A DNA stretch of 46,998 nucleotides from a bacterium (lineage in GTDB: Bacteria > Planctomycetota > Planctomycetia > Planctomycetales > Planctomycetaceae). How positions within the stretch are numbered: position 1 is the stretch's first letter; each line of letters starts with the position of its first letter. Below the pieces are notes generated by a model. It ran no database searches and was not told the origin of the DNA. It worked only from the letters and a program-made list of their open reading frames with translations. The translations under genes were made by a program, and so were the position numbers. This document shows, one piece after another, positions 1 to 46,998 of this stretch. The stretch is taken from the NCBI GenBank assembly GCA_016124895.1, contig WGMU01000138.1:1-46998 (forward strand). Direction: 5' to 3'.

Positions 1-1
1 C

Positions 2-100
2 GCCTGGGTCTCACCGATCGAGTTCGAGGCGAACTATCACGACCGCCTCACAACCTCAGCAGCACTCACAGAAAACAGTACGACGGCAACCGCTGTCTAA
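2..100 (+). CDS. 3' end of a probable IS3-family transposase (truncated by window edge)
   Basis: An open frame enters from the left edge and stops with TAA at 98-100. It gives 32 residues starting AWVSPIEFEANY. The motif (G)-hydrophobic-x-SP-x-EFE close to the C-terminus is typical of IS3-family DDE transposases (OrfB). The frame ends just before the minus-strand rsmA stop at 143, so the IS appears to have landed immediately downstream of rsmA. The call rests on one short motif; the rest of the protein lies outside the window. Confidence 0.45.
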   Translation, partial: AWVSPIEFEANYHDRLTTSAALTENSTTATAV

Positions 101-128
101 TCTCAAAGCCACACCTGTCCGTTTTTCA
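101..128. mobile_element. Candidate right terminal end of the IS element
   Basis: The stretch after the transposase stop ends in CA at 127-128. Read on the minus strand it begins TGAAAAACGGACAGGTG, and IS3-type ends usually run 5'-TG...CA-3'. The left terminal repeat is outside the window, so the inverted repeat cannot be confirmed. Confidence 0.25.
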
Positions 129-142
129 TGGACTCCCGCAAA

Positions 143-1051
143 TCACTCCTGCACGATCGCCCCGTGCAGGCGGTTGGAGAGGGAGACGAGCTGGTCGACT
201 TCCATTTCTTCGGCGCGGCTTTCCGTGGTAAGGCCTTCCTCGGCCAGCAGGGCGTCGACGGCGGATTTGCTGAGCTGTTTGCGATACATGCCGCACACGA
301 CGCCGCGCAGCAGCTTGCGGCGCTGGTGGAAGACTCGGCGGACGAAGTCGTGGAAGAAGTCGCGGTCGCTGATCCGCTCACGCTTCTCCGGCTGCGGCGT
401 GATCTTGACGATGGCGGAATCGACGGCCGGGCGAGGCCAGAAGACCTTCGGCGACATCCGCTTGATCAGCTTGACCTTCGCCTGAGCCTGCAGCCAGACG
501 GACAGAGCGCTGTACTTGCCGCGGCCTGGCGTCGCGATCATCCGTTCGGCCAGTTCGAGCTGGATCGTCGCGACGATGCGTTCCCACGGCAGTTCGGTCG
601 CGACCAGGTTCGAGATCAGCGGCGTTGCGATGTTGTACGGCAGGTTGGCGACCAGCTTCAGACCGCTGCCGGGAATCTCCTTCAGCCGCTTCTGCAGTTC
701 CTCGATCACGACCGGCTGAATCCGGTTCTTGGTCTGCAGGGCGTCGACGTTCAGCAGCGTGACGTTGTCGAAGTTCCCCGTCTGCTCGCTGGCGAGTTCG
801 TACATGTTGGTGTCGTACTCGACCGAGACCACGTGTCCGGACTGGACCGCCATGAACGTCGTCATCCCGCCCGTGCCCGAGCCAACTTCCAGTACGACGT
901 CCTGCTTCGTCAGCTCGGCCTCGCGCACGACAAATTCGATAATGTTGAGATCGATCAGAAAGTTCTGGCCGAGATCGCCGCGCGGATTAAAGCCGTGCTT
1001 TTTAAAAAGCTCGATCAGGTGAGTACGGGTTTGCCGGACGGCTTCTTCCAT
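143..1051 (-). CDS. rsmA: 16S rRNA (adenine-1518/1519-N6)-dimethyltransferase RsmA/KsgA
   Basis: A 302-aa protein, slightly longer than typical RsmA (about 270-290). It dimethylates two adjacent adenines in the 3'-terminal hairpin of 16S rRNA during 30S assembly, using S-adenosylmethionine. Visible motifs are LGQNFL (27-32) in the N-terminal helix, the SAM-binding EVGSGTGG (55-62), an acidic residue in VEYD (about 77-80), D103 in NVDAL, and the catalytic NLPYN (136-140). The C-terminal part with FHQRRKLLR matches the family's small helical domain. The start at 1051 gives a normal N-terminus (MEEAVRQTRTHLIELFKKHG). ribE lies about 260 bp upstream on the same strand. The 3' end almost touches the IS end. 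Confidence 0.95.
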   Translation of the reverse strand: MEEAVRQTRTHLIELFKKHGFNPRGDLGQNFLIDLNIIEFVVREAELTKQDVVLEVGSGTGGMTTFMAVQSGHVVSVEYDTNMYELASEQTGNFDNVTLLNVDALQTKNRIQPVVIEELQKRLKEIPGSGLKLVANLPYNIATPLISNLVATELPWERIVATIQLELAERMIATPGRGKYSALSVWLQAQAKVKLIKRMSPKVFWPRPAVDSAIVKITPQPEKRERISDRDFFHDFVRRVFHQRRKLLRGVVCGMYRKQLSKSAVDALLAEEGLTTESRAEEMEVDQLVSLSNRLHGAIVQE

Positions 1052-1310
1052 TGAGAACTGTTTCTGAGGCTAATGGGCGGTCTGTTAAGTGAACATTTTC
1101 GGGTGGCCAATGCTGGAGCGACGTACGAGCGAAACCCCAGGGCTTCCTTCGCAGGCTCAGTCCAGCCCCGGCCACCCGGGCATTCAAGACGTGACAATCC
1201 ATTGGCTGGATTGAAAAGGGCTCGTGCTGAGACGCAGAGTCTACAGCTTATGATCCTCAGCGTCTCAGCGCCTTGGCGCGCGAAATCCAGAGATTCCCTG
1301 GGGAGATCAG

Positions 1311-1916
1311 CTATCCGGCACTCACGCGGATTTCGAGCAATCTTTCGACGTACTTGCCGAGGATATCCGTCTCGATGTTGACCGGGTCGCCGATATTGCG
1401 GATGCCCAGCGTCGTGACTTCCAGCGTGTGCGGGATCAGCGCGACGCTGAAGCGATCGGCTTCGACGTTGACCACGGTCAGGCTGATCCCATCAACGGCG
1501 ACCGAGCCTTTCGAGACCAGCAGGCGAGCCAGCTCGACCGGGACACGGAACCACATCGTCACCCACTCGCCGTCACGATCAATCGAGACGACCTCGCCGA
1601 CGCCGTCAACGTGTCCCTGCACAAAGTGACCACCGAGCCGGCCGTCGACCGGCAGCGAACGTTCCAGATTGACCGGATGCCCTTTGCCCAGCCGTCCGAG
1701 ATTTGTCTTCGAGAGTGTCTCCATACCGGCCTGAAAAGCGGCGACCGGTCCATCAAGCGTAACAACCGTCAGGCAGCAGCCATTGATCGCCACGCTGTCG
1801 CCAATGCCCAGCCCGTCGGTCATTGCAGCCGGCAGCGCAACGTCGAGTCGGATCGCATCACCCTCGGGAGTGATCGCGCGAATCGTGCCCTGACCTTCCA
1901 CCAGTCCCGTAAACAT
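1311..1916 (-). CDS. ribE: Riboflavin synthase alpha chain
   Basis: A 201-aa protein that dismutates two 6,7-dimethyl-8-ribityllumazine molecules to riboflavin plus the pyrimidinedione product, in the cytoplasm. The start is set by the invariant N-terminus MFTGLVE (ATG 1914-1916); an in-frame extension further upstream has no family resemblance. The two lumazine-binding half domains are clear: INGCCLTV (44-51) in the first, GGHFVQGHVDG (95-105) at the junction, and VDGISLTV in the second. The length is normal. It is alone among non-riboflavin genes, so the rest of the pathway must lie elsewhere. pssA is upstream on the same strand with a stem-loop between. I see no FMN riboswitch in the short 73-bp leader. 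Confidence 0.95.
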   Translation of the reverse strand: MFTGLVEGQGTIRAITPEGDAIRLDVALPAAMTDGLGIGDSVAINGCCLTVVTLDGPVAAFQAGMETLSKTNLGRLGKGHPVNLERSLPVDGRLGGHFVQGHVDGVGEVVSIDRDGEWVTMWFRVPVELARLLVSKGSVAVDGISLTVVNVEADRFSVALIPHTLEVTTLGIRNIGDPVNIETDILGKYVERLLEIRVSAG

Positions 1917-1947
1917 TGGGTTTCCCGTAGCACCTGAATCAATCCTC

Positions 1948-1969
1948 GGTGCGTTGCGCTTCACGCACC
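1948..1969 (-). terminator. Stem-loop between pssA and ribE
   Basis: Perfect 7-bp arms GGTGCGT and ACGCACC with an 8-nt loop lie between the pssA stop and the ribE start. There is no U-tract on the minus-strand transcript, so it may be a weak or factor-dependent terminator, or a leader hairpin of ribE. Confidence 0.35.
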
Positions 1970-1989
1970 TTACAAAACTCTCACAGAGT

Positions 1990-2820
1990 CTAACCGTGCG
2001 ACTCGGTTGGCGTTGAGTGGCGAAACTTCGGCAGCACGACTCGCTGCCAGGCAGCTCGCAACGGAGACGCAAAGGCGAAGTAGCAGAAGATCAGCGGCAC
2101 AGCCAGCTCACGCACGATAAAGATGACCGCGACCGTAAAGACGATCTGAATCAGATGCCCGCGGCTGCGTTTGCCGGTGAAAAGCTGATTGAAGACGTGC
2201 GAGTAGCGAATCCGCGAGACCATCAGGCAGGCGACTGCCAGCGTGGCAATCGGCAGCAGTTGATCGAGCCATTCGACAGCAGAACTGGCGAATCCTGCCA
2301 CTGCTTCGCCGCCGGTTTCGACCAGTCGCCGGATTCCATACACAGCGACGGGAAACGATGCGACGACTCCGGCGGCGGCGGGCGACGGCAATCCGCTGAA
2401 CTGGTTGTGCGAATCGTCCTCGTCGGTTTCCACATTAAAGCGTGCGAGGCGCAGGATGGCGCACACGACGTACAGCGCGCCGATCATCCACAGAATGCGC
2501 GGATGAAAAACGCTGGTTGCCGAAAACTGTCGCATGAGAAACGCCGGCGCGACGCCGAACGTAATCGCATCGCACAGGCTGTCGAGCTGTGCGCCGAATT
2601 CGCTGGACTGGTTCGCCCAGCGAGCTGCCCGGCCATCCAGCGCGTCGAAGAGCATTCCGAGAAAGATGCAGAAGGCCGCGGTCAGCAGATAAGGCTCAGA
2701 CGGCAGAATCTCTTCCGGACCGAGCTTGGCGGCGTACGTGATTGCCCCGAAACCGCTGACGGCATTTCCCAGCGTCAGCAGCGTCGGCAGGACGGCAAAT
2801 GCTCGTTCGCGTCGTTTCAT
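1990..2820 (-). CDS. pssA: CDP-diacylglycerol--serine O-phosphatidyltransferase
   Basis: A 276-aa membrane protein of the CDP-alcohol phosphatidyltransferase family. It is expected to make phosphatidylserine from CDP-diacylglycerol and serine, the precursor of phosphatidylethanolamine. The full family signature D-G-x2-A-R-x8-G-x3-D-x3-D is present: D62, G63, A66, R67, G76, D80, D84. Hydrophobic segments flank it at about 12-30, 45-60, 105-120, 150-170 and 205-250. The N-terminus RRERAFAVLPTLLTLGN is typical of PssA, which fixes the start at the ATG at 2818-2820; the open frame continues upstream but as Arg/Ser-rich noise. The phosphatidylserine decarboxylase gene that often sits beside pssA is not in the window. 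Other CDP-alcohol transferases are possible but PssA fits best. Confidence 0.85.
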   Translation of the reverse strand: MKRRERAFAVLPTLLTLGNAVSGFGAITYAAKLGPEEILPSEPYLLTAAFCIFLGMLFDALDGRAARWANQSSEFGAQLDSLCDAITFGVAPAFLMRQFSATSVFHPRILWMIGALYVVCAILRLARFNVETDEDDSHNQFSGLPSPAAAGVVASFPVAVYGIRRLVETGGEAVAGFASSAVEWLDQLLPIATLAVACLMVSRIRYSHVFNQLFTGKRSRGHLIQIVFTVAVIFIVRELAVPLIFCYFAFASPLRAAWQRVVLPKFRHSTPTESHG

Positions 2821-3167
2821 GTTTTGTATCGGGCCATGATTGTCGAACCGGCTTTCTCGTCGTCGCTCACTCTGGTGACCAGTATCAGTCGAGCCGGTTC
2901 CCACCAGACGGTTGCTGCTGATTTTCGGGCCGCAGGAACCATCCCTGCGCGAAAGCTGCTCCCGGTCAAACAGCCGACGCCCTTCAGCGCCGGCTGACAG
3001 TCCGCGAATTCTCACCAGACAGGAATTCCGAAACAACCTCCCGGCCCGGCGGCATTCCGGATTGCGACCAGTTCGTTTGGCGAACGAGCGGTTTCGCGGA
3101 CTGGAGCGACTCCGATCGGGGCGGCCTGAACGTCCCGTCCTGCTGAGGCTTCCCGACAGCGTCCCGC
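2821..3167. other. Intergenic region upstream of pssA, no gene seen
   Basis: About 350 bp between the pssA start and the end of the next minus-strand gene. Open frames here are Arg/Ser-rich and lack start signals or family features. Presumably it holds the pssA promoter; I see no clear motif. Confidence 0.4.
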
Positions 3168-4505
3168 TCACCGGGTGGCAGTCGGACCAGACGCCGCGTT
3201 CCAGACGGCAGGCAGATCGTCTTTCGTCTCGCGAATGATTTCGTGGATGGTGCCCCGCTGCTCGCTGCTCAGATGCGTGAATTCGTCACTGCCTGCGTCG
3301 GCATTCAGAATTGTCCACAGCCGGCGGTAGACCTGCTCACGCAGAGCTGGCTCCAGCGTCGCGAACGCGTCCGAGTAGATCATGTAGCTGCAGGGGTACT
3401 CGAACAGGCGGCTTTGCAGGTTAAACGTTCTGAGTGATCGCCCCTGCTGGTCTTCGGGACCGCGGCGACTGAAGACCATCGTGAAGCGCGTCGACGGTTT
3501 GACCTCGCTGGTCAGCGGAGTCTCGTTCAGAAACAGCATGTACTCGACGATGTTCTGTGCCGCCTCGTCGATCGTCAGTTCGAGTTCCTGCCGTTCGTTG
3601 TCGGCGTTTACGGCATCCAGTTGCTGGTGTTCAAACAAGGCGCGGCGTACGAGGAAGTTGTTGCGGGTGAGCGTGTTGTGCATCTGCGTCTGATGTTCGA
3701 GCACCATCAGGGCGACGATGTCGCTGTACGACGACAGCCAGTCGAGCGTAAACAGTCGATCGCGGAGGTCTTCGAGGTTCGCGTTGCCGGTTGTCCGCAG
3801 GTTCGTCCCTGACAGAATCGCGTTGCCCATGTGCTGCATGTCGCCGTGATTTCCGGTGACGTACCAGCCGCCCCAGCGTTCCTTCAACGGGCTGGTGTGA
3901 TCCGTCACGAAGGATTTGCGGCGGAAGTCGAAGCTGCCGTCGTGCTGAGGAAACACGCTGCGGACGGTGTGCCCTGGCACACCCTGCGTCATCGACGTCG
4001 CGTGACATGCCAGACAGTCGTAATCACGGCGACGAATTCGCAGCCGCTCACCGATTTGCTCGGCAGAGTAAAACACGGCGCCGAGCTTCGCGTCACTCGT
4101 CGAGAGTTCGATCAGGTTGCTTCCGCGGACCCAGCCCACGTAGACGTCATCGTTGAAGTAAATCGCCCGCGGATTCCGCGTCGAAATATGTTCGACCTGC
4201 AGGCTCGTCTTCGAGAACACGAGACCCTGCGAGGCGATCGGGACATCCAGTTCCTTCAGCAGTGGCCGCAGAAAGCCGAAGTGTGCATCCGGCCTGAGCG
4301 CCACCTCGCCGGATTCAAGCTGCGCGACCAGCTTCGTCACCCGATTGTCGTCCTGCGTTTTGCTGTACTCGATCGGCGGCTTTTCGATCTCGATCTGCGC
4401 GACACACTGTGCCCCGGTGGCAAATACGATCAGCAGTCCGCCGAGCAGATTCGATCTCTTACGTCGCGCGGTGCGGACCACATTCAACAGGTCAATCAGG
4501 TTCAT
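3168..4505 (-). CDS. Exported protein with a single CxxCH haem motif, unknown family
   Basis: A 445-aa protein. An N-terminal hydrophobic segment (about 18-37, ending near CVAQ) suggests export. A single c-type haem site CLACH lies near residue 170 in the context DYDCLACHATSMTQG, followed by VPGHTVRSVFPQHDGSFDF. Several Met and His residues nearby (HGDMQHMGN, MVLEHQTQMHN) could supply a distal ligand. The rest is mixed alpha/beta without a recognised domain. Proteins of this type occur in planctomycetes, but I do not know a function; electron transfer or a haem-dependent periplasmic enzyme is a guess. It is transcribed away from the SGNH gene at 4951, with 445 bp between them. Confidence 0.7.
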   Translation of the reverse strand: MNLIDLLNVVRTARRKRSNLLGGLLIVFATGAQCVAQIEIEKPPIEYSKTQDDNRVTKLVAQLESGEVALRPDAHFGFLRPLLKELDVPIASQGLVFSKTSLQVEHISTRNPRAIYFNDDVYVGWVRGSNLIELSTSDAKLGAVFYSAEQIGERLRIRRRDYDCLACHATSMTQGVPGHTVRSVFPQHDGSFDFRRKSFVTDHTSPLKERWGGWYVTGNHGDMQHMGNAILSGTNLRTTGNANLEDLRDRLFTLDWLSSYSDIVALMVLEHQTQMHNTLTRNNFLVRRALFEHQQLDAVNADNERQELELTIDEAAQNIVEYMLFLNETPLTSEVKPSTRFTMVFSRRGPEDQQGRSLRTFNLQSRLFEYPCSYMIYSDAFATLEPALREQVYRRLWTILNADAGSDEFTHLSSEQRGTIHEIIRETKDDLPAVWNAASGPTATR

Positions 4506-4950
4506 GTCGTCCTGCGATGGTCGCCAGGTTGTGTGTTCGTTGGGCTGAACGCGGCCTGAGTATCGTCAGCCATTGTCGCTTCACGCCGCGAGCAAGGCCT
4601 GTGCCGCGGCCAGTGACCCCGCCGCTGTGACGGGATCGGTGAACCCGGCATTGTTGCGCTGTCGCTGCGTTCTGCCATTGGTCACTGCGTCGCGCGAGCC
4701 GAAATTCCACGTCAACACGGCCAGATGTGCGACGATCCGCTCGAAACCTGTGACGATCTGCACGCGCTCTGCAGCGACCAGTGCGGGCCGGGACCTGACG
4801 GTTCGAGCTGTCTCGCCCGGCCACGACCACGATAGTCAGCCATCGCCTTGTCAGCGACGAGGGCAGAATCGAACATGCTCTGCCGATGCGTTCGGCCGTG
4901 TCCCTGTTGACACCGTTTACCCCACTCCCTGCTGCACCTGGAAACGCCCC
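4506..4950. other. Divergent intergenic region, no gene seen
   Basis: 445 bp between a minus-strand haem-motif protein and the plus-strand SGNH hydrolase. Long open frames cross it on both strands, but they are extensions or antisense readings with no signal peptide or family motif. It should contain both promoters. Confidence 0.4.
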
Positions 4951-5667
4951 ATGAAATGCCACCGTCGTCTGCTGCCGCTGTTTGTTCTGATCACGCTGCT
5001 GCCATTCGCCGCACAGGCTGCCGAGCCTCACGCTGCGATCAAGCCGGTGCCGCGCGAAGGCGGCTGGGTGAAGCGGCACGAGAGCTTTAACACCCGTGTC
5101 GCTCAGGGCAACGTCGACCTGATCTTTATCGGCGACTCGATCACGCAGGGCTGGGAGGGCCGCGGCAAGGCTGTCTGGGAGAAGTTCTACGGCAAGCGGA
5201 ACGCCGTGAACCTGGGCATCGGTGGCGACCGGACGCAGCACGTCATCTGGCGGCTGGACAACGGCAACGTCAAAGACATCTCGCCGAAGGCTGCCGTCAT
5301 CATGATCGGTACCAACAACTCGGGCAGTAACACGCCCGAGCAGATCGCCGAAGGCGTCACGGTCATCGTCAAGCAACTGCGCGAGAAGCTGCCGCAGACA
5401 AAGATCCTGCTGCTGGCCGTCTTCCCACGCGGGGAGAACAAGGCCGACAAACGCCGCCAGGTCAACGAAGCAGCCAACGCGATCTTCAGCAAACTCGACG
5501 ACGGCGAGCACGTGTTCTACCTGGACATCGGCCAGAAATTCCTGCAGGACGACGGCACTCTGACGCGAGAAATCATGCCCGACCTGCTGCACCTCAGCGA
5601 AGACGGCTACACCATCTGGGCCGAGTCAATTGAACCCAAGCTGTCCGAGTTGCTGGGTGAGAAATAA
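4951..5667 (+). CDS. Secreted SGNH/GDSL hydrolase (PAF-acetylhydrolase-like)
   Basis: A 238-aa protein with a signal peptide (MKCHRRLLPLFVLITLLPF, cleavage near AQAAE). It shows the SGNH blocks: GDSIT with nucleophile Ser63 (block I), NLGIGGDRTQ with the block II Gly, GTNN at 120-123 (block III Asn), and a C-terminal DLLHLSEDGY with the Asp/His pair (block V). This arrangement is that of the PAF-acetylhydrolase beta/gamma-like esterases common in planctomycetes. Likely an exported esterase or carbohydrate deacetylase; the substrate is unknown. The ATG at 4951 is chosen because it starts the signal peptide; upstream in-frame codons add an unlikely Arg/Thr-rich tail. It converges with the ABC permease gene across a strong stem-loop. 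Confidence 0.88.
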   Translation: MKCHRRLLPLFVLITLLPFAAQAAEPHAAIKPVPREGGWVKRHESFNTRVAQGNVDLIFIGDSITQGWEGRGKAVWEKFYGKRNAVNLGIGGDRTQHVIWRLDNGNVKDISPKAAVIMIGTNNSGSNTPEQIAEGVTVIVKQLREKLPQTKILLLAVFPRGENKADKRRQVNEAANAIFSKLDDGEHVFYLDIGQKFLQDDGTLTREIMPDLLHLSEDGYTIWAESIEPKLSELLGEK

Positions 5668-5702
5668 CCGCGAAGCAGTCCGTCGATTTCGGAATGGCAT
5701 GG

Positions 5703-5736
5703 TGGGATCACCGGCTGCCAATAACCGGTGGTCCCA
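5703..5736. terminator. Bidirectional stem-loop between convergent genes
   Basis: Arms TGGGATCACCGG (5703-5714) and CCGGTGGTCCCA (5725-5736) pair over 12 positions with one G-U/mismatch and a 10-nt loop. It lies between the stop of the SGNH gene (5667) and the stop of the ABC permease (5761), as expected of a shared terminator. Confidence 0.55.
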
Positions 5737-5760
5737 TTCTGACGAACGCGAGAATGCCGG

Positions 5761-8208
5761 TCAGAAATCCCGGCGCGAGATCAGGAGGCAGCTGACCGTC
5801 AGCACGCACGCCAGGAAGGCGAGGTTGCTCCACAGGGGCGGCCAGATGGCGATGACGGTGCGGCGAGCGGAGAGACCTTCGCCCTGGCCGGTCTGAATCG
5901 TCTGCTCACGGGTCATCAGCCAGGCGACGAGGTTGTCCATCTCGCCGGGCTTTGGGAAGACGCGATGCAGTGGCTCGATGCCCCACTGATAAACGGATTC
6001 CAGCAGGTCGGGCGGCGTCTCGTAGCGGGCTTTGATTTCCAGCGAGCGACCGTCTGCGTACTCGACGACCTGCCCGAAACTGTATGCGACAAGCAGCGAG
6101 CCATCCGGGCCGTATGCCGCGGCGGAAATGTCTCCCTGGCTGGCGAGCGGCGGCTCGGTCACCTGGCCGGACGGCAGGTCGATCAGGCATAGTCGACGAT
6201 GATGGAACACAACCGCCGCCTGGCGACCATCCGGTGAGACAGCGATCGACTTCGGATCGTTCTTCCCGAATGGTGAGGCACTCGCAATTTCTGACAGGTC
6301 ATCGGCGTTGAGCACGCGCACCTGACCGCCTTCCTCAGCGATGACGATTCGGTCGGCAGCAAAACCAAGTACCACGTCGACTTCTGAGTCTCGCGTCGTT
6401 TGCCGCTCGATCGAGAACTGTCCGTTTGTGGAGCGATTCAGAATGGCGATCGTAGGACCGGTCACGACAACGCAGCGACTGCTTGCAGTCGCTGCGTCGC
6501 CTTCTCGCAGGCCGGACCGAGGAGCGGAGCGACGCTGTTCCGGCAGCTCAGAGTCCGGGGCAGTTCGGTCGAAATTCGCAACTGCCTCAGGGTTGCCGGA
6601 GCGGCGCTGCGCTTGATCCGGCCTACGGGACTGCGGCGTCTCAGCCGCGACCGCGACCGGGCTGCGCCATTGCAGATCGTCAATCGGAACACGTTCAAAC
6701 CGGCCGATCGCCGGATCACTGTTCGACATGATCGGCACGGCGAGGCTCAACATGTCGAGCAGTCCGCGCGGCGCTTTCGGCTTCGCAAGCTGCGACAGAC
6801 CGTCGGTGCCAGCCGTCAGGATCGTCCCGTCGGACAGGACGAGCAGGCTCTGCGAACCGGACGGCACGTTCAGCGGCGTTGAGAACTTCCAGTCGTCGTC
6901 GCGCGTGGCGAGTGCCAGCTTCGGAGCCTCGCGCATCCACGGCGGCCCTCCGGTTGAAGTCTTAATCGCGACGAGCCGATCGTTTTTCGCGTCGTACACC
7001 GGCCCGACAAACGGGTAGTCCTGCCCAGGACCTCGGCGGCGCGTTTCAAACACGGTCTGCCAGACCTTCGCATCGGGGTCCCACTCGAAGCCGTTGCCCT
7101 GCCGGTTGACGACCAGCAGCGCGTCGGTCAGCGGCAGAATCGCGGCCGGCCGGCGGGCACTCAGGAAGACATCGTCGACGATCCCCTTCGTCAGGCCGAC
7201 GACGAAGCAGGCAACCCAGAAGACCAGCGAGACGATGATCGAGACGATCGGGTTACGCCACAGGACGCCCGCGAGTGCCGACACCGAAAAGTAAACCGCG
7301 AAGACGAACACGAAGACGGGAATTGTCCACAGCAGGCCAGCATTCCAGATGCCCAGCCGCGTGCCGACGATCAGCCACAGACCGCAGATCAGAACGCCAG
7401 TCACCAGCAGAATGAACGCGCAGCCGCCGGCGAACCGGCTGAGAAACAGGCCCCAGCGCGACACCGGCTTGCTCAGCAGCAGATCAATCGATCCCGGTTC
7501 GAGCATTCGCGGAACGATCGATGCCGTGACGACGATCGCCGCCAGCACTCCCGCAAAACCGATGAGCCAACTGACAACGAAAGCCAGTACGAGCTCGCCG
7601 ATTTCATGCACGTACTCCGTTCGAAACGGCAGCTCGTCGCCGAGTTCGTAGCCGGCATACTCGAACTGCACCGCGTTCGTCGCCGCCGGTTCGAGGAACT
7701 GCGGCAGCGCCGCGTCGAGAGCCAGCCGGTTGAACCGCGCGAGATCGCCGTCGCTGAGATTCGCGACACCCTGCTTCAGCAGATCGCGGCCTTCGCGGTT
7801 CAGGCGCGAGCTCTTCCAGACCTCGTCGCGATAAAAGTCCCGCTCGCGCAGCAGCAAGTTCAGCCCACTGCGAAACCGGCCGAATGCCTCCATCCGCTCA
7901 CGACGGTCCGAATCGACCGACAGCCCGGCGATGTCATCCTGCAGTGACTCTGACAAACGGCTCCACAGATAACCGGCCGGTGTGTCGGTCTTGTCTGCCT
8001 GTTCGCGCAGATGCAGCAGCACGCCGCGTGCGTCGCGAAAGTCTTCGTACCGAAGCGTGACGGCCACGGCGTCTCGAAACGTAAACGGTGCCAGCGCCGC
8101 CAGCAGCAGCCCGACAAGCAGCAGCACCACCCACAGGACGCGAGTCGCGAATGCCTCGCGGAACGAATCAACGATGACGGCAATGTAAGGTCGGAGTGCG
8201 TTCCTCAT
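5761..8208 (-). CDS. ABC-2-type permease with an inserted beta-propeller domain
   Basis: An 815-aa membrane protein, far longer than a usual ABC-2 permease (250-550 aa). TM1 is at about 22-42, followed by a long helical extracytoplasmic loop (45-200). TM2-TM5 are at about 205-230, 260-283, 293-315 and 320-343. Residues 365-745 form a repetitive WD40/propeller-like region with blades such as SIAVSPDGRQAAVVFHHRRL and AYGPDGSLLVAYSFGQVVEY. TM6 is at about 785-808, with a positive C-terminus (SRRDF). By the positive-inside rule the propeller would lie on the periplasmic side, between TM5 and TM6. The start overlaps the stop of the upstream ATPase gene by 4 bp (8205-8208), so the two are co-translated partners. 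The cargo is unknown. An Arg-rich linker inside the propeller is encoded by a palindromic insert at about 6470-6650. Confidence 0.8.
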   Translation of the reverse strand: MRNALRPYIAVIVDSFREAFATRVLWVVLLLVGLLLAALAPFTFRDAVAVTLRYEDFRDARGVLLHLREQADKTDTPAGYLWSRLSESLQDDIAGLSVDSDRRERMEAFGRFRSGLNLLLRERDFYRDEVWKSSRLNREGRDLLKQGVANLSDGDLARFNRLALDAALPQFLEPAATNAVQFEYAGYELGDELPFRTEYVHEIGELVLAFVVSWLIGFAGVLAAIVVTASIVPRMLEPGSIDLLLSKPVSRWGLFLSRFAGGCAFILLVTGVLICGLWLIVGTRLGIWNAGLLWTIPVFVFVFAVYFSVSALAGVLWRNPIVSIIVSLVFWVACFVVGLTKGIVDDVFLSARRPAAILPLTDALLVVNRQGNGFEWDPDAKVWQTVFETRRRGPGQDYPFVGPVYDAKNDRLVAIKTSTGGPPWMREAPKLALATRDDDWKFSTPLNVPSGSQSLLVLSDGTILTAGTDGLSQLAKPKAPRGLLDMLSLAVPIMSNSDPAIGRFERVPIDDLQWRSPVAVAAETPQSRRPDQAQRRSGNPEAVANFDRTAPDSELPEQRRSAPRSGLREGDAATASSRCVVVTGPTIAILNRSTNGQFSIERQTTRDSEVDVVLGFAADRIVIAEEGGQVRVLNADDLSEIASASPFGKNDPKSIAVSPDGRQAAVVFHHRRLCLIDLPSGQVTEPPLASQGDISAAAYGPDGSLLVAYSFGQVVEYADGRSLEIKARYETPPDLLESVYQWGIEPLHRVFPKPGEMDNLVAWLMTREQTIQTGQGEGLSARRTVIAIWPPLWSNLAFLACVLTVSCLLISRRDF
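6470..6497. repeat. 12-bp perfect palindrome inside the ABC permease gene
   Basis: ACGCAGCGACTG and CAGTCGCTGCGT are perfect inverted arms around a 4-nt CTTG loop. They lie at one edge of a segment (to about 6650) that encodes an Arg/Ser/Pro/Gln-rich stretch unlike the surrounding propeller blades. This looks like a palindromic repeat element inserted in frame. Confidence 0.6.
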
Positions 8209-9383
8209 GCGCCGCCCTCCACGTCGCCGTTCGCGTTCTCGTCGATGACTTCTGACTCGTGCGCAATCTCCGTTTCCTCTGTTGTCTCCTGCAGGAAGTC
8301 CGTCGCTGTTGCCTGTGAGCCATCCGCCTCGTGCGCTTTCAGCAACTGCAGAAACGCCTGCTCCAGCGTCAGCCGTTCGCGTGACATCGACTCGATACTG
8401 ACTCCGAGTTCGCGAAGTGCGTCGACAGCGGCATCGACATCCGCCTGCGAATGCGGCTGCTGAATCAGGGTGACCGAAACCGGAGCCGTCGAATGATCCG
8501 CGTCGCCCAACCCTGGCAGGTCTGAATCGGGTTCGCCGTCCGCGGTCATTGCCATCGTCCCGTCCGTCTCTTCTGTTGAGCCCGCGTCGTCACGCAGATT
8601 CTCGCCAAAGTCGAGCGTCGCATCCGATTCAACCAGCAGCTCAATGTCGGACAGCGGGCCGCGAACCTCGTACACGATGCAGTTCGACGTTGCGTCGGTC
8701 AGCTCCCGTACCGGACCGACATGCCGCACCAGACCAGCGTGCAGAATCGCGACGCGGTCGCAGACCAGCTCAATCTCCTGCAGCAGATGACTGTTGAGGA
8801 AGACCGTCTTCCCGCGATCTTTCAGTTGAAAGAGGACATCGCGAATCTCCGCCCGGCCGACCGGATCAACCCCGTCGGTCGGTTCGTCGAGGATCAGCAG
8901 ATCCGGATCGTGCAGCATGGCCTGAGCCAGCCCGAGCCGCTGCTGCATCCCCTTCGAGTAGTTCCGCACCGGCGTCCGACCCCACTTACCGAGGCCGACT
9001 GTGTCGAGCAGCCCGTTGCGTTTCGCGTGAATTTCCGAGAGCGGCATCCCGCTGAGCTGTCCGTAATACTCGAGCGCTGTATTCCCCGTCAGATGATGCG
9101 GGATGCGGTGACTCTCGGGCAGGTATCCGATCGCACGCCGTCCGCGCCGGTCGCCCGCAACATGTCCGAGCACGCTCGCCGACCCCGCCGACTTCCGCAC
9201 GATCCCCAGCAGAATCTTGATCAATGTCGTCTTGCCGGCCCCGTTCGGCCCGAGCAGCCCGAAGATTTCTCCGCGAGGCACGTCGAGCGAAACTCCATTC
9301 AACGCCTGCACTCGTCGCCGAAAGAACCCGCCGCGATAAACCTTCGCAAGGTCTCGAACAGTGACGGCAAGTGATTCGGACAT
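8205..9383 (-). CDS. ABC transporter ATP-binding protein
   Basis: A 392-aa cytoplasmic ATPase. Walker A is GPNGAGKT (45-52), the ABC signature YSKGMQQR (142-149), Walker B LLILDEPT (162-169) followed by DGVDP, and the switch His is in LNSHLLQE. This is the pattern of the CcmA/NatA-type ATPases that drive ABC-2 permeases. The C-terminus has an unusual acidic, Thr/Glu/Asp-rich insertion (about 265-300) and an acidic tail, neither part of the nucleotide-binding domain. It is the first gene of a two-gene minus-strand operon; its stop overlaps the permease start by 4 bp. Confidence 0.92.
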   Translation of the reverse strand: MSESLAVTVRDLAKVYRGGFFRRRVQALNGVSLDVPRGEIFGLLGPNGAGKTTLIKILLGIVRKSAGSASVLGHVAGDRRGRRAIGYLPESHRIPHHLTGNTALEYYGQLSGMPLSEIHAKRNGLLDTVGLGKWGRTPVRNYSKGMQQRLGLAQAMLHDPDLLILDEPTDGVDPVGRAEIRDVLFQLKDRGKTVFLNSHLLQEIELVCDRVAILHAGLVRHVGPVRELTDATSNCIVYEVRGPLSDIELLVESDATLDFGENLRDDAGSTEETDGTMAMTADGEPDSDLPGLGDADHSTAPVSVTLIQQPHSQADVDAAVDALRELGVSIESMSRERLTLEQAFLQLLKAHEADGSQATATDFLQETTEETEIAHESEVIDENANGDVEGGA

Positions 9384-9482
9384 TGAGACAGATCGAGCTT
9401 TGGTTTGAGATCGATACGGGACAGTTGCCGAACGGTAATGGCACGAGGCGGGCGGACGGAATCGGGATTTGAAGATGTGCGA

Positions 9483-9544
9483 CAGGCATCCTGCCCGTCA
9501 TGCAGCTTCGAATTTGCCTGGACAGACGACAGACAGGATGCCTG
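9483..9544. repeat. Inverted repeat in the ATPase/PQQ-protein intergenic region
   Basis: CAGGCATCCTG (9483-9493) and CAGGATGCCTG (9534-9544) are exact reverse complements separated by 40 bp, in a divergent intergenic region. They could form a long hairpin and may be a dispersed repeat, but only one copy is seen in this window. Confidence 0.45.
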
Positions 9545-9673
9545 ACCCACGGGGAAGTGGCTTTGCCCTGCGTTCCTGCCCGCCCGGGTCCTTGCGGGTT
9601 TCCGGACGGGAAAACATCATCCGGACTGTCGTTTGCCAAATGCCCACTTCTTCGGCTCAGCGAGGACGCTCGA

Positions 9674-10954
9674 ATGAATCGCTCACACCTGCTGCAAATC
9701 CCGGCTGTCTGTGTTGTTTTGATCGGAACGGCGTCGCTCGCTGCGCATGCTGCGGACTGGCCGTCATTTCGCGGGCCGAACGGTAACGGGATGACTGCGG
9801 AAACCGGCTTCCCTCTTGAATGGTCGACGACGAAAAACGTCCGCTGGAAACTGGCCCTTCCGAATCGCGGCAATGAAAGCCCGATCGTCTCGAACGGCCG
9901 CGTCTTCGTCACCTCGGCGACGGACAAAGGCACCGAGCGGCGACTGCACTGCGTTGATCGCAAGACCGGCGACCTGCTGTGGACGAAAACCGTGACGTTT
10001 GAGGACGCCGAGCCGACGCATCAGACCAATCCCTTTGGTGCCGCGACACCGGCGGCCAACGGGCAGCGCGTCGTCGTCTGGCACGGTTCGGCCGGGCTGT
10101 TCTGTTACGACTTCGATGGCAACGAACTGTGGAAGCGTGACCTCGGCAAGGTCGGTCACATCTGGGGTTACGGATCCTCGCCGGTCATTCATGGCGATCG
10201 GGTGTTTCTGAACTTCGGCCCCGGCAAAGAGCAGTTCATCGTCGCGGTCAGCCTCAAAGACGGCGAAGTTCAGTGGCGCTACGACGAGCCCGGTGGCAAC
10301 GACGATCGTCAGGGGCGGATGTCCGGTTCGTGGAGCACGCCGGTCATCGCTGACGTCGACGGTGCCGAGCAGGTTATCTGCAGTATGCCGACGCGAGTCA
10401 TCTCACTGAGTCTGGACGCCGGCTCGCTGCTGTGGTCCTGCGACGGGATCAGTGGGAAGAACGGCGACCTCGTTTATACGTCGCCTCTGATCGGCAAGGG
10501 ACTCGGCATCGCGATGGGCGGCTATACCGGCCCGGCCCTCGGTTTCCGTCTGGACCGCGCCGCAACCGGCGACGTCACTGAGTCTCACCGTCTGTGGCGC
10601 GACGAACAGAAGCAGCCGCAGCGGATCGGTTCCGGAGTGATCATCGGCGAGCACATCTTCATGGCGAACGCCGGCCCCGGAATCATTCAGTGCCTGGAAG
10701 CGAGTACCGGCAAGGAGCTGTGGAAAGACCGCGGTGACGGAGCCAACCACTGGGGGTCGATCGTCTCTGCCGACGGACGCCTGTACGTGACCAATCAGAA
10801 GGGCACGACCGTCGTCTTCGCGCCGAACGCCGAGAAGTACGAGTCACTCGCCGAGAACCCGCTGGGCGAACCGAGCAACTCGACGCCGGCGTTTTCCGAC
10901 GGTCAGATTTTTATTCGGACGAACGGCCACCTGTGGTGCATCGCCGAGGAGTAA
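9674..10954 (+). CDS. Exported PQQ-like beta-propeller repeat protein
   Basis: A 426-aa protein with a signal peptide (MNRSHLLQIPAVCVVLIG, cleavage near AAHAAD). The mature start DWPSFRGPNGNG is the characteristic opening of planctomycete outer-membrane-BamB-like/PQQ-like propellers. Repeated blades contain the W-rich signatures GDLLWTKTV, GNELWKRDLG, GEVQWRYDEP and GKELWKDRG. These proteins bind or scaffold in the periplasm; true PQQ dehydrogenase active-site residues are not evident, so no enzymatic role is claimed. The ATG at 9674 is used because it begins the signal peptide. It is divergent from the ABC operon. Confidence 0.85.
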   Translation: MNRSHLLQIPAVCVVLIGTASLAAHAADWPSFRGPNGNGMTAETGFPLEWSTTKNVRWKLALPNRGNESPIVSNGRVFVTSATDKGTERRLHCVDRKTGDLLWTKTVTFEDAEPTHQTNPFGAATPAANGQRVVVWHGSAGLFCYDFDGNELWKRDLGKVGHIWGYGSSPVIHGDRVFLNFGPGKEQFIVAVSLKDGEVQWRYDEPGGNDDRQGRMSGSWSTPVIADVDGAEQVICSMPTRVISLSLDAGSLLWSCDGISGKNGDLVYTSPLIGKGLGIAMGGYTGPALGFRLDRAATGDVTESHRLWRDEQKQPQRIGSGVIIGEHIFMANAGPGIIQCLEASTGKELWKDRGDGANHWGSIVSADGRLYVTNQKGTTVVFAPNAEKYESLAENPLGEPSNSTPAFSDGQIFIRTNGHLWCIAEE

Positions 10955-10973
10955 TGGCGAAACCTGCGGCTGC

Positions 10974-10993
10974 GGAATCCCGGATTGGATTCC
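10974..10993 (+). terminator. Stem-loop after the PQQ-like gene
   Basis: GGAATCC, a 6-nt loop, and GGATTCC form a perfect 7-bp hairpin 20 bp after the stop codon. There is no clear T-tract. Confidence 0.4.
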
Positions 10994-11244
10994 AGCATTC
11001 TGCCCGACGTCTGATGCAGTTACGGTCGGCAGGAGCCGTCTTACGTGACAACTGCGAAGAATCGCGGAATTCGTAGCGGCACTCGCTGGAATACAGGCCA
11101 GGCGGGCCTCATGCTTTTTTTCTGTGCCGTTCGCAGTCCTCGTACGGCATTCTGAAGCGGCTGGCTGTCGTGTGTCGCGCGAACTGTCGGCAGGCCAGGT
11201 CGGCCGCCCCCGATTTATGTCAGTCGTCTCAGCGGATTTTTCTC

Positions 11245-11742
11245 ATGCGCAAGCGAGCTTTCGCCGGAATCACAGTCGTCCTGGCAGTTGCCATTGCCAC
11301 AATTCTCAATGGCGGATTTCCAGGCTTCGGAACTCGTAACGGAAACGCGCATGAGGACGGTTCCACCGCGAAAGTTGTCGCGTCGACGGCACCCGCAACT
11401 CCACCAGCTACGGAAGTCCCTGCCGAGTCGAAGCCTGAAGCCGCGCCGAAGCCTGAAGAAAAACCGGCTCCGAAATCTGAACTGAAGGTGCTCGACATTC
11501 TGGTCGCCGGACACGATTACCAGATCTCAATTCGCGGCAAGGGTTACACAACATTCCCACTCAACCAGATTCTGACCGTGGCAAAGTCGACCACTGGCAA
11601 TGAGGATGGAATCCGCGTGCGGATCCTGCGACGGGACTCCGCTCGCGTGGTCGCCTGGTCGCGGCTGTACGAAGCTCTCGAAGAAGCCGGGATCGGCAAA
11701 GACGCGATCATCATGCCCCACGAGCTGTACGAGGGCGAATAG
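11245..11742 (+). CDS. Small anchored/exported protein with Pro/Glu-rich linker and ExbD-like C-terminal domain
   Basis: A 165-aa protein. An N-terminal hydrophobic segment (MRKRAFAGITVVLAVAIATI) is followed by an Ala/Pro/Glu/Lys-rich spacer (about 45-82) and a compact C-terminal domain (about 85-165) with VRVRILRRDSARVVAWSRLY-type strands and LYEALEEAGIGKDAII. The strand-helix-strand order and the AGI spacing recall the periplasmic domain of ExbD/TolR, but the resemblance is by eye only. The start is the ATG at 11245; an upstream in-frame ATG adds a hydrophilic tail. It is monocistronic as far as can be seen, 113 bp ahead of azgA. Function unknown. Confidence 0.65.
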   Translation: MRKRAFAGITVVLAVAIATILNGGFPGFGTRNGNAHEDGSTAKVVASTAPATPPATEVPAESKPEAAPKPEEKPAPKSELKVLDILVAGHDYQISIRGKGYTTFPLNQILTVAKSTTGNEDGIRVRILRRDSARVVAWSRLYEALEEAGIGKDAIIMPHELYEGE

Positions 11743-11855
11743 TTGATTCGGTCTGCCGCTCTGCGGTTTTCCCCTGTCTGAGGCTGAGTGTCGAATCCCG
11801 CAACGGCTGCTACGCTTTCGAGCAACCAGTCAGCAGCCTGCCGAGCGGACTTCGT

Positions 11856-13178
11856 ATGAATGCTTTAGACCGCCTGTTTCAGATTCGCCAGCGCGGATCC
11901 AGCGTCGCGACTGAGGTTCGTGGCGGCTTCGCAACGTTTCTGACGATGGCGTACATCCTCGTCGTCAATCCTGCCATTCTCAGCGATGCGGGCATCCCGT
12001 TTGAGCCAGCCGTCGCCTGTACCGCTCTGGCGGCCGGACTGTGCTGCCTGCTGATGGGCACGGTCGCGAACTTCCCGCTCGCTCTGGCCAGCGGGATGGG
12101 ACTCAACGCGTTCGTCGTTCACGCGGCGACAATCACCGGTTCATGGCAGAGCGCGATGGGGCTTGTCGTTCTGGACGGTGTGATCGTGCTGACGCTGGTC
12201 GCTGCCGGTATCCGCGAAGCAATGGTCGATGCCATTCCCATTGATCTACGCCGTGGGATTTCGGCCGGCATTGGCCTGTTCATCGCCCTGATCGGCTGCG
12301 TCAGCGCAGGACTGGTTACGAAAAATGAGTTTCCAGGCCCGCCGCCCGTTGGTCCCGGATCGTTCCTGCAGCCGACGGTGCTGGTAACGGCCGCCGCCAT
12401 TTGCGTGATTGCCGTGCTGCTGCAGCGGAAAACCGTCGGTGCAATTCTGATCGGTCTGGTTCTGGCCGCGATCGCGCTGCTCCTGAAGCAGGTCGGCGCG
12501 GAGGCGGCTGGCGGCACGGACTCCGGCACAACATCCTGGTTCCGTATGCCGTCTCTGGAAATCGCCGGCCAGGCGGACGTCCGCGGAGCGCTCTCGTTGA
12601 AGTACGCGCCGCTGTTGCTCTCACTGCTGATGGTCGACTTCTTTGACACACTGGGCACGGTCACATCGCTCGGTGAGCAGTCGCAGTTGCTCGATGATCG
12701 GTATCGCGTGATCGGGCTGCGCCGGATTCTGTATGTCGATTCGCTCAGCGCAGCGATTGGTGGCTTCTTCGGCGTCAGTTCTGTGACGAGCTATATCGAA
12801 TCGGCGGCCGGCGTTGCCGAAGGAGCCCGCACAGGACTGCACTCGGTTGTCGTCGGCGTCCTGTTTCTGCTGGCGATGTTTGCCGCTCCGTTGATCGCGT
12901 GCCTGCCGCCCGCCGCGACGGCGTGTGCTCTGATTGTCGTCGGCTTTCTGATGGCTGAGCCTCTGACGCGGATTGATTTTTCGCAACCGGATACAGCGAT
13001 TCCGACCTTCATCACGGCACTGCTGATCCCGTTGACGTATTCGATCTCGCACGGCATTGGCTACGGCGTACTGACATTCGTGGCGATTCGGCTGCTGACG
13101 CTCCGCTGGCTTGACGTCCATCCGCTGATGTACGGGGCGGCGATCGTCTTCGTCGCAGCGTTTACTGCTGGAAGCTGA
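11856..13178 (+). CDS. Adenine/guanine/hypoxanthine permease of the NCS2 AzgA-like type
   Basis: A 440-aa polytopic inner-membrane protein. The N-terminal signature TEVRGGFATFLTMAYILVVNP (split here as TEVRGGFATF and LTMAYILVVNP) and the later GMGLNAFVVH, DFFDTLGTVT, SSVTSYIESAAGVAEGARTG and SFLMAEPL-like elements are those of AzgA/PbuG-type purine permeases, which import purine bases with protons. The length matches the family (430-450). About 12-14 hydrophobic segments are visible. No purine riboswitch is evident in the 113-bp leader. It converges with the RND pump gene. Confidence 0.9.
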   Translation: MNALDRLFQIRQRGSSVATEVRGGFATFLTMAYILVVNPAILSDAGIPFEPAVACTALAAGLCCLLMGTVANFPLALASGMGLNAFVVHAATITGSWQSAMGLVVLDGVIVLTLVAAGIREAMVDAIPIDLRRGISAGIGLFIALIGCVSAGLVTKNEFPGPPPVGPGSFLQPTVLVTAAAICVIAVLLQRKTVGAILIGLVLAAIALLLKQVGAEAAGGTDSGTTSWFRMPSLEIAGQADVRGALSLKYAPLLLSLLMVDFFDTLGTVTSLGEQSQLLDDRYRVIGLRRILYVDSLSAAIGGFFGVSSVTSYIESAAGVAEGARTGLHSVVVGVLFLLAMFAAPLIACLPPAATACALIVVGFLMAEPLTRIDFSQPDTAIPTFITALLIPLTYSISHGIGYGVLTFVAIRLLTLRWLDVHPLMYGAAIVFVAAFTAGS

Positions 13179-13478
13179 GCAGTTGCGGGAGTTGATTCGC
13201 GAAAACGAACAGAACATCGACGGTCCCGGCTGAGTCCTGGTCCCGCGCATCAAGGACAGGTATTCGCGGGAGCGGGTGGGAAATTGAGAAGATGCCGGCT
13301 CATGGACGGGGAGTTTCGTGGTCGGGACAGGGACGTCCTGATGCGCAGTGGCTGTTTCGTGCCACGGCAGCCACTGCGCCCAGCTCACCAGGAACCAGCT
13401 CGCTGAATCTGGCCCGTGGACTCTTCCGGCGCTCGCACGAGGAAACCTGTTATCGAGATTCCGTGAAAGGGCTGCCGG
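13179..13478. other. Convergent intergenic region with a 12-bp perfect stem-loop
   Basis: 300 bp between the stops of azgA-like (+) and the RND permease (-). It contains GCGCAGTGGCTG (13343-13354) and CAGCCACTGCGC (13368-13379), exact inverted arms around a 13-nt loop. The loop can itself form an alternative GTGGC/GCCAC pairing. It probably acts as a bidirectional terminator, though there is no T-tract. No gene is seen. Confidence 0.5.
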
Positions 13479-16646
<3,168 letters not shown>

Positions 16647-16728
16647 AGCGAGCCGCAGGTCAGAGGTCAGGAATCCACGGTCAGCTCTCTGCAACAGATG
16701 AGCGACCGGCAGGACGGTACTGTGAGCA

Positions 16729-18066
16729 TCACTTCACGCGGACCTGCTGTCCGTCTTTCAGGCTGCCGAGCTGCCCGGCGGCAACGCGAGCCGAGTCATC
16801 CAGGCCACTGAGAATCTCGATCTGCTTCCCGTCATCAAATCCGGTGACCACGGAAACGAGCTTGATCGCACTGTTGCCATCCACCAGGCAGACGGTGCTG
16901 TGACCGGTCTCGTCGAAGCGTACTGCTGTTGCCGGGAGCGCCAGAGCATTCGGAGTTTCCTGCAGAGTGATCGTGGCTTCGGCATACATCCCTGGCAGCA
17001 GCAGACCGTCCTCGTTCGGCAGGTCGACTTCCGCCAGCATCGCTCGCGTCGATTCGTCGAGACGCCGCGCGATCCGGCTGATCTTTCCGGTCAACGTGCG
17101 GCCGGGAAGAGACCTCACGTTCAGCGAGACTGGATCACCCACGTTCGCAATCGCCGCTTCATTTTCCGGCAGGTCGATATGGACGCGCATCCGGTCCACC
17201 TGAGCGACTGAAAACAAAGAGCTTCCAGCCACCGGTCCCGAGGTATCGTTCTTCCGGACCAGGTCGCCGGGATCGACGTTGCGCCGAGTGACAACGCCGT
17301 CGAATGGAGCAGTCAGCGCCGCGTAGCTCAGCATGGCCTGCTGTTCTTCGAGCGCCTTGCGGGCGACGTCAGTGTCGGCCTGAGCGGCAGTCAGACTGGC
17401 CTGAGCCACCGCGTAACGTTCGCGAGCGACCGTGACCGCGGCTTTGGCCGATTCGAGAGCGGCCTCTGCGGACGTCTTCTTTGACGTGGCCGACTCGAAC
17501 TTCTGACGCGATTCATCGAGCAATCGTGCGGCGACGGACTTTGAATTCACGAGATCCGTCACACGGTCAAACTCAGCTTTGGCTGCCGTTAACTCGGCGA
17601 CGGCAGAACCGACATCAGCCGCAGTCTCATTCGCCATCGCCTGAGCCGACTGGACATCAGCAGCAGCGAGCTTGACAGCGGCGACCGCCCGTTCGGCTTC
17701 CGCCTGCAGCCGACGAATCGTTGCCTCCTGTTTCTCATACGCCGCCTTCAGCTCGGGCACAGCGATCCGGCCCAACACGTCGCCACTCGACACCTTGTCG
17801 CCTATATCAACGTTGAGTTCCGCCAGGTAGCCAGCCACGCGGCCGTGGATTTCCGCCTCGTACCAGGCAAATACGGTCGCCGGCTGCGTCGTGATGCGAG
17901 TGATCGTCGCGCGTGTCGGCGTCACGACGTCAACGACCGGCTTCTGATCCGCAGCCGACTTCGCAACGGCTGTTGACTCAGCCTGATTGCAGCCACTGAC
18001 GGAAACGGCCAGGACAATACCCAGCCCACCGGAGACGACGCGTGACACAACAGAAAATGAGTTCAT
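16729..18066 (-). CDS. RND efflux periplasmic adaptor (membrane fusion lipoprotein)
   Basis: A 445-aa protein. A lipoprotein signal ends in SVSGC (Cys about 26), so it is anchored to a membrane by lipid. The order is barrel-sandwich hybrid (lipoyl-like) half with AEIHGRVAGYLAELNVDIGDKV; a long Ala/Glu/Lys-rich coiled-coil hairpin (about 108-230); the second lipoyl half with LTAPFDGVVTRRNVDPGDLV; beta-barrel with VSLNVRSLPGRTLTGKISRI; and a C-terminal membrane-proximal domain. It bridges the RND pump and an outer-membrane TolC-like channel. The coiled coil is long, as in adaptors that reach a TolC. AGGAG (18073-18077 on the complement) lies 6 nt before the ATG and abuts a palindrome at 18078-18094. 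It is the first gene of the pump operon. Confidence 0.92.
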   Translation of the reverse strand: MNSFSVVSRVVSGGLGIVLAVSVSGCNQAESTAVAKSAADQKPVVDVVTPTRATITRITTQPATVFAWYEAEIHGRVAGYLAELNVDIGDKVSSGDVLGRIAVPELKAAYEKQEATIRRLQAEAERAVAAVKLAAADVQSAQAMANETAADVGSAVAELTAAKAEFDRVTDLVNSKSVAARLLDESRQKFESATSKKTSAEAALESAKAAVTVARERYAVAQASLTAAQADTDVARKALEEQQAMLSYAALTAPFDGVVTRRNVDPGDLVRKNDTSGPVAGSSLFSVAQVDRMRVHIDLPENEAAIANVGDPVSLNVRSLPGRTLTGKISRIARRLDESTRAMLAEVDLPNEDGLLLPGMYAEATITLQETPNALALPATAVRFDETGHSTVCLVDGNSAIKLVSVVTGFDDGKQIEILSGLDDSARVAAGQLGSLKDGQQVRVK

Positions 18067-18077
18067 CGATCACTCCT

Positions 18078-18094
18078 CTGCACAGACTGTGCAG
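18078..18094. promoter_or_regulatory. Palindrome 1 next to the adaptor Shine-Dalgarno
   Basis: CTGCACAGACTGTGCAG is a perfect 7-bp inverted repeat around GAC. It directly abuts the adaptor ribosome-binding site, so it could be an operator for a dimeric repressor or, as RNA, a hairpin that limits translation. Confidence 0.5.
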
Positions 18095-18105
18095 TTTCAA
18101 GAGAG

Positions 18106-18122
18106 CTGCGGAGACTCCGCAG
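18106..18122. promoter_or_regulatory. Palindrome 2, same pattern as palindrome 1
   Basis: CTGCGGAGACTCCGCAG shares the form CTGC-N3-GAC-N3-GCAG with palindrome 1; the pairing extends by one G-C on each side. The centres are 28 bp apart. Two sites of the same form in one leader favour a regulatory role. Confidence 0.5.
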
Positions 18123-18383
18123 CCTGCTGTATCGCGAGCAGGATAAACAGTCTAGCTGTCTCAACTTCGCCCCAAAATCAACCGACCGCAATTGCCGCCG
18201 CAAAGCTGTTTCATTCGGACGGGATTGTCAGGGACTGTTTCGACGGCATTCACACGTTATCGTCGGCTTAATCGGAAAAATCGCTAAAGCCCACCCAGTC
18301 TCCCGGACGATCTCGAACTAACCGGGCTACTGCCCTTATGGCCGAGCCTGCGCTCAGGTCAATTCAGGTCAGGGAGAGTCGCA

Positions 18384-20258
18384 TTGACTGATTCAATCGA
18401 TCGCAGGCCGCGGCAAAGCATCCGCTGGCGAAGATTCCTGGCGGGCTGCATTCTGCCTGTGGCCACCGGCTGCTCGACGTTCGGCACGACGGCATCCATG
18501 CAGTCGCCTCAGCGAAAGACTCCTCTGGCCGTGCGGAAATTCACCGCAGTCAGTTCCTCAAAGACGCCCCGCGCCGGCGAGCCGGTCATCGCAGCCTCGA
18601 CAACCAGCCTGACGACGATTCGTCCAGACGTGTTGCCGGCCGGCTTTGAAACGCCGCCCGTCGCAGTTGGCGACATTGTTGAACCCGGCAAGCTGACGGA
18701 TATGGCGGCCCAGCCGATCGTGTCGCCGATGGCGGCCGGTTCCGCGACACAAAACCGTGGTGACAAGTCGACACAGAAGGCAGCCGACAGCGATGCGGTC
18801 AGACATCGAGAATACGTCGTCGCGCGCGTCGAGTATGTCGCGCTGACTCCGCCACCAGCTCCGGCAGTCGACGATGGCCGTGCCTCCGCTGCCAGCGCCG
18901 GCCGGACCGCCTCGGACGCAGATTCAGAGGAAGACTTCGTCGACACGCACGATCTGGATCTGTCGACAGCGCTGCAGCTTGTCGGCGGTCAGAATCCGCA
19001 GGTCGCTTTTGCTCATCAGCGAATCGTCGAAGCAGCCGTGCAGCGCGATGCCGCTCAGGCTCTGTGGCTGCCGTCGATCCGGGCAGGCGTCACCTACTAC
19101 CGGCATGACGGCAACCTGCAGAATTCCAATGGATCCATCATCGACGCCAACCGCTCGTCGCTGCAGCTCGGGTTCGGAGCCCGCGCGATCGGAGCCGGCA
19201 CGGCCTCAGTCCCAGGGCTCTCGGCGCAGTTTCACGTCAGTGACGCCGTCTTCCAGCCGCGTATTGCCGAACGAACTCTCGCTGCTCGCGAGTTCGGATC
19301 CTGGGTGACTTACCACGACCAGATGCTGCGCGCGGCCGAGAGCTACCTCGAACTGCTGCGTGCTCATCAGGAACTCGCGATCGCGTCCGAGACTCTGACA
19401 AACTCGAACGAGTTGCTGAGACTCACATCCGATTTTGCGCGGACCGGGCAGGGCGCACAGGCCGACGCCGACCGCGCGGCGACCGAGACAGCCATCCGAC
19501 AGAACGACGTCTCGCGCGCCGAGGAAGCGGTCGCGGTCGCATCCGCTCGCCTGGCGGAAGTGCTGCATCTGGACGCTCCCCTGCAGGTCGTGCCAACCGA
19601 GCAGCAAATGGCACCCATCGAACTTGTCGCCTCCGAGCCGACACTTCAGTCTCTGGTGGCCACCGGCCTGTCGTCGCGTCCCGAAGTCGGCGAGCAGAGC
19701 GAACTGGTGGCGGCTGCCTGCGAGCGGCTGCAGCGCGAGCAGTTCGCACCATTGATGCCGAGCGTTCTGCTCGGACTGAGCTACGGCGGCTTCGGCGGTG
19801 GAACCGGCAGCACGATCAGCAGCTTCTCCAACAAGACCGATTTCGCTCTCTCGGCAGTCTGGGAGATTCGCAACCTGGGACTCGGCGACCGTGCCGCGCA
19901 GGCGGCAGCTCGGGCACAGATCGATCAGGAACGCTTCGCCGAGATTCAGCTTCTGGACCGCATCTCGCGGGAGATCGTTGAAGCCCGCACTCAGGTCCGA
20001 TCACGTCATCGGCAGATTGAAACGGCAAGGCACGCCGTCGAAGCTGCTCAGCAGTCGTACTCTCGAAACCGTGAACGGGTCAACGAGGGACAGGGGCTGC
20101 CGATTGAATTTCTGCAGTCACTGCAGGCACTCGACCAGTCGCGTCGCGAGTACCTGCGATCGGTGACCGACTACAACGTCGCCCAGTTCCGCCTGCATCA
20201 CGCACTCGGCTGGCCTGCCGACGCTGCCGAAGAAGTTCTGGCTGCGAAGAAGAGCTGA
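18384..20258 (+). CDS. TolC-family outer-membrane efflux lipoprotein
   Basis: A 624-aa protein starting with TTG at 18384, with AGGGAG at 18371-18376 as ribosome-binding site. Signal LAGCILPVATGC gives a lipidated Cys (about 33). An unusually long Ser/Thr/Ala/Pro-rich segment (about 35-185) precedes the channel domain. From about 190 the two OEP repeats are visible: LSTALQLVGGQNPQVAFAHQ, long heptad-rich helices with AESYLELLRAHQELAIASET, then ARTQVRSRHRQIETARHAVE and FLQSLQALDQSRREYLRSV. It should form the outer-membrane exit duct for the divergent RND pump and adaptor. The long N-terminal spacer is not part of ordinary TolC and may cross or contact envelope layers. Confidence 0.88.
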   Translation: MTDSIDRRPRQSIRWRRFLAGCILPVATGCSTFGTTASMQSPQRKTPLAVRKFTAVSSSKTPRAGEPVIAASTTSLTTIRPDVLPAGFETPPVAVGDIVEPGKLTDMAAQPIVSPMAAGSATQNRGDKSTQKAADSDAVRHREYVVARVEYVALTPPPAPAVDDGRASAASAGRTASDADSEEDFVDTHDLDLSTALQLVGGQNPQVAFAHQRIVEAAVQRDAAQALWLPSIRAGVTYYRHDGNLQNSNGSIIDANRSSLQLGFGARAIGAGTASVPGLSAQFHVSDAVFQPRIAERTLAAREFGSWVTYHDQMLRAAESYLELLRAHQELAIASETLTNSNELLRLTSDFARTGQGAQADADRAATETAIRQNDVSRAEEAVAVASARLAEVLHLDAPLQVVPTEQQMAPIELVASEPTLQSLVATGLSSRPEVGEQSELVAAACERLQREQFAPLMPSVLLGLSYGGFGGGTGSTISSFSNKTDFALSAVWEIRNLGLGDRAAQAAARAQIDQERFAEIQLLDRISREIVEARTQVRSRHRQIETARHAVEAAQQSYSRNRERVNEGQGLPIEFLQSLQALDQSRREYLRSVTDYNVAQFRLHHALGWPADAAEEVLAAKKS

Positions 20259-20504
20259 GTTATCCTGGCGCGGAAGAGGCGGGCCTGCACAATCGGCAGA
20301 ACAGACAATGCCCCTGTATTTCGATGGTCAACCGCAAGCATACCGTCCGGGCTGGCGCGTCCCGTGCAGATGCGTCGGACTCCTTCGTAATCGCATGGTC
20401 CAGGTGAATGCCGTGAGGAACGCGCCACAGGATCCGGCCCGGCGATTCCGACCGGATTTCGATCCAGCCCTGTGAACAACAACCTCATCAGGTCAGCACA
20501 TGTG

Positions 20505-21692
20505 ATGAAGATTCGCGTTCAATGCTGGCAGTTGAATCTGCTGATCTGCATCAGCGTGATGTCCAGCGGCTGTACGCTGGGGCCGACCCTGATGCGCAGC
20601 AGTCGAACGAATTACAACGACGCACTGCAGCGAACGGCCAGTGAGGAGATGCTGCTCAACCTGGTCCGAGCGCGGTATGGTGAACCGCCAGAATTCCTGG
20701 CGGTCAGCGGCATCACATCGCAATTTGAGATCGACGGTGGACTGAGTTTCGGGACCGAGTTCGGTCTCGGAAGTGGTCGCTGGGCCGGAAATCTGAACGC
20801 CGCCGACAGGCCCACAATTTCTCTGTCGCCGATCCAGGACGAGCAGTTCACGCGGCGTTTTCTGTCGCCCATCGGGCTGGACACGATCTACCTCTTTTCG
20901 CGCAACGGCCAGCGTCTGGAACGCGTGTTACGACTGACCGTCGACCAGATCAACGGCGTCCGGAACGGGACCGACTCCAGTCAGTCGGCCGGAGCGGCTG
21001 ATGCGTTTGAGTGGCTGGCAGCAACGCTTGGCGAACTCGCCAGGATGCAGCAGATCGAACTGGCTTATCAGGAAACGACGGAGCAACTTTCGCCACCACT
21101 GCGTACCGGCACGCTCACGCCATCCGACGCTGTCGCGGCTCTGGAAAAGGGGTATCGCTTCTCGCCAGCGGAGGAAAACCAGTCGGTCGTGCTGACGAAA
21201 CGCGGACAGGAACTCGTGCTGCGCTTCTCGCCGGACACGATGGTGTCTGCAGAGGCCGCGGCGATCACGGACCTCCTGCAGCTTGAACCGGGACAGGCAG
21301 CGTACCCATTGGAGCCGGCCGCAGAAGGACAGCTCAAGGCGGTCACCGCGTTTCACAGTGATCTGCATGTCAGCACGCGGTCGGTCGAAGAGGTTCTGCA
21401 TTTCCTGTCGCGGGGCGTCGAAGTTCCTGAACAGCATCTGACCCGTGGGCTGGCCGAGGCATTGCCGGAAGACGTCACTCCTGCCTGTGACCTGTTGCAG
21501 ATCGGCTGCTCAAAACGGGCACCTCGCGACAGCAGCGCCGCAGTATTCTGGCGTGGTTACTGGTTCTCCCTCGACGCGGCCGACGGCCGTTCCAGGGAGA
21601 CGTTTGAGCTGCTGCTGGAACTCTACAATCTGGAAATCCGCGGCGGCGGCGCATCGACATTTCCATTGCTCACGCTGCCAGTCGGACGCTGA
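20505..21692 (+). CDS. Lipoprotein of unknown function downstream of the TolC-like gene
   Basis: A 395-aa protein. The N-terminus has a hydrophobic core and lipobox SVMSSGC (Cys about 23), giving a mature start CTLGPTLMRSSRTNYNDALQ. After that TASEEMLLNLVRARYGEPPE and later a helix-rich body with FEWLAATLGELARMQQIELA follow. No enzyme motif is seen. The C-terminus ends with a beta-rich piece (STFPLLTLPVGR). It is on the same strand as the TolC-like gene, 246 bp downstream, so it may be an accessory of the efflux system or independent. The ATG at 20505 is chosen; an in-frame GTG at 20472 is the alternative. Family and function not recognised. Confidence 0.7.
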   Translation: MKIRVQCWQLNLLICISVMSSGCTLGPTLMRSSRTNYNDALQRTASEEMLLNLVRARYGEPPEFLAVSGITSQFEIDGGLSFGTEFGLGSGRWAGNLNAADRPTISLSPIQDEQFTRRFLSPIGLDTIYLFSRNGQRLERVLRLTVDQINGVRNGTDSSQSAGAADAFEWLAATLGELARMQQIELAYQETTEQLSPPLRTGTLTPSDAVAALEKGYRFSPAEENQSVVLTKRGQELVLRFSPDTMVSAEAAAITDLLQLEPGQAAYPLEPAAEGQLKAVTAFHSDLHVSTRSVEEVLHFLSRGVEVPEQHLTRGLAEALPEDVTPACDLLQIGCSKRAPRDSSAAVFWRGYWFSLDAADGRSRETFELLLELYNLEIRGGGASTFPLLTLPVGR

Positions 21693-21706
21693 TGGTCAGC
21701 CGCGCG

Positions 21707-22105
21707 TCACCCGCGGGACGGAGGTCGTCGCGAGCGTCTGGACTTTGATGTTCTCGCTGCCGTTGCTGACGTGTCCAGGTCGTTGATCAGTTCGGAAAAC
21801 AGTTCCCGCAATCGTGACCGTGCTTCCGTCAGCAGTTCACTTCCTTCCGGAGTGATCCGATAGTTCTTGCGCCGACGCCCGCTGACCAGCGCTGTTTCGC
21901 AGGAGACCAGTCCGTTCGTCTCCAGCGAATGCAGGATGGGATAGAGCGTCCCTGGGCTCAGGCGATATCCGTGACGCTGCAGTTCTTCAATCATCTCTAC
22001 ACCGCAGACGGGGCCTTTCTCTGCGTGGTAGAGAATGTGCAGACGGACAAAACCTCCAAAGAAGTGCTTCATCACATGCTCGCTGGCCATGATTTCTGGC
22101 TCCAC
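21707..22105 (-). CDS. PadR-family transcriptional regulator
   Basis: A 132-aa winged-helix repressor. MKHFFGGFVRLHILYHAEKG is the PadR N-terminal helix pair, GVEMIEELQRHGYRLSPGTL carries the recognition region, and YPILHSLETNGLVS with YRITPEGSELL is the wing. A long C-terminal helix (EARSRLRELFSELINDL) serves dimerisation, then an Arg/Ser-rich tail follows. The start is GTG at 22105, or ATG at 22090 or 22072; the helix pattern tolerates any. It converges with the lipoprotein gene with 14 bp between the stops, and is divergent from the haem-motif gene at 22202. An inverted repeat sits just upstream, suggesting autoregulation and control of the divergent genes. Confidence 0.88.
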   Translation of the reverse strand: MEPEIMASEHVMKHFFGGFVRLHILYHAEKGPVCGVEMIEELQRHGYRLSPGTLYPILHSLETNGLVSCETALVSGRRRKNYRITPEGSELLTEARSRLRELFSELINDLDTSATAARTSKSRRSRRPPSRG

Positions 22106-22109
22106 CCTG

Positions 22110-22139
22110 ATATCGAGTTCCGATATTGACGATCGATAT
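22110..22139. promoter_or_regulatory. Candidate PadR operator
   Basis: ATATCG (22110-22115) and CGATAT (22121-22126) form a perfect inverted repeat with a 5-bp spacer, and a third CGATAT is at 22134-22139. They lie in the 96-bp divergent region between padR and the haem-motif gene, where a PadR dimer would be expected to bind. Confidence 0.5.
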
Positions 22140-22201
22140 GGGCGAGATTAGCGTGACCCGGCGGTGAGGTTGAGAGCAATTCCAGCAGCGTGAGGATTCC
22201 C

Positions 22202-22786
22202 ATGGCTGGTCACAAACGTCACGCGTTTCTGTTGTCCATCGTCGGACTTGGGGCAGCATGCCTCGGTCGCTGGAGCACTGACCTCAGTCCTCCTGACAGC
22301 GTGCTGGCTCAGGAAGCTTCTGGAAAGCTGCCGGACGAACTGATGCAGCTCCGGGCGGAAGTCGAGCGTCTGAAGAAGGTCGTTCCGGATCAGGCTCACG
22401 CGATGCACGATGTGGATTACCACTTCACGAATCTGTGGTTCGCCGGGACGCAGGGAAACTGGCCGCTGGCCCAGTTCTACCTGAATGAGAGCAGATCGCA
22501 TCTGCGCTGGGCCGTGCGGATCATCCCGGTCAGAAAGGACAGCAACGGCCAGGAGATCAAGCTGGAAGACATTCTGCAGGCCGTTGAGAACAGTCCGCTG
22601 AAGCAGCTTGATGACGCCGTGAAGGCGACGGATCGTGAGAAGTTCGTCGCGGCTTACGAGTTCACGCTGACGGCCTGCTACGCCTGTCACAAGGCGGCGG
22701 ACAAGCCGTATCTGCGACCGGGAATCCCGGAACATCCGGCGACGGGCATGATCAATCTCGATCCCAGAGCGACCTGGCCGCAGTAA
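22202..22786 (+). CDS. Exported single-haem helical protein (cytochrome c-like)
   Basis: A 194-aa protein. An N-terminal hydrophobic segment (about 9-22) suggests export. The region 45-60 has a short heptad-like helix (LMQLRAEVERLKKVV). The C-terminal half is helical with a c-type haem site CYACH (about residue 160) in TLTACYACHKAADKPYLRPG. A haem motif near the C-terminus of a helical domain resembles cytochrome c-prime-like folds, but the family is not certain. GAGG before the ATG at 22202 is the ribosome-binding site. The MFS gene follows after 11 bp, so the two probably form one transcript under the divergent PadR-type regulator. Confidence 0.72.
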   Translation: MAGHKRHAFLLSIVGLGAACLGRWSTDLSPPDSVLAQEASGKLPDELMQLRAEVERLKKVVPDQAHAMHDVDYHFTNLWFAGTQGNWPLAQFYLNESRSHLRWAVRIIPVRKDSNGQEIKLEDILQAVENSPLKQLDDAVKATDREKFVAAYEFTLTACYACHKAADKPYLRPGIPEHPATGMINLDPRATWPQ

Positions 22787-22797
22787 GGGGCGTCGAC

Positions 22798-24081
22798 GTG
22801 ACTGACCAGCCTGCCCCGGACGATGCCGACGCCGGCAGTAATCCGGCATCGCGACAGCCGCGTCTGCCACGGAATGTCCGACTCCTCGGCTGGACAAGTT
22901 GCCTGAACGACGTGGCCAGCGAGATGATTTATCCGCTGCTGCCGCAGTTTCTGATCACCGTGCTCGGCGGAAACCGGTTCACGCTGGGAATCATTGAGGG
23001 CGTCGCCGAGTCCGTTGCCAGTCTGCTGAAGCTGTGGTCTGGCGCGTGGTCGGACCGGGCTGGACGACGCAAGGGGTTTGTCCTGTTCGGTTATGGCCTG
23101 GCCGCGGTCGCTCGTCCCGTGATGTCCCTGATCGGCGTCCCGTGGCAGTTATTTGCCGCACGGATAGCCGATCGGACCGGCAAGGGGATTCGGACTGCAC
23201 CACGAGATGCGCTGATCGCCGATTCGACACCGGAGCAGTTCCACGGTCGCGCATTCGGTTTTCACCGGGCGATGGATCACGGCGGCGCGGCGGCCGGACC
23301 TGTGCTGGCGACCGCGTTTCTGTGGTTCTGTCCGAATGAATTGCGACTGCTGTTCGCCCTGACGCTGCTGCCCGGTCTGGCTGTTCTGCTGTTGCTGGTC
23401 TTTGGTCTGAAAGAGACACCCGCGAAAGCCGTCGCTGATGCTCACCCGTCACGAGGCCGACTGACAATGCAGCCGTTTGGCCGGGACTTCCGGCTGTTTC
23501 TTGCCGCGCTGGTTCTGTTCACTCTGGGGAATTCGACGGACGCCTTTCTGCTGGTGCGTGCCAGTGAGCTGGGAGTTTCAACCACGCTGCTGCCGTTGCT
23601 GTGGTTTGTGTTTCACGTCGCCAAGAGTGGCGGCAATCTGCTGGCCGGAAAGTTCGTCGATGCCAGCGGGCCACTGCGTCCGCTGCGAGCCGGCTGGCTG
23701 CTGTACGCTCTGGTGTATCTGCTGTTTGGTCTGGCCTGGGAAGCGTGGCATGTGTGGACGTTGTTTCTCGTCTATGCCGGTTACTACGCACTGACAGAGC
23801 CCGCTGAGAAAACGCTGGTCAGCCGACTGGCAGGAGATGAGTTCAAAGGACTGGCGTTCGGCTGGTTTAACTGTGCGATCGGCGTGGCGGCGCTGCCCTC
23901 GAGTCTGCTGTTCGGCCTGATTTACGACCGCTTTGGTGCGCTGGCTGCCTTCGGCTGGGGAGCCGCTCTGGCGATGCTGGCCCTCGCACTTCTGGGGGCT
24001 GTCCGGATGCCGGATCATTCCAGTACAGCGGACAGCGACAGTACGAGCGAATCGAATGTTGATTTCCCGATCGACCCTTGA
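22798..24081 (+). CDS. MFS transporter
   Basis: A 427-aa, 12-TM major facilitator. The start is GTG at 22798, after an AAGGGG site. The loop between TM2 and TM3 has the MFS signature form GAWSDRAGRRKGFVLFGYGL. RIADRTGKGIRTAPRDALIA is characteristic of a planctomycete/proteobacterial subgroup annotated simply as MFS transporters. The N-terminal 20 residues are hydrophilic and acidic. The substrate is unknown. It is the second gene of the likely PadR-controlled pair. Confidence 0.88.
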   Translation: MTDQPAPDDADAGSNPASRQPRLPRNVRLLGWTSCLNDVASEMIYPLLPQFLITVLGGNRFTLGIIEGVAESVASLLKLWSGAWSDRAGRRKGFVLFGYGLAAVARPVMSLIGVPWQLFAARIADRTGKGIRTAPRDALIADSTPEQFHGRAFGFHRAMDHGGAAAGPVLATAFLWFCPNELRLLFALTLLPGLAVLLLLVFGLKETPAKAVADAHPSRGRLTMQPFGRDFRLFLAALVLFTLGNSTDAFLLVRASELGVSTTLLPLLWFVFHVAKSGGNLLAGKFVDASGPLRPLRAGWLLYALVYLLFGLAWEAWHVWTLFLVYAGYYALTEPAEKTLVSRLAGDEFKGLAFGWFNCAIGVAALPSSLLFGLIYDRFGALAAFGWGAALAMLALALLGAVRMPDHSSTADSDSTSESNVDFPIDP

Positions 24082-24449
24082 GGCAACGCAGGCAACATTG
24101 ACGTCGCGAAATCACCGGCAGACCACGATCAACTCGCTCTATTCTGTGTGACCGTGTGGGTGTTTCCGCGGACTCACGTCGATACGCGATGTGTCGAGAC
24201 ACAGAAGTCGAGCCTGAAGATGTCACATGCTGCAGGATGAAGCCTCGTTGACTGCTCTGATCAGCGGATATGCGTCAACACAGACTGCGTACCGCGATGC
24301 CGTTTCGCCATCTGTTCATGAGGTGAATGCAGCGAGACCTGGCTCACGCCCTCGAATCGGGCGGCCTCAAAGAATTCCGGTGAGGCGCAGGCGGAGATGG
24401 CGGTCGTCATCGAGTGTCGCAGTCGTTCAAGCTGCTGGCTCGGGTTCGT

Positions 24450-24772
24450 CGCAGGCTGAGCCGTTTCATCCGGCCATTGAAGTCGACGCGGATGGGAGTT
24501 TCCGCCGGTTGCATCCGCCCGACATTCAGGGTAGTGGGTACGTGGTCAGCAGTCGCGAAGCCGCACTCCGGCCGTTCCATGACGCAGCGGGTTTCTCGGA
24601 CGCCGTGCTCAGGGCCATGAGCCTCGGCGACGATGCCGACACCATCGGTGCCGTCTGCGGCCGGTTCTCCGGCGCCTGCCGGGACGAGTCTGGCATCCCA
24701 CCGGAATGGCTGTCGGAATTTGCCTCGTGCCAGTTGATCGACGGCGCTCTGTCTGGTCTGCTCAAATTCTGA
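24450..24772 (+). pseudogene. ADP-ribosylglycohydrolase C-terminal remnant
   Basis: The last 80-100 codons of an open frame ending at 24772 match the C-terminal signature of ADP-ribosylglycohydrolases (DraG/ADPRH family). GSGYVVSSREAALRPF is followed by a helix, then LGDDADTIGAVCGRFSGA with the metal-binding DDADT, then GIPPEWL. Intact family members are about 300 aa and carry further metal ligands near the N-terminus. Upstream here the frame is Arg/Ser-rich and featureless, so the N-terminal two thirds are gone or decayed beyond recognition. It lies between the MFS and GDPD genes. Confidence 0.7.
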
Positions 24773-24884
24773 TTGCGATGACTTCAATCGACATGACTGA
24801 ACCCGTCTGCGGCAGCGGTCTCAGTCAAGTCTGGCTTCGCCCATTCGCTTCACGTCTCAAAGTCTCAAAGGCAGAGGACTGACC

Positions 24885-26456
24885 ATGATGCCTCGATTCC
24901 TTTTCGTGCTGTCCGGGATCCTGTGCTTCCAGCCTGTCCTTGCAGCGGATGAGCAGGTCGACGAGCACGTTGAGGTGTCACCATTCCTTGACAACGGAGT
25001 GACGGCACACCGGGGAAACTCTGGCGAATTCCCCGAAAACACAATCCCTGCGTTTCAGAGCGGGATCGATCTGGGAGCCGACTGGATCGAACTCGATATC
25101 TTTCGCACAAAGGACGGCCAGCTTGTCGTCACTCACGATCACACGACAAAGCGTGTGGGCGATCATGATCTTCTAGTCGCCAAATCCACCTTTGACGAGC
25201 TGTCAAAGGTCGACGTTGCAGCCAACTTCAGGCGGCGGATGAACAGGACCGTCGATGAATGTCCGGCACAGCGAATCCCGCTGCTGAGGGACGTTCTGCT
25301 GCTGGTCATGAAGCAGAATCGAACCCGAGTTTCGATCCAGCCGAAGATGGCCTGTGTCCCCGACGCGGTCGCTCTTGTTCGATCTCTGAAAGCCGAACGC
25401 TGGGTTGGATTCAATGACGGCGATCTGCAGTACATGACAGAGGTGAAGCGGCTGGCGCCGGATGTTCCCATATTCTGGGATCGGGGAACCGACACGGACA
25501 TCGACGAAGACATCCGCATCGCCAGACAGCACGGATTTGAATCGCTTGTGCTGCATCACAGTGGTGTCACGCCGGAGAAGGTTCGGAAGATCAGGTCTGC
25601 CGGGATCGAGGTCGGAGCATGGACCGTCAATGACCGGGAGTTGATGGTGAAACTGCTCGACATGGGCGTGCAGCGGCTTTACACGGATCATCCCGCAGTG
25701 CTTCTCGAGTTGAAGACCGAACGGCAGTTCCGCAACGTGACCTGCGAAGGAACGTACCCGCATCACCTGCAGGGGATCTGTGCCGGCACCAACGCCCTGT
25801 ACTGGTCCTTCACAACGACGCTCGTAAAGACCGACCTGAACGGCAGGCTGCTGAAAAAGGTCCCGGTCGCCAACCATCATGGCGATCTCTGCTGTCACAC
25901 TGGAAAACTCTATGTCGCTGTCAATCTCGGCAGATTCAACGATCCGCAGGGAAACGCTGATTCATGGGTCTACGTCTACGATGCCGCAACGCTGAAAGAA
26001 CTGGCCCGCCACGAAACGCAGGAAGTCTTTCACGGGGCAGGCGGCATTGGCTTTCGTGACGGCCACTTCTTCGTTGTTGGCGGGCTGCCGGACGGCGTCG
26101 AAGAAAACTACGTCTACGAGTACGACGGCGAGTTCAGGTTCCTGAAAAAGCATGTCATCAGGAGCGGACACACGCATCTGGGAATTCAGACGGCTGCCTT
26201 TGCACACAACCGCTGGTGGTTTGGATGCTACGGCGACCCGAAAATCCTGCTGGTGACCGACGCCAGTTTCCAGATGCAGGGCCGGTATGAGTTCGACTGC
26301 TCGCTGGGGATTGAGGGGCTGGCCGCTGGCCGCCTGCTGTCGGCAACCGGCCGGTGCGAAAAGGACAAAGGCTGCAGCGGGAGCGTTCGAGTGGTGACTC
26401 CTGACGAGAAGATGGGCCTCAAGTATCTGCCATCGGAACAAGGCGACCCGAAATGA
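24885..26456 (+). CDS. Exported glycerophosphodiester phosphodiesterase with C-terminal propeller-like domain
   Basis: A 523-aa protein with a signal peptide (FLFVLSGILCFQPVLAADE). Residues 40-285 are a GDPD TIM barrel: AHRGNSGEFPENT with the catalytic His, WIELDIF with the metal-binding Glu-x-Asp, VVTHDHTTKR with the second His, and GAWTVND and YTDHPA near the end. It would hydrolyse glycerophosphodiesters to glycerol-3-phosphate and an alcohol outside the cytoplasm. Residues 290-523 are beta-rich with repeated short strands (YVYDAATLKELARHETQEVF, FAHNRWWFGCYGDPKILLV), like a small beta-propeller; this part is not in ordinary GDPDs. The stop overlaps the next ATG (ATGA at 26453-26456), so it is translationally coupled to a phosphoesterase. 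Confidence 0.88.
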   Translation: MMPRFLFVLSGILCFQPVLAADEQVDEHVEVSPFLDNGVTAHRGNSGEFPENTIPAFQSGIDLGADWIELDIFRTKDGQLVVTHDHTTKRVGDHDLLVAKSTFDELSKVDVAANFRRRMNRTVDECPAQRIPLLRDVLLLVMKQNRTRVSIQPKMACVPDAVALVRSLKAERWVGFNDGDLQYMTEVKRLAPDVPIFWDRGTDTDIDEDIRIARQHGFESLVLHHSGVTPEKVRKIRSAGIEVGAWTVNDRELMVKLLDMGVQRLYTDHPAVLLELKTERQFRNVTCEGTYPHHLQGICAGTNALYWSFTTTLVKTDLNGRLLKKVPVANHHGDLCCHTGKLYVAVNLGRFNDPQGNADSWVYVYDAATLKELARHETQEVFHGAGGIGFRDGHFFVVGGLPDGVEENYVYEYDGEFRFLKKHVIRSGHTHLGIQTAAFAHNRWWFGCYGDPKILLVTDASFQMQGRYEFDCSLGIEGLAAGRLLSATGRCEKDKGCSGSVRVVTPDEKMGLKYLPSEQGDPK

Positions 26457-27343
26457 CGATTGACAACGACCACGTCCGCCTGGGACGACGAGCCTTCATG
26501 AAGCACGGCACGCTCGTGCTGTCCGCCGCTTCGCTCAGTACATCGAAACTGCTGGCCGCTGACGGCGCTGCCGGTCTGCGTGTGGGGCTCGTGACCGACC
26601 TGCATTACGCCGACAAAGCACCGGCGGGAACCCGGCACTACCGGGAGACACTGGCCAAGCTCGAAGAAGCAGCCACGCAGTTCGAGCAGGACAAGCCAGC
26701 GTTTCTGGTGGAACTGGGCGACCTTATTGACGCCGCCGACTCGGTGGATGTGGAGCAGCGTTATCTCAAGACAGTTAATCGAGAGTTCTCAGCGATCTGC
26801 AGGGACCGGCACTACGTCCTGGGCAACCACTGCGTAGATACGCTGAAGAAGGATGAGTTTCTGGGCAGCGTCGAACAGCAGAAGTCGTACTACTCGTTCG
26901 ACCGGGGCGGCTTTCATTTCATCGTGCTGGATTCCTGTTTCCGCAGCGATGGTGAGCCTTACGGTCGGAAGAACTTCCACTGGACTGACACCAGTATTCC
27001 TGCTGCTGAACTCGAATGGCTGGAAGCTGATCTCAAGGCCAGCAACAAGTTGGTGATCGTGCTCGCTCACCAGCGACTGGACGTGAGTAACAATCACGGC
27101 GTGAAAAACAACACCGACGTCCGGAAGACTCTTGAATCCTCGGGGAAGGTGTTGGCTGTCTTGCAGGGGCACAGCCACCGGAACGACTTGAAAGAGATCG
27201 GCGGCATCCACTACTGCACGCTGGTCGCAATGGTGGAAGGCTCAGGAGTTGGGAACAACGGCTACTCGCTCATGGACATCATGCCAGATGGCACCATCGA
27301 GCTAACCGGGTTCCGCAGGCAGAAAAGCTATCGCTGGAAGTGA
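26453..27343 (+). CDS. Exported calcineurin-like metallophosphoesterase
   Basis: A 296-aa protein. The N-terminus LGRRAFMKHG followed by a hydrophobic stretch is a twin-arginine-like signal (the double Arg is at 12-13). The metallophosphoesterase blocks are D49-x-H51 in VTDLHY, GDLID (89-93), GNH (124-126), a His in VLAHQR, and GHSHRN (about 238-243). It is coupled to the GDPD gene by a 4-bp overlap and so probably acts on the same pool of organophosphates, for example taking the phosphomonoester that GDPD releases. The substrate is inferred from the neighbour only. Confidence 0.88.
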   Translation: MTIDNDHVRLGRRAFMKHGTLVLSAASLSTSKLLAADGAAGLRVGLVTDLHYADKAPAGTRHYRETLAKLEEAATQFEQDKPAFLVELGDLIDAADSVDVEQRYLKTVNREFSAICRDRHYVLGNHCVDTLKKDEFLGSVEQQKSYYSFDRGGFHFIVLDSCFRSDGEPYGRKNFHWTDTSIPAAELEWLEADLKASNKLVIVLAHQRLDVSNNHGVKNNTDVRKTLESSGKVLAVLQGHSHRNDLKEIGGIHYCTLVAMVEGSGVGNNGYSLMDIMPDGTIELTGFRRQKSYRWK

Positions 27344-27509
27344 CAGGGATCACCATTCGAGCGGGCCGGCATCGCCATGACAAAGGCAGGGACGACTTCG
27401 TTTTCGGAATCGACCGGCGCAGCGAGACCGGCAGGTAAAGGCTGTTCGACCGCCGGCAGGCATGGTGTGCCGTGCTTAAACTTCAAGTCTTTCACGATGG
27501 AGCAGGACA

Positions 27510-28202
27510 ATGGCGAAAACCATTCTGGGAATCGGTGCTCACTACGATGACTGCGTTTTTGGAATTCCGGGGATTCTCCTGCAGGCCATCCGTAAGAATC
27601 ATCGTGTCGTGATTCTGTCGCTGATTGGAGACTACTCCAACTGGCGGCCCGTGAAAGGACGAGAGCGGGCACTGATCGACGGAACGAAGCGACTGTGTGG
27701 CGATTTCGGCGTCGAGATGAAGTTCCTGAACTTCGCCGAAATGTCGTTCGATGTCGAAGTCGAGGCAAAGAAGCGGGTCGCCGAGGCTGTCGCCCAGATT
27801 CAGCCAGACGTCGCATTCATGCTGTGGCCACACGATCGCCATTCCGATCATGAAGTTGCTTCGCGGTTGTCGAGCATCGCGCTGAAACACGCCGACCGAT
27901 TGATCGACGAGTCCATCCCGTACCGCGGACCTCGCCAGGTCTACTGGTACGACAACGGCCCGAGACACACGATCGGCTTCGAGCCGAATACCTTTGTGGA
28001 CGTGACCGACGACTGGCCACGCGCGACAGAATGGCTGGGCCGACTGATGGCTCTGGCGCGAAACACGGACTACGACCCGCTGCGGCGTGACGGAGCCGTG
28101 CGTGCCAAGGAAACGCTGGCGAAATATCGGGGAGCCACCTGCGGCGTCGAGTATGCAGAGGCACTTCAATCGTTCAACGAGTATCCCCAGGAAATCCTTT
28201 GA
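27510..28202 (+). CDS. PIG-L family deacetylase
   Basis: A 230-aa zinc-dependent deacetylase of the LmbE/PIG-L family, which removes N-acetyl groups from GlcNAc-type sugars. The first metal motif is AHYDD (10-14; the family usually has AHPDD, so Pro is replaced by Tyr). The second, WPHDRHSDH, has the two His residues. No signal peptide is visible, so it is probably cytoplasmic. It follows the phosphoesterase by 166 bp on the same strand, and may or may not share its transcript. It converges with the DUF1501 gene. Confidence 0.88.
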   Translation: MAKTILGIGAHYDDCVFGIPGILLQAIRKNHRVVILSLIGDYSNWRPVKGRERALIDGTKRLCGDFGVEMKFLNFAEMSFDVEVEAKKRVAEAVAQIQPDVAFMLWPHDRHSDHEVASRLSSIALKHADRLIDESIPYRGPRQVYWYDNGPRHTIGFEPNTFVDVTDDWPRATEWLGRLMALARNTDYDPLRRDGAVRAKETLAKYRGATCGVEYAEALQSFNEYPQEIL

Positions 28203-28255
28203 CCGCGGTGCGTGCCGATCCCGCCGCAGGCCCGTCTGTCTGCTGAGCGGCCGGC

Positions 28256-29695
28256 TCAGAACAGTTCGGGAATCGGTTCGCCTTCGGGCAGGATATGGAT
28301 CGGCCGGCCAGCGTTGTTCAGAAAGGTCTCAGTCGGGTCGATGCCGAAGCGACTGTAGATCGAGGCGAGCAGGCAGTTGCTGTTCATGATCCTGCTGACA
28401 GGCTCTTCGGCTTTGGGATTCGTCGCTCCGATGACCTGCCCGGTGCGGAATCCGCCGCCGGCCAGAAAAACACTCATCGCGCGCGGCCAGTGGTCTCGAC
28501 CGGGGCGACCGCTGGAATCCTGGTTCCCGATTCGCGGAGTACGACCGAATTCTCCGCAGAAGATAAAGAGGACATTTCGATCGAGACCGCGCTGATAGAT
28601 GTCCTCGACAATCGCGGAAACTGACTGGTCGAACGACGGCAGCTTTTCCCGGTAGGCTTTGAAGATGTCTGAGTTCACGGAGTGGTCGTCCCAGTTACTG
28701 GTCCGGCCTGTTTCCGGACGCAGGCGGAAGGTCGCCTGGCACTGCACAAACCGGGCACCCGCTTCAACCAGTCGGCGACAGGTCAGCAGGCTCTTGCCCC
28801 AGTGAGTCTCGCCGTAGCGTCGCCGAGTCGCCTCACTTTCCTGCGAGAGATCGAACGCCGACCTCATCCGGTTGCCGGCCAGCATCTCGATGGCCTGTCT
28901 CTGAAAGGTGTCGACGGCGGGAATCGTTCCCGACTGGTCAATCGACCTCGGCAGAGCATCGAGAGCACTCAGCAGATTCCGTCGACGGCGCAGCGTCAGA
29001 ATTCCGTCCGCGGTCAGGTTGAGCGTGTCGGTGGCCTCACTGCTGCCTTCCGTTTGATAGATCGGAACCGGGTCGTAAGTGTTGTTGCCGCTGGAACTCA
29101 GCGGATTCGGAGTCGGCATGAACGGAGCATAAGCCGGCCCCAGATAGGCCGGTCCACTGCCGTAAGCCTTGGTGTTGGCGATGTAAGGCGGTACGCCGGG
29201 GGCGCGGTTACCGCGCAGCTTCGAAATGACTGAGCCGATATCGGGAAACTCAGAGTCGGCCAGGTTGGCGGCTTTCGAAGCGTGGCCAGTCAGAAACCGG
29301 TTCGTTCCGCCCGAATGCTCGCCGCGTTCGTGATGCAGACTGCGGATCAGCGTGAAGCGGTCCGCCATTCCCGCCAGCAGGGGCAGCTCTTCCGTGATCG
29401 CAATGCCCGGCACACTTGTGGCGATCGGGCGGAACGGGCCACGGTATTCGGCCGGTGCCTGCGGTTTCAAATCGAACAGGTCGAGATGACTCGGTCCGCC
29501 ATTCGCCCAGAACAGAATTACGGAGAATTCGGGATCGATCTCGCGCGTTCCCCGTGTCGCATTTTCCGCCGCCAGCAGACGTGCCAGACTGGGGGACGTT
29601 CCCGTTGTCAATGCCCCGAGACTGAGTCCACCCACCGTCAGCCAGGTGCGGCGATTCTGCGGACCAGGGCAGTAGCAGGCGGCTGGAAGTGTCAT
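28256..29695 (-). CDS. DUF1501 domain-containing exported protein
   Basis: A 479-aa protein of the DUF1501 family, very abundant in planctomycetes. The N-terminal NRRTWLTVGGLSLGALTTG looks like a Tat signal (RR-x-W/F-L). Family marks are FWANGGPSHLDLFDLKPQAP, LPLLAGMADRFTLIRSLHHE, GEFGRTPRI and DHWPRAMSVFLAGGG. The family is structurally related to sulfatases/alkaline phosphatases, but its substrate is unknown. The usual partner gene (DUF1549/DUF1553 cytochrome-type protein) is not adjacent here. Confidence 0.9.
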   Translation of the reverse strand: MTLPAACYCPGPQNRRTWLTVGGLSLGALTTGTSPSLARLLAAENATRGTREIDPEFSVILFWANGGPSHLDLFDLKPQAPAEYRGPFRPIATSVPGIAITEELPLLAGMADRFTLIRSLHHERGEHSGGTNRFLTGHASKAANLADSEFPDIGSVISKLRGNRAPGVPPYIANTKAYGSGPAYLGPAYAPFMPTPNPLSSSGNNTYDPVPIYQTEGSSEATDTLNLTADGILTLRRRRNLLSALDALPRSIDQSGTIPAVDTFQRQAIEMLAGNRMRSAFDLSQESEATRRRYGETHWGKSLLTCRRLVEAGARFVQCQATFRLRPETGRTSNWDDHSVNSDIFKAYREKLPSFDQSVSAIVEDIYQRGLDRNVLFIFCGEFGRTPRIGNQDSSGRPGRDHWPRAMSVFLAGGGFRTGQVIGATNPKAEEPVSRIMNSNCLLASIYSRFGIDPTETFLNNAGRPIHILPEGEPIPELF

Positions 29696-29804
29696 CGGAG
29701 GTTCCGTGCTGACAGGGAAACCAGGCGTTCGGTTGCGAGTCTACCGTCCCGCCGTGGCCGATGATCAGCCAGAAATCCGCGGCCCGGCGAGCCCTTCGGG
29801 CTGG

Positions 29805-31694
29805 TCACTGTTCGCGTGCATCCAGTTGCCGCTGCAGCCAATCCTGCAGAATGGTTGCCGCATCCGCTGTGCTGCCGGCCTCCCGGTCGATCAGCGTCAG
29901 ATCCTGTGCGTGGACAAGGCGACGGACCAGATCGTCCTGTGCCTTATCCGCCGTTCCCGAGTCGAAGAGCGACGGATGAGCAACGATGCAGTCCCAGGTT
30001 GGCGAGCCGAAGTTCAGAGACCAGTTCATCACCCACGCGTACGAACCCGCAAATGACTCGTCCTTCCTGTCCGAGGCCGACCGCGGAATCGCGATCAGGA
30101 CGAGGTCCGGTTTGAACGCTCGTACGCGCGACTTCGCGTCCTGTTCCAGGCTGGCCAGCGACAGCCCCTCGGTCGACCAGGCACTCACTTCGACCCTGGC
30201 ATTCGGGAACGGCTTGTGAAGTGCCTCTTCAATCAGCTTGTCGAATGGTGGCATGGCCAGTACGCGAACTGGCTCGTTTCCGCGGAGCCGTGCGAGCGTG
30301 TGACTGATGACCGGTTCCGTCGGCATCACGTCATCGAGTGCCACTCGCTGCCCCGTAATGCTCTGTGCGAGGCTGATCGCGATGCGTTTGTGGCCATCCA
30401 TGTTGGGGTGAATGGCGTCGCTCATCAGCAGTCGCCAGTCAAACACGTCGTGGCTGCGAGTCGCCTCCAGTTCTCGGTAGCAGTCGCAGATGGCGACGTT
30501 GAGTTCCCGCCCGACGTCGCGGACCACGTCACAGTATTCAATCAGCCTTGTCGTCGGGCGGCCTGACGAGTCAACGACTGCGTTCGGCGTGGCGAGGACA
30601 ACCTCGGCACCCCCCTCGCGACATTTGCGGACGATCGTCACGAGGTTCGCACGGTAGTCGTCGATCGGCACGCGCGTCATATCGTTCAGACCGAACATGA
30701 CTGTGACCAGATCCGGCTGCTGGCTGAGAACGTCGCGGTCAATACGGGCCAGAGCATTGACTGTCGTATGCCCACTGATGCCCGCGTTGGTCATCTGCAC
30801 TTGAGCGTTCGGCACGCTGCGACGCAGAGCGATCTCCAGCATGTCCGTGTACGCTCGCCGGCTGCCAGTGTGGTAGTAGACTCCGGTCACGCTGTCTCCA
30901 AAACAGACAATGCGAACCGGCTCTCCCGAAACCAGTTTCTCCCGTGTCGTCAGGGCCGGCCCCATTGCCTGACGCAGTTCCGGCAGCATCAGCGTTGCCA
31001 GTTCGCGATGTCCGGCCGGGTTGGGATGACAACCGTCGGTCGTCCAGTCGTGCAGCTCGACGCCGTCCGCCCGGGAGGCTGTCCACTTTGCAAAGTGATC
31101 AACCAGCGGAACACGCCATTCGTGAGCAATCTGTCGGCACGCTTCGACGTAAGGCTCCAGCCGGACATTCGGGTTTTCGCCGACTCCGTTAGGCCCGGCC
31201 TTGTCGGACCAGCGAGGTTCGGTCATCAGCACGGGAGTGATCCCGCGCCGCAGCAACTCGGAGACGATCATCGTCAGGTTCGCGCGGTAGGCGTCGAGCG
31301 TGATGCGTGTGTCTGACTTGCCGCGGTCAATGTAACTGTCGTTGGTGCCGTACATCACCGTGACGATGTCCGGCTTGAGTTCGATCACTTGATCCAGGCG
31401 GCGGAGCGCCTGATCCGTGCGTTCGCCGCCGATCCCGACGTTGATCACACGCGACTCGACGCCTGCCTCACTCAGGTCGTGTCCGACCAGCGAGGCAAAC
31501 GTCTGCTCGGGGGTGACGCCCGAGCGGACACCTTTCGTGATCGAGTCTCCCAGAGTCACGATGGTCCACGAACGCGGTCCACGCTGGGCGGACGGCATGT
31601 CGTCCGCCACTGCCAGCGACGTGGCAAGACACAACAGCGTGGCGGCCAGATAAAGCGGAATTGCCCGCAAACATGATTGACGCCGTTGAGTCAT
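29805..31694 (-). CDS. Exported protein with three tandem SGNH-hydrolase modules, the last degenerate
   Basis: A 629-aa protein with a signal peptide (about 10-31). Module 1 (about 40-240) has VTLGDSITKG, NVGIGGERTD, YGTNDSYID and DGCHPNPAGH, a full SGNH set. Module 2 (about 255-455) has VCFGDSVTGV, NAGISGHTTV, FGLNDMTRV and DAIHPNMDGH, also complete. Module 3 (about 465-625) keeps the fold pattern (VRVLAMPPFDKLIEEAL, FKPDLVLIAIPRSASD) but lacks the GDS nucleophile, the GxND motif and a clear catalytic His. It is therefore likely a binding or structural copy. Probably a secreted esterase or deacetylase of complex glycans. It is downstream of the DUF1501 gene's start on the same strand, 109 bp apart. 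Confidence 0.88.
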   Translation of the reverse strand: MTQRRQSCLRAIPLYLAATLLCLATSLAVADDMPSAQRGPRSWTIVTLGDSITKGVRSGVTPEQTFASLVGHDLSEAGVESRVINVGIGGERTDQALRRLDQVIELKPDIVTVMYGTNDSYIDRGKSDTRITLDAYRANLTMIVSELLRRGITPVLMTEPRWSDKAGPNGVGENPNVRLEPYVEACRQIAHEWRVPLVDHFAKWTASRADGVELHDWTTDGCHPNPAGHRELATLMLPELRQAMGPALTTREKLVSGEPVRIVCFGDSVTGVYYHTGSRRAYTDMLEIALRRSVPNAQVQMTNAGISGHTTVNALARIDRDVLSQQPDLVTVMFGLNDMTRVPIDDYRANLVTIVRKCREGGAEVVLATPNAVVDSSGRPTTRLIEYCDVVRDVGRELNVAICDCYRELEATRSHDVFDWRLLMSDAIHPNMDGHKRIAISLAQSITGQRVALDDVMPTEPVISHTLARLRGNEPVRVLAMPPFDKLIEEALHKPFPNARVEVSAWSTEGLSLASLEQDAKSRVRAFKPDLVLIAIPRSASDRKDESFAGSYAWVMNWSLNFGSPTWDCIVAHPSLFDSGTADKAQDDLVRRLVHAQDLTLIDREAGSTADAATILQDWLQRQLDAREQ

Positions 31695-31922
31695 CGAGAG
31701 AGTTCTCCATTTCGCAGAGGTGGGCTGCGAGGCTCCAAGTGATTCCGTGGTGGCTGAAGTGATTCAGACAAAACGATGAAGACTTCAGCCAGAGATTTCA
31801 GCAGTGCGCTGTCGTACTCACTGTCGGCAAGCCAGCTCGTTCCGGAAGAGCAGAGACGCAGTTCCTTCCGTTTCGAGTGTTGGCCGGAGTGTCTGGCGCC
31901 GTCCTGTAAATCATCTGGATGC

Positions 31923-33938
31923 TCAACGACCGGCCGTTGAAGCGGCGAATTTCCATTGTTCGTTGAAGTAGCCGGCGCGAAGAACCTGTTCCGAGACGGT
32001 AGCGGATCCATCAACGGGGAAAGCTGGTTTCAGGACGGCCCAGTCGCCCCAGCGAGGAAACAGCAGGTAGTTGAGGCTGGCCAGTTCCGACTCGTGAAAC
32101 GTGTGGCCGCAGTTCACCACGAGGTAGCGGTCTTCCGCGCCAGGCAACGGATTCGGAACAATGAATGCGGGCACGTGGCCTGCAGCGGAATAGTCCTGAC
32201 CATCCATGTGCAGCACTTCACTGGACCAGGTCAGCGGGAGATTCGGGAGCGACCTGGCGATCAGGCGGTTACTGCCGGGGTCGCCGAACAGGATCAGGTT
32301 GCGGGTGCGAATATCGTCCTCGGTCACGTCCACGTCGTCTTTGATGGGCAGCTCGCCGCGAAAATACTGATGCCATTCACTGGCGAAGCGGCGGAGGCTC
32401 GCGTCCGCGTACTTCTGCACGTCGGCGTTCCAGGGCTGGCCGGTTCCACGGACGCACAGGAAGGACGTCGTAAAGGCGTCGTCGATCGGTCCCTGTTGGC
32501 CCGGGTGTTTGCCGATCAGCTTTGAATGACTTCCCTGGGCCAGGAGCTGCCATTTGCCGTCGATGAGTGCCAGCTCGACGTGGCCGGCGGGGAAGGGAAA
32601 CTCGCTGCCGGACTCACCGATTTGAATTCGCCGCGGTCGCTCGGGCAGCTCGCCTGATCTGATCGCAAACCGAGTGATGTTCTGCGGCTCGGCCACGACG
32701 AGAACACCATCAGCCAGCTTTGCGGAGAGTTCCGCGCGAGCGTAGTGCTGCTTTAGGCCGAGAATTTCCAGCCAGTGGCAGCGGCTGTACTTGAGCGTCC
32801 AGGTGACAAAGCGGAGATCGCGCGGACGGCGCCGTGCGGCAGCGACGTGCTCAGCGATGCGCCGCATCTGTTTGGCGTGCGTCACCGGGTCGATGACGTG
32901 CCCGGTTCCGGGCGAGATGAGATTGATCATCTGCAGGCCTTCGCGCCGCATCGCCTCGCCCATGATGACGTGGGCCTGAAAGAAGACGTCTTTCTCGCCG
33001 ATGCACGCGATGGCCGGAACGACTCCGGCGTTGGCCGCGTAGTCGACCGAGTCGAGCATGTGCAGGCCGGCTTCCTGATGATCCGGCAGCGGCCCGACGC
33101 GGACAAAGTTCTTCAGCGGAGTTTCCGAGAACCGGTGCGTGTCCACGTAGCCACAGTACGGACCGAGCGCGACGAACCGGTCTGGGTGCTTCAGGCCCAG
33201 GTGCCAGGTTCCGGACGCACCCATCGACATCCCGCGCAGCACGATGCGGTCGCGGTCGATGCTGTACCGCCGGCAGACGTCTTCAATGGCTTCAAAGACG
33301 TCGGTCTCGCCCGACCAGCGATAGCAGTTTTCAACGCGTCCCAGCGGATGCAGTTCGATAAAGGGCTGTTCCGGCGCCGAGGAAGCCACTCCGTCACCCT
33401 CATCGAAACGCGCAATGAACTTCAACTCGCTCATGCCGACCGGTCGAGTGCTGCCGTGCAGAACAACGTCGAGCCGTATGGGAGTCGACGGGTCATAGGT
33501 CTGCGGAACGATCACGCCGTAAGGCTGCACCGAACCGTCAACGGCCGACACGTAACCCAGCGCGAGTCTTCCTTGCCGCTCCTTCCACGACGACGTTCTC
33601 TCGGACAGCGCGGCCAGCCGTTCCTCTGTCCGAGTCACCGCCTGCTCCAGCAATCGGACGTTTGCGGAAGTGAACTCACGGTCGTACTTCAACGCCCACG
33701 TCAGACCTTTCGTGAAGATTGCAGCATCGGCCCATGCTGGCGATACACGATCCGCGTGCCTGTCGAGAATCGTCTGGAGTCTTTGCACATTCTGTTCCAG
33801 TGAATCCCGCTGAGTTTCCGACAGCGGATCACTCTGCCCCAGCGCAGCCACAGGCCACACGCCGACAATCAGGCTCACCACCAGCCACACAGAAAAGTTT
33901 CCAGCCACGACGGAACCTCCGCGGAAAGCTGCATTCAA
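31923..33938 (-). CDS. Exported prolyl-oligopeptidase-like alpha/beta hydrolase
   Basis: A 671-aa protein with a signal peptide (VWLVVSLIVGVWPVAALG). A helical N-terminal region (40-130) is followed by an alpha/beta-hydrolase domain (about 140-370). LDVVLHGSTRP is the HG-type oxyanion segment, IVLRGMSMGASGTWHLGLKH has the nucleophile elbow G-x-S-x-G, VPAIACIGEKDVFF supplies the Asp region, and SPGTGHVI the His. The C-terminal 280 residues form a second, beta-rich domain without a known motif. This is the planctomycete layout of 'prolyl oligopeptidase family' or esterase proteins; true peptidase activity is not shown by sequence. Confidence 0.82.
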   Translation of the reverse strand: MNAAFRGGSVVAGNFSVWLVVSLIVGVWPVAALGQSDPLSETQRDSLEQNVQRLQTILDRHADRVSPAWADAAIFTKGLTWALKYDREFTSANVRLLEQAVTRTEERLAALSERTSSWKERQGRLALGYVSAVDGSVQPYGVIVPQTYDPSTPIRLDVVLHGSTRPVGMSELKFIARFDEGDGVASSAPEQPFIELHPLGRVENCYRWSGETDVFEAIEDVCRRYSIDRDRIVLRGMSMGASGTWHLGLKHPDRFVALGPYCGYVDTHRFSETPLKNFVRVGPLPDHQEAGLHMLDSVDYAANAGVVPAIACIGEKDVFFQAHVIMGEAMRREGLQMINLISPGTGHVIDPVTHAKQMRRIAEHVAAARRRPRDLRFVTWTLKYSRCHWLEILGLKQHYARAELSAKLADGVLVVAEPQNITRFAIRSGELPERPRRIQIGESGSEFPFPAGHVELALIDGKWQLLAQGSHSKLIGKHPGQQGPIDDAFTTSFLCVRGTGQPWNADVQKYADASLRRFASEWHQYFRGELPIKDDVDVTEDDIRTRNLILFGDPGSNRLIARSLPNLPLTWSSEVLHMDGQDYSAAGHVPAFIVPNPLPGAEDRYLVVNCGHTFHESELASLNYLLFPRWGDWAVLKPAFPVDGSATVSEQVLRAGYFNEQWKFAASTAGR

Positions 33939-34143
33939 TGACGCGTCAAATTATAGGCTGGCCGACTTCCGCCTCACACGCCTGCAAGCCATCATGAATG
34001 AGCCAGGCTGATGCGTTGTCCGTTGTAACATCTCAGGCTCACGGGATGACGATCCGACTCGGACAAAGCGCGGCCGGGCCTTTCACAACACTGCTCTCAT
34101 CGCTTGTCGCCTCTCGAAACATCTCTGCATCGAGGATTTCACC

Positions 34144-34977
34144 ATGCTCCGACTGATGTGCGTTTCGTCGATTCTCATTGCCGGCGCGCTGGCAGCCGTT
34201 CCGGACCCGGTCTCACCTGATCCGGAAAGTGTCCGGCCCATCGACGCCGTCGACACGGTCTTCATCGAAGACATGACGTGGATGGAAGTCCGGGATGCGA
34301 TGCGAGCCGGTAAAAAGACCGTCATCGTTGCGACGGGGGGCGTCGAGCAGAACGGGCCGTATCTGGTGACCGGAAAGCACAACGTCGTCCTGCGCGGGAC
34401 GACCGAAGCCATTGCCAGAAAACTTGGCAATGCACTGGTTGCTCCCATCGTGCCGTTCGTCCCCGAAGGTGACTTCGCTCCGCCAACAATTCATATGAAG
34501 TATCCCGGGACGGTCAGCGTGACAGAGGAGACCTACCACGCCCTGCTCAGTGATATCTGTCTCTCGTTGAAGACTCACGGCTTTGAACACATCGTGCTGA
34601 TCGGTGACAGCGGTGGAAATCAGGCCGGTCTCAAGGCCGTCGCCGAAACGCTCAACAGCAGGTGGGCTGGAACCAGCACGCATCTCCATTTCATTCCGGA
34701 ATACTATGATTTCCCATCCGTCGCCGACTGGCTCAGGAAACAGGGAATCGAGCAGGCTCCGGAAGGACTTCACGATGACTTTGCGATGACGGCCATGATG
34801 ATGGCTGTTGACCCAGCGAGCGTTCGGACGCAGCAGCGAATCAAGGCCGGCTGCTTCCGGATCAATGGAGTCGATCTTGCTCCCGCCGAGAAGACAATTG
34901 AGTGGGGTCGGCGCATCATCAACTTTCGTGCTGACGCGACCGTCGCCGCGATTCAGAAGTCAATCGGCAGAGAATGA
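34144..34977 (+). CDS. Creatininase-family amidohydrolase-like protein
   Basis: A 277-aa protein with a possible signal peptide (MLRLMCVSSILIAGALA). The creatininase-family core is seen: TVIVATGGVEQNGPYLVTGK (the conserved E-Q/H-N/H-G segment), ALVAPIVPFVPEG, MKYPGTVSVTEETYHALLSD and IVLIGDSGGNQAGL. The usual HL of the metal site is replaced by LVTGKHN, and the usual GHGGN by GDSGGN, so one or two metal ligands differ from creatininase itself. Family membership is clear; the substrate is unknown. It is divergent from the prolyl-oligopeptidase-like gene with 205 bp between. Confidence 0.8.
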   Translation: MLRLMCVSSILIAGALAAVPDPVSPDPESVRPIDAVDTVFIEDMTWMEVRDAMRAGKKTVIVATGGVEQNGPYLVTGKHNVVLRGTTEAIARKLGNALVAPIVPFVPEGDFAPPTIHMKYPGTVSVTEETYHALLSDICLSLKTHGFEHIVLIGDSGGNQAGLKAVAETLNSRWAGTSTHLHFIPEYYDFPSVADWLRKQGIEQAPEGLHDDFAMTAMMMAVDPASVRTQQRIKAGCFRINGVDLAPAEKTIEWGRRIINFRADATVAAIQKSIGRE

Positions 34978-35335
34978 CGACATTCCGGACCGCACGTTGC
35001 ACCACGCCGCCTTTCGTTCAGACGATAAGACGAGTCTGTCAACGTACCGACACGCTTTGACATGGTCAGGCTTCAGCGTCTCGACTTTCTCAGGAACTTA
35101 ACGATTCCTGTCGCTGTCGCTGGTGATGGTCCTGATGACGGCGGAACCTTCAACACGCCTGGCGCGGATGTTGATCAGCCGGCAGGTTCGCTGGCCTGAT
35201 CGGCAGTTATCGGCCGTGGCAATTCCAGCATCCGACGTGAATCAGCTCCGGAGTTTCGGGATGATGCGCGTGCCCGCGCATACTGGTGTCGAAGTTGAAT
35301 TCCAAACCCCTGCTTCCCTCTGGAGAACAACAGTG
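34978..35335. other. Intergenic region with a small stem-loop, no gene seen
   Basis: About 360 bp before the alpha/beta-hydrolase gene. ATGCGCG (35264-35270) and CGCGCAT (35275-35281) form a perfect 7-bp hairpin with a TGCC loop. TCTGGAGAACA near 35319 may serve as a ribosome-binding site. An in-frame extension from 35123 covers much of it but lacks support. Confidence 0.4.
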
Positions 35336-36253
35336 ATGAGATTATTCCGTCGATTGCTGCCGATCGCGTTTGTCGTCCTGCAGGCTGCAAACTCCTGGCA
35401 GTCTGTCGCTGTGGCGGACGACAAAGCAGGGATCAGTCCAGTCCAGGTCGTGAAGGGCGTTGATTATCTGGGGGAAGATCGCGCGGAAAAAATGGATTTC
35501 TACCTGCCGGCAAAGAGCGATGGCTCACGCCGTCCAGCGGTGCTGATCATTCATGGCGGCGGATGGCAGGGCGGAGACAAGGCTGCAGCACGGGAACAGA
35601 ACATCGGCAACACGCTGGCCGCTGCCGGATACGTCTGCGCCAGCATCAATTATCGTCTGGCGCAAAAAAATGATCATGTGCCTTCGCGTCTGCGCGAGGT
35701 GTGGCCCGGAATGCTGTACGATTGCAAGACGGCTGTGCGGTTCCTGCGCAGGTACGCGGATCGGTATCAGATCGATCTGGATCACATCGGCGCCATCGGT
35801 GGATCAGCCGGCGGCCATCTGGCATCGATCCTGGCGACAACAGATGCAGACGACGGACTCGACCCGGAAGGGCCGAATGGTGATTACTCCTGCCGCGTTC
35901 AGGCGGTCGTCCCGATGTATGGCGTCCACGATGTCCTGAAACAGGCGCGGCTTCGCGACAACGTGCTGACCGAAGACGAGGAAAAACTGTGCGTGCAGGC
36001 GTCTGCGGTCACGTATGTGACGGCCGACGATCCGCCCGCGCTGATCCTGCACGGGACAATGGATGCCCTGGTGCCTGTCGAGCAGTCACAGTTCCTGAAG
36101 GCTCGCCTTGATGCGGTCGGAGTGCCGGCCGAACTGCTGGTCATTGAAGGGGCGCCGCACAGCTTTCATCTTCAGCCACAGCAACGAGACCTGCGGGCTA
36201 CGGTGATCGACTTTTTTGACCGCCATCTGAAGCAAGTTGCTCCACCGCGTTGA
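35336..36253 (+). CDS. Exported alpha/beta hydrolase (BD-FAE/esterase-like)
   Basis: A 305-aa protein with a signal peptide (LLPIAFVVLQAANSW). The fold marks are IHGGGWQGGD (oxyanion HGGGW), GAIGGSAGGHLA (nucleophile Ser in G-x-S-x-G), PALILHGTMDALVPV (Asp) and GAPHSFHL (His). This is the pattern of BD-FAE-type esterases that act on acetylated or feruloylated sugars. The ATG at 35336 fits the signal peptide. It is followed 61 bp later by the large fusion gene on the same strand. Confidence 0.88.
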   Translation: MRLFRRLLPIAFVVLQAANSWQSVAVADDKAGISPVQVVKGVDYLGEDRAEKMDFYLPAKSDGSRRPAVLIIHGGGWQGGDKAAAREQNIGNTLAAAGYVCASINYRLAQKNDHVPSRLREVWPGMLYDCKTAVRFLRRYADRYQIDLDHIGAIGGSAGGHLASILATTDADDGLDPEGPNGDYSCRVQAVVPMYGVHDVLKQARLRDNVLTEDEEKLCVQASAVTYVTADDPPALILHGTMDALVPVEQSQFLKARLDAVGVPAELLVIEGAPHSFHLQPQQRDLRATVIDFFDRHLKQVAPPR

Positions 36254-36314
36254 TTCGCTGTGGGGAACTGATGGTGCGCAATCGCGGTATTGTATTTCGG
36301 AGCGGAGTTGTCAG

Positions 36315-38696
36315 ATGTCTGTCGTCACATTCTCTGGTCGGTGCAGGGCAGTGTTCGCTGCAAACGCGATGATCTGCCTCGCGTCATTCTACCCGCTGAG
36401 CGTCCGGGCTGCCGACACGGCGAGTCAGGTGCGTGTACTGTGCTACAATATTCACTACGGGCAGGGCACAGACGGGCAATACGACATCGCTCGTCTGGCG
36501 GAAGTGATCCGCGGCACAAAACCGGACCTGGTCGCGCTGCAGGAAGTGGACGCTGGCGTGAAACGCTCCGGTCGGGTCCATGAGGCTCAACGACTGGCTG
36601 ATCTCACGGGAATGGCGGTGCGTTTCGGTCCGACGCAGCACTATGAAGGAGGCCTGTTCGGCAACGCTGTGCTTTCCCGTCTGCCGATTCTGGATGTGGC
36701 GATTCATCCCCTGCCATCCACCGAGAGTACGGCCGCACGAACGACGTACCCGCGTGGAGCCATTGCCGTCATCGTCAAGGGTCCGCAGGGAACCCCTCTG
36801 CGAATCATCAGTACCCACTTTCAGCACAACGTTCCCGAAGATCGACTTGCTGAAGCACAGGCAATCAATCAACTCTTCGCCGACGACGAAAACGACATCC
36901 CGACAATTCTGGCTGGCGACATGAATGCCGTGCCTGATTCCGAGCCGATTGCCGAGTTACTCAAACACTGGTCCAGTACGGCAGACGAACCAGCCACGCC
37001 AACGGCGCCCTCCACAAACCCGCGTTCACGAATCGACTATGTGTTTTACCGACCCGCGTCGAAGTTCCGGTTGATCGAATCACAGGTGATTCCCGAAGCA
37101 GTGGCCTCTGATCACCGGCCGGTTTTCGCCATTCTGAAACTCGAACACGAGGTTCCGCAGCAGGTGATCAATCGACCGGATTCCAGCATCAGGATCGACG
37201 GGCGACTTGATGAGCCCGCCTGGCGAAACGCGACGGAATTCGGCGACTTTTCATTTCCGTGGTGGACGTCAGGCAAGCGTGAGCAGACCGCCGCCCGGAT
37301 GCTGTGGGACGACGAATTCCTGTATGTGTCGTTTCAGTGTGACGATGCCTACGTTTCGGCGGAGCAGACCGGGCACGACAGCCGGGTCTACCTGGATGAC
37401 TGCGTCGAGCTGTTTACAGCACCGAATCCTCTGCGACCTGGTGACTACTTCAATATCGAAATGAATGTGAACGGGACCATTCTCGATCGCCATCATCCGG
37501 ATGGCCCCGGCGCACCGGAAGTTCCGAACTGGAATACACAGGGCGTGCAGATCGCGACGACAGTCAACGGCACTCTGAATGACGACAGTGACACCGATCG
37601 TGGCTGGATTCTGGAAGTCGCGATTCCGTTCGCCAACTTTGCCCAGGTGACCGGTCGAGCGCATCCGCAGGATGGCGATATCTGGCATCTCAATCTGAAC
37701 CGGCTTGGCGGACGAACGAATCCGCAGCACAGTCAGTGGTCGCCTGGTCGAACGGAGAAGCCGGCATTTCACCATCCCGAGTTCTTCGGAGGCGTGACAT
37801 TCTCGACGCACTCGTCGACGCAACAGGCACTGCACTCACTCATGACCGCCGGGTACAGGCCATCGCTTGACTTCCTGGAGATTCCAGACGGCCTCACGCT
37901 CGGACCATGTTCCGCGGTGGACACTGATCGGGACGGTAATCTCTACCTGTGCCATCGCGGTCCGCAACCGGTTCTCTGTTTCACCGCGTCGGGCAGGTTC
38001 GTCCGGTCATGGGGAGACGGCGTTATCGGCAAACCTCACGGGCTGCGGGTCGACCCCGAAGGAAATGTGTGGGTGACTGACCTGGCACACCACATGGTCT
38101 TCAAGTTCTGTCGCGATGGAGAACTTCAACTGGCTCTTGGGACGCAGGACAGGCCAGGCGACGGTCCTGGGCAGTTCAACCAGCCGACGGATATCGCGTT
38201 CGCGCCGAATGGTGATGTCTATGTGACGGACGGGTATGGAAACAACCGCGTTGTCAGGTTCGACCGGCAGGGCAAACGACTTTCCGAATGGGGCACGGCG
38301 GGAACCGGCCCCGGTGAATTCGATCTGCCGCACAGCATCGTGATTGACGCCGAGCAACGAATTCTTGTCGGCGATCGTGAGAATGACCGCATTCAGGTGT
38401 TTGACCTGAATGGTCGCCTGCTTGATATCTGGAACGGCTTTGCACCGTACGGCATCGACATCGATACGGAGCACCGCTTCTTCATTGCCGATGCCCGCGC
38501 CAGTCAGGTCCTGCAGTTGGATCGGAATGGGGTCGCAACCAGGCGGCTTGGTGGTAAGGGCCACGCTCCCGGACAGTTCGAACTGCCACATATGCTCTGC
38601 GTCGACACCAGCGGCAGTATTCTCGTCGCCGAAGTCGGAGGTATACGATTCCAGAAGCTCGAAATGTGCTCCGTCATAACTCCGTCGAAAGATTGA
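36315..38696 (+). CDS. Three-domain fusion: endonuclease/exonuclease/phosphatase - CBM9-like - NHL propeller
   Basis: A 793-aa protein with a signal peptide (about 12-32, ending VRAAD). Residues 38-280 are an endonuclease/exonuclease/phosphatase (EEP) domain: RVLCYNIHYGQ, VALQEVDAG, AVLSRLPI, IISTHFQHN, ILAGDMNAVPDS and SDHRPVFA supply the metal and catalytic residues. Residues 290-510 are a carbohydrate-binding family 9/DOMON-like domain (IRIDGRLDEPAWRNATEFGD, VYLDDCVELFTAPNP, GWILEVAIPFANF). Residues 525-790 are NHL repeats (HGLRVDPEGNVWVTDLAHHM, PTDIAFAPNGDVYVTDGYGN). An exported EEP enzyme with a glycan-binding and a propeller module most likely cleaves phosphodiester/phosphomonoester bonds on envelope or extracellular polymers; DNase activity is possible. 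The ATG at 36315 starts the signal peptide. It is the last host-type gene before the integrated element. Confidence 0.85.
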   Translation: MSVVTFSGRCRAVFAANAMICLASFYPLSVRAADTASQVRVLCYNIHYGQGTDGQYDIARLAEVIRGTKPDLVALQEVDAGVKRSGRVHEAQRLADLTGMAVRFGPTQHYEGGLFGNAVLSRLPILDVAIHPLPSTESTAARTTYPRGAIAVIVKGPQGTPLRIISTHFQHNVPEDRLAEAQAINQLFADDENDIPTILAGDMNAVPDSEPIAELLKHWSSTADEPATPTAPSTNPRSRIDYVFYRPASKFRLIESQVIPEAVASDHRPVFAILKLEHEVPQQVINRPDSSIRIDGRLDEPAWRNATEFGDFSFPWWTSGKREQTAARMLWDDEFLYVSFQCDDAYVSAEQTGHDSRVYLDDCVELFTAPNPLRPGDYFNIEMNVNGTILDRHHPDGPGAPEVPNWNTQGVQIATTVNGTLNDDSDTDRGWILEVAIPFANFAQVTGRAHPQDGDIWHLNLNRLGGRTNPQHSQWSPGRTEKPAFHHPEFFGGVTFSTHSSTQQALHSLMTAGYRPSLDFLEIPDGLTLGPCSAVDTDRDGNLYLCHRGPQPVLCFTASGRFVRSWGDGVIGKPHGLRVDPEGNVWVTDLAHHMVFKFCRDGELQLALGTQDRPGDGPGQFNQPTDIAFAPNGDVYVTDGYGNNRVVRFDRQGKRLSEWGTAGTGPGEFDLPHSIVIDAEQRILVGDRENDRIQVFDLNGRLLDIWNGFAPYGIDIDTEHRFFIADARASQVLQLDRNGVATRRLGGKGHAPGQFELPHMLCVDTSGSILVAEVGGIRFQKLEMCSVITPSKD

Positions 38697-38976
38697 GTGT
38701 TGCCTGGATTATGATTCACAGGACTTCCGGCCATTGGCTTCAGGACAGACACACCCTCGCCGCCCACTCGTTCTCCGCAGCCAGCTCTCGTCTGGCCAGC
38801 ACAGGCAGAGCACCCAGTTATCGAACTGTTGCGGAAGGCGCCGGAAGTCGTAAGGTTCTGTGAGAGTGCTGAGGCCCGGCTCGCTACCGGGACTCACCCG
38901 CCTTGGCCGCACTTGAATCTGTCCCGAAGCAAGAATCTTCTGGCTGGAATTGACGTAAGTCGTTTCTGTGTAAAGT

Positions 38977-39021
38977 ACGCCCGGAGGGATTCGAACCCCC
39001 GACCGTCGGATTAGAAATCCG
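38977..39021 (-). repeat. Left att copy: 3' part of tRNA-Arg(UCU)
   Basis: Read on the minus strand this contains an anticodon arm with loop TTTCTAA (anticodon TCT), the variable region, a T-arm with loop TTCGAAT, and acceptor strand CGGGCGT. It is identical to 46637-46681. The next base to the right (39022) still fits tRNA position 27 (T27-A43 pair), but no D-arm or 5' acceptor strand follows, so this is not an intact tRNA gene. Confidence 0.85.
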
Positions 39022-39318
39022 ACTTCATCGACGGATGAAAACGCCACAAGCAGCGAACACACGGACGCTTACAGCGACAGCGAACCGAACACCGATTACG
39101 GCGCGCAGCAGAAAGCGCAGCACTTTGGCGACGGTGACGCAGCACTGCACGACGACAGCGGGCATTCCGGACGAACGGCAGAATCTTCGGATCAAAGCGG
39201 AAACGACGCCGCGTTGCGGTTGCTGGCCGAAGTCTGGAGCGAGCGGCCGGACGGAGTGCGGGATCAGATTCTGCGGCTCGCTGACGACGCTCTGGACGCT
39301 ATGAGGTGTCAGGACTGA
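39022..39318 (+). CDS. Orphaned C-terminal 98 codons of the integrase (joined in the circular form)
   Basis: This open frame continues directly from the left repeat in the same frame in which the integrase reads the right repeat, and stops with TGA at 39316-39318. It has no start near its 5' end: a TAA lies in frame just before the repeat (38971-38973). It codes for an acidic, Ser/Asp/Asn/Gln-rich linker (TSSTDENATSSEHTDAYSDS...) and then an amphipathic helical piece, RLLAEVWSERPDGVRDQIL with RLADDALDAM. Joining the two repeats, as in excision, gives one 536-codon integrase gene (423 + 15 + 98). In the integrated state shown here it cannot be expressed as part of the integrase. Confidence 0.65.
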   Translation, partial: TSSTDENATSSEHTDAYSDSEPNTDYGAQQKAQHFGDGDAALHDDSGHSGRTAESSDQSGNDAALRLLAEVWSERPDGVRDQILRLADDALDAMRCQD

Positions 39319-39919
39319 ACTCAGCCGGCATCCGTGATGCGCCGGAACGCTGACAGCCGCCGCAGAGCCCGGCAAGACGACGCAGCAGGCAGCAGAAAAC
39401 CGGCAGGGGGTGGGGGGACCTGGAAAGAAAGAGTGTCCCCACAGGCCACTGTTCGGCTGGAAGTCTCCGGGATAAAGGCCAGGAAGGACCCGCGGCCGTG
39501 GCGGTTGCCCTGTCGGGTCCTCCGGATTCTGCAGTCCGTCCGCGGTTCTGATATCGCGCCGTTTTGGTGCAAACCCAGCTTTCAAAACTCACTTTCTTTC
39601 TTTCCTCCCGTTCCGCTGCCGTCCTGCCGGTGCTCGCCGTTCACGGCGCCGGGTCCTCCTGCGGGTGCCGGCGCGCCGCGGTTAACGCATCGCGCCGCAT
39701 CCACACGCTCGGAGTTTCTGAGGGGGGGCAGCATCATCAGGTTGCGTCGGTCGGTCTGCCGATTGCTTCGATGCGGCTGGAAGTGAACGTAGACTGCCGG
39801 TTCGGGTTGCCGGTTGTGGCTGATCACCGCACTGGCCGAAGCGGACCGGGTGAGCTGTCGTGTTTGTTTCCTTCGCGCGATGGCTGCCCGGACCGGCCCG
39901 ACACAGAAGGAAACCGGCG
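39319..39919. other. About 600 bp without a confident gene
   Basis: This holds G-runs (around 39400-39420), a pyrimidine tract (about 39590-39612) and short ORFs on both strands without family features. It separates the integrase tail from the large orphan gene and may contain the promoter or an origin; no iterons were recognised here. AGAAGGA at 39905-39911 is the ribosome-binding site for the next gene. Confidence 0.4.
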
Positions 39920-42265
39920 ATGCACGTAACGCAGCCAGATGCCGCCGCCATGCAGTTGGTGCGGGATGAGTTCAAGGCTCTCTGGGCTCAGGTCGCGTCT
40001 GAGATCGACAAGGCATTCCAGCGAGCGGATCCAAGTCGGCATTCAGCCATCGAAGCGGTCAAACAAACCGCCCTCAGTCTCAAGTGCTCCATCGAACAAA
40101 TCCACATTGCCCGGACGGCGCCCATCGAAGGCGGCGACAGGATGGGGTGGAGATCGCAGCACTTCGCGAGTTCTCAGACGCAGGCCGATTTGCTGGAGCA
40201 CTACCGAAAGCAGCAGGAAGGCAGCGACGAAGAAAACCCGTTTCTGCACCAGACCTACTACACCGAGACGGAACCGTGGCGCGAGACTTCGGCCTGGTAT
40301 CTCACGAAGCACGTCATCCGACTGCTTTTCCGGGCTCGATTCGCGCACGAGAAACTGCTCAAGGATTCGGCGCTTTCGGCGTTGTTCTCAGTTCACAAAC
40401 GCCCGCACGAAACAGTCCGATTCGGTGGCGTCTGGGGCAATCCATCGTGGGTCCGTCTGCTCAAGGATCTGGCAATCGACCAGTGCTACCGGCTGGCCGG
40501 GAATCGGTTTTACGAAGACGTGGTCATCACGGCAGATGACTACGACGCGATCAACGCCGCGTTCGACGAAGTGCCGGAACTCAACTACGCAGCAAAGCTG
40601 GCCGGAACCGATGCTGAAAATGTGCCTGCGAGTCTGCAATCTGTCGAATTGCATGACTCTGACGGCATCGCTTTCCCGGATTTCTACCCCGACGGATCAG
40701 ATACTGAAACATTGCACGTTTTCACTGTTCGACTGCGTGAGTTCTCCAGGACCGCGCTCTCGCTTTTCACCGGAAGACGTGATGATGATCGGGGCGAATG
40801 CCTCCGCGAACTGTCAGCGTTGCATCGCGATATTCAGTCCCGCATTGATACGGGAATTGAGCGACTGCTGAGCCCAGATATCGACAATCCGGCTGCCTGG
40901 CTTGTCAGTGTCACCGAAGCCGTCGCAACGATTCAATCCGATGCGACACGTGGCCGTCGACCCGATGATGTGGTCGATCGTATCAAGGCCATTGATCGGG
41001 CTGTCGATCAGTTGGGTGTCATTGAACGGCTGCAGAAGACTCGCCGCAGTCTTGTTCCGGAAGTTCAAGACCGCGAGTTGCGTCCGATTGACCTGGAAGC
41101 GTTGCGCGACGACTGGCGAGCGTTTCTCGACTGCGGCGATTTGCTGGCCGGGTCCGTCGAACGCCTGTTTCAGGCCGGAATGGAAGTAGCGGGAACGGAG
41201 AAACGCTCTGACTCGCTGGTTCTGGAAGTGCTCGCGCAGCGATGCGCACCGCGCGTCTGCGAATGCTGGCAGCCTGTGTTCGATGCGTTCGACCGAATGC
41301 GACAGGCACTGGAAACCGTGCGAGCCCGTCTCCGTTTCGGGCACGTCGAATACATCAATGCGAAGCCGGAAGTCCGGGACCGGCTGCGACGCCGCTGGAA
41401 CGAAGTCCAGCAGTGCTGGCGGAACAACTTCGCAGACGATCGGATGCGCGGCGACGCTCAGTCGCTACTGCACTGGTGCAACGGCATCCGCCCGTATCTG
41501 CGTCGCACGCTCCTGTCAGCCGATGAGGCTGCTGAGTCGCCCATCAAGCGGAATGCGCTGTCTCCGCCACAGTGGACATTAAGTGTCAGCCCCGAAGAAC
41601 TGACACGTTTGGAAAACCATCCCTACGCCAAACATCTCGCGAAGCAAATGCAGGAGAGTTCGTTGGACTCAACACCGGAATGGCAACAGCTAAAACACTT
41701 CCTCCATTTCTACGTTGGCACGGCTCACGAAGTTCCTGTCTGGACCAAGTGGATTGAGATTCGTAGTTGCACGGAATCGGAACGTGCGACTCTGAAGCGT
41801 CAGGCCGAAGAGGAAGGACTGACTTGGGATAATGTATTCCCGCGGCAACGATTAAAGATTCTCCGTGCCTTTGTTGCCGTGAACGGAATCGAATCTCCGC
41901 CGGATGAAAGTGACAGTTTCCAGTCAGACGGCGTGCCGCTCGGAATTCCGGAAACCGGCCAGCCGCCGACCGATTTCGATGACAAACTCGACTCTGTTCG
42001 ACAACTCCCCGAACGGATTCAGCTTGCGTACGGGCAGTGGCTCTATGCAAAACAAGAGCTGACGACAGAAGACGGCGGGCAGCCTGAAGACCGCGAAGCG
42101 TATTCGTTCCTGCAGGAAGAACGGCCGGAGCATCTTGGCGACTTGAAGCCGTTCGACACTTGGACGCGCTACATCCGCATGGCGCGAAAGACACTTGGAA
42201 CAAACAAGCATCACGCGCGAGCTGGGCGTTCCGGGCGGAGCGTGATTCCGTCAGATGAGACCTGA
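39920..42265 (+). CDS. Large orphan protein carried by the element
   Basis: A 781-aa, mostly helical, hydrophilic protein with no signal peptide or TM segment. It starts at ATG 39920 behind AGAAGGA; an upstream in-frame GTG at 39860 is less likely. The N-terminal 130 residues include KQTALSLKCSIEQIHIART. Middle parts are rich in Arg/Asp/Glu and Trp (DDWRAFLDCGDLLAGSVERL, RLRRRWNEVQQCWRNNFADD). The C-terminus has a compact block, IQLAYGQWLYAKQELTTEDG then FDTWTRYIRMARKTLG, ending in a basic AGRSGRS tail that could bind nucleic acid. No catalytic motif is recognised. As the largest gene of the element it may be its cargo (a defence or regulatory factor) or a replication/packaging factor. No function is assigned. 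Confidence 0.75.
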   Translation: MHVTQPDAAAMQLVRDEFKALWAQVASEIDKAFQRADPSRHSAIEAVKQTALSLKCSIEQIHIARTAPIEGGDRMGWRSQHFASSQTQADLLEHYRKQQEGSDEENPFLHQTYYTETEPWRETSAWYLTKHVIRLLFRARFAHEKLLKDSALSALFSVHKRPHETVRFGGVWGNPSWVRLLKDLAIDQCYRLAGNRFYEDVVITADDYDAINAAFDEVPELNYAAKLAGTDAENVPASLQSVELHDSDGIAFPDFYPDGSDTETLHVFTVRLREFSRTALSLFTGRRDDDRGECLRELSALHRDIQSRIDTGIERLLSPDIDNPAAWLVSVTEAVATIQSDATRGRRPDDVVDRIKAIDRAVDQLGVIERLQKTRRSLVPEVQDRELRPIDLEALRDDWRAFLDCGDLLAGSVERLFQAGMEVAGTEKRSDSLVLEVLAQRCAPRVCECWQPVFDAFDRMRQALETVRARLRFGHVEYINAKPEVRDRLRRRWNEVQQCWRNNFADDRMRGDAQSLLHWCNGIRPYLRRTLLSADEAAESPIKRNALSPPQWTLSVSPEELTRLENHPYAKHLAKQMQESSLDSTPEWQQLKHFLHFYVGTAHEVPVWTKWIEIRSCTESERATLKRQAEEEGLTWDNVFPRQRLKILRAFVAVNGIESPPDESDSFQSDGVPLGIPETGQPPTDFDDKLDSVRQLPERIQLAYGQWLYAKQELTTEDGGQPEDREAYSFLQEERPEHLGDLKPFDTWTRYIRMARKTLGTNKHHARAGRSGRSVIPSDET

Positions 42266-42269
42266 GCGG

Positions 42270-42389
42270 GCATCCGGTCTGACATCCGCTTTGCTGCACC
42301 GGATTTTCTGAGATTCTTTCCGGCACAGAAACTCCGTGGATCATCGCAGATTCCGGTGAAATCAGTCGGCATCCGGTGCATCCGGTCTG
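42270..42389. promoter_or_regulatory. Repeated GCATCCGGT boxes upstream of the first HTH gene
   Basis: GCATCCGGT occurs at 42270-42278, 42369-42377 and 42378-42386, the last two in direct tandem; two of them extend to GCATCCGGTCTG. TGCACCGGAT (42295-42304) is the exact reverse complement of 42371-42380. Such clustered short repeats before a small HTH gene suggest binding sites for an excisionase/regulator or iterons for replication. Confidence 0.5.
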
Positions 42390-42439
42390 TGGATATTGAC
42401 GCTCACGCGACACACCACACACCGATGCAGGGGATTGCG

Positions 42440-42628
42440 ATGACAACGGAACTGCTGACGCCCGCACAACTCGCCGAACGCCTGCAGGTGCGACGCTCGA
42501 CGGTGATTCACTGGGCACGGACCGGACGCATTCCAGAAGTGCGCATCACGTCGAAGGTGAGACGATTTGATTTCGGCGAAGTCGTGGCCGCGCTACGTGA
42601 CCGACAGCGGGGAATTCAGCCAGCCTGA
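42440..42628 (+). CDS. AlpA/MerR-like helix-turn-helix protein (excisionase family)
   Basis: A 62-aa protein: LLTPAQLAERLQVRRSTVIH, then WARTGRIPEVRI and RRFDFGEVVAAL. This is the helix-turn-helix_17/excisionase fold that binds DNA next to att or promoter sites of integrated elements. The start is ATG 42440 with AGGGG a few bases upstream; the longer in-frame version lacks support. The GCATCCGGT boxes lie directly upstream. It probably controls excision or the expression of the genes behind it. Confidence 0.8.
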   Translation: MTTELLTPAQLAERLQVRRSTVIHWARTGRIPEVRITSKVRRFDFGEVVAALRDRQRGIQPA

Positions 42629-42646
42629 GTGGTCAGCGCATGAAAA

Positions 42647-42666
42647 CGGCCAGCCGAGGCTGGCCG
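42647..42666 (+). terminator. Stem-loop after the first HTH gene
   Basis: CGGCCAGC, loop CGAG and GCTGGCCG form a perfect 8-bp hairpin followed by CTTT. It lies 19 bp after the stop, in the position of a terminator. Confidence 0.5.
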
Positions 42667-42730
42667 CTTTGGGAACTCACACGCCCGACGCCGCTTCTCA
42701 CACGATGCGTCGGGCACGGAGGTTAGTCAG

Positions 42731-43765
42731 GTGGCACATTCTAACTCTGTCAGCTCGCGGCCGGGAGTGGCTGCTACGCAAAAACGCGGCGCCGCGTACC
42801 CGAAACGGACGCCGTTCTTCTTTCACCGTTACACGCGGTGGCTGATCAAGACCTGCGCCGCAAATCTGATAACGGCCGACGGTTGCTGGTTGCTGGCGAC
42901 GATCGCAGCGACTGAGGACAGCCGTCGGTATCGATCGGCCGTCAGCTTCTACAACGCTCAGCTTGCCGCGATGTGTGGCTGGTCGGTCGACAAGTTGGAC
43001 CGTGTCCGCCGCCGCTGCATTGATGAGGGGTACCTCCACTATGAGCCCGGAGGGAACCGCACTCCCGGCCTGTATTGGGCACTCGTCAGCGACGGGCTCT
43101 CTGACCTGGCGGACGCTGGACCGATCGGCGAACTCGAAACGGATTTCAGTCCGCAATCTGCGGAACATCCTGCGGACGATTCCACGACCGAACCGCGGAC
43201 AACCTGCGGAGAGAACCGCGACGAAACCGCCGATCTATCGTACCTGTCCCCTTCCCGGAATCCTTCCCCTCCCCTCCGGGAACATTCTGAGACTCTGATA
43301 TCTGGAACTTCGCACGCTACCGGCATCGAATGGCAGGAGGTGGAGGGGGCTCTTGTTGAGACAGGACTGGCGGACGCAGCCGGGACGGCTCGCGCCGCCC
43401 GTGACCGCGGGTACTCGCCGGGGCAGGTTCTGGAACTGGTCGCAGAGTTCGACCGTCGACGGTCCGAGTTTGCCAGCGAGGGCGCGCTTGCCTGGCGGAT
43501 CGTGAAGTCGCCACCAACGCGACCAGTGGCTGACGGCTGGCCGGGGCAGGCATCAACGAAGCCGCCGGTTGATGAGCAAAGCCGCGAAGCTGATCGGCTG
43601 GAGCGGCTGTTCGGGGCAGACCTCGCGAGGCTGTCACCGACTCGACTCAAAGAACTGGCCGCGCAGGCCGGACTCAAACCCGCTGACGAAATTGACCGCA
43701 CGGTGCGGTCGGTCCGGATCCCGCTGTTGCGGCAACTGGCGCGGAATGCGTCCGAAGCCGCCTGA
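42731..43765 (+). CDS. Winged-helix-type protein, possible replication/regulatory protein of the element
   Basis: A 344-aa protein starting with GTG at 42731 behind GGAGG (42718-42722). Residues about 15-110 look like a winged-helix DNA-binding domain: FHRYTRWLIKTCAANLITAD, a helix LLATIAATEDSRRY, then AQLAAMCGWSVDKLDRVRRR and a wing GYLHYEPGGNRTPGLYW. The middle is polar and low in structure (Thr/Glu/Ser/Pro-rich). The C-terminus has helices with RLSPTRLKELAAQAGLKP. DnaD/replication-initiator N-domains have a similar outline, but the match is by eye. It leads a run of same-strand genes (43.8-45.1 kb) toward the integrase. Confidence 0.65.
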   Translation: MAHSNSVSSRPGVAATQKRGAAYPKRTPFFFHRYTRWLIKTCAANLITADGCWLLATIAATEDSRRYRSAVSFYNAQLAAMCGWSVDKLDRVRRRCIDEGYLHYEPGGNRTPGLYWALVSDGLSDLADAGPIGELETDFSPQSAEHPADDSTTEPRTTCGENRDETADLSYLSPSRNPSPPLREHSETLISGTSHATGIEWQEVEGALVETGLADAAGTARAARDRGYSPGQVLELVAEFDRRRSEFASEGALAWRIVKSPPTRPVADGWPGQASTKPPVDEQSREADRLERLFGADLARLSPTRLKELAAQAGLKPADEIDRTVRSVRIPLLRQLARNASEAA

Positions 43766-43781
43766 CTGATGAGGTTGTGAA

Positions 43782-44195
43782 ATGAATCACAGACCGCTTT
43801 TCCCTGACGAGTCAGACGGGCAGCCAGCCGGCAGTCCGTCGGAAGCATCGAAGCCGCCGAAGTCGAAGCCGTATGGCGTGCCGCACAACGGCAGCCAGAC
43901 GAGCCGCGACGCGGCCGAACGCATCGCGCCCGTGGCGTCGGCTCAGGCCGCTCGCGTGCTGGTGTTCATCGCTCAGCAAGGCGACGACGGCGCGACGGAT
44001 CACGAAGTGCAGAACGCACTCGGTATGACGGGTGACAGCGAGCGCCCGCGGCGCTGGTCGCTGCAGCGTGCCGGGCTGATTCGAGACTCAGGCCAGCGTC
44101 GCCAGTCGCCCGCGGGGCGAGCTGCCATCGTCTGGATAGCAACAGACGCCGCACTGCTGGCTGGGGCATCGCCGAAACAACGGCAGGCCAGTTGA
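43782..44195 (+). CDS. Small winged-helix-like protein
   Basis: A 137-aa protein. The first 60 residues are Pro/Ser/Lys-rich. Then QAARVLVFIAQQGDDGATDH, EVQNALGMTGDSERPRRWSL and QRAGLIRDSGQRRQSPAGRA follow, with VWIAT at the end of the domain. The pattern is that of a short helix-turn-helix often seen in phages and integrated elements, whose duty is unknown. It starts 16 bp after the preceding stop and is probably co-transcribed. Confidence 0.7.
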   Translation: MNHRPLFPDESDGQPAGSPSEASKPPKSKPYGVPHNGSQTSRDAAERIAPVASAQAARVLVFIAQQGDDGATDHEVQNALGMTGDSERPRRWSLQRAGLIRDSGQRRQSPAGRAAIVWIATDAALLAGASPKQRQAS

Positions 44196-44207
44196 TAGGA
44201 GGTCATC

Positions 44208-44372
44208 TTGAGAACGGAATCTCACAACCAGCCAATCCGCGGACCGCCGCCTATCGCGTTCGCACTAAGCATCGAACCGGGCAGACAGTCGGCACGGTGC
44301 CGGCGCCCGAAAAGCAAACCGGCCGATGAGAGCTCAATCCTCATCGACCGGCGAACCACTGAGCCCGATTGA
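44208..44372 (+). CDS. Small TTG-start ORF with a strong Shine-Dalgarno
   Basis: A 54-codon frame starting TTG at 44208, 5 nt after a perfect AGGAGG (44197-44202). It ends at TGA 44370-44372, inside a terminator hairpin. The product begins MRTESHNQPIRGPPPIAFAL and is basic, without a known motif. The ribosome-binding site is the best in the element, which is the main support. It could be a leader peptide for the csrA-like gene. Confidence 0.45.
   Translation: MRTESHNQPIRGPPPIAFALSIEPGRQSARCRRPKSKPADESSILIDRRTTEPD
44319..44351. repeat. Inverted repeat in the csrA leader
   Basis: CCGGCCGATGAG (44319-44330) and CTCATCGACCGG (44340-44351) pair over 12 positions with a single G-U/mismatch and a 9-nt loop. 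It precedes the terminator and could compete with it or act as a CsrA/regulator target. Confidence 0.45.
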
Positions 44373-44386
44373 ACGGGCTCCCTTTT
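44361..44386 (+). terminator. Intrinsic terminator just before the csrA-like gene
   Basis: GAGCCCG, a 6-nt loop ATTGAA, and CGGGCTC form a perfect 7-bp stem followed by CCTTTT. It overlaps the stop codon of the small ORF and lies 17 bp before the csrA-like ATG, so transcripts may end here or read through conditionally. Confidence 0.65.
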
Positions 44387-44402
44387 CACGGAGGGCAGTT
44401 TC

Positions 44403-44819
44403 ATGCCTTTGACCATTTCGCGAAAGCCCGGTGAAACAATCCGGGTTTCTGATTCTGTTGTGATCACGGTTCTCGAATGCCGCCGGGGGCGGGCTCGGCT
44501 CAGTATCGACGCTCCGGACGGTTTCACGATCGTCCGCGGTGAACTCGACAGCGAGCCCGATGACTCGGACGCGGGAGACTCCGGCGCCGGTCACTCCAGC
44601 CGGGGCGGTTTGACTCCGCGGGATGGCCGTTCGACGCGTCGCCAGCGACGCGGGCGGCCGAAGCCGGGACGCGCCCGGATGCGATCGGCTCTGGCCGTGA
44701 TGCCGACAGCCCTGCCGCCGCTGGCGGAACGCTGCGACGCACTCGCCCGCTGGGTTCTGCGCCGCCGTGCCGCTCGACGCGGTGACGACTTCGGACTGTC
44801 CGGCGCTCTGGCTGCCTGA
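44403..44819 (+). CDS. CsrA-like RNA-binding protein with an Arg-rich C-terminal extension
   Basis: A 138-aa protein. The first 50 residues are a CsrA domain: MPLTISRKPGETIRVSDSVV, ITVLECRRGRARLSIDAP, then FTIVRGEL. It keeps the LxISRKPGE strand and the Arg of the V-x-R-x-E segment that contacts GGA motifs in mRNA. The C-terminal 88 residues (acidic/Ser linker, then many Arg and a helical end ERCDALARWVLRRRAARRGD) are not part of normal CsrA (about 60-70 aa). GGAGG at 44390-44394 is the ribosome-binding site. In bacteria CsrA is a dimeric post-transcriptional regulator of translation and mRNA decay; here it may control element genes or host mRNAs. Confidence 0.82.
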   Translation: MPLTISRKPGETIRVSDSVVITVLECRRGRARLSIDAPDGFTIVRGELDSEPDDSDAGDSGAGHSSRGGLTPRDGRSTRRQRRGRPKPGRARMRSALAVMPTALPPLAERCDALARWVLRRRAARRGDDFGLSGALAA

Positions 44820-44909
44820 CGGTTTCGAGCTGTTGTGACTCTGCCCGCGCCGGCATCGTGTGCGGCGCTGGCTCTTCTCTCAAACCTCATTCGGATTGGA
44901 AACCGATCG

Positions 44910-45110
44910 ATGATCAGTCAGACCGAAGAACCCCGCACGTTGCAGCCGCTGCTGACGACTCAGGAAGCGGCCGATGTGCTCCGCATTTCGCTGCGAACGC
45001 TCTGGACACTGACGCAGGAGGGCGAGATCCCATCCGTCCGAGTCGGGCGGAGTGTGCGCTACGATCAGACAGACCTGGCCGACTGGATCGCGTCCCGCAA
45101 GACGGCGTGA
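44910..45110 (+). CDS. Second excisionase-type helix-turn-helix protein
   Basis: A 66-aa protein: LLTTQEAADVLRISLRTLWT, then LTQEGEIPSVRVGRSVRYDQ and TDLADWIASRKT. This is the DNA-binding helix-turn-helix_17 (excisionase family) fold in full. The start at ATG 44910 gives a normal short N-terminus. It lies 258 bp before the integrase and is the usual candidate for its recombination directionality factor (excisionase). Confidence 0.85.
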   Translation: MISQTEEPRTLQPLLTTQEAADVLRISLRTLWTLTQEGEIPSVRVGRSVRYDQTDLADWIASRKTA

Positions 45111-45192
45111 ACGCAGAAAGCAACTGGAAGAACGTACGTTGCTGCGTTTGCAGGATGCTGCGACGCATTGCCCGAAATGAAACTGCCGCTCT

Positions 45193-45212
45193 CAGCCGGC
45201 AAGTGCCGGCTG
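45193..45212 (+). repeat. Perfect stem-loop in the integrase leader
   Basis: CAGCCGGC, loop AAGT, and GCCGGCTG form an 8-bp hairpin 80 bp after the excisionase-like stop. There is no T-tract. Confidence 0.45.
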
Positions 45213-45299
45213 GCGTGCATCATCGGTCGTCTGAGGACTCTCAGCCGGGGCAATCGATGCTTCGCGTTGCGGTGGATTGCTGGAGTGAGGTATCAAAAC

Positions 45300-45337
45300 G
45301 CGAGCCGCCGGGAAGTGTGGAAGCCCCGACGGCTCGC
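45300..45337 (+). promoter_or_regulatory. Stem-loop with two GGA motifs before the integrase start
   Basis: GCGAGCCG (45300-45307) and CGGCTCGC (45330-45337) form an 8-bp stem; the loop contains two GGAAG motifs. It lies 30 bp before the integrase GTG. GGA in a hairpin loop is the recognition feature of CsrA proteins, and a CsrA-like gene lies 500 bp upstream, but the link is inference. Confidence 0.4.
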
Positions 45338-45340
45338 TCA

Positions 45341-45366
45341 GGTAACACCAACCGAAAGGTAACACC
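45341..45366 (+). repeat. Direct repeat GGTAACACC at the integrase start
   Basis: GGTAACACC occurs at 45341-45349 and 45358-45366, 17 bp apart, just before the GTG start at 45368. It could be an operator or simply cover the ribosome-binding site (GAAAGG at 45354-45359). Confidence 0.4.
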
Positions 45367-45367
45367 G

Positions 45368-46864
45368 GTGGCGAGCATCACAAAACTCGGCAGTGGCAAG
45401 CAGCCACCCCGCGCAATCGACTTTGTCGACGCAGACGAAAACGGACGCCGGAAGCGGAAACGGGTTCGTCTCGGCATCGTGACGCATCGCGAAGCTCTGG
45501 AAGCGAAGCTGCGGATTGAGAAGCTGTTGACCGCCAAGCGGCTGAATCAGTCGATCGACGCGGAAACCGCCGCCTGGCTCGCAGGCGTGTCTGATGACAT
45601 CCACGAGAAGATTGCCCGTCACGGGCTCTGTGAACCTCGCGTGCCGGAACCGACCTGCCCGACGCTGCGGGAGTGGATCGATACGTTTCTCGACGAAAAG
45701 CAGCACACAGTGAAGGCATCCAGCCTGCTGCGTCTGCGACAGACAGCGGAACGGCTGGCCGGCTCGCTGGGTGAGCAATCCCGGCTGAATGAGATCACGA
45801 CAGCCGAAACTGCTGCCTGGCGGGCGTCGATGCTGGCTGAGGAACTGGCGGAAGCGACCGTCCGTCTGCACTGCCGCAACGCGAAGACCATTTTCGCCGA
45901 AGCCGTCGACCGGGAACTGATCGCTCGAAACCCGTGCGGGAAACTGAAGAGCGCGACCATCGCCGCGAACCGGGACCGGTTCATCACGGCGGAAGAAACG
46001 GTGGCACTGCTGGACGCGGCGCCGAATCTTCAATGGAGACTGCTGATCGCTCTCGGAAGGCTCGCCGGTCTGCGGGTTCCGTCCGAGTCGCATCTCCTGA
46101 AGTGGGGGCACGTTGATTGGGAACGGTCACGATTGCAGGTCTACGCTCCGAAGACTGATCAGACGCGGTTCGTTCCGGCCGTTCCCGAACTACTGGAACT
46201 GCTGCGCGAGGGATACGACAGAGCCGCCGACGGCGAGTCTGACATCATCACACTGAGCCGCCGCAACCTGCAGCGGAATCTGAACGTGATTGCGAGGCGG
46301 GCAGGCGTGGCGCCATGGCCGGCGCCTTGGCAGACGCTGCGACGGTCTGCTGAGACAATGTTCGCGATGAAGTACCCGCAGCACGCTGTCAGTGGGTGGA
46401 TCGGTCACAGCGTCGCGGTCAGCTTGAAGCACTACGTTCAGACGCCTGAATCAGTCGTCGCTCAGGCGTCGTCTGAGCACGCGCTAAGCGCAGCAGAAAG
46501 CGCAGCAGAAACCCGCGGCAACGGCTCGAAATCGCCTGAAACGAGTTCCGGGGCGAAAGTGACGGTCAGAGCCGGGGCGAACGAAAAAGCCGCAGAATGC
46601 TGGGGAAAACAGCACTCTGCGGCGGATTGCGAAGGCACGCCCGGAGGGATTCGAACCCCCGACCGTCGGATTAGAAATCCGCTGCAACGCTCCCGTGGGA
46701 TTTGTCGAAACCGATTTCTGTTCCGCGACTTACGTCGACGCGACGCCTCGATTCAACCTGCGAAACTTTCGATCTTTTACACGCATTTTGCGGCGATTGG
46801 AAGGTTTCTGTACCCGATTCTGTACCGGCAAACGAGTCTGAAACGGGTGATGCAATGCGTTTGA
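45368..46864 (+). CDS. Tyrosine integrase, 3' end altered by integration
   Basis: A 498-codon frame in the integrated state, starting GTG at 45368 (product begins MASITKLGSGKQ). An N-terminal arm-binding and SAM-like region (TCPTLREWIDTFLDEKQHTV) precedes the catalytic domain. The catalytic set is R236 in AGLRVPSE, Q322-x-x-R325 in PWQTLRRS (His-II replaced by Gln), H347 in WIGHS and nucleophile Y356 in KHYVQT. The His-II change is as in planctomycete integrases of this type. After residue 423 the frame crosses the 45-bp repeat (15 residues, TPGGIRTPDRRIRNP, the antisense reading of a tRNA T-arm) and then 60 residues of flanking DNA (to 46864). In the circular form the repeat would instead be followed by the 98-residue tail at 39022-39318. 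It catalyses site-specific integration and, with an excisionase, excision. Confidence 0.88.
   Translation: MASITKLGSGKQPPRAIDFVDADENGRRKRKRVRLGIVTHREALEAKLRIEKLLTAKRLNQSIDAETAAWLAGVSDDIHEKIARHGLCEPRVPEPTCPTLREWIDTFLDEKQHTVKASSLLRLRQTAERLAGSLGEQSRLNEITTAETAAWRASMLAEELAEATVRLHCRNAKTIFAEAVDRELIARNPCGKLKSATIAANRDRFITAEETVALLDAAPNLQWRLLIALGRLAGLRVPSESHLLKWGHVDWERSRLQVYAPKTDQTRFVPAVPELLELLREGYDRAADGESDIITLSRRNLQRNLNVIARRAGVAPWPAPWQTLRRSAETMFAMKYPQHAVSGWIGHSVAVSLKHYVQTPESVVAQASSEHALSAAESAAETRGNGSKSPETSSGAKVTVRAGANEKAAECWGKQHSAADCEGTPGGIRTPDRRIRNPLQRSRGICRNRFLFRDLRRRDASIQPAKLSIFYTHFAAIGRFLYPILYRQTSLKRVMQCV
46637..46681 (-). repeat. Right att copy: 3' part of tRNA-Arg(UCU)
   Basis: Identical to 38977-39021 over 45 bp. 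It lies inside the integrase reading frame. On the minus strand a tRNA 5' half would have to follow to the right (from 46682), but the sequence there lacks a D-arm and the complementary acceptor strand, and tRNA position 27 is G, which does not pair with A43. Confidence 0.85.
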
Positions 46865-46998
46865 CGAACCGGTCAATGATGCAACCATCGCCAATCAGAA
46901 GACCGTCGGTTCCGAAGACCGACTTCGACTGGCGGAAGTCTGAGATGAAGGTTTTCGAATTCTGCGGATGACACGGTTCCTGATCGCCGGAAAAACGA
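46682..46998. other. Flank to the right of the element, no gene recognised
   Basis: The integrase frame stays open to 46864. Another short frame (46702-46971) has no family feature. This could be host DNA, the left arm of a further tandem element, or decayed element DNA. Confidence 0.4.

Follow-up and report, generated by a model that had tools for sequence, protein, structure and literature searches.

A planctomycete tyrosine integrase family in which integration probably exchanges the C-terminal tail of the enzyme

What becomes of an integrase when the attachment site of its element lies inside the integrase gene itself? This question is raised by a 7.66-kb element in the window, the whole 46,998-nt stretch of DNA analysed here. 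The boundaries of the element are two identical 45-bp repeats, whose adjoining bases differ at both sides, and the right copy is read in frame by a tyrosine-type integrase (Table 1). An earlier note on this DNA had proposed that attP lies within this gene and that integration exchanges the C-terminus of the enzyme. Its reading of the letters was reproduced on recomputation: the integrase frame passes through the right repeat into a flank-derived tail of 60 residues, the left repeat opens into a tail of 98 codons, and joining both att copies gives a 536-codon integrase frame with zero internal stops. The TAA that it had placed directly against the left repeat is present and in frame, with one codon between it and the repeat (TAA AGT ACG). 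The openness of the window tail, taken alone, is unremarkable and weak evidence, the 98 codons staying open in 11% of 20,000 trials with dinucleotide-model sequences of the same stretch; we judge the tail to be above chance because relatives share the same arrangement. The integrase itself carries a Phage_integrase domain (PF00589, E 9.8e-11, above the cut-off) and a match to PF13102 (E 1.6e-5). The catalytic residues R231, K262, R325 and Y356 are invariant in the 25 family members aligned.

Table 1. Features of the element and its ends in the window
Feature	Positions	Strand	Remarks
Left att copy	38977..39021	+	Identical to right copy; Rfam tRNA match on minus strand
C-terminal tail, predicted to be swapped	39022..39318	+	98 codons and stop; motif LAEVWSERPDGVRDQIL
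Right arm-like 20-nt repeat	39103..39122	+	Inside tail coding region
801-codon ORF	39860..42265	+	No Pfam or NCBIfam match
Second HTH_17 protein	42356..42628	+	PF12728, E 8.3e-9
Protein with N-terminal CsrA domain	44403..44819	+	PF02599, E 1.9e-13
HTH_17 / excisionase-family small protein	44835..45110	+	PF12728, E 6.6e-16; TIGR01764, E 3e-13
Integrase up to att core	45368..46636	+	Tyrosine-type, GTG start, 423 codons; aligned tyrosine is residue 356
Left arm-like 20-nt repeat	46488..46507	+	Inside integrase coding region
Right att copy	46637..46681	+	15 codons in integrase frame, TPGGIRTPDRRIRNP; antisense 3' half of tRNA-Arg(UCU)
Flank-derived C-terminus, integrated state	46682..46864	+	60 codons and stop; not a tRNA 5' half

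On its minus strand the 45-bp repeat consists of the anticodon arm and 3' half of tRNA-Arg(UCU), and the peptide that the integrase frame reads from it is therefore antisense tRNA. The Rfam tRNA model matches positions 38976-39038 on the minus strand at 32.1 bits, above its cut-off, and a sister genome carries an intact tRNA-Arg(tct) region that is 90-91% identical to the window repeat over 53-61 bp. ARAGORN found no intact tRNA in the window, which holds 3' fragments at both ends of the element rather than the complete tRNA gene of a canonical tRNA-gene integrative element, and neither inspection of the sequence nor ARAGORN revealed a tRNA 5' half at the window's right end. In a dense tRNA cluster on another contig of the same genome (C84), ARAGORN reported a tRNA-Arg(tct) of unusual sequence, which we rejected as the intact tRNA-Arg(UCU) of this genome for that atypical sequence.

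The window's copy, which also has a divergent tail, may be derelict or unable to move, because there is no tRNA 5' half to its right. A prospect only somewhat short of even is that what remains here is a relic, left by a rearrangement or by insertion at a secondary site, with a defunct chromosomal form and no operating switch. Besides the missing 5' half, this would fit the outcome of DNA and pattern searches of the whole assembly, which returned no other canonical tRNA-Arg(UCU) copy, and the nature of the right flank, which is similar to the DNA that follows two other integrases of the same genome and is cut off by the contig end 317 bp beyond the element. The identity of the 45-bp copies, the integrase frame open throughout and the perfect arm-like repeats pull the other way and suggest a recent event. 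A relic in the window is compatible with tail exchange as the explanation for the family, to which we turn for the evidence.

Matches to the window integrase core were found in 38 of 59 genomes, its own included (E 1e-10). In a public genome set, at least 560 of at least 591 pattern matches encode a relative of the integrase; the best 80 of these at least 591 matches comprise 75 with names of planctomycete groups, 2 named only 'bacterium' and 3 named otherwise (L158, L201 and L210). Plasmid records gave no match at E 1e-6, and phage records gave nine partial matches with identities below, or close to, 30%. We collected 141 integrase ORFs from the window, loci L074-L128 and loci L143-L222, of which 131 are distinct as judged by the 200 nt preceding the end of the catalytic match. 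An antisense tRNA lies within 600 nt of 105 of these 131 ORFs, and 91 have their stop inside it; five run through the antisense tRNA and nine stop before a nearby tRNA, while 24, the window included, are without a tRNA within 600 nt and two run off the contig. Integrase C-termini such as GLEPPTSSL are antisense tRNA. In L089 the stop falls just ahead of the core.

If integration severs a tail from these integrases, the tail should lie beside the far boundary of the element, in the phase set by the integrase. We sought this boundary, from DNA alone, in the 63 loci whose ORF enters the tRNA and for which 2 kb or more of upstream sequence was available; a hit had to be an exact repeat, 14 nt or longer and anchored at the 3' end of the tRNA. 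Such a repeat was found in 15 of the 63 loci, in 14 of them at 15 nt or more; in the other 48 it may have diverged or may lie beyond a contig end or the stretch retrieved. In 14 of the 15 mapped elements the repeat leads, in phase, into an open tail of about 57-105 codons (8 in L190), and of 30 readings in the other two frames, 2 are at least 55 codons long. With the window included, the integrases of 16 elements enter the tRNA in varying phase (8, 7 and 1 elements), and despite this the tail is in phase with the integrase in 15 of the 16. The outcomes that the earlier note had named as refuting its proposal are confined to a minority: 9 of 131 ORFs stop before a nearby tRNA, and L190 alone among the 15 mapped elements has no matching tail. 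One further locus, L078, has an integrase, a tRNA-Sec fragment and a tail-like ORF, and was not counted, the tail lying in another frame; a 16-nt repeat in L100 was discarded as a chance match.

The tails share a common motif, W..L[PS], and a tryptophan with a hydrophobic residue or proline three residues on occurs in 13 of 15 tails, being absent from L182 (a locus of Adhaeretor mobilis HG15A2) and L190. Each tail is formally an ORF at an element end, and 11 of the 15 have an ATG, GTG or TTG before the motif, five of these an ATG, which invites the view that the tail is a separate small gene, in phase with the integrase by accident. These possible starts are scattered in position and missing from the other 4 tails, the phase of the tail tracks that of the integrase in 14 of 15 elements, and naturally fused genes, described below, largely refute an independent gene; common as possible starts are, we rejected this origin on the phase and the fusions, and we give it almost no credence.

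Comparison of the tails by codon position points to the joined frame as the coding one. Relative to codon-shuffled sequences, pairwise differences among 17 tails stand at 0.856, 0.697 and 0.985 for positions 1, 2 and 3, respectively, in an ungapped alignment at the tryptophan with the tryptophan column omitted, L182 being excluded for want of a tryptophan and the first of two in L112 being chosen by hand. A protein-guided alignment, used in an earlier version, led to a like pattern; that version was partly circular, and the ungapped figures are given for this reason. The pattern reads as the signature of protein-level constraint on the tail in the joined frame. In leave-one-out searches of 34,848 ORFs, profiles recognised 15 of the 17 tails at E <=0.006, the remaining two being the window tail (9.6 bits, E 1.2) and L097 (7.5 bits, E 6.2). 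As sole query, the window tail hit 2 of 59 genomes, its own and, weakly, one other. Because both searches recognise it weakly, the window tail is a divergent member, whose placement rests on position, phase and motif.

A tail profile that included the window tail among its sequences (A4) was also searched without regard to integrases, and matched in 39 of the 59 genomes, its own included. This search returned 30 loci, of which 10 held training tails and 20 were new. A T-loop-like core lies 60-210 nt upstream of the tryptophan in 14 of the 20 new loci and is absent from 6, against a background of 826 in 8000 random stretches of the same loci, with a pattern taken from an earlier analysis and a distance range fixed only after earlier results had been seen. 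All 14 cores share one open frame with their tail.

The joined form is also encountered directly. The viral contig L279 has a 123-bp end overlap and closes to a 7,314-bp circle, in which a 531-codon integrase ORF spans the junction and runs through the catalytic domain, an arm repeat, a T-arm-like core, the same arm repeat and the tail, in that order; this is the predicted circle form of such an element. Among 46 viral-contig loci, the tail profile matches within the integrase's own ORF in 7, representing five distinct long genes: L258, L264 (with the same end as L265), L267 (with the same end as L268), L275 and L303, the last sharing its end with L287, where the tail match was not listed. ARAGORN found no antisense tRNA behind these five genes; for L264, Rfam places a tRNA 325 nt behind the integrase, on the opposite strand. 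Three viral loci (L259, L261 and L272) end in or at an antisense tRNA. In 38 of the 46 no profile-matched tail lies in or is joined to the integrase, some of these loci being cut by contig ends, and a scan of viral contigs with a single tail gave no match. Loci L148 and L179 offer a further variant, in which an inner integrase continues through the tRNA core into the tail of a neighbouring element and a second integrase and tRNA-Glu follow about 10 kb further on; both look like tandem arrays. The proposal that attP lies within the integrase gene and that the C-terminus is exchanged on integration thus has the support of the relatives and of genes that occur uninterrupted in nature, including one that runs across a circular-contig junction.

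The DNA around the core has an organisation of its own. In the window, a perfect pair of 20-nt repeats flanks the core within the coding frame (Table 1), and among the 16 elements a motif, GCAGAATCCGGTGCA, recurs at 12 or more of 15 positions: 10 elements have it no more than 86 nt past the core and 8 have it in front of the core, mostly about 106-153 nt ahead of the tRNA. The interiors of the elements, 122 kb in all, hold only 5 occurrences at this threshold. At 11 of 15 positions the motif is present on both sides of the core in 9 of the 16 elements, window included, and on neither side in 4. These elements also supplied the motif, which the window copies fit at only 11 of 15. The arm-like repeats are candidate integrase arm sites, and if this reading holds, the recurring peptides AESGA and AQNPVQ arise because arm-repeat DNA is read in different frames.

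AlphaFold2 modelling of the long protein that occurs naturally at L179 (486 residues, its N-terminus cut by the locus) gave a mean pLDDT of 80.7. The catalytic part is ordered and the fold matches XerA, Tn1549 Int and lambda Int; residues 357-444 fall under a pLDDT of 50; and the tail forms two helices (449-460 and 463-481), with ten-residue pLDDT means of 82-93 over 451-480. On this model, the att DNA would encode a flexible linker, tolerant of a tRNA-derived stretch, and the swapped piece would be a separate small domain, a two-helix hairpin. The arm-like repeats and the disordered linker could also be read as signs that the frame is kept open only through constraints on attP as DNA, in its core and arms, with a tail that has no role as protein and a swap that is a neutral by-product of packing integrase and attP into one compact module; repeats lying in a coding frame would then account for the AESGA and AQNPVQ peptides. 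We consider this improbable: the conserved hairpin, situated past the right arm, folds confidently in the single model made; differences among its codons are greatest at the third position and smallest at the second; and 14 of 15 tails stay in phase.

The sequences themselves establish how the gene is built, that relatives repeat this layout, that the tail is under selection as protein when the frame is joined, and that genes exist in either state. On this footing we propose the following course of events for an integrase that has attP in its gene, a long form in the circle and control of its recombination state by loss of the tail, an explanation that we hold to be likely. The window would represent an integrated, possibly decayed tRNA-type element, with an arm-like site, a tRNA-derived core and a second arm-like site in one frame. 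In the circle, the gene would encode a long integrase composed of the catalytic domain, a disordered att-encoded linker and the conserved hairpin tail. Recombination with a tRNA gene would cut the integrase frame at the core, leaving the tail at the far end of the element, parted from the integrase start, and the chromosomal gene would gain a short substitute end, usually a few residues of antisense tRNA with a stop inside the tRNA. Loss of the tail in the chromosome would damp or redirect recombination, until a small HTH/excisionase-like protein or another signal drives excision and the long form is restored; the HTH_17 protein encoded upstream of the window integrase (44835..45110) is a candidate directionality factor. 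By analogy with Myxococcus phage Mx8, both protein forms are presumably made and the long form would favour integration; the exchange of tails may control the direction of recombination or the stability of the enzyme.

The earlier note had described a bacterial integrase with a swapped tail as little known, overlooking Mx8, Mx9 and serine-integrase elements at rumA. In Mx8, attP lies inside the int coding sequence and integration swaps a 112-residue C-terminus for 13 residues, converting IntP into IntX, a less active enzyme, according to two reports (PMC4701971, PMC6070905). The window integrase resembles it in having attP within int, 3' of the catalytic tyrosine, and a new C-terminus after integration, and also in its neighbour: the small excisionase gene uoi of Mx8 lies just upstream of int, which it overlaps, and an HTH/excisionase-family gene likewise lies upstream of the window integrase. 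By eye, Mx8 int even seems to read an antisense T-arm-like stretch, STGLEPV, at which Rfam gives no tRNA match. The family profile scores 20 bits against Mx8 Int, over the core-binding part only, and the planctomycete tail profile does not match Mx8 Int, indicating unrelated tails. In integration-dependent-immunity phages, integration truncates an attP-bearing phage gene; there it is the repressor gene that is cut, not the integrase. The integrases of SSV-type archaeal elements have an att site of 40-50 bp inside the integrase gene, often within tRNA genes (PMC8371274). For all the likeness of an att site within the gene, integration splits the SSV-type gene and severs its catalytic part from the N-terminal one, whereas the catalytic part of the planctomycete integrases stays whole and only the tail changes; we rejected a suicidal integrase of this type for the window, where the catalytic domain is intact upstream of the core. 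Streptococcal rumA ICEs have attR within a serine integrase gene, and the excised form differs in length and C-terminus (PMC4701971). They differ in using a serine recombinase and a protein-coding target, with no tRNA.

The principle is thus known from Mx8, Mx9 and the rumA elements, and new here is a family-wide tail swap with a conserved swapped domain; among the matches listed in the open-licence literature, we found no account of a planctomycete tail-swapping integrase family. Mx8 and Mx9 are known from single phages, in contrast to the family-wide design in planctomycetes, and what was a curiosity of single phages now seems to be the way in which integrases of a large planctomycete family are ordinarily built. 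Tail exchange would also explain odd gene ends, in that GLEPPTS-like integrase ends, often taken for annotation errors, would be antisense tRNA, and integrase tails would account for the orphan ORFs with WPxLP that lie where elements end. More tentatively, and with rather less than even confidence, we suggest that planctomycete integrases as a class sense their integration state, the hairpin licensing integration when it is joined to the enzyme in the circle or beside a second element. If this is true, the inner integrase of arrays like those of L148 and L179, supplied with a tail by its neighbour, could let arrays grow and shed members in an orderly way. Naturally encoded long and short versions of the enzyme make it testable whether an integrase senses being inside or outside the chromosome.

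Both flanks of the integrated element resemble DNA found elsewhere in the same genome, beside other integrases or tRNA genes. On the right, window positions 46900-46998 (99 bp) are identical to a stretch of contig C34 that lies 3' of an integrase fragment together with what looks like the 3' half of a tRNA-Arg(CCG) gene, and positions 46776-46827 (52 bp) share 83% identity with a stretch of contig C44 that is likewise downstream of an integrase. On the left, positions 38918-38976 are similar to the DNA directly 3' of tRNA-His on contig C148 and of tRNA-Arg(ACG) on contig C176; an ORF starting directly behind the latter gene weakly matches the integrase profile.

The sole further tRNA-Arg(tct) found sits in a cluster on contig C84 (8681-11720, locus L069), where 14 tRNA genes of atypical sequence are densely packed on one strand.

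One element gene with a CsrA domain could possibly encode a regulator carried by the element.

Coordinates of the CsrA-domain gene in the window
Feature	Position
Element gene, N-terminal CsrA domain	44403-44819

The integrase ORF of L080 (contig C101, reversed orientation, stop at 17805) reads on through a sequence resembling a helix-turn-helix, RAALARFLGVSRARVTQVLKRL, and 600 nt around its end hold no tRNA. The Lacipirellula limnantheis element (L190) is the only mapped one without an in-phase tail, the swapped integrase C-terminus; it has the core repeat. The integrase frames of L078 (contig C20) and L074 (contig C154) run into tRNA-Sec and stop at a TGA, the complement of its UCA anticodon; those of L090, L111 and L156 stop at roughly the same position. 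In L078, the integrase is followed by a tRNA-Sec 3' fragment and then by an ORF that resembles a tail and is read in another frame; this locus is perhaps two elements joined.
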